Source: a virus. Taken from it: a DNA stretch of 26,736 nt. The stretch covers positions 1-26,736 of IMG/VR virus record IMGVR_UViG_3300024351_000072. One strand, 5' to 3'. Below the pieces are notes generated by a model. That model was not told where the DNA came from and made no database searches. It worked only from the letters and a program-made list of their open reading frames with translations. Made by a program: the position numbers and the translations under genes. Positions within the stretch are counted from its first letter, which is position 1, and each line of letters starts with the position of its first letter. Positions 1 through 26,736 of the stretch are shown in pieces.

Positions 1-374
1 GAATTCCAAAGTAATGGTAATCTATTTTTTTCTTTATTTAATCTATAAGATTTTTTGTGTTCATTGAACCTATATCCAATCTTTTTTCTGCGAGATAGAC
101 CAACATAAACTTCACCGATTGGATTTGTGATAGTATAAAGTTTATTTATATCATTTGAACCCTGATAATCAGCCATATATTCTGCCCAACGGTCTTTGTT
201 ATTGTAAAACCAATCTAATGCGTATTCAGGTTTTGTTTCTCTGAAGATTTTATTATCTACTTTATTACATTCCTTACAACGATTTTGTTTACCGTCTTTA
301 TGTTTTGAACATTTAGAATATTGTGATAAATCTTTCATTTTACCACATCTGTTACAAGTCTTTAATAGTGCCAT
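1..374 (-). CDS. Zinc-finger GIY-YIG endonuclease, 3' end off window
   Basis: I translated this partial gene directly from the start codon at 372-374; it runs off the left edge with 124 residues visible. The N-terminus carries C7-x2-C10 and C33-x2-C36, with C22 and H25 between them, as in the small zinc ribbons of phage homing endonucleases. A GIY-YIG core follows: LYTITN at 79-84, EVYVG at 88-92 and YRFNEH at 101-106, which lines up with the KRWKRH arginine of I-TevI-type nucleases. The catalytic glutamate should lie beyond the edge. Such enzymes cut one DNA strand or both and spread themselves between phage genomes. The gene lies 81 bases beyond a strong terminator, so it is outside the neighbouring operon; I see no clear promoter of its own. 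Confidence 0.75.
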   Translation of the reverse strand, partial: MALLKTCNRCGKMKDLSQYSKCSKHKDGKQNRCKECNKVDNKIFRETKPEYALDWFYNNKDRWAEYMADYQGSNDINKLYTITNPIGEVYVGLSRRKKIGYRFNEHKKSYRLNKEKNRLPLLWN

Positions 375-445
375 TATATTTTTATTTATTTCTGTATTAT
401 TATAAATATAAGAAAATAATATTTCTTTTCCAAATAATTTAGGAC

Positions 446-475
446 AAAATAAAAACCCCAACAGAAAGTTGGGGT
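446..475 (-). terminator. Intrinsic terminator after small RNA / left operon
   Basis: On the minus strand ACCCCAAC (468-475 side) and GTTGGGGT (455-462 side) form an 8-bp perfect stem with loop TTTCT, followed at once by TTTTATTTT. GC-rich stem plus U-tract is a classic Rho-independent terminator. It would stop both the candidate small RNA upstream and readthrough from the left operon, before the GIY-YIG gene. Confidence 0.88.
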
Positions 476-562
476 CCAATGTCTCAGCGTATTATTTAAT
501 TCCGCTGAATATATAAAGTGTGTCAGAATGTCAAATGGCACGAAGACTAAACTGACTCTTAT
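446..562 (-). ncRNA. Candidate small phage RNA, about 115 nt
   Basis: The 3' boundary is the terminator at 446-475 and the 5' boundary is set by a promoter at 568-599. No ORF of useful length lies between. The transcript can form three hairpins. The first pairs GTCAG with CTGAC near the 5' end, with a GTC/GAC inner stem. The second is TCAGCG/CGCTGA (plus-strand arms 484-489 and 503-508) around a 13-nt loop. The third is the terminator. Own promoter, stem-loops and terminator together are the layout of a small RNA gene. The alternative is an untranslated 3' tail of the operon with a chance promoter match. Family and target are unknown. Confidence 0.45.
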
Positions 563-567
563 TATAA

Positions 568-599
568 CAAAGATATAAAAAAATTTCTATCATACCAAA
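568..599 (-). promoter_or_regulatory. Bacteroidota-type promoter for small RNA
   Basis: On the minus strand the -33 box TTTG (596-599) is followed after exactly 20 bases by TATCTTTG (568-575), matching the Bacteroidota primary-sigma consensus TTTG-N19-21-TAnnTTTG. Transcription should begin near 562. The -33 box overlaps the last codons of the DUF1376-type gene. The boxes and spacing are the same as in the promoter at 5052-5083. Confidence 0.65.
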
Positions 600-1075
600 T
601 TATCTAATTCATTTATTTCTTTTTGAGATGGTTTTTTCATCATTTCTTCAAAAGGTATTTTTCTAGAAGCTATATTAGTATTATTATTTTTATTTACATT
701 TTTATTATCAATTACATTTACATCTTCATTTTCAATTTCATTTTCATTTTCCATTAGTTTATCATATGTTTTTGATAACTTATTTTTATCTTTTAATCTA
801 TTATTTCTTCTACTTTCAGTATATTTTTTTCTTTTTTCAGCTTCTTCTTTTAATCTGATATTATACCAACATCCATCAGTATCTTTGATAAATTTCTCTG
901 CTATTTCAATATCTTCTTCAGTTAAGATTGATTTCATATCCTTATCAGTTAGTTTACCTTTCTGATGTTGTAAACATAAAAGAGTAATGTATTTACCCCT
1001 CTGTTCATAATTCATTGTAATAGTTCCTACTAAAAAATCTTGTGTGTAGAATAACACTGCTGGGTCTTTTGCCAT
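590..1075 (-). CDS. DUF1376/YdaU-like replication protein
   Basis: A 161-aa protein whose first 90 residues resemble the DUF1376 (YdaU) domain found at the N-terminus of phage replisome-organiser proteins: KDPAVLFYTQDFLVGT at 3-18, then NYEQRGKYITLLCLQHQKGKL. These winged-helix domains are thought to bind origin DNA or replication partners. The middle (about 80-105) is basic, and the stretch at about 108-133 is low-complexity Asn/Glu/Lys, probably a disordered linker. The C-terminus has PSQKEINEL, reminiscent of the short C-terminal segments of primosomal proteins. It is shorter than typical full-length members, which carry a second domain. It has its own upstream gap with a promoter-like box. 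The assignment is by motif recognition only. Confidence 0.6.
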   Translation of the reverse strand: MAKDPAVLFYTQDFLVGTITMNYEQRGKYITLLCLQHQKGKLTDKDMKSILTEEDIEIAEKFIKDTDGCWYNIRLKEEAEKRKKYTESRRNNRLKDKNKLSKTYDKLMENENEIENEDVNVIDNKNVNKNNNTNIASRKIPFEEMMKKPSQKEINELDNLV

Positions 1076-1120
1076 AATGTTTCCTTTTTTGTTTTATTTG
1101 TGTTATTAATATGTTTATCA

Positions 1121-1144
1121 TATCTTAAAGATACAACAAATATA
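1121..1144 (-). promoter_or_regulatory. Promoter -7 box with adjacent palindrome (possible operator)
   Basis: The minus strand reads TATATTTG (1137-1144), a match to the TAnnTTTG -7 box. A good TTTG at the -33 position is not visible, so this half is weaker than the other two promoters. Three bases downstream is TATCTT-T-AAGATA (1121-1133), a perfect 6-bp inverted repeat around one base. It sits at the expected transcription start and suits a dimeric repressor. The 106-base gap feeds the DUF1376-type gene. Confidence 0.4.
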
Positions 1145-1181
1145 AGTATCATCCAAATTTACTAAACGAAATTTATTTTTA

Positions 1182-2048
1182 TTAAATCCATTCATCAATA
1201 TCAAATTTCATTTTTCCATTTTTAATTTTTTCATACTTACGAATTAGTTCTCTGTAATTAGAGCATGATTTGATATTAATATTATCTTTATCATAAATCA
1301 TATATCCAAAATATGCTTTTGAATAATATCTTTTATTAAACTCAATTTGAACTTCATTACTATTTGGATTTTCTTCTAATTTTTTAACCCATCTAATAAT
1401 TCTATCTTTATCTGATTGATTATACCATTCAATTGCTTCCTTTTTATATCCTGCTTTATAATATAAATCACCAAAATAAATTAATGCATAATCATCAATA
1501 TGTGTATTTCTTACTCCATAGTTTCTATCCATTGAAAATTGTTCAAATAAACTATTTGCAGTTTTAATTTCTCCTATTAATAGGTAACCTTTAATAATTC
1601 CAATAGTTACATCTGATTTAATAATATAATCCATATCTCTCATATTACGAGTACTTCCTGTATAGTATTTATTAGGATTTTCATGGAAATAAATTTCTAA
1701 CCATTTTATATAATTTTCTAATTTCTTTATATGTTTTTTAACATATAATTTAGTTACATTAACTTTTTTCTTTTTATGAAAAATAGAATATATAAAATTC
1801 ATAGAAGATAATATTTCATATTGTTTTTCAATTTCTATTAAACTATTTTTATATAGTTTATGAGCTTTTTCTTCATCTTTCTTTTTCTTATTTTGTAAAT
1901 CAATATAAGCTTTATATAATTCATTTAATTGCTCATCAGTTAATTTTTTAACATCAGATTGTTTTTTTACAATATTTGCAGATGATGGTATTGCAGCTAA
2001 TGCAATTGCACCACCAAATAATCCTTTCAAAAATGAACCTCTATTCAT
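1182..2048 (-). CDS. Putative exported TPR-like protein with Tat-like leader
   Basis: A 288-aa protein of unknown function. Residues 1-24 read as a secretion leader: MNRGSFLKGLFGG followed by AIALAAIP and SSA, the layout of a twin-arginine signal except that the second arginine is glycine (NRGSFLK instead of RRxFLK). Residues 35-75 are Lys/Glu-rich and probably helical. The stretch around 185-215 (ALIYFGDLYYKAGYKKEAIE) has the pattern of a tetratricopeptide helix pair, usually a protein-binding fold. It follows the 126-aa gene by four bases in the left operon. A role at the host envelope is possible but is inference. Confidence 0.5.
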   Translation of the reverse strand: MNRGSFLKGLFGGAIALAAIPSSANIVKKQSDVKKLTDEQLNELYKAYIDLQNKKKKDEEKAHKLYKNSLIEIEKQYEILSSMNFIYSIFHKKKKVNVTKLYVKKHIKKLENYIKWLEIYFHENPNKYYTGSTRNMRDMDYIIKSDVTIGIIKGYLLIGEIKTANSLFEQFSMDRNYGVRNTHIDDYALIYFGDLYYKAGYKKEAIEWYNQSDKDRIIRWVKKLEENPNSNEVQIEFNKRYYSKAYFGYMIYDKDNINIKSCSNYRELIRKYEKIKNGKMKFDIDEWI

Positions 2049-2052
2049 AAAA

Positions 2053-2433
2053 TTATTTTTTTAAGTTTAACCAAGTTTTTTGTAAATGTTGAAATAAATC
2101 ATCTTCATCTTCAGTAAGTTTCATTTGATATATTCTATCTAACTTTTTTTCTATAAACTCAATATCATTTTCTTTATAATTTGATTGAAATAAAGAATTG
2201 TTCACTTCGTATTCCTCCATAAACCCATCAATAAGTGTCCACATTTTTTGTATTGCTGATTTAGGATTACCTGGTAAAGTAAACTTTTGTATTTGTTTTC
2301 TGAATTTACTATTAGGGTCAATTACTTTTTTAGCAATTTCCTTTTCTAATTGTTTAGCAGAACGGAAACCAATCTGCCTACCCATACCCAATGTAATCTG
2401 TCTACCTAATGTATTTAATAATGATTTACTCAT
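2053..2433 (-). CDS. Hypothetical protein, 126 aa
   Basis: I do not recognise this protein. The N-terminal half is basic, with repeated GRQ (LGRQITLGMGRQIG), and could bind nucleic acid. The C-terminal half is acidic and probably helical (FIEKKLDRIYQMKL, then EDEDDLFQHLQ). It starts three bases after the 47-aa ribbon-helix-helix gene and ends four bases before the Tat-like gene, so it is surely co-transcribed with both. The pairing of a small regulator with a downstream basic/acidic protein could suggest a toxin-antitoxin arrangement, but no toxin fold is visible. Confidence 0.6.
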   Translation of the reverse strand: MSKSLLNTLGRQITLGMGRQIGFRSAKQLEKEIAKKVIDPNSKFRKQIQKFTLPGNPKSAIQKMWTLIDGFMEEYEVNNSLFQSNYKENDIEFIEKKLDRIYQMKLTEDEDDLFQHLQKTWLNLKK

Positions 2434-2436
2434 AAC

Positions 2437-2580
2437 TTATTTTTTTATTTGTTCTTTAATTAATTTTTCTACTAAACCGATAATACTATATCCGTTTTCT
2501 TTACAATACTTTTTCAGTAATTCGTGCACTTCTCTTGTCAACTGAATGTTTGTGTATCTTTCTTTTTGTATGTTGCTCAT
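2437..2580 (-). CDS. Ribbon-helix-helix DNA-binding protein, 47 aa
   Basis: Translated by hand from the ATG at 2578-2580. The 47-aa product has the full ribbon-helix-helix layout of Arc/MetJ-type regulators: a short strand (YTNIQLT at 9-15), helix 1 (REVHELLKKYCKENG at 16-30), a turn, then helix 2 (SIIGLVEKLIKEQIKK at 32-47). Such proteins dimerise through the strand and repress promoters, often their own. It starts ten bases after the 186-aa gene, inside the left operon, and its stop lies three bases before the next start. A candidate target is the palindrome at 1121-1133, but nothing in the sequence proves that link. Confidence 0.72.
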   Translation of the reverse strand: MSNIQKERYTNIQLTREVHELLKKYCKENGYSIIGLVEKLIKEQIKK

Positions 2581-2590
2581 AATTTTTATT

Positions 2591-3151
2591 TTAAAGTGAT
2601 GCTAAACTTATATTAGCAATTAAATCCGTTTCAAATATATTCTTATTTAAGATTATATACATTGTATTATCTTCATCATTTGGTCTACCGGTAATAAATG
2701 TTACACCATTTGGATTTACATTAAATTCCCATTGAGAAAGATATAAACATTCTATAATCTCTGCTTTATTATCCTCCATTGTTTCACCTAATTCACAATA
2801 TTTGTGTTTAGCAAAAGGTGTATTGATGTCAAATAGATAATCTTCATCATAATGTTTATATTGTCCATATATCATATTTTCACTTAAGAATGAAACTATG
2901 TTGTTTGTATTTTCACTATACATTAGAATACGATTTTCCAAATCCATTATATAATTTTTATTTGGAACTAAAACTTCTCTTAATAATTCTAAATACTCTT
3001 GCTTACATTCAGTTAATTGATTAAGATAATACTCATGCATTTGCGGTGAGTCAGTTTTTAACCATACTTTTTCTGAAACCATTTCAGAATTAATAGCTAT
3101 TTTTACTTTTAATGCTTCTAATCTAATTTTTGTTTCTAATAAATTTTCCAT
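2591..3151 (-). CDS. Hypothetical protein, 186 aa
   Basis: Not recognised. Residues 1-70 look helical and charged (repeated Leu, Glu, Lys), and the C-terminal half is more strand-like and ends NISLASL. There is no signal peptide, membrane segment or catalytic motif. It is embedded in the left operon, five bases after the 108-aa gene, with an A-rich start region whose first bases are the stop codon of the upstream gene. Genes of this size between a methyltransferase and a replication protein are usually early accessory genes, but no function can be given. Confidence 0.6.
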   Translation of the reverse strand: MENLLETKIRLEALKVKIAINSEMVSEKVWLKTDSPQMHEYYLNQLTECKQEYLELLREVLVPNKNYIMDLENRILMYSENTNNIVSFLSENMIYGQYKHYDEDYLFDINTPFAKHKYCELGETMEDNKAEIIECLYLSQWEFNVNPNGVTFITGRPNDEDNTMYIILNKNIFETDLIANISLASL

Positions 3152-3156
3152 AATTT

Positions 3157-3483
3157 TTATTTTAATTTTGAATGTTTACTTAATACTTTATACCAACGAA
3201 TTTTTCCAATCTCTTTTATCTTTTGTAGATTTGGATGAATAATATCCCTTTCACATAAGAACTCTGCCTGTTTGTTTGTGTATGCTTTTTGTTCAAATGT
3301 TTTGATGTATGTTCCTTTATCCGTTTGGAATTGAACTGTTACTACGAATACCTTACCCATAGAATCCAATTCTACCCCTTTAGCATCCTCAATAAGGTCT
3401 TTAAATTCACTTCGGTATAGAACATACTCAATAGGTCTAAATCTTCTCTCTAAATCGGTTAATCGTTCTTCTAAACTTTTCAT
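3157..3483 (-). CDS. Hypothetical protein, 108 aa
   Basis: Not recognised. It opens with a short amphipathic helix (SLEERLTDLERRF, 3-15) that could pair as a coiled coil, followed by a mixed domain with alternating hydrophobic residues (KVFVVTVQF) likely to be strands, and a basic C-terminus (KIRWYKVLSKHSKLK). It begins five bases after the methyltransferase stop and ends five bases before the 186-aa gene, so it belongs to the same transcript. Confidence 0.6.
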   Translation of the reverse strand: MKSLEERLTDLERRFRPIEYVLYRSEFKDLIEDAKGVELDSMGKVFVVTVQFQTDKGTYIKTFEQKAYTNKQAEFLCERDIIHPNLQKIKEIGKIRWYKVLSKHSKLK

Positions 3484-3488
3484 ACTTT

Positions 3489-4091
3489 TTATTTTAAGAA
3501 ATTATTAAATACATTTTTATCTATCTCACTACCTATACATTTTCTATTCAAATGGTTACAAACTTTTAATGTTGTTCCACTACCAATAAACGGGTCATAC
3601 ACAATATCGTTTTCGTTTGTAAGTTTACTGATTAATTCCTTAATGATAGTTTCTGAAAAGTTATAAGTGTAATCTTTACCCACACTCTTAAACTCCTCAA
3701 ACCAACAATCAGGCAAATGTGGAACAAATCGTTTATATTTTCTAAATGTTAGAATGTTTGTGTAGTTTGGTCGGAATTGGTTTATCTTATATGATTTTAT
3801 CCATACTCTTTTACTTTGTAAATCCCAACCACAATCTTTCATAATATCAACAACCATTCTATCTTTTTCAATGATACCACCACCATACTTTCTATTTGAT
3901 ATGAATATCGTTATCAAATTACCTTTAGGTTTTAGAATTGATAATCTATCTTTTAGAAATGTTTTATATGCGAGAATATCTTTACAATCTATTCCTAATT
4001 CACTAAAATCAGGAGGTGAAGTAATTACATAATCATAATCTAAATTACGATTGATTGTCACTTTACAATCTTCGTTGTATATATTATTCAT
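3489..4091 (-). CDS. Orphan DNA methyltransferase (N6-adenine/N4-cytosine type)
   Basis: A 200-aa S-adenosylmethionine-dependent DNA methylase. Motif IV, the catalytic TSPPDF, is at 24-29, and motif I, the SAM-binding DPFIGSGTT, is at 166-174 with an acidic residue (E189) after the next strand. Motif IV before motif I is the beta-class order of the N6_N4_Mtase family; the TSPP start leans towards N4-cytosine. The base-stacking aromatic after PP is aspartate here, with Phe one residue later. There is no room for a large target-recognition domain. No restriction partner is present, so it probably guards phage DNA or affects gene expression. It overlaps the stop of the upstream gene by eight bases (ATGAATAA), indicating translational coupling. 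Confidence 0.85.
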   Translation of the reverse strand: MNNIYNEDCKVTINRNLDYDYVITSPPDFSELGIDCKDILAYKTFLKDRLSILKPKGNLITIFISNRKYGGGIIEKDRMVVDIMKDCGWDLQSKRVWIKSYKINQFRPNYTNILTFRKYKRFVPHLPDCWFEEFKSVGKDYTYNFSETIIKELISKLTNENDIVYDPFIGSGTTLKVCNHLNRKCIGSEIDKNVFNNFLK

Positions 4092-4287
4092 TATCTAAAT
4101 CTTTTAATTGTTCTTCTAAATCAATGATAGTGTAATTACATTTAGTAATCCAAAATCCATTATTTTCTTTTTTATACTTTTTTAATTGATTATTCCAATA
4201 CTTTATCTTTTTTTCTAAGAAAGATTTTCTAGCAATTTTTGATGTATCATAACCAATTTCCTGCTCTAATGTTTTAATTTTACTCAT
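4084..4287 (-). CDS. Hypothetical small helical protein, 67 aa
   Basis: Not recognised. I chose the ATG at 4285-4287 because it follows the upstream stop (4289-4291) by one base; a start 17 codons earlier would overlap that gene by 50 bases. The product is lysine-rich and mostly helical (SFLEKKIKYWNNQLKKYKKE), ending in a Leu/Glu-rich helix (TIIDLEEQLKDLDNE). Its stop overlaps the methyltransferase start. A coiled-coil adaptor or modifier of the methyltransferase is possible but not shown. Confidence 0.5.
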   Translation of the reverse strand: MSKIKTLEQEIGYDTSKIARKSFLEKKIKYWNNQLKKYKKENNGFWITKCNYTIIDLEEQLKDLDNE

Positions 4288-4288
4288 A

Positions 4289-4666
4289 TTATTTTGTTTT
4301 AGAGTGTGTTCTATTAATTGAATTGAATAATTTACCAACTTTAAGATACAATTTTTTGATTTTAATATCCAACAACAATTTAGTTTCTAAACTGATTGAT
4401 GTATCATTGTTGAAGTGCCAATTTAATTGTGAAATCATTTTTCTATACAAAACTGATACTCTACAATTATTACTCATAAAACTCATATCACCATATAACT
4501 TATTCATATCTTCATTTGATAATCTCATATTTTGTGGATATACATTATTTCTATGTTGATAGAATAATCTAATTAAATCATTCCATTCATTATTTTTGTT
4601 GATAAACTTATAATAAGAAATTGCTCTATCATAAATCTCAATCATTTCAATTCTACTTTGTTCCAT
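4289..4666 (-). CDS. Hypothetical protein, 125 aa
   Basis: Not recognised; a mostly helical, tyrosine- and asparagine-rich protein with no visible motif, membrane segment or signal. It is the first gene of the compact left operon. The gap upstream holds the terminator of the preceding 81-aa gene (4692-4719), and I find no consensus promoter between them, so this operon may depend on readthrough past that terminator or on a promoter that does not match the host consensus. Confidence 0.55.
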   Translation of the reverse strand: MEQSRIEMIEIYDRAISYYKFINKNNEWNDLIRLFYQHRNNVYPQNMRLSNEDMNKLYGDMSFMSNNCRVSVLYRKMISQLNWHFNNDTSISLETKLLLDIKIKKLYLKVGKLFNSINRTHSKTK

Positions 4667-4691
4667 TGTGTTTGTTTTTTATTGTTTATAA

Positions 4692-4719
4692 ATTAAAAAG
4701 GGGAAAATTAATTCCCCTT
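4692..4719 (-). terminator. Intrinsic terminator after the 81-aa gene
   Basis: AAGGGGAA (4698-4705) and TTCCCCTT (4712-4719) form a perfect 8-bp stem around a 6-base loop. On the minus strand the 3' arm runs into a T-rich tract (TTTTTAATTT), so the terminator works in the direction of the genes. It begins five bases after the stop of the 81-aa gene and isolates that gene from the operon that follows. Confidence 0.8.
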
Positions 4720-4723
4720 ATTA

Positions 4724-4969
4724 TTATTGAATGTTTTTTCTAAGATTATCCATTTCCGCGAATATATCTTTAATATACGCTTTACCTTTTGTAGCAATTA
4801 AAACTTGCATAGAAATCTCAAACAATTTATCCATATTTGTAGTATCAAAGGTAAACTTTGAATTTCTATGTAATTCGGTTAAATTAAGATACTGACCATT
4901 TACATTGTTTTTATCAGCAAACTTTTCAACATAGATACCGAACTCTTTGTAAGAATTAAAAGTAATCAT
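4724..4969 (-). CDS. Hypothetical protein, 81 aa, single-gene transcript
   Basis: Not recognised. A small soluble protein with helices at both ends (SYKEFGIYVEKFADK near the start, AYIKDIFAEMDNLRKNI at the end) and a possible strand pair in the middle (KFTFDTT). What stands out is its setting: a textbook host-type promoter 82 bases upstream and a strong terminator directly downstream, so it is probably made alone and early from the host RNA polymerase. That is common for regulators or host-takeover proteins, but the sequence does not show which. Confidence 0.6.
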   Translation of the reverse strand: MITFNSYKEFGIYVEKFADKNNVNGQYLNLTELHRNSKFTFDTTNMDKLFEISMQVLIATKGKAYIKDIFAEMDNLRKNIQ

Positions 4970-5051
4970 ATAACATTTTCAGTTTTTTGAGTGGTGACTC
5001 CACTTTGTTTTTAATAATAATATCCCTATCCAATATCGGAAAGAACATACC

Positions 5052-5083
5052 CAAAGATACACCAATATTGCGAATTTACCAAA
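5052..5083 (-). promoter_or_regulatory. Bacteroidota-type promoter for the 81-aa gene
   Basis: On the minus strand TTTG (5080-5083) and TATCTTTG (5052-5059) are separated by exactly 20 bases, an exact match to the Bacteroidota consensus TTTG-N19-21-TAnnTTTG. Transcription should start near 5046, giving a leader of about 75 bases that includes a short AGTGG/CCACT hairpin. The first seven bases, TTTGGTA, and the -7 box are identical to the promoter at 568-599. Confidence 0.75.
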
Positions 5084-5140
5084 TTTTTATAGAGAAATTT
5101 GTGGTTTTAACAAAACTTTAACATATGAAAATATCTATAA

Positions 5141-5248
5141 TTTATAACTAATTGGCAATCAAATAGTTATAAAAACCCCTAATTTATTGGTTTTCAACCA
5201 TTTGCATAACTCATTGATAATCAATTAGTTAGAAAAATGGGGTTTTTT
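5141..5248. repeat. Nested inverted repeats with three-way-junction potential
   Basis: Four inverted pairs lie within 108 bases. TTTATAACTA/TAGTTATAAA (5141-5150, 5164-5173) is a perfect 10-bp pair. TGGTT/AACCA (5188-5192, 5196-5200) is a short hairpin. TAACT-C-ATTGA / TCAAT-T-AGTTA (5207-5217, 5221-5231) is a 5+5-bp hairpin with one mismatch. AAAAACCCC/GGGGTTTTT (5171-5179, 5239-5247) is a 9-bp outer stem enclosing the last two hairpins. TAACTAATTG (5145-5154) also pairs exactly with CAATTAGTTA (5222-5231), so rival folds exist. It could be a bidirectional terminator (T-runs flank both sides), a replication origin, or an attachment or recombination site. Confidence 0.6.
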
Positions 5249-5312
5249 AGGTTTAAAATATGGACATATTAGTAAAAGTCCTAATATTTGATGTAAAAAA
5301 TGGACTTTTGAG

Positions 5313-5351
5313 CAAAAAAATAGGAGCTAAAGATTTCTCAATTAGCTCCTT
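5313..5351 (-). terminator. Intrinsic terminator of the late operon
   Basis: AGGAGCTAA (5322-5330) and TTAGCTCCT (5342-5350) form a perfect 9-bp stem around an 11-base loop. On the minus strand the stem is followed by ATTTTTTTG (from 5321 down to 5313). It is about 80 bases beyond the last late gene and is the strongest transcription stop in the region. Confidence 0.85.
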
Positions 5352-5430
5352 AAATTTCAATTCTTTTTAGATTTTAATAGTTTGGTATACCCTAATGATT
5401 TTAGGTTATTAAAATAGGTTATTTCCTATT

Positions 5431-5619
5431 TTATTTAGATTTTAAACTATCTACTTTAACTGAATCTACTACTACTGAATCTTTTTTTAATGAATCTACT
5501 GCACTAACCGCATTTTGGTTTGTGTTTCCACATCCCCAAAAAACAAATACTAATGCAATTACTAATCCAATAAGAATCCATTTTTTGTTTGATTTTAATT
5601 TTTCTAATAATTTTTTCAT
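5431..5619 (-). CDS. Small membrane or lipoprotein, possible spanin-like
   Basis: A 62-aa protein with a basic N-terminus (KKLLEKLKSNKK), a hydrophobic segment at 14-28 and WGC at 28-30. The cysteine after VFVFWG resembles a lipobox, though phenylalanine and tryptophan at the -3 and -2 positions are unusual, so it may simply be a membrane anchor. After C30 comes a polar tail with repeats of (V)DS(L/V)K at about 41-61. Small lipoproteins of this layout at the end of late operons can be outer-membrane spanins in lysis; here that is only a guess, as no endolysin or holin is visible. Its ATG overlaps the previous stop (TAATG). Confidence 0.55.
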   Translation of the reverse strand: MKKLLEKLKSNKKWILIGLVIALVFVFWGCGNTNQNAVSAVDSLKKDSVVVDSVKVDSLKSK

Positions 5620-5840
5620 TATAATCCCTTTTGTTGTTTATCTAATAAATGATTTAATTGTGTTTGTATTGTATTTACCATAACTGATAGACTTAAGACA
5701 ATAGATTTAATTTCCTCAAAGTCTCTCCTTTGAGCTTCTACTTTTAACTGTAAATCTAATAGTTGATTATTAACTTCCGTATTCACTTTTGATGTAGCCA
5801 CAAACCTTAGTAGCAGTTTCTTCATCACCATATCTTTCAA
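5619..5840 (-). CDS. Coiled-coil protein, up to 73 aa
   Basis: Most of this protein (about 20-70) is one long amphipathic helix with hydrophobic residues every third and fourth place (VNNQLLDLQLKVEAQ, then IVLSLSVMVNTIQTQLNHLL), typical of an oligomeric coiled coil. The start is uncertain. The longest form overlaps the upstream gene by 71 bases; ATGs at residues 4 and 6 and a GTG at residue 19 (5784-5786, overlap 17 bases) are alternatives. It is translationally coupled to the 62-aa membrane protein (TAATG). The two could work together at the cell envelope, for instance in lysis, but I recognise no family. Confidence 0.55.
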   Translation of the reverse strand: MKDMVMKKLLLRFVATSKVNTEVNNQLLDLQLKVEAQRRDFEEIKSIVLSLSVMVNTIQTQLNHLLDKQQKGL

Positions 5841-6141
5841 TTTGGTCAGCTATACATTCATCCCAAGGATAAGAACCACCACCTTCTTCTGCTAAGTTGA
5901 TTCCTTTTTCTTTTAGGATTGTTTCTGCTTCGCACTTTATCCAAGCTTCTTCTTTGCTCTTTAATTCTGCGATTTTAGAATGAACTAAGTTTACCCCACT
6001 CATTCTTTTTTCTTTTCTATATGTAGCATAACAAATTGCTACCGCTTGTGTATTATCGTCATATTCACCACCTATTTCACTCATACATCTACTAACGTAT
6101 TCTGACTCTTTCTCTTTTGGTGTTGGTTTAGGTATTGGCAT
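5770..6141 (-). CDS. Virion-operon protein with duplicated C-x17-C motif
   Basis: A 123-aa protein opening MPIPKPTPKEKE and then SRCMSEIGG, a phage motif often seen at the ends of head proteins and beside XkdF-type proteases. Cysteines are C19, C37, C70, C96 and C114. Two segments share the spacing C-x17-C (19-37 and 96-114) and a similar pattern of acidic and alanine residues, so the domain looks duplicated, with a Lys/Glu-rich helical linker (52-80) and a GGG turn between. The paired cysteines could form disulfides or bind metal. It is in the late operon, after the LamG-like lectin gene. A structural or accessory virion role is likely; function is unknown. Confidence 0.65.
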   Translation of the reverse strand: MPIPKPTPKEKESEYVSRCMSEIGGEYDDNTQAVAICYATYRKEKRMSGVNLVHSKIAELKSKEEAWIKCEAETILKEKGINLAEEGGGSYPWDECIADQIERYGDEETATKVCGYIKSEYGS

Positions 6142-6151
6142 ATTAATTTTT

Positions 6152-7057
6152 TTAGAATGAATTTAAATAAGTATAATTTCTTAATATTTCATTTGGCGTT
6201 AAAATAGTATTGTAAATAAGAATTCTTTTTACATTTCCTTTAAATGAATAAGTTGTATTTGTACCATATCCATTATTATAAGATGCATTCATTACTGCTT
6301 GTTTTCCAAATCTTAATTGATGTGAAATAAAATTGAATGAATTTGCTGTTGATGTATTATCAATAACATATGTTGGTGATACTGCAGTTTGTGGATTTTT
6401 AATTCCTAATTTAGTACCATTTACACCATATAGGTTACCACTCATCCACATTGTACAAGTTAATCCAAAATTTTCAGCAACATAAGATTGCATATATTGT
6501 GCATCTGTTGAACCTGTTGGAACTGGCTGTGCTGTTGAATATCCATTTGCATTTGGCCAACCATATCTAAATGCTGAATTACCACTTAAAGTATTTACTC
6601 CACCCCACCAACTTACATCTGTTTGTAAATTTGAAGGATTTGAAGTATTAAATAATGAAATCGAACTTGTGTTCCAACTTGCATTTTGCCAACTTATAAA
6701 AATTGTTGTACTTCCTTGGTCAGCAGGTGTTGGTCCATTATTATAATTGTTTGCCCACCATAAATAATCATTAGGTTGAAAGTCCAATCTATATCCACCA
6801 AATGAACCTGTATTTGTTGTTATTGAACCAAATGCACCACTCATATATGCATTATTTGCCCAACCACTTGTATCTGTCCAAATTCCAGTTGATGCATTAT
6901 AAGTGTTATTTGTAGTTTCTAACCAACTCCAAAGATTTCTCTTTACAATCATTCCACTACCAGTTGGTTGTGTAGGTTGATTTGGACCAGGACCTGGACC
7001 CATAGGAGATTGATTTCCTAAACTTTCAATGTAATTAAAATTATTATTGAACTGCAT
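6152..7057 (-). CDS. LamG/concanavalin-like lectin protein (probable receptor-binding)
   Basis: A 301-aa protein. Residues 1-35 form a flexible head with a Pro/Gly-rich linker (GPGPGPNQPTQPTGSG). The remainder (about 38-300) is Asn/Ser/Trp-rich beta structure, and the C-terminus, FKGNVKRILIYNTILTPNEI then NYTYL, is the signature last strand of LamG/concanavalin-like jellyroll domains (pattern G-x-hydrophobic-x-R-hydrophobic-Y-N-x-x-L-x-x-x-E). Such domains bind glycans. Its place in the late operon with the other virion proteins suggests an adsorption protein at the tail tip or on the capsid. No catalytic residues of a depolymerase are evident. Confidence 0.7.
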   Translation of the reverse strand: MQFNNNFNYIESLGNQSPMGPGPGPNQPTQPTGSGMIVKRNLWSWLETTNNTYNASTGIWTDTSGWANNAYMSGAFGSITTNTGSFGGYRLDFQPNDYLWWANNYNNGPTPADQGSTTIFISWQNASWNTSSISLFNTSNPSNLQTDVSWWGGVNTLSGNSAFRYGWPNANGYSTAQPVPTGSTDAQYMQSYVAENFGLTCTMWMSGNLYGVNGTKLGIKNPQTAVSPTYVIDNTSTANSFNFISHQLRFGKQAVMNASYNNGYGTNTTYSFKGNVKRILIYNTILTPNEILRNYTYLNSF

Positions 7058-7068
7058 TATTTCTTTTT

Positions 7069-7317
7069 TTATCTAAATGCTACAATATCAGTTGCAGTTG
7101 ATGAGCCACTTACTGAAGTAAACAAACCAGGAATAAATCCTTGTACGTTTTTAAGTGTTACTACTGAACCATCTACTGTTGTTGCTACTAAATTACCGAA
7201 TGTTCCAACATAAAGACCTTGAGCTATAAAGCCAAATGAACCTGTATTTTGGTTTATTCCACCACTAAATTGTGGGTTAGTAATGAAGTTTTGTTGATTT
7301 ACTATTTTATTCGCCAT
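7069..7317 (-). CDS. Small Gly/Val-rich structural-type protein, 82 aa
   Basis: Not recognised at family level. The protein is almost free of charged residues, rich in Gly, Val, Thr and Asn, with alternating strand-like stretches (LYVGTFGNLVATTVDGSVV, then LKNVQGFIPGLF). This composition is typical of small beta proteins that decorate capsids or tail tips. It carries the late-block TTAAATA box 11 bases before its start and precedes the LamG-like gene by 11 bases, so the two may be expressed together. Confidence 0.6.
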   Translation of the reverse strand: MANKIVNQQNFITNPQFSGGINQNTGSFGFIAQGLYVGTFGNLVATTVDGSVVTLKNVQGFIPGLFTSVSGSSTATDIVAFR

Positions 7318-7328
7318 AGTTTTTTATT

Positions 7329-7340
7329 TATTTAACAATT
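7329..7340 (-). promoter_or_regulatory. Late-block TTGTTAAATA box, copy 1
   Basis: The minus strand reads AATTGTTAAATA, ending 11 bases before the start of the 82-aa gene. It is one of seven copies in the late block; the first bases (ATTG rather than TTTG) are the weakest match of the set. Confidence 0.35.
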
Positions 7341-7347
7341 ATTACAA

Positions 7348-7683
7348 TTATTTTACTACATATATTTTGTTAGAACCAGATAATCTAAATTTAGTTACTG
7401 TTTGTAATGTAAGAGTTCTCCATTCAGTTGCACCTAATAAACATTGTACATTAAACATTCCTTCTTTTTGTTTTGTAGAACTACCACCAGCATCACCACC
7501 TACATATGCACTTCTATCCCAATACATCCAATAATAATCTGTATCACCTTCTAATGTTTCCCATTGAACTCTAATTGGATTTGCTTTAGTTGATTTCTCT
7601 AAATATTCTTTTTGGAATGTAATTAAAGAAACTTCTTCAGTTGCCAACTCTAATAATTTCTTATGAACTTTATTTTCGTACAT
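7348..7683 (-). CDS. Hypothetical protein, 111 aa
   Basis: I place the start at the ATG of 7681-7683 (MYENKVHKK), which overlaps the upstream stop as TAATG; a longer reading would overlap the previous gene by 79 bases and adds an unlikely Trp/Arg-rich leader. The N-terminal 35 residues are a charged helix; the rest is strand-rich with GGDAGG in a loop and ends KFRLSGSNKIYVV. No family is recognised. The chain of TAATG junctions ties it to the Cys-rich and Dps-like genes, suggesting balanced production. Confidence 0.6.
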   Translation of the reverse strand: MYENKVHKKLLELATEEVSLITFQKEYLEKSTKANPIRVQWETLEGDTDYYWMYWDRSAYVGGDAGGSSTKQKEGMFNVQCLLGATEWRTLTLQTVTKFRLSGSNKIYVVK

Positions 7684-8216
7684 TATTTTTGTTCTTCTAC
7701 TGGTATGCAATTTGGTGAACCATCTGGCTTTAATCCATAAGGTTCGTATCCATCCCAGCACGGGTTTGGTTCTATATCTAATCTTTCAACTCTTTTTAAA
7801 TTTTCATCAGTAATAGGACCTCCTACTACCCATGCATCACACGTTCTCTTACTTGCACATTTAAAATCAAATGCTTCACAATATCCTAAATCACCTGCAT
7901 CAATCACTGCATATTCATCTTTTACATCACCACCAATTCCTTCTGCAATACATTCTAAAATTGTTTTTGTTTGATTGAAAAATGCACAATTACCACATAA
8001 TGCTTTTTTTGCACTTTCTACATCACCCTTAAACATTTCTGCTTTTGCTTTCCAATAATCCTCATTAGGTTCATTTGGATTTAAAGGTCCGTAATTTGCT
8101 TTATCAATTGCTACTTGTCTATTCTTTAAATTAGTTGGAATATCTTTTGTTGCTGAAGGACATTGAGCTAAACGAATTCCTTTTAATTTTAATAGTATAT
8201 TTTGATTTCCTAACAT
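7683..8216 (-). CDS. Cys-rich protein with HiPIP-like Fe-S spacing
   Basis: A 177-aa protein with nine cysteines: C19, C74, C77, C89, C113, C120, C126, C153, C170. The core C74-x2-C77-x11-C89-x23-C113, with AGDLGYCEAF around the last, resembles the cysteine order of high-potential iron-sulfur proteins (C-x2-C, C, then G-[WY]-C-x-x-[FY]). FKCASKRTCDAW follows at 118-129. The same cysteine core recurs in marine and freshwater phage proteins as far as I can recall. A bound [4Fe-4S] cluster or structural zinc is plausible; neither is proven. It starts inside the stop of the Dps-like gene (TAATG), so the two are coupled. There is no signal peptide. A virion or assembly role fits the operon. Confidence 0.6.
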   Translation of the reverse strand: MLGNQNILLKLKGIRLAQCPSATKDIPTNLKNRQVAIDKANYGPLNPNEPNEDYWKAKAEMFKGDVESAKKALCGNCAFFNQTKTILECIAEGIGGDVKDEYAVIDAGDLGYCEAFDFKCASKRTCDAWVVGGPITDENLKRVERLDIEPNPCWDGYEPYGLKPDGSPNCIPVEEQK

Positions 8217-8581
8217 TATTTTAAACTTAAAAGGTAAAGAGTTTGTGCTACTAATTCTACTATTTCATCAATTTGGTTTTGAATCCAGCTTTCAGAATAT
8301 AAAGATTGTCTTTCTGTTTGTATATATGTATATACATCTTTAAAGTATGCAATTAACTGTGCGTTATCTACATAATCTTCAAAATCTGAAGAAGTATATC
8401 CTTCAGGTCTTCCATAAATTCCTGCTACTGATTCTACTAAACCATCTAAATGTTCAACAATTTCATCATAGAAATTATTTAGTGCTTTGTGTTCACTAAA
8501 AGAAGTTGTTTGATTATGCCAGAATATAGCTTGTTGTTTTGCGTGATTTAAGTTACTTAAAAATTCTACGAATGTTGCCAT
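8216..8581 (-). CDS. Dps/ferritin-like four-helix protein (DUF5856-type)
   Basis: A 121-aa, mostly helical protein. Residues 13-56 follow a Dps pattern: FWHNQTTSF (20-28), SEHKALNNFYDEIVEHLD, then GLVESVAGIYG. H31-x14-D46-x3-E50 has the spacing of H63, D78 and E82, ferroxidase ligands of E. coli Dps. H22 could replace H51, but the loop between the two histidines is three residues shorter. Dps proteins oxidise and store iron and form 12-mers about 160-170 aa per chain; this one is shorter, lacking part of the C-terminal bundle. I recall such phage proteins being classed as DUF5856. It lies in the late operon between the XkdF protease and the Cys-rich protein. Confidence 0.6.
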   Translation of the reverse strand: MATFVEFLSNLNHAKQQAIFWHNQTTSFSEHKALNNFYDEIVEHLDGLVESVAGIYGRPEGYTSSDFEDYVDNAQLIAYFKDVYTYIQTERQSLYSESWIQNQIDEIVELVAQTLYLLSLK

Positions 8582-8588
8582 AATATTA

Positions 8589-9632
8589 TTATTGTTTTTT
8601 AAATGGATTTTTTTTCTTTTTACTTACTTCACCAGGATATGATGAAGATGGAATAGAAGGTTGACCTTCAGCTTCTATTAATCCTAATTTTTTTAATTTA
8701 TTGTGTGCCCATCTACCAGCAGCTAAACCACCCCATGCATCTATCATTAATTTACCACAACCATCACCATATGATTTAGATGATTGTAAATCTTTCTCAT
8801 GTCTACTAATAAATGAATACATTCTTTTGATTGTATCAACTGAAATAGGTTCACCTTTTGCTAATTGATTTGCTCTTTGTTTGCCCACAGGTGTTCCGCA
8901 ACTTCCCCAACCGTTCTTATCTGCCCACTCTAATGCTCTCTTTGCGTTATTCTTAACACTTTCAGGATAATCTGAATAAGATTCCATATCTATTCTTTCT
9001 TTTGATTTATATCTTGCATCTTTTTTAATCAATGCTTTTATATGTGATAAGAATAATTCTGCTTCTTCTTCAGTTAAATCTTCAATATCTTTTTCCTCTA
9101 TTGCTGATAATTTAAGATTTGATTTTTTATGTTCAAATAAACCTTCAATGCTATACCCTTTGAACTTGCCATTTTTTACATTATTCCATACATCCTCATT
9201 TTCTACTTTATATATACCGAACCAAGTTCCCATAGGTAAAGTAAAACCATAAAGATTAGATTTATCTTTTGTTGGCTGTTCAATAATCCAACTTTGAACT
9301 AAATGAACACCTTTTACTTTTTTACTATGGTCAACAGTCACCTCATCATTGTATTTATTTTTCATAAACTTATCGGCAATTTTCTCAATTGTATCAGGTT
9401 TGAAAAATACATAATAAGGTTGTCCTTCACCATCTAATCTTAAAATCTTTTTGTTTGGAATAAGAAGTGGACCTGCTACTAATCTTTTTTCATTATCAAC
9501 TGCTTGAAAATGAATTTCTTTTCCAAAAAATACGAAATCTCTTTCTATTGCCGGCGTATCTACAAAAGATGTTGCAAAAACACCATCTTCTTCATCTTGC
9601 AATACTAATTCGTATAATAATTCTTTTTCCAT
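8589..9632 (-). CDS. XkdF-type prohead protease fused to a C-terminal domain
   Basis: A 347-aa protein. The first 170 residues match the XkdF (S78-like) phage serine protease: SFVDTPAIERDF (22-33), GPLLIPNKKI (54-63), VDHSK (100-104), YGFTLPMGTWFGIYKV (128-143), VWNNVKNGKFKGYSIEG (148-164). H102 and S161 are the likely catalytic pair. Such proteases trim scaffold and capsid proteins during head maturation. Residues about 218-318 form a second domain (YPESVKNNAKRALEWADKNG, GSCGTPVGKQRANQLAKGE, then AWGGLAAGRWA) that I recall as fused to XkdF proteases in other phages (DUF5872-like). A basic tail ends the protein. Usually this gene lies near the capsid gene; here it follows the tape measure, some 12 kb downstream. 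Confidence 0.82.
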   Translation of the reverse strand: MEKELLYELVLQDEEDGVFATSFVDTPAIERDFVFFGKEIHFQAVDNEKRLVAGPLLIPNKKILRLDGEGQPYYVFFKPDTIEKIADKFMKNKYNDEVTVDHSKKVKGVHLVQSWIIEQPTKDKSNLYGFTLPMGTWFGIYKVENEDVWNNVKNGKFKGYSIEGLFEHKKSNLKLSAIEEKDIEDLTEEEAELFLSHIKALIKKDARYKSKERIDMESYSDYPESVKNNAKRALEWADKNGWGSCGTPVGKQRANQLAKGEPISVDTIKRMYSFISRHEKDLQSSKSYGDGCGKLMIDAWGGLAAGRWAHNKLKKLGLIEAEGQPSIPSSSYPGEVSKKKKNPFKKQ

Positions 9633-9635
9633 ATC

Positions 9636-9647
9636 TATTTAACAAAG
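9636..9647 (-). promoter_or_regulatory. Late-block CTTTGTTAAATA box, copy 2
   Basis: The minus strand reads CTTTGTTAAATA, ending only three bases before the protease start codon. If it is a promoter core, the transcript from here would be leaderless for the protease, which is a point against that reading at this copy. Confidence 0.35.
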
Positions 9648-9657
9648 TTTAAATTAA

Positions 9658-11463
9658 TTATCCACCACTAAATGTCGCTGCTCTATTCGTTCTTCTGTCC
9701 AACGCTTGCTGTGAACTAACTTCACCACTTATTACATATGCTCTTATTGGCTTTTGTGCTTTAGAAATAGTTTCACCTATTTGTGCTGTTGGATTTGCAC
9801 CACCTTCAATATTAACTTGCGGTGCTGCTGCTCCACTTACTTTTGGTAATGCTATCGCTGCTCCACCACCACCAACTGCTCCACCACCACCTGCATTTTT
9901 ACCAGGTTGTGCTTTAATTTGTGCAATTTGTTTTGCTGCTGATGCGATTGTAGTTGCAATACTTAATCCCGCTGATATTGTATTAATTGTTACCCAAGGT
10001 TGTCCAAAACCTAATGGATTGGCTGCAACTGCTTTTGCATTTGCTATTGAAGTACTTGCAATAATCTGTCCTATCGCCGCCGCTTGCTGAACTACGATAC
10101 CAGCAATTGCTAATTCTTTATTCTCTCCTGCTATTTCACTTAAGAAACTACCAAATTTTGCAACTAAATCTAATTGTGCAGTTTGAATTTCGTATCTATA
10201 TTCTAATTCTGCATCATCTATTGCTTTTCTTTCTGCTGCATATTTTTTCTTAATTGCAGTTTTTTGATTATCAGTTAAATCTGCTGCTGTTAATTCTTCT
10301 GCCTCTAATTTACTTAATGTATCTCTTCTTTGTTGGAAACTTAAAACATCAAACTGAAGTTGTGACTCTAATCCTAAAATTCTATCATCTAACTCTTTTT
10401 GTTTTTTCTCTTTTAATTTATCTGCTTCCTCTTTATCTTTATCTGCTTTTTCTTTTGCATCTTTATCAGCCTTTTCCTTAGCTTCATCTGCATATTTTTT
10501 ATTTATCGCAGCTACTTCTTTTGCCTGTGCTTCGGTTAATTGAGTTGTATCTTCACCATATTTCGTTGCTAAATAAAGTAAATTTGCGTATTTCTTTTGT
10601 GTTTCGTATATTTCTTTTTCTTGTTCGGTAAGAAGAGTTTTCATTGCTTCTTCTTGTCCTTCCATTAATGTTTTCTTTTCTTCCTCTCTAATTCTCTTGG
10701 CTTCTTCTGCCGCTTTCTTTAATGCTTCATTTCTTTCTTTAAGATTTTCTTTTTCAGTTTTAGTTAATTTCTTTGTTCCTGCTTCAAATCTTTCTGATGT
10801 TGCATTGTATGTTTCAACGGTTTTATTCCAACTACCTTTTAATTGGTTAAATCCCGCTTCTATTTCTTTTGTATCTAATGTGAAAATACCTTTAAGAATT
10901 TTACCAACACCCGCACCACCTTCTTTAACCAATGTAAATAATGATACTAATGAAGAATAAAATACTTTTACGCCTGTTGTAATATATGGTAATGCACTTG
11001 ATGCTAATTCAACAAAAGAATCTATTAATGGAGTTAATGCTTCAAATATACCACCTAAAATTCTTTCTAAACCAATCATTAATGGTTCTAATTTCTTAGT
11101 TGCTCCTTCTACATTACTAAATGCTGCAACTAATCCACCCACTGCCGCTACAACTAAACCAATACCTGTCGCTTTTAATGCTGCTCCAAATGATTGTGTA
11201 GATACTTTTAATTTATTTAATCCTGCACCCAATGCACCAATTGGACCACCGGCTGATTCTAATGTATCTATCCAATCTGCAGACACATTTTTAGATGATT
11301 TAATTTTATCTTCTAAATCATCTATTTGATTATAAAGTTTTTTAAATTCTTCAGAACCTGCTGCTGTTTGTTTTAATTGCTTTTTTAATTCTTTTAATTG
11401 AGCAATACTACCTTCAGCATTAGTTTCTACATCAACTTTTACTTTAATTTTCTTATCAGCCAT
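9658..11463 (-). CDS. Tail tape measure protein
   Basis: A 601-aa protein with tape-measure architecture: an N-terminal helix pair (AQLKELKKQLKQTAAGSEEF, LYNQIDDLEDKIKSS) typical of Bacteroidota phage tape measures, a hydrophobic stretch at about 92-116 (ALKATGIGLVVAAVGGLVAA), a second apolar region to about 180, a long Lys/Glu/Ala coiled coil (about 225-375, with KEKADKDK repeats), and a C-terminal Ala/Ile-rich helix region followed by a Gly-rich linker. It spans the tail tube, sets its length and may enter the host envelope with the DNA. At about 0.15 nm per residue it predicts a tail of roughly 90 nm. No sheath gene is seen, so a siphovirus tail is more likely than a contractile one. Confidence 0.85.
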   Translation of the reverse strand: MADKKIKVKVDVETNAEGSIAQLKELKKQLKQTAAGSEEFKKLYNQIDDLEDKIKSSKNVSADWIDTLESAGGPIGALGAGLNKLKVSTQSFGAALKATGIGLVVAAVGGLVAAFSNVEGATKKLEPLMIGLERILGGIFEALTPLIDSFVELASSALPYITTGVKVFYSSLVSLFTLVKEGGAGVGKILKGIFTLDTKEIEAGFNQLKGSWNKTVETYNATSERFEAGTKKLTKTEKENLKERNEALKKAAEEAKRIREEEKKTLMEGQEEAMKTLLTEQEKEIYETQKKYANLLYLATKYGEDTTQLTEAQAKEVAAINKKYADEAKEKADKDAKEKADKDKEEADKLKEKKQKELDDRILGLESQLQFDVLSFQQRRDTLSKLEAEELTAADLTDNQKTAIKKKYAAERKAIDDAELEYRYEIQTAQLDLVAKFGSFLSEIAGENKELAIAGIVVQQAAAIGQIIASTSIANAKAVAANPLGFGQPWVTINTISAGLSIATTIASAAKQIAQIKAQPGKNAGGGGAVGGGGAAIALPKVSGAAAPQVNIEGGANPTAQIGETISKAQKPIRAYVISGEVSSQQALDRRTNRAATFSGG

Positions 11464-11594
11464 AATCTTTTAATCTTTTTAAATGCTTCTTTGAAAGAAT
11501 AAGCTATTTTATATTTTCCTTTTGCTACTTCAACTCTTTCTGAAATACCATAGAATTCATCAACTGCTAAAATATCTAATACTGCTTTAATCAT
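11439..11594 (-). CDS. Small ORF overlapping the tape measure start, 51 aa
   Basis: Translated by hand from the ATG at 11592-11594. The product (MIKAVLDILAVDEFYGISER, then a Lys-rich helix) ends in another frame 25 bases inside the tape measure gene. It fills a gap of 151 bases that is otherwise empty, is preceded by a late-block box (11598-11609), and the position directly before a tape measure is where tail-assembly chaperones lie. It is too short for a standard chaperone and shows no slippery site. It may be a real coupled gene or chance. Confidence 0.45.
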   Translation of the reverse strand: MIKAVLDILAVDEFYGISERVEVAKGKYKIAYSFKEAFKKIKRLWLIRKLK

Positions 11595-11597
11595 ACT

Positions 11598-11609
11598 TAT
11601 TTAACCATT
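11598..11609 (-). promoter_or_regulatory. Late-block TGGTTAAATA box, copy 3
   Basis: The minus strand reads AATGGTTAAATA, ending three bases before the ATG of the 51-aa ORF and 134 bases before the tape measure. If a promoter, it would more plausibly serve the tape measure. Confidence 0.35.
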
Positions 11610-11614
11610 TAATA

Positions 11615-12124
11615 TTACATTGTATCTAATGAATCAGGAATAATTGGTCCTAATAATTGTATATTACACTCACCTGTTTTTAAAGAATAATCATTGATTG
11701 CTCTTAAATGCCAGTAATTGCCTCTAAAATTTACAATATCATTTAATTCCATCTTAAAATAATCTGCTAATGGAATAATAGCCTGTGCATTAAGTACTCT
11801 CGTATAAGGATTGTATAATAAACTTATATATGAATCCCAATATTGAGTATACAATGAACCAGTTGGTAATGAACCATAAACAGGTTGTTCGTTATTAAAA
11901 AGCAATGAAACTGAACCCGTTGTTGGATATGAACCACTCACAACGTTGTAATGGTCAAAATATGGAAATACATTTTCAGTATTTGCATATGCATTATATC
12001 CTTCAAAGAAATAAGGTGAACAATCTAATGTACCATTATAAAAGTACATACGTGGTAACACTCTTGCAGGTGTATAAGTTGCTGAGTTGATAAAAACTGG
12101 AATATAAATTGGAATATTTGCCAT
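11615..12124 (-). CDS. Tail/baseplate protein, probable C-terminal half of a split hub
   Basis: A 169-aa, mostly beta protein rich in Tyr and Asn. Segments such as RVLPRMYFYNG (21-31), FPYFDHYNV, SLLFNNEQPVYG, YWDSYISLLYNP and DYFKMELNDIVNFRGNYWHL resemble the C-terminal part of large tail proteins in other Bacteroidota phages, where as I recall they continue the domain coded here by the 670-aa gene. It starts nine bases after that gene. The most likely role is in the tail tip or baseplate, together with the preceding protein. Confidence 0.55.
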   Translation of the reverse strand: MANIPIYIPVFINSATYTPARVLPRMYFYNGTLDCSPYFFEGYNAYANTENVFPYFDHYNVVSGSYPTTGSVSLLFNNEQPVYGSLPTGSLYTQYWDSYISLLYNPYTRVLNAQAIIPLADYFKMELNDIVNFRGNYWHLRAINDYSLKTGECNIQLLGPIIPDSLDTM

Positions 12125-12133
12125 AATCTTATT

Positions 12134-14146
12134 TTAACATGCTGATGGATAAGTTGAAACTATACCAGTAGAAGAAATTTGTACAACTAAAATTGTTGAT
12201 GGATTTGCTGTTGAAAAATATTTGTAATATAAATCATATCCGTTGAATGGAGAAGTTAATCCTGGATCTGTAAATAATTCAGAACCATTTCCTATACCGG
12301 ATGTAGCTGCGTAAAATACATTTGGATAATATGTAGTATAATTACATGCCGCATATTGTGATGAATAACCAGTTCCCGCAATAAATTGACCAAAAGTACT
12401 ACCGCCACCACCATATGAACCACTTGCTCCTGTTCCATCAATTTTTAATAATGGTGATGCTGCAAATGTAGTTTTAACTTCTAAATTACCTTGTGAATAA
12501 AAATTAGTTGTATCTGTATAATATACTTTTGCAAATTCTCTATTTGCTCCTTTATAAAATTGTTGAGATACATAATCATTATCTAATGCATCTCCAAAAT
12601 TTAATTTATTAACCGCTAAATTATTTGCAGGAATTACTTCTATCTTGCTATCTAAATTTACATATTTGTTAAAATCTTTTCTTTCACCTTTATTATACCA
12701 ACTATTAAATGGTTCTATAATAAAATGATTTTGTCTTGTTTTATCAGGATATATCACCAAATTAAATTTCTTTTGAAGACCTGTAATAAAATCAATCAAT
12801 TTAATACCACTCGTTCCATACGGCATATTAGATGGAATATCAATTACTAATCCATCACCGCCTTGATTTACTTTATTTATTTTCCAATAAGATTTATTAT
12901 CATTATTTGGGTCTAAAGTAATTGTTGGTGCATTTAATGCAACATATTTATTTGTTCTTATTCCAAAGTAATATGTTTTATTTGCTGATAAATCCGCTGT
13001 TGCCAATGCCTCACTTACTTCAAATGTTTGTTTAATACTACCTTGTCTACTTTGTTGTAATTGAGTAAAATAATTATTTATTCCTACTAATGTATTATAA
13101 CTCGTACCTTTATCACCCGAACCAGTCCAATAATGAAATTCCCATGTTGTAGGAAGATTATTTACTGAATTACTTATTTCTACATTAAGATTTAATACAC
13201 CTCTTAATTTAGTTTGAATTTCTGTATTATATGTACCATCTTGATTAATTAGACCTGATGGATTTTCTAATATATTATACCAGGGTAATGTTGTTATTGT
13301 ATTATCAGGTATATCCACATTTGTATTTCCACTTTGTCCACTTGCAGATGGGATTGCTGCTATTTTACCTAAACCATAAGTTTCTAAATCTATATTTGCA
13401 TAAACAGGATATCTTAATCCTTTATTACAAATCATATAAATGTTATCCCACATTGAACCATTAAAAAAAGATGATGAATAAGAATAGCCAGTATAATCAA
13501 ATACTGCATCCAAAACTTTTTTAACTCTAATTGCAGGTTTAAAATCTTGTACGGTTAATGCTCCCTGATTATCATCTATTCCATTATAATCATTACCGCT
13601 TGTATATCTTAATCCACTTCCATAATCTGCTAAAGGATAAACTATATCACCATTAAAAAGATTACCTCCCCAACTTGCACTAATATTATCAACTGAAGAT
13701 GTATGATTGTAAACATTTAAATTAGTTAAATCATTAAGGTATAATCTATTAATATCTCTACCGAATGATGATAAAGTTCCATAAAGAGTTACTTCATATG
13801 AATCAATAAATTTATTCGCAATTACATTTACTTTATTTAATTGTAAGTATCCTTGTGAAATGTATACAGAATCAAATTCAAAGTATGCTGGAACCTTCTG
13901 GTTGGTTGCAAATACAAAAGGATTATCTATACTAATATCGTAACAATGCTCGAAAAATGCATTGTTTACTTTCGTTCCAGGTAGGGTTATTTGACGAGTG
14001 AAGTCAGATGGTAATAAACCAATATCAAAAAGACCTGTGATATTATTATTTATGATATAATCTTCATCTTGAAATAGGTCTAATTGTTGAGCCGGTTCAC
14101 CAGCCATTAATCTGAATGTAAACCCTTGTGTAGATATAACTCCCAT
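12134..14146 (-). CDS. Large tail tip / baseplate protein
   Basis: A 670-aa protein. The start, including QQLDLFQDEDY (19-29), then NNITGLFDIGLLPSDFTRQI and KVNNAFFEHCYDI, is a pattern I know from unnamed tail proteins of Bacteroidota phages. The middle is Asn/Tyr-rich beta structure with a conserved-looking LVIYPDKTRQNHFIIEPF segment near 460-480. The last 75 residues (YYPNVFYAATSGIGNGSELF, TDPGLTSPFNGYDLYYKYF, ending STYPSAC) form a separate small Cys-ended module preceded by a Gly/Ser linker; similar modules end many Bacteroidota surface and tail proteins. Its start is one base after the stop of the 390-aa gene. A distal-tail or hub role is inferred from size, order and composition. Confidence 0.6.
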   Translation of the reverse strand: MGVISTQGFTFRLMAGEPAQQLDLFQDEDYIINNNITGLFDIGLLPSDFTRQITLPGTKVNNAFFEHCYDISIDNPFVFATNQKVPAYFEFDSVYISQGYLQLNKVNVIANKFIDSYEVTLYGTLSSFGRDINRLYLNDLTNLNVYNHTSSVDNISASWGGNLFNGDIVYPLADYGSGLRYTSGNDYNGIDDNQGALTVQDFKPAIRVKKVLDAVFDYTGYSYSSSFFNGSMWDNIYMICNKGLRYPVYANIDLETYGLGKIAAIPSASGQSGNTNVDIPDNTITTLPWYNILENPSGLINQDGTYNTEIQTKLRGVLNLNVEISNSVNNLPTTWEFHYWTGSGDKGTSYNTLVGINNYFTQLQQSRQGSIKQTFEVSEALATADLSANKTYYFGIRTNKYVALNAPTITLDPNNDNKSYWKINKVNQGGDGLVIDIPSNMPYGTSGIKLIDFITGLQKKFNLVIYPDKTRQNHFIIEPFNSWYNKGERKDFNKYVNLDSKIEVIPANNLAVNKLNFGDALDNDYVSQQFYKGANREFAKVYYTDTTNFYSQGNLEVKTTFAASPLLKIDGTGASGSYGGGGSTFGQFIAGTGYSSQYAACNYTTYYPNVFYAATSGIGNGSELFTDPGLTSPFNGYDLYYKYFSTANPSTILVVQISSTGIVSTYPSAC

Positions 14147-14147
14147 A

Positions 14148-15320
14148 TTACATAATTAATTTATAAGGTTGACCATAGTTAAATTCAAAAGTATATTGAA
14201 TTAATTTATCAACAACTCCAGTTTTAAATTGAACACCGGATGTTGCTATTGATAATGGTCTTACTAAATTATTCGCTTCATCATATACCCAATATATTTC
14301 ATCACTTACTAATAATTGTTTGAATATATTATTATAATCTTCTGGTATCCAAAATGTATTTACTTCTATATTTTGTTTACTATCATTTATATAGTTTCTA
14401 TTTGCACTATCATATGAATTGTAAGCGAACTGAGATTGTTCCCAACTACCTAATTGCGGTTGATAATTTCTTTTTTCTGTTTGGAAAGAATTTCTACTAA
14501 CCATATTGAAATTAAAATAATCAAATTGTCCAAAACGATTTTTCCATTTAATTCTTACGTTAGGATATTTTTGATTACATACAATATCAAAATGTATTGG
14601 TTGAGATAATGCTGTCGCTCCGTTAAATGCTTGAATTTTATACCAACTGAATGAACCCGATAATGGGAAACCACTTTGTGATGGTCCTATTGGATAACCT
14701 GCTATTTGACCTGTTGAATTTGTATCTCCACTTATTGTATAATTTGCAGAAGTTACATCTGATGTATATACTATTTTATCACACGCATATGTACTACCGC
14801 TAATGTATGGATTTGTCCAAACTCCACTATATCCTACATTTTCACTCAATGCACTTTGTGAAATAGGTCCATCTGTTAATAATGGAAAATATGAAGTTAA
14901 ACTTTGTAATTGTGCTCCTATTGTTTCAGGAAATATTCCATACCCATCTAATGCTTTATATACGCTTGATTTTGTATGAGAACCTGTTACAAATGTTGAG
15001 CCTGATAAATATTCAGAATAAAAATCAACTGCAAAAAAGTTTACATTTGATTGAGAAGTAATTAATAAATCTGTTAATGTTGAATTTATAATTCTATTTA
15101 AATCAAATATACCAACCTTTGCAGTATTTGGAAATTTAGTAATTGTATAATCAGGTAAAGAGCCAGAATCTAATACTGAACCTGTCCAATAATATAATTC
15201 ACCAATATATTGAAATGAAGATGAAGTAAATGCTAAAGTATTACTTTCACTTACGGTAAATATTATTGGAGATTGAGCTAAACTCGCTGTTGCTGGTGTT
15301 TGTGTAATGGAAATCGCCAT
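14148..15320 (-). CDS. Tail protein, 390 aa
   Basis: A beta-rich, low-charge protein (Ser, Thr, Tyr, Asn) without signal peptide. The opening MAISITQTPATASLAQSP, then IIFTVSESNTLAFTSSSFQY, looks like an Ig-like beta sandwich, and the later RIKWKNRFGQFDYFNFNMVS (about 254-273) is a recurrent motif of tail proteins in Bacteroidota phages. It is followed at once by the 670-aa tail gene, and the pair probably makes the distal tail. The late-block box lies 15 bases before its start. No exact family can be given. Confidence 0.6.
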   Translation of the reverse strand: MAISITQTPATASLAQSPIIFTVSESNTLAFTSSSFQYIGELYYWTGSVLDSGSLPDYTITKFPNTAKVGIFDLNRIINSTLTDLLITSQSNVNFFAVDFYSEYLSGSTFVTGSHTKSSVYKALDGYGIFPETIGAQLQSLTSYFPLLTDGPISQSALSENVGYSGVWTNPYISGSTYACDKIVYTSDVTSANYTISGDTNSTGQIAGYPIGPSQSGFPLSGSFSWYKIQAFNGATALSQPIHFDIVCNQKYPNVRIKWKNRFGQFDYFNFNMVSRNSFQTEKRNYQPQLGSWEQSQFAYNSYDSANRNYINDSKQNIEVNTFWIPEDYNNIFKQLLVSDEIYWVYDEANNLVRPLSIATSGVQFKTGVVDKLIQYTFEFNYGQPYKLIM

Positions 15321-15335
15321 CTAAATCTTTTTCTT

Positions 15336-15347
15336 TATTTAACCAAT
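15336..15347 (-). promoter_or_regulatory. Late-block TTGGTTAAATA box, copy 4
   Basis: The minus strand reads ATTGGTTAAATA, ending 15 bases before the start of the 390-aa tail gene, in a 49-base gap after the gp10-like gene. It has G in place of T before GTTAAATA, like copy 3. Confidence 0.35.
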
Positions 15348-15369
15348 TAGTTAAAAAATATATTAGACG

Positions 15370-15813
15370 TTAATATTGGGATTCCATTTCATTTAATGCA
15401 TCATCTAATTCTGCTAAAAAAGAATCTCCGATTAAATCATATAAATCATCTAATGCTTTGATTACCTTTGGCTCTGCTAATGCTTTTTCTACAAAGTTTA
15501 TTGATTTAGGAACATTTTTAGTTTTACCCGCTTTTACAGTTCTACTTATCGTTGGGTCATTCCACCACATACCATATTCTGCTCCTTCAGGTGCGTAATC
15601 AATACTAAATGTTACACTTTGAATAGGAACTCCTTTTGTTGTTCCTTTTTTCAAATCTAACATTGTATTTAGATTATTTGCACTTCTTAATGCTCTTCTT
15701 AAATTACCACCTTTTGCGCCGGCTTTACGAGGTGCATTTGCAGATACTCTTTTTGAAACAATATCTGCTAATGAATTTGCTTTCTTTATTACTTGTTCTA
15801 AAGATTTAGCCAT
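15370..15813 (-). CDS. HK97 gp10-like neck / tail completion protein
   Basis: A 147-aa basic protein with the layout of gp10-type head-tail proteins: an N-terminal helix (SLEQVIKKANSLADIVSKRV), the SANAPRKAGAKGGNLRRAL segment (about 23-41) typical of the 'P-x-x-x-G-x-L-x-x-S' region, a beta sheet (VTFSIDYAPEGAEYGMWWND) and a C-terminal helix. Such proteins sit at the neck or top of the tail and help join it to the head. The context (just downstream of the connector, terminator-like protein and fibre) agrees. It starts three bases after the fibre gene stop. Confidence 0.6.
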   Translation of the reverse strand: MAKSLEQVIKKANSLADIVSKRVSANAPRKAGAKGGNLRRALRSANNLNTMLDLKKGTTKGVPIQSVTFSIDYAPEGAEYGMWWNDPTISRTVKAGKTKNVPKSINFVEKALAEPKVIKALDDLYDLIGDSFLAELDDALNEMESQY

Positions 15814-15816
15814 ATA

Positions 15817-17961
15817 TTATCTAACTTGAACTGATGTTATGATTACTGATGGAATTGCTGGAATATTACCACTTGCGTTTTCTGCTAATAGTTTTGCATT
15901 ACCTGCATTATTTTGCCAAGCTAATTCTAAATAATCACCACCATTTAATTCATTCACAAAGTTTACTGTTAAACATTGAGCTGTGTTATTAGCCATTACT
16001 ACTTTAGTTGCACTTTCCGCTACATTTGTTCCGTTCTTTTTTAACCAAATCCATGCAGTATCTGCTCCAGCACTACATTCAACTTGCGCTGAGAAAGTAG
16101 TTGAGTAAACACCTGCGTTTGCAAATGTCATTCTACTGCCACTCACCATACTTACACCACTTGCTGTATCTGTAATTTCAAATGAGATACTTTGAGATAC
16201 ACTAGCGCTTCCACTCTTAGTTATATTAGTTTGGAAAGCACCATAGTTAAATTGTTTGTGTCCATGTACATATAAATCACCACTGCCACTTTGTATTGTT
16301 ATACTACCGGAAACATTCACTGAACCCGTTGCTGAAATAGAAGTATTTGTACCTGCATTAATTGTTAATGCTGTTCCACCTGCACTTGCACTAACATATG
16401 CTCCTTGTTGAACATATAATTTTTGGTCTATTGTTACCGGTGCTACGAATTGGTTTACTTGCGCTGTATTTAAATAATCTAATCCCTTTATACTTCCATC
16501 ACCATTGATTGTAGAGCCACTATTTAAATTCCAATAATCTGTAATAGAAGGTCCTCCACCAGTCTGTAATCCCATACGGAATTTAGAACCGGTATATGCA
16601 TTTAATTGGTCTGATGTCAAAATCATATTGAATACATAGTTCTGACCTTGATATTGGAAAATTCTAAATTTGTCTCTTTCCAACATTGTATTATAAGTAA
16701 ATGCAGTTGAACCTGAAGATTGTTGTTTAAACATAAATCCTGCATTACTTCCATTAACGGTTGAAATTATATTACTTCCAGTTATATCACCCGTTGTTTC
16801 TACTGAACCTGAAACTATTACAGATGAACTAATTTCAGTTACCGCATTTAATGAACGTCTTCTTAATAATACATTACCTTGTCCATCACCTAATATTACT
16901 GCGTTAGAAGTAGGACTTGTTAAACCTGTAATACCTCTACCAATAATTGTTGAATTATCTAAAGATGTAGGTAAGCCACTATCCATACCAATAATATTAT
17001 TATTACTACCACTATTCCAACCTTCACCTGCACTATTTCCACCATGTATAATAACGTTATTAGAACCACTTGATAATCCTAATCCTGCGTTATGACCAAT
17101 TGCTGTATTATATGCACTTCCACTTCCTAATGCAGTTCCTATTACTTGTAATACACCTCTACCAATACCTGTATTTCTTTCTGTATTATTCGCACTAATA
17201 AATGCACTTGCACCGATAATTGTATTTCTTGCACCTATTATCATTGCTGAACCTGCTGAACCACCTATTACAACGTTTTGTGTAACTTGTGCCGCTGTTG
17301 CTGATGTTAAAGATTGTAATACACCACTACCAATTGCAATATTATTTGCTGCTGTTGTAATTGCTTTTAATGTATTTTGACCAATTGCAACAGAAGTATT
17401 TCCTGTTGTATTACTTTGTAAAGATGCACTACCAATTGCTATATTTGTTGCAATGCTTCCACCACCTTTACCTATTGTTAATAAGTTTACTCTTATATCA
17501 GCTGATGCTGTTAAACTTCCAGTTATATTTTGGTCACCATTAAATTGATTTGAACCAGTTGTTGCATATGAGCCAGTTTTTGCAATTAATGCATTTACTT
17601 TACTATCATTACTTTGAGTATATGCATTAAATGATGATGTTGATACTAAAGATGATGTATCAAATGTTACATTATTTATTCTATTATTAAAAGATGCACT
17701 ATCAGTATAATATGATTGAGTAAAAGAATTAAAAGATGAAGTAGTTACTAATGAAGATGTATCAACTGTACTACCTGTCAAATTTGTTGCGTATATATTA
17801 CCACTTGCACTAATATTTCCTAAAGTATTAACATAAACACCTAAACCATTACCTAATCCATCTTGCAATTCAATTAGATTTGCAGATGCGGTATTATTAG
17901 TTCCTAAATGAATCAGAGATTGATAACTCTGTGAAATGTATAAATTACTTAAACTTCCCAT
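15817..17961 (-). CDS. Fibre protein with YadA-like head repeats and C1q-like tip
   Basis: A 714-aa, Ser/Asn/Gly-rich protein. Residues 66-120 hold two 17-residue copies of DTSSLV(T/S)TSSFN(S/A)(F/Y)TQS. Residues about 170-345 repeat the unit (N/T)xxIG-x-x-(A/S/V)L or NVIIG, the left-handed beta-roll head of YadA-type trimeric adhesins (NIAIGS, SVAIGQ, NIAIGS, NVVIGG, NTIIGA, NTGIGR, NTAIGH, NNVIIH, NNIIGM). The last 145 residues (from about 568: QFNYGAFQTNITKSGSASV, then FANAGVYSTTFSAQVECSAG) have the C1q/TNF-like jellyroll pattern, usually a trimeric binding tip. A trimeric receptor-binding fibre is the natural reading. It is placed between head-tail joining genes rather than near the other fibre. 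Confidence 0.75.
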   Translation of the reverse strand: MGSLSNLYISQSYQSLIHLGTNNTASANLIELQDGLGNGLGVYVNTLGNISASGNIYATNLTGSTVDTSSLVTTSSFNSFTQSYYTDSASFNNRINNVTFDTSSLVSTSSFNAYTQSNDSKVNALIAKTGSYATTGSNQFNGDQNITGSLTASADIRVNLLTIGKGGGSIATNIAIGSASLQSNTTGNTSVAIGQNTLKAITTAANNIAIGSGVLQSLTSATAAQVTQNVVIGGSAGSAMIIGARNTIIGASAFISANNTERNTGIGRGVLQVIGTALGSGSAYNTAIGHNAGLGLSSGSNNVIIHGGNSAGEGWNSGSNNNIIGMDSGLPTSLDNSTIIGRGITGLTSPTSNAVILGDGQGNVLLRRRSLNAVTEISSSVIVSGSVETTGDITGSNIISTVNGSNAGFMFKQQSSGSTAFTYNTMLERDKFRIFQYQGQNYVFNMILTSDQLNAYTGSKFRMGLQTGGGPSITDYWNLNSGSTINGDGSIKGLDYLNTAQVNQFVAPVTIDQKLYVQQGAYVSASAGGTALTINAGTNTSISATGSVNVSGSITIQSGSGDLYVHGHKQFNYGAFQTNITKSGSASVSQSISFEITDTASGVSMVSGSRMTFANAGVYSTTFSAQVECSAGADTAWIWLKKNGTNVAESATKVVMANNTAQCLTVNFVNELNGGDYLELAWQNNAGNAKLLAENASGNIPAIPSVIITSVQVR

Positions 17962-17985
17962 TTTATATTTTTTTTCTTTTATTTA

Positions 17986-18843
17986 TTAATCATTTGCCCA
18001 AGTTCTAAATGATACATTTGGACCTGAACTCCAATTCTCCGGTGTTGTACTCCATATCTTAGGTTGTATCCATAATTCACATATAGAACAACTATCATAA
18101 CTTTGATATGGTATAGATAACACTGGTAAATTCACATAATCCCATTCTCCACCATCTATACTCTCTACAATTTGGTAACAAACTAAATTACCACCAGGAT
18201 TTCCATCGTATCTGAATGGTTGACTTAGTGAACTTATTACACTACCCACACTTGCAGTTTCTGCCAATACTGCTTTATATTCATCACCCGATATACATTC
18301 TCTTATTAGATAACCACTTCCCGAAGGGTTAATCAAAAAAAAAAGACAACGGTTTTTATCGTTGTGAGTGATTAGGTTGAACGTTGCAACCCACCCACAC
18401 AGCCCATTATTGAACTTATCAACAAAGGGTTCACACACAATCTCATCTGCTATTTCAAATCCAACAACTCCTCTTTGTGTATATGAAGTTAAATCATTTA
18501 ATATACCCAATGTATTATTAAAGATACTTACATCATCATCTACACCAAAAAAAGGAACGGTTTGTCTATTATACTCATCACTTTCATTCTTTTTGTTTTC
18601 ACCTTTATCCGCTACTAATAATTGAACTGTATAAGTTGTTGTAGATAAACCAAAGCGAGTATCAACTATATTTACATTCCCAATTGGATACATTGGAAAT
18701 TCTTTTTGGTCTATATTATCTAAACCACCCAATGATACTAATTTAATACCAGGATGATTTTTCATTATCGTCTTAAAATAATTAAGGATATTGAAATATA
18801 GAGTATAGTTTACACCTGCGTTATGTGTTAAGTTTGTTGCCAT
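17986..18843 (-). CDS. Tail-terminator-like protein with Cys-rich extension
   Basis: A 285-aa protein. Residues about 1-160 (FNILNYFKTIMKNHPGIKLV, then PIGNVNIVDTRFG and TYTVQLLVADKGEN) resemble the alpha/beta fold and order of phage tail terminator proteins, which cap the tail tube and meet the head, and the place after the connector fits. The second half (about 165-285) has a Cys-rich module: YLIRECISGDEY, VCYQIVE and SYDSCSICE, like the SCxxC-ended modules common in Bacteroidota tail proteins. This fusion roughly doubles the usual size. The assignment is from order and pattern, not a clear catalytic or binding motif. Confidence 0.5.
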   Translation of the reverse strand: MATNLTHNAGVNYTLYFNILNYFKTIMKNHPGIKLVSLGGLDNIDQKEFPMYPIGNVNIVDTRFGLSTTTYTVQLLVADKGENKKNESDEYNRQTVPFFGVDDDVSIFNNTLGILNDLTSYTQRGVVGFEIADEIVCEPFVDKFNNGLCGWVATFNLITHNDKNRCLFFLINPSGSGYLIRECISGDEYKAVLAETASVGSVISSLSQPFRYDGNPGGNLVCYQIVESIDGGEWDYVNLPVLSIPYQSYDSCSICELWIQPKIWSTTPENWSSGPNVSFRTWAND

Positions 18844-18846
18844 AGT

Positions 18847-19365
18847 TTATAATTGAATACCACCAAAATATTGATTTGTCATATCAGGATATATCTGAGT
18901 TTGATTACCAACACTTTGTAAGTATTGTGGAATTTTATTTGAATAAGCAATTAAATAGTTTTGTAATCTTAATGCATAGTATTCAGCATTTGCTTCTGCC
19001 TTTTGTAAAAGATAATCAATCTGTGCTTTATCAGGTGCTGTTCCTTGCTCACTTGTCAATTTAATTGCACCATTAGAACGGAATTGTACATTACTGAATG
19101 GAATATATTCTACACAACTATACCAAATTAGGGTATATTTTATCCATTCATCCATTAAGGTTTGATAATATGCATCTAAAGTACCAAAAGTTCCAGCAAT
19201 AATCTGGTCTTGTAAATATTTGTATAGAACCGTACCTAATAAATTCTTTAAGTATTTATCTTGAGCCGTTCTTACAAATGGTAATAAAGCATCTGCATCA
19301 ATTGCACCTTGTAATGGTGAATTTTTAATAATATCGTCTCTGCTTATAAAAAGTGCGTAAGCCAT
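18847..19365 (-). CDS. Head-tail connector protein (gp6/DUF6712-like)
   Basis: A 172-aa, mainly helical protein: FISRDDIIKNSPLQGAIDAD at the N-terminus, a helix near RTAQDKYLKNLLGTVLYKYL (32-51), and YQTLMDEWIKYTLIWYSCVE (67-86), followed by a helix ending in YIPFSNVQF and a long Ala/Glu helix (about 115-150). This layout is that of adaptor proteins that sit under the portal. In this window it is directly after the portal gene (8-base gap) and directly before the tail-terminator-like gene, as expected for neck proteins. The family name DUF6712 is from memory. Confidence 0.6.
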   Translation of the reverse strand: MAYALFISRDDIIKNSPLQGAIDADALLPFVRTAQDKYLKNLLGTVLYKYLQDQIIAGTFGTLDAYYQTLMDEWIKYTLIWYSCVEYIPFSNVQFRSNGAIKLTSEQGTAPDKAQIDYLLQKAEANAEYYALRLQNYLIAYSNKIPQYLQSVGNQTQIYPDMTNQYFGGIQL

Positions 19366-19373
19366 AATTTATT

Positions 19374-20678
19374 TTATTTTAATATTTCGTATTCTCTTTC
19401 AAAAAATGGTGAACTCAAACTAACTGGCGGTCTTACATCATCTTGCATCTTTTCTGTTGGTTTAGGTTCTTCTGTTGTTGCTGCTCCTGCATCTTCAGTA
19501 GTTGCTGGATTTTCTAATGCTTTATTTGTTTCATCTTCAACTTGCGCTACTGTTTTACCTGTCTCTTCTGCTGTTGTTGAAAGAATTACTAATGGAGTTA
19601 ATTGTTCAAAATATATTTCACCATCATCCCATCCACCTTCTGTCAATGCAGTATCTAATGCATTTAAAATTAAGTTTTGGAAAGGTGCTATCGTCATTGT
19701 TTGTAGAATAGAGAATGCTGTTTTCATTTCTTCTGATTGAGAACTAAATCCATTATTTGCAGTACGAATACCAAATAATAATGGAGATGTAACTCTATGT
19801 GCTACCAATATACGGTCTTGCACATAATTTGCTACATATTCATATTTCTCATGCAGATTTTCAACTTGAATTGCATCTACTGTTGGTTTTGTTGCCGGGT
19901 CATCATTAAATGTTACCATAAATCTACCAGCGTTATCTGTGCCTGTAAATTTAGCTTGCAATAAATCTTCAATAGTTTGTCTTTCTTCAGGTGCTGGAAC
20001 TCCATTATTAAAATTAATCATTACAGCCGGTAAGAAACCTGATGTAATATTATTAAAATGTAAGTTAGAGATTTCACCTTCTGATACTGCTAATTGTAAT
20101 GCAGCTACCCAATCAGGTAGTGAATAATAATACAAACCAGGACAATAATTTTTAATGTAAAGTATTTCACATTTTTCTTTTGATGTTCCAAATGCAGGTA
20201 TCTTTTTCTTATTTCTTACACTTCTCTGGTCATTCCAATCTGTACAATAATAATAATTTTCAATTTTAGGATTAGAATATATTTTTTCTGCTCTTAAGTT
20301 TTGAATAGGTACGTGATAAAATTTAATTACTTTACTATGTGAATCATCCCAATAAACTTGGTATGCTGCATTACCATACAATTTTAAATCAAATGCTACT
20401 CTTTTAGTTTCTTCTTGTGGAATTAATTTCTGAAATATTTTATTAAATTCCTCATCCTTAGAATAAATTCCTTTTCCAAATATCAAATCTGCTATACCTT
20501 CTATACACGCTGAGTTTGTTGTACTCACATTATAAGTTGATGTTACTGCACCAAAGAAATCATCATGTCCATAAACGCCAAAAGGCACCCATTGGTATCT
20601 CGTCTTTGTATCTTCAGTTATTATTGGTAACATATTGTTAGTTATGTTAACAATACTAAAATTGGTTTGTTTTTTCAT
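19374..20678 (-). CDS. Phage portal protein
   Basis: A 434-aa protein, usual portal length. The N-terminal half includes FDLKLYGNAAYQVYWDD (about 95-111) and YHVPIQNLRAEKIY (about 121-134), the portal wing pattern in which a membrane-free 'V-P-x-x-N-L-R' strand follows. The later DRILVAHRVTSPLLFGIR, then FSSQSEEMKTAFSILQTMTI and PFQNLILNALDTALTEGG, is the core stem/clip signature of HK97-type portals ('P..LfG', 'ti.P.q..i...l'). The last 65 residues are disordered and Glu/Thr/Pro-rich. The portal ring is the DNA entry and exit pore and seeds capsid assembly. Here it comes after the capsid gene in the transcript, the reverse of the usual order. Confidence 0.82.
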   Translation of the reverse strand: MKKQTNFSIVNITNNMLPIITEDTKTRYQWVPFGVYGHDDFFGAVTSTYNVSTTNSACIEGIADLIFGKGIYSKDEEFNKIFQKLIPQEETKRVAFDLKLYGNAAYQVYWDDSHSKVIKFYHVPIQNLRAEKIYSNPKIENYYYCTDWNDQRSVRNKKKIPAFGTSKEKCEILYIKNYCPGLYYYSLPDWVAALQLAVSEGEISNLHFNNITSGFLPAVMINFNNGVPAPEERQTIEDLLQAKFTGTDNAGRFMVTFNDDPATKPTVDAIQVENLHEKYEYVANYVQDRILVAHRVTSPLLFGIRTANNGFSSQSEEMKTAFSILQTMTIAPFQNLILNALDTALTEGGWDDGEIYFEQLTPLVILSTTAEETGKTVAQVEDETNKALENPATTEDAGAATTEEPKPTEKMQDDVRPPVSLSSPFFEREYEILK

Positions 20679-20681
20679 ATT

Positions 20682-21041
20682 TTATGTCATTATAATATAT
20701 TCATTAGTACTCAAGTGAGACTTATAATCTGTTATCTGTGTTTTATATGTTGGTTTATCGTATGATTGAGATTGGAATACTTCTAATGCACCATTCCATA
20801 TTTCAGTTGTTCCATTATATAATACCAATCTTAAATCTTGTCCACTATATGCCCCACTTAAACTTGCTGTAAATGCATATAAGTTTTCATATGCAGTAAA
20901 TGAACTTGAATACAAATCTATTGTACCATTTTTCAATGTGTACATATCTTGATATGACATTGTAAATGATGATGTTAATGATGCTGTATCCTGCGTTCTG
21001 ATTGTAAAGTTGTTGGTATTACCTAAATAATATGCTAACAT
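20682..21041 (-). CDS. Hypothetical structural-type protein, 119 aa
   Basis: Not recognised. It is a beta-rich, Ser/Thr/Tyr-rich protein without charge clusters (for example SSSFTAYENLYAFTASLSG). The gap of 117 bases before it contains a terminator (21101-21131) and a late-block box (21062-21073), so it appears to head a transcript that goes on into the portal gene (three-base gap). A small head or decoration protein is one possibility. Confidence 0.55.
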   Translation of the reverse strand: MLAYYLGNTNNFTIRTQDTASLTSSFTMSYQDMYTLKNGTIDLYSSSFTAYENLYAFTASLSGAYSGQDLRLVLYNGTTEIWNGALEVFQSQSYDKPTYKTQITDYKSHLSTNEYIIMT

Positions 21042-21061
21042 TATCTTGTATTATCTTTCTT

Positions 21062-21073
21062 TATTTAACAAAG
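21062..21073 (-). promoter_or_regulatory. Late-block CTTTGTTAAATA box, copy 5
   Basis: The minus strand reads CTTTGTTAAATA, 20 bases before the start of the 119-aa gene and just after the terminator at 21101-21131. This is the copy where a promoter function makes most sense, as it would restart transcription for the portal and neck genes. Confidence 0.4.
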
Positions 21074-21100
21074 TGAATTGTAAATATTCTCAATATAAAC

Positions 21101-21131
21101 AAAAAAAGGGATAACTCCAAAGAATTATCCC
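21101..21131 (-). terminator. Intrinsic terminator after capsid-tail tube genes
   Basis: GGGATAA (21108-21114) and TTATCCC (21125-21131) form a 7-bp stem around a 10-base loop. On the minus strand the stem is followed by TTTTTTTG (from 21107 down). It lies about 27 bases after the tail-tube stop and would limit transcription into the portal genes, matching the higher need for capsid and tube subunits. Confidence 0.75.
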
Positions 21132-21157
21132 CTTTTAATATTTTGTTCGTTATACTA

Positions 21158-21715
21158 TTAACTGTATACGATAGTAGAGCCGTTTAATGCTACTGCTGCA
21201 AATGCATCTGCTGTTGTTGACCCACTTAAGAATGGTGCTGGCAATTGTTCCATACCAGTCAACGTAATTGAGTATCCATAAAGGTCACCCAATGCCGCTC
21301 CGGTTTGAATTGTACCTGCAGTTACATCACATCCTAATTTGATACCTGCGATAAATGCATCACCATTGTTAGTCCATACGATAGCTTTTGGTCTACCATA
21401 TGCCATTAACTTTAATTGTGCACTCATTTCGTTAGTAATCTTTTTAAGATTTAAAACTAACTCTTGTGAGAAGAATGTTGTACCATTCTCTCTACTACTG
21501 TTAACAGTTTCAGTATATGCCGAAGTTCCTTTTAATTGGTAGTAATATAATGAAGAACTAGTTGGTAAACCAGTAATAGTTACCATTCCAGTTGTTCCAT
21601 CAGTAGTTTGTGTGAAAGAACCTGTATTGTAGTTGATAAAGTATACACCTTGTAAACCACCAATACTTTCTTTACAAACTTCCTGTCTACCTGCTGTTAA
21701 GTTACATGTCGCCAT
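21158..21715 (-). CDS. Probable major tail tube protein
   Basis: A 185-aa beta protein. The opening CNLTAGRQEVCKESIGGLQG (4-23) with VYFINYN after it is a pattern I know from tail-tube genes of Bacteroidota phages. Then SSLYYYQLKGTSAYTE, TFFSQELVLNLKK (helix following), KAIVWTNNGDAFIAGIKLG and YGYSITLTGMEQLPAP follow the tail-tube fold, a beta sandwich with one helix. It is translated from its own gap after the capsid gene, which contains a hairpin, and is closed by a terminator, so it is expected at high level. It could alternatively be a head decoration protein. Confidence 0.65.
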   Translation of the reverse strand: MATCNLTAGRQEVCKESIGGLQGVYFINYNTGSFTQTTDGTTGMVTITGLPTSSSLYYYQLKGTSAYTETVNSSRENGTTFFSQELVLNLKKITNEMSAQLKLMAYGRPKAIVWTNNGDAFIAGIKLGCDVTAGTIQTGAALGDLYGYSITLTGMEQLPAPFLSGSTTADAFAAVALNGSTIVYS

Positions 21716-21744
21716 AGTATTTCTGTTTTTTGTTTATATAAGTT

Positions 21745-21764
21745 GGTGAGGTTTTACCCCCACC
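21745..21764 (-). promoter_or_regulatory. Intergenic hairpin between capsid and tail tube genes
   Basis: GGTGAGG (21745-21751) and CCCCACC (21758-21764) pair through 7 bp with one G-U on the minus strand, around a 6-base loop. There is no U-tract after it, so it is not a terminator. It may protect the upstream capsid transcript or be an RNA-processing site. Confidence 0.4.
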
Positions 21765-21783
21765 GACCTATGAGTTAGTTTAA

Positions 21784-22716
21784 TTATGCATTCTTATGAT
21801 ATGCGATGTCACTAGCGATACCGATTTGTGTACCTGCTGTGTATCTCATAATCACTCTGAAGTTTTGAGAACCATCTATGTTAGCCATATCCAATACTTT
21901 AACTTCATTGTAGTCACTCAATAAACCTGTTCCGAAGAATAAGTTTGATTTTTGTGCTGCTACTAATGCTGAAGAAGGTAAACCAGGACAGAAAGCGATG
22001 TCGATTCCGTTAAAGTTCAATGGTTTTTCTCCAACATTTAATTGATTCATGTATCCGTTTGCACCTTGTGCACCACCAGCTAATGCTTGAGTGTAAGCTT
22101 TAACAACGTTAGTTGGAGCGTAGATTAACAAATCTTCCTTACCATATACTGTATCAGGAATTGCGTTAACTAATGCATCCAATGCACTCAATACGTTTGC
22201 TGAAGTGATTGAACCAGATACTGAAGATGAAATTGCAGCTGAACCAGTGATTAATCTGTAAAGACCACCGAACTGACCGTTTGCTGAATTATCACCATTC
22301 CAAATTGATTGCTCAGTTGCTTGTGCTACTACACCACCAACATAAGAAATCAAATAGTCTGTGAAAGATTTAGGAATCTCGTCAAAAGCCGAGTAACCCA
22401 ATTGTAAACTTTCCCAGCTGTTTACGAAGTTTTGCTTACATAATTCTAAGTTAACTTGTAATTCTTTAGGAGTAATTACTTGTTCAGATAAAGTAACTGA
22501 ACCTGAAGTTGTGAAATCACATGAAGCATCGTTAACGATGTTTGCAACTGCGATTTTTTGGATAACTTCTTTGTACTTCACGTTTGGCATGATAGTAACG
22601 AATTTGTTATCCAATGTTTTTGCACTTAACAACGCTGCTGCGATGTATTGTCCCGCGAACTCACCAGCATAAGTGGTAGAGATACTTGGTTGTGCGAAAT
22701 TTTGAATTTTTTTCAT
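21784..22716 (-). CDS. Major capsid protein
   Basis: A 310-aa protein, HK97-fold type by order and pattern. I place the start at the ATG of 22714-22716 (MKKIQNFAQPSISTTYAGEF); the longer reading overlaps the scaffold gene and adds an unlikely basic leader. Segments include GQYIAAALLSAKTLDNKFV, then VKYKEVIQKIAVANIVND, YLISYVGGVVAQATEQSIWN (the spine helix region), GKEDLLIYAPTNVVKAYTQA and IDIAFCPGLPSSALVAAQKS (P-domain/A-domain strands). There is no long N-terminal delta region, so if the separate scaffold-like gene is real, scaffolding is done in trans. A 31-base gap separates it from the scaffold gene, and a hairpin lies downstream. Confidence 0.8.
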   Translation of the reverse strand: MKKIQNFAQPSISTTYAGEFAGQYIAAALLSAKTLDNKFVTIMPNVKYKEVIQKIAVANIVNDASCDFTTSGSVTLSEQVITPKELQVNLELCKQNFVNSWESLQLGYSAFDEIPKSFTDYLISYVGGVVAQATEQSIWNGDNSANGQFGGLYRLITGSAAISSSVSGSITSANVLSALDALVNAIPDTVYGKEDLLIYAPTNVVKAYTQALAGGAQGANGYMNQLNVGEKPLNFNGIDIAFCPGLPSSALVAAQKSNLFFGTGLLSDYNEVKVLDMANIDGSQNFRVIMRYTAGTQIGIASDIAYHKNA

Positions 22717-22747
22717 TGTTCCAATAATTTTTTTGTTAATAATATTT

Positions 22748-23599
22748 TTATCTATATAATTTTGATAAGAATGTGTTTTGTGAATTAGATACTTTCTTAC
22801 CATATCTTTTACTGATTTCTTCTGGAGTAAATACTGAACCCATTTCAACAGGTGCACCATCTAATTTTGGTAGGTTATCTTCTGAAGCATCTTCTAAATT
22901 AAATTTAATATCATTTTCTTTAGCTATTTGTTCAGCTTCTCTACTGATTTCTTTTTTATCTGTTAAATCACCAATCTTAGCTTCTAATTCAGTAATTCTG
23001 TATGCCATATCTTGCACCATCTTTCCTAAATCTACTAAATTGATTTCAACTTCTTGCTCTTTATCTTCTGTTTGAGGTAATGGTGCTACTTCATCAGTTT
23101 CAGGATGTGCTCCCAAAGGACCTTCAGGACCATAAACACCTTCTAATTCTACTTTACTCATCATTGAAGATGGATTACCTTTTGGTGGGAATTTTTTACT
23201 TCCGCTTTCAGGCTTATCATTTACTTCAGTTGGAGCTCCTGGTAATGGAGTTGTTTTGATTTTTTCTGCATCTGCATCTGCCATTTCTTCTTCACCTTTT
23301 TCAGGTACTTCTGGCTTCTCTTCTTCAACATTTTCTCTTTCTGTGATAACACCATCTTTAGTTACTACTCTGATAACTACCTCGTTACCTTCTGAATCTT
23401 TCAATGCGATTTCATGTTCTCCGTCTGGTGCTGGAGATTTAGTTCCATCTTCTGAAACTACTTCTACTTTTTCTCCTAAATCAAATGTTGGAGATTGTAA
23501 TATTGTTCCGTCTGCTGTTTTAGCATCTACAAATAATACTTCTTCTGAACTTAAATTCAAAAGTTTACTTATTTTACTTAATACGTCTTTTGCGTTCAT
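22748..23599 (-). CDS. Probable capsid scaffolding protein
   Basis: A 283-aa, strongly acidic protein just before the capsid gene. Residues 1-90 look like a small beta domain (VVSEDGTKSPAPDGEHEIAL, then KDSEGNEVVIRVVTKDGV). Residues 90-190 are Glu/Pro/Lys-rich and disordered. Residues 190-230 form a coiled coil (VDLGKMVQDMAYRITELEAK), and a basic C-terminus ends SNSQNTFLSKLYR. Acidic, disordered, coiled-coil proteins with a basic tail that are translated right before the capsid are usually scaffolds, which bind capsid subunits and are removed by the protease. The late-block box lies 17 bases before its start. The XkdF protease gene is the probable processor. Confidence 0.6.
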   Translation of the reverse strand: MNAKDVLSKISKLLNLSSEEVLFVDAKTADGTILQSPTFDLGEKVEVVSEDGTKSPAPDGEHEIALKDSEGNEVVIRVVTKDGVITERENVEEEKPEVPEKGEEEMADADAEKIKTTPLPGAPTEVNDKPESGSKKFPPKGNPSSMMSKVELEGVYGPEGPLGAHPETDEVAPLPQTEDKEQEVEINLVDLGKMVQDMAYRITELEAKIGDLTDKKEISREAEQIAKENDIKFNLEDASEDNLPKLDGAPVEMGSVFTPEEISKRYGKKVSNSQNTFLSKLYR

Positions 23600-23616
23600 A
23601 TCTTTTTGGTTTTAAT

Positions 23617-23628
23617 TATTTAACAAAT
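23617..23628 (-). promoter_or_regulatory. Late-block TTTGTTAAATA box, copy 6
   Basis: The minus strand reads ATTTGTTAAATA, and in this copy the four bases before it extend the match to TATATTTG, a TAnnTTTG -7 box, 17 bases before the scaffold-like gene start. It is the copy most like the host -7 box. Confidence 0.4.
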
Positions 23629-23650
23629 ATAATCCTTTTTATCATTATTT

Positions 23651-23842
23651 TTAATTCAATCTATTCTTTATATCCAATAATTTATCAATCTTATCTTCAA
23701 TATTAGCTTGTCCTTTCATTAGATAGTTTACATAATTCCATAATGAATGATTGATTTGGATTAGATGAGAAATTTCTTTTTTTAAATCATCATTCTCATC
23801 TTCTGCTAATTCTAACATTATTTCTAATATATCTTTATCCAT
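23651..23842 (-). CDS. Small coiled-coil protein, 63 aa
   Basis: I choose the ATG of 23840-23842 (MDKDILEIMLE), which follows the stop of the upstream gene by one base; a longer frame would overlap it by 44 bases. It is an acidic, wholly helical protein with a heptad-like pattern (DILEIMLELAEDENDDLKKE) and a second helix (NIEDKIDKLLDIKNRLN) after the central NHSLWNYVNYLM. It lies between the lectin-like and scaffold-like genes. No family is recognised. Confidence 0.55.
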   Translation of the reverse strand: MDKDILEIMLELAEDENDDLKKEISHLIQINHSLWNYVNYLMKGQANIEDKIDKLLDIKNRLN

Positions 23843-23843
23843 A

Positions 23844-24425
23844 TTATATTTGTGGAGATTGATAAACATTATTTCCGTTATATACAAAATTTCTAATTGG
23901 TCTTAAATTAAGATAAGAAGTTTTACCAAACGTTATTCTTCCACTTCCACACGTAGCGCCTGTTCTTATATCATACCAATATGCAAATGATGTACTATAT
24001 TGAGTTGAAGTCCAACTATATCTTGAACTATCCCAATATGCATACTTTAATTGGTCTTTTACAGAACATACTTGCGCCATTTCATCTACTGAAGGTAAAT
24101 ACCAACCACTATATCCATCACTTGTAAATACTTGCGATGCACTTGCTGCTGAATATATACCCGTTCCGTTATAATAATCTACAATATATTGTGTATTTAT
24201 TTTTCCTGTTCCAATCGCACTTCCACTCGCTCCCGCAACATCATTTCCACTAACTCCCCATTGATAACCTAAATTTGGGGAAATAGGAGTTACCCAAGTC
24301 TGTGAAACAACAAATCCACTTTGATTTGGAAATGAACCCGTTAAATAGGCTACATATCCTCCTTCAAAGTATTGTCCTATTTTAAGTGGAGTTGGTCCTT
24401 CAAAAAATCCTGTTTGTATAATCAT
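23844..24425 (-). CDS. DUF1566/Lcl-type C-type-lectin-fold protein
   Basis: A 193-aa protein. The core SGWYLPSVDEM (106-116), YWDSSRYSWTSTQYS (130-144), TSFAYWYDIRTGA and the closing YLNLRPIRNF (171-180) are the DUF1566 (Lcl C-terminal) signature, a C-type-lectin-like fold. Such domains occur on bacterial surface proteins and phage fibres. It begins just one base before the stop of the 635-aa tail fibre, and is likely its partner: a receptor-binding module or a fibre tip. The codons at 23930-23966 (GGC, ACG, ACG) are GC-richer than those around them. Confidence 0.7.
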   Translation of the reverse strand: MIIQTGFFEGPTPLKIGQYFEGGYVAYLTGSFPNQSGFVVSQTWVTPISPNLGYQWGVSGNDVAGASGSAIGTGKINTQYIVDYYNGTGIYSAASASQVFTSDGYSGWYLPSVDEMAQVCSVKDQLKYAYWDSSRYSWTSTQYSTSFAYWYDIRTGATCGSGRITFGKTSYLNLRPIRNFVYNGNNVYQSPQI

Positions 24426-24426
24426 A

Positions 24427-26334
24427 TTAAACTAAGTTTCTTACTAATGTTGAATATAAAGATGCTGTATCAAAAGAAACAAATGTCAATATATCTACCG
24501 CTCCCGCTGCTGCACTACCCGTATTAATTCCTTGTGAACCACTCCAAAACTTAAATTTAGAATCAAATAAAACTGAACCTGTTGTTGCTTGCTGTAATAA
24601 TTTAACACCAACTGTTTGTCCAGCATTAATATTTGTTGCTGTGATAAAAGTAATTGAAGAAGATGGAATAGTAAGTGTAAAGAAATTACCTTTACTCATA
24701 TCAATAGATGCAGTATTAGAACTTACTGTTAATGCTGTCACATTACCATTTTGTGAACCACTTATTGTTAAAGAGCCACTTATATTAACAGAACCCGTTA
24801 TATTAATTGCTTTTGTAAATGTTGTTGGTACTAATATACTTGCACTTGCTGCACTTGTTGCTAATTGAATTACTGCTACATCACTTACTCCATCATTACC
24901 ATATAATGTAGGTAAACTAAATGATGCTGTATTTGCACTTAAACCAATCGTTCCACCACCTGCTATATTAATTGAAGATGGTCCTAATGTTGATTGCCAA
25001 CTTGTAAATGAATTAGTTACTCTTACATAAGCAGCATTAGATGGAGCTGATACATCAATATTATTATTTCTTATTGTATTTGTTCCTCCACCACCTGCAG
25101 AGCCAGATATTACAATCAATGGTCTAGTTGTTGCAGTTGTTCCTGAAGATGAAATATATAATTGTCCTTCTAATACAACATCATATTGGTTTGATGAAGA
25201 AACATAAACTCTTGCATTAACAGTTTGATTTCCAGTAAATGTATTACTTCCTGTTGTTGCTAAAGTACTAAAATTAGAACCAGTCACAATTCCACTTGCA
25301 CTTATATATCCTCCCGCTACTACATTATCTGTTGTAGTAAAAGAACCCGAAGCGTTAACACCACCATTACCAACTGTTATAGATGATGTTGTTATTAATG
25401 CTTTTACCCATGTATTTTGTAAATTAGCAATACCACCATTCTTAATTGTTAATATTTGATTATCTAAAAGAGTTAAACCACCACTTACATTTTGTGCTAC
25501 GTTTGCTGAACCTGTTGTTAGGAATGCTCCTGTTATCGCACTATCTACTTTTGTATTAATTGTAGCGGTTAATGATGAACTTAAATTATTTATTGATTGA
25601 GTTAATTCTGCGTCTGTTGCGTATACTAAATCTAATGATGAACTCCAATCTTTTAAATTATTTATTTGACCTTGAACTGATGAACTAAATGCTGGAAATG
25701 CTGATGATGAGTTTAACAATACAACTACTGAAGAACTAAAATCTATCCAATTCTGTGTACCAAAATATACTTTATCAGGATTATTAAACTTAACAAATCC
25801 ATTAAATGAAGATGTATCAAATGCATTACCACCAAAGATTGAGCTACCAACTATCGCTACTCCACTACTACTCAATGAGCCAGTAAAAGAACCTTTACCA
25901 ACTACATTCAAATCTTCTAAAATATATACTTGCTGTTGAAAATAGTTATCCTGATTAAATTGATTAGATGCAGATATAAATGCTGATTTTGCTTCTAAGA
26001 AATCTAATCTACCATTTGTTGATGAAGTGAATGTATTAAATGATGAAGATAATGCTTTACCATTTATTGATGCTGCTAATGATGAACTTAAACTTTGTGT
26101 TGCTGCATTTAATTCACTTTGGTTTATATAATCTATTGCGATTGAAGAACTAAATGCTTCCTGTGCATCTAATCTACTATCAAAACTTGCACTATCAGTT
26201 GAATATACTGTTTGGTTAACAGTATTATCAATCATATCTGTATTAAACTCCCTTAATAATTCAGCTGAAATATATCCCGTATTATTGTTAGGGAAATTGG
26301 TTTGATTAACTACTTGTAATTCTTGCTTTGTCAT
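24427..26334 (-). CDS. Tail fibre protein
   Basis: A 635-aa, Ser/Thr/Asn/Ala-rich protein. Residues 40-140 carry repeated heptad-like units (STDSASFDSRLDAQ, SELNAATQSLSSSLAASING, NTFTSSTNGRLDFLE) as in trimeric fibres. The middle is beta-helical (NITGSV, NISGSLTISGSQ). The last 110 residues (TVSSNTASIDMSKGNFFTLT, NINAGQTVGVKLLQQATTGS, ILTFVSFDTASLYS) are a recognisable beta domain that ends many phage fibres. Its stop is directly before the start of the DUF1566 protein. It shares fibre motifs with the 714-aa fibre (STDSASF, TGSNxFxGxQ). It probably binds the host surface. Confidence 0.75.
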   Translation of the reverse strand: MTKQELQVVNQTNFPNNNTGYISAELLREFNTDMIDNTVNQTVYSTDSASFDSRLDAQEAFSSSIAIDYINQSELNAATQSLSSSLAASINGKALSSSFNTFTSSTNGRLDFLEAKSAFISASNQFNQDNYFQQQVYILEDLNVVGKGSFTGSLSSSGVAIVGSSIFGGNAFDTSSFNGFVKFNNPDKVYFGTQNWIDFSSSVVVLLNSSSAFPAFSSSVQGQINNLKDWSSSLDLVYATDAELTQSINNLSSSLTATINTKVDSAITGAFLTTGSANVAQNVSGGLTLLDNQILTIKNGGIANLQNTWVKALITTSSITVGNGGVNASGSFTTTDNVVAGGYISASGIVTGSNFSTLATTGSNTFTGNQTVNARVYVSSSNQYDVVLEGQLYISSSGTTATTRPLIVISGSAGGGGTNTIRNNNIDVSAPSNAAYVRVTNSFTSWQSTLGPSSINIAGGGTIGLSANTASFSLPTLYGNDGVSDVAVIQLATSAASASILVPTTFTKAINITGSVNISGSLTISGSQNGNVTALTVSSNTASIDMSKGNFFTLTIPSSSITFITATNINAGQTVGVKLLQQATTGSVLFDSKFKFWSGSQGINTGSAAAGAVDILTFVSFDTASLYSTLVRNLV

Positions 26335-26342
26335 ATATTTTA

Positions 26343-26624
26343 TTATTGTGTTGCTTCTGTATCAAAGTTAGTATCATAACCTGTATTGAATTCGCCCTTT
26401 TGATTAAAATTAGCAGGTGATTGTATTCTACCGATTCCTTGCTGTATTAAGAATCCTTCACAACATCTTCTATCATAAGTGTCGCTATGCATACATAAAC
26501 ACGCTCTTCTATTATTCTTTGGTGAACTTAATCCTTTGGTAGGTCCAATGTAGACACCACTATTATTCTGTCTATTAACAGAGTATCTTAATGAACCATT
26601 TCTACTATTGCTCCAAATACCCAT
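26343..26624 (-). CDS. Small Cys-rich virion-type protein, 93 aa
   Basis: Not assigned. The centre, NNRRACLCMHSDTYDRRCCE and then GFLIQQGIG, holds four cysteines (C42, C44, C54, C55) in the order C-x-C-x9-CC and is followed by a conserved-looking QQGIGRIQ. I recall similar RRxCLC ... CC ... QGIG proteins next to tail-fibre genes of Bacteroidota phages. Disulfides or a metal site are possible. It begins 36 bases after the gene at the window edge and carries the late-block box 10 bases before its start. Confidence 0.55.
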   Translation of the reverse strand: MGIWSNSRNGSLRYSVNRQNNSGVYIGPTKGLSSPKNNRRACLCMHSDTYDRRCCEGFLIQQGIGRIQSPANFNQKGEFNTGYDTNFDTEATQ

Positions 26625-26634
26625 AAGTTTTATT

Positions 26635-26646
26635 TATTTAACAAAG
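26635..26646 (-). promoter_or_regulatory. Late-block CTTTGTTAAATA box, copy 7
   Basis: The minus strand reads CTTTGTTAAATA, with AATAAAACTT between it and the start of the 93-aa gene. The same 12 bases occur at copies 2 and 5. Confidence 0.35.
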
Positions 26647-26659
26647 AAAGATAATATTA

Positions 26660-26736
26660 TTAGTGGATTTTCTTCATTGCCTCTCTGTGAAGTAATGCCT
26701 CTAATTCATTCTTATCACTCTTATAGGATAAATACA
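26660..26736 (-). CDS. 3' end of an unidentified gene, start off window
   Basis: The open frame enters from the right edge and ends at TAA (26660-26662), giving 24 visible residues (YLSYKSDKNELEALLHREAM, then KKIH). This is a charged helix, too short to assign. It lies 35 bases before the 93-aa gene, in the same direction, and so is probably part of the virion block. Confidence 0.5.
   Translation of the reverse strand, partial: YLSYKSDKNELEALLHREAMKKIH

Follow-up and report, generated by a model that had tools for sequence, protein, structure and literature searches.

How a short stretch at the end of a phage operon is to be read, as intergenic filler, as the leader of the gene that follows or as a gene for an RNA of its own, is the question raised by positions 446-599 of the window, a viral contig 26.7 kb long in which genes for portal and tail proteins are found. 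Judged by its portal protein, this contig has its nearest annotated relatives among Nonlabens phages, at 33% identity. Most regulatory RNAs known from phages belong to enterobacterial prophages, and a review of the field (PMC12197685) makes no mention of Bacteroidota phages. Comparison of related loci makes it very nearly certain that a free-standing RNA gene exists in this Bacteroidota phage lineage. The RNA belongs to a previously undescribed family, phage small RNAs as such being already known, and this family from an uncultured lineage is well supported.

Promoter, terminator and fold of the RNA

The small RNA occupies about 115 nt of the minus strand (449..562), with its 5′ end placed from the promoter. 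This promoter, TTTG-N20-TATCTTTG at 568..599 (minus strand), is of the Bacteroidota primary sigma type, for which the consensus is TTTG/TANNTTTG (PMC6847099), and the same spacing is seen in 12 of 15 homologues. TTTG-N19/21-TANNTTTG occurs twice on the window's minus strand (599 and 5083) against 0.34 expected, and both sites are plausible. The site at 5083, a second TTTG-N20-TATCTTTG promoter, lies with hairpins in a gap of about 450 nt (5430-4970, minus strand) that is probably the start of the left operon.

The intrinsic terminator, GGACCCCAAC-UUUCU-GUUGGGGUUU at 453..477 (minus strand), has 10 pairs and a T tract running to about 449, and was recognised by scan, by folding and by stem changes in homologues; the scan gave two terminator-like sites in 3 kb against 0.3 in shuffles. 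Upstream of it lie hairpin 1 (522..556, minus strand; stem GUCAG/CUGAC with an inner GUC/GAC) and hairpin 2 (484..508, minus strand; stem UCAGCG/CGCUGA, loop ending AAAUAAUA), both drawn from the fold and the homologue alignment. The fold of 117 nt has a free energy of -32.7 kcal/mol against -19.4 ± 3.3 for shuffled sequences (z -4.0). The sole open reading frame across the RNA is a 51-codon GTG frame that reads through the terminator, and no reading frame is kept across homologues. The original prediction of a non-coding stretch of about 115 bases, bracketed by a Bacteroidota promoter and an intrinsic terminator and folding into three hairpins, is borne out on each of these points, the combination being that expected of a phage small RNA.

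Homologues and conservation of structure

No match to the window was obtained with Rfam 15 at the gathering cut-off, and permissive Rfam scans of the window and of two related contigs (L098 and L094) gave sub-threshold matches only, the best at 32.2 bits against a cut-off of 60. A blastn search of the RNA against annotated phages found no relative, returning short chance matches or none, and the first pattern run on viral contigs (hairpin 2 plus terminator) returned the window's own phage only. Related contigs were instead collected via the sigma-like protein encoded 1.9 kb downstream of the RNA. This protein (L091:6001-6558) is weakly sigma-like (phrog_1740, E 1.5e-4) and its position 1.9 kb after the RNA is conserved.

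In the related uncultured phages the RNA was found at the same place, at identities down to about 70% by blastn. A covariance model built from 13 sequences (R1) recovered about 16 distinct members with scores of 64-120 bits, the lowest-scoring one cut by a contig end, with the RNA present in every related contig covering the place and in a few further phages. Such a covariance search had been put forward as a check on the original prediction, and its outcome supports an RNA. The model did not recover the RNA in the more distant portal relatives; weak R1 matches upstream of their portal gene were rejected as an ordinary terminator. In the window an ordinary strong terminator lies between a structural gene and the gene preceding the portal (21136-21103, minus strand). 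A pattern search of bacterial genome contigs gave at least 120 stretches, and those from Bacteroidota and a few others that were scored with R1 all fell below 20 bits.

Compensatory changes in the stems had been named as support for an RNA, and decay of the stems with retention of a reading frame as its refutation; the opposite of the latter is observed. Among 14 distinct sequences the alignment was fitted to the structure tested, so that the following counts lean towards that structure: pairing cells amounted to 95.1% against 81.9 ± 1.6 when shuffled, cells changed on both sides numbered 34 against 11.2 ± 3.0, and the covariation score was 0.457 against 0.194 ± 0.024 when shuffled and at most 0.121 when slid. 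This conserved secondary structure is again that expected of a phage small RNA. Hairpin 1 retains one loop on stems that are rebuilt (GUCAG/CUGAC, AUGUUCAG/CUGAACAU, AGUAAUCAG/CUGGUUACU and AGUCGGU/GCCGACU), its core GCCAUU(U), which in the window is GCCAUUU at 533..539 (minus strand), being nearly invariant. Likewise, the loop of hairpin 2, AAUA(A/U)UAC, is nearly invariant within changing stems. AT-rich DNA holds many promoter-like sites, so that a promoter and a terminator might flank meaningless sequence by chance; the comparison of loci, through the covariation of the stems and the conservation of the RNA at one place, refutes this explanation and leaves it scarcely credible.

The RNA as a separate unit

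The order on the minus strand is a primosomal-like gene (1075-590), the RNA promoter, the RNA, its terminator, a second promoter and an endonuclease gene. The first of these genes (590..1075, minus strand) is weakly similar to phage primosomal proteins. The RNA had been described as sitting between the left operon and a mobile endonuclease; as a small correction, the RNA promoter begins within the last codons of the upstream gene, so that the two are not truly separated. The endonuclease gene, of a zinc-finger plus GIY-YIG type, starts within the window and is cut by its end (3..374, minus strand); a complete copy of 171 aa is found at L091:4349-4864. Its separate promoter, TTTG-N20-TATATTTA at 403..434 (minus strand), has a counterpart at 14 of 15 homologous loci. 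The same phage also encodes a homologue of ribosomal protein S21 just beyond the window (L091:5045-5263; PF01165, E 5e-8).

Both the upstream gene and the kind of downstream endonuclease vary among members, the nucleases being of HNH_3/NUMOD4 or zinc-finger GIY-YIG types. An endonuclease gene follows the RNA in each of the 15 loci examined; the enzymes belong to several unrelated kinds, and 13 of the genes start with AUGGC. The place may possibly be a hot spot for mobile endonucleases.

The constant position between operon end and endonuclease gene, together with the lack of a clear promoter before the RNA in the more distant phages described below, would suit a cis element, whether a leader, attenuator or anti-termination site of the endonuclease or no more than a structured 3′ end belonging to the operon before it. 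Of the 15 members, 12 retain the RNA promoter and three lack a full one, and as the endonuclease has its own promoter at 14 of 15 loci the RNA is not its leader; with the intervening terminator, a transcript shared with the downstream gene is not predicted at these loci. Since the neighbouring genes change while the RNA stays and both promoters are mostly kept, a separate RNA gene is indicated and a cis element is distinctly improbable.

HEARO/omega RNAs are structured RNAs adjoining IscB-type nucleases. The RNA described here resembles them in being a structured RNA beside an HNH-type endonuclease gene, and differs in preceding unrelated endonuclease kinds, each with its own promoter, and in having no Rfam match; neither the RNA family match nor the single nuclease family of an IscB guide RNA was found. 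A phi29-like packaging RNA was considered and set aside, a TerS-like gene and TerL being present and the RNA lying apart from both.

Candidate pairing with mRNAs

The GCCAUUU loop complements AAAUGGC, a sequence that often surrounds the start codon in these phages, and because AUGGC starts are common, matches to GCCAU are partly expected. When the hairpin 1 loop was tested on 14 phages, against 488 gene start regions grouped into 40 gene families, the zinc-ribbon gene was the best of the 40 with a mean pairing z of -2.55 across the 14 phages (cluster mean -0.27, sd 0.86). The linker and the hairpin 2 loop singled out no family among the start regions, and the linker as an anti-Shine-Dalgarno mimic was rejected, there being no signal against start regions.

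The strongest pairing is found in one subclade, where the loop can form a duplex spanning 18 positions with the mRNA of a small protein encoded about 0.7 kb downstream. In L093, L094, L100, L103 and L099 the loop pairs along almost its whole length with the end of a 60-aa gene, at the codons just before the zinc-ribbon start, and once the RNA gene itself is set aside this is the best site on either strand of the sequence searched. The pairing energies run from -17.6 to -22.7 kcal/mol against averages of -15.2 to -17.6 (sd 1.6-1.8) for shuffled loops, so that -22.7 clearly exceeds the shuffled values and -17.6 does so modestly, and as the subclade has nearly one loop sequence these are few independent observations. 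In L111 the site in the 60-aa gene is altered and a differing loop makes 13 perfect pairs over the start codon, a match that six other places in that phage equal or better. Exact complements of at least 10 nt across the sequence searched are mostly AT-rich chance matches, L111 excepted.

Elsewhere the extended pairing is weak or absent. The window phage and the group of L098, L106, L108 and L253 reach only about 8-12 kcal/mol at the zinc-ribbon start through short pairing, L097 has no pairing there, and no target common to all members was found among the phages compared. In the window phage it is the neighbouring endonuclease whose start region pairs best (-15.6 kcal/mol, z -3.4).

A loop conserved beyond any phage target in common, carried by an independent gene in an early-region setting, might point to an sRNA that acts in trans mainly on the host, on its mRNAs or on one of its sRNAs. 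Against this, a phage mRNA encoded close by gives the strongest pairing in one subclade; host targets are considered unlikely. Alternatively, the two conserved loops might bind a host or phage RNA-binding or ribosomal protein that the RNA would titrate or recruit. In keeping with this, both loops are near invariant on variable stems, the hairpin 2 loop is equally conserved yet is not explained by pairing and has no pairing partner, the variable UCUUU-GCCAUUU spacing in the distant set fits poorly with one long duplex, and the window phage encodes the S21 homologue. Against it, there is no known protein partner and the hairpin 1 loop core exactly complements a common start context; protein binding is rated as fairly unlikely, though less so than host targets.

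Proposed mode of action

The best reading of the RNA, put forward tentatively from sequence comparison, is a trans-acting antisense sRNA. The host's primary RNA polymerase holoenzyme would transcribe it in the early region, with its own terminator ending the transcript. Hairpin 1 would expose the GCCAUU(U) loop, complementary to the AAAUGGC start context of many phage genes, for pairing in trans with the start region of phage mRNAs or the coding sequence just before it. Such pairing would probably prevent, or less likely assist, the entry of ribosomes in hosts that dispense with Shine-Dalgarno pairing. In Flavobacterium johnsoniae mRNAs lack Shine-Dalgarno sequences and structure near the start tunes initiation (PMC6847099), so that repression would be the expected effect of a loop that covers the start codon. 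Among the candidate targets the strongest is the mRNA encoding the 60-aa and zinc-ribbon proteins, about 0.7-1 kb downstream; others are the endonuclease gene next to the RNA and further genes that begin with AUGGC. A 7-nt loop kept while its stems turn over is a precise and testable element, and the RNA bears on the question of how sRNAs locate start sites in hosts without Shine-Dalgarno signals.

Short phage RNAs that pair with phage mRNA, as proposed here, include P22 sar and lambda OOP (PMC12197685); these lie on the opposite strand of, or beside, their target, whereas the window RNA would pair by a short loop with an mRNA encoded elsewhere. IsrK of the Salmonella prophage Gifsy-1 is likewise a phage-encoded small RNA, acting on a bicistronic phage mRNA via coupled translation (PMC12197685). 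IsrK is also an mRNA, whereas the window RNA is marked by a terminator of its own and by a conserved anti-start loop, and no sequence relation between the two is claimed. Within the same phylum, trans-encoded small regulatory RNAs of Bacteroides thetaiotaomicron have been mapped from their own start sites (PMC10994844); those are chromosomal, no similarity to the window RNA was found, and the portion of that account drawn on here describes no phage member.

Diverged RNAs in more distant phages

A wider set of 80 loci carrying the conserved 60-aa gene, including further phages, was also compared. In the distant phages a different RNA, consisting of a hairpin and a terminator, occupies the place before the endonuclease gene. 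Its outer stems (UAGGAUAA/UUAUCCUA and UAAGGUAAAC/GUUUACCUUA) are unrelated to those of the window set, its hairpin loop is UCUUU...GCCAUUU with variable spacing between the two motifs, and its terminator loop is often UCAUUU. The two sets have little in common except the GCCAUUU loop. A model built from the hairpin of the distant RNAs (R2) matched more loci of the distant type and did not recover the window's set, so that the case for common descent is limited to the place and the loop motif; one ancestor for both sets is plausible on these grounds.

Together with the diverged RNAs that occupy its place in other phages, the terminator loops of which also carry CAUUU, the window RNA might belong to a class of general anti-start-codon RNAs, whose exposed loops, complementary to AAAUG(G/A), would switch off a whole class of mRNAs where initiation lacks Shine-Dalgarno pairing; this broader reading is judged highly improbable. 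Yet another structured RNA is seen at the same place in two contigs (L604:2640-2770 and L616:2634-2780), with a GUGGGAAC/GUUCCCAC hairpin and a terminator, that of L616 being preceded by a full TTTG-N-TATATTTG promoter.
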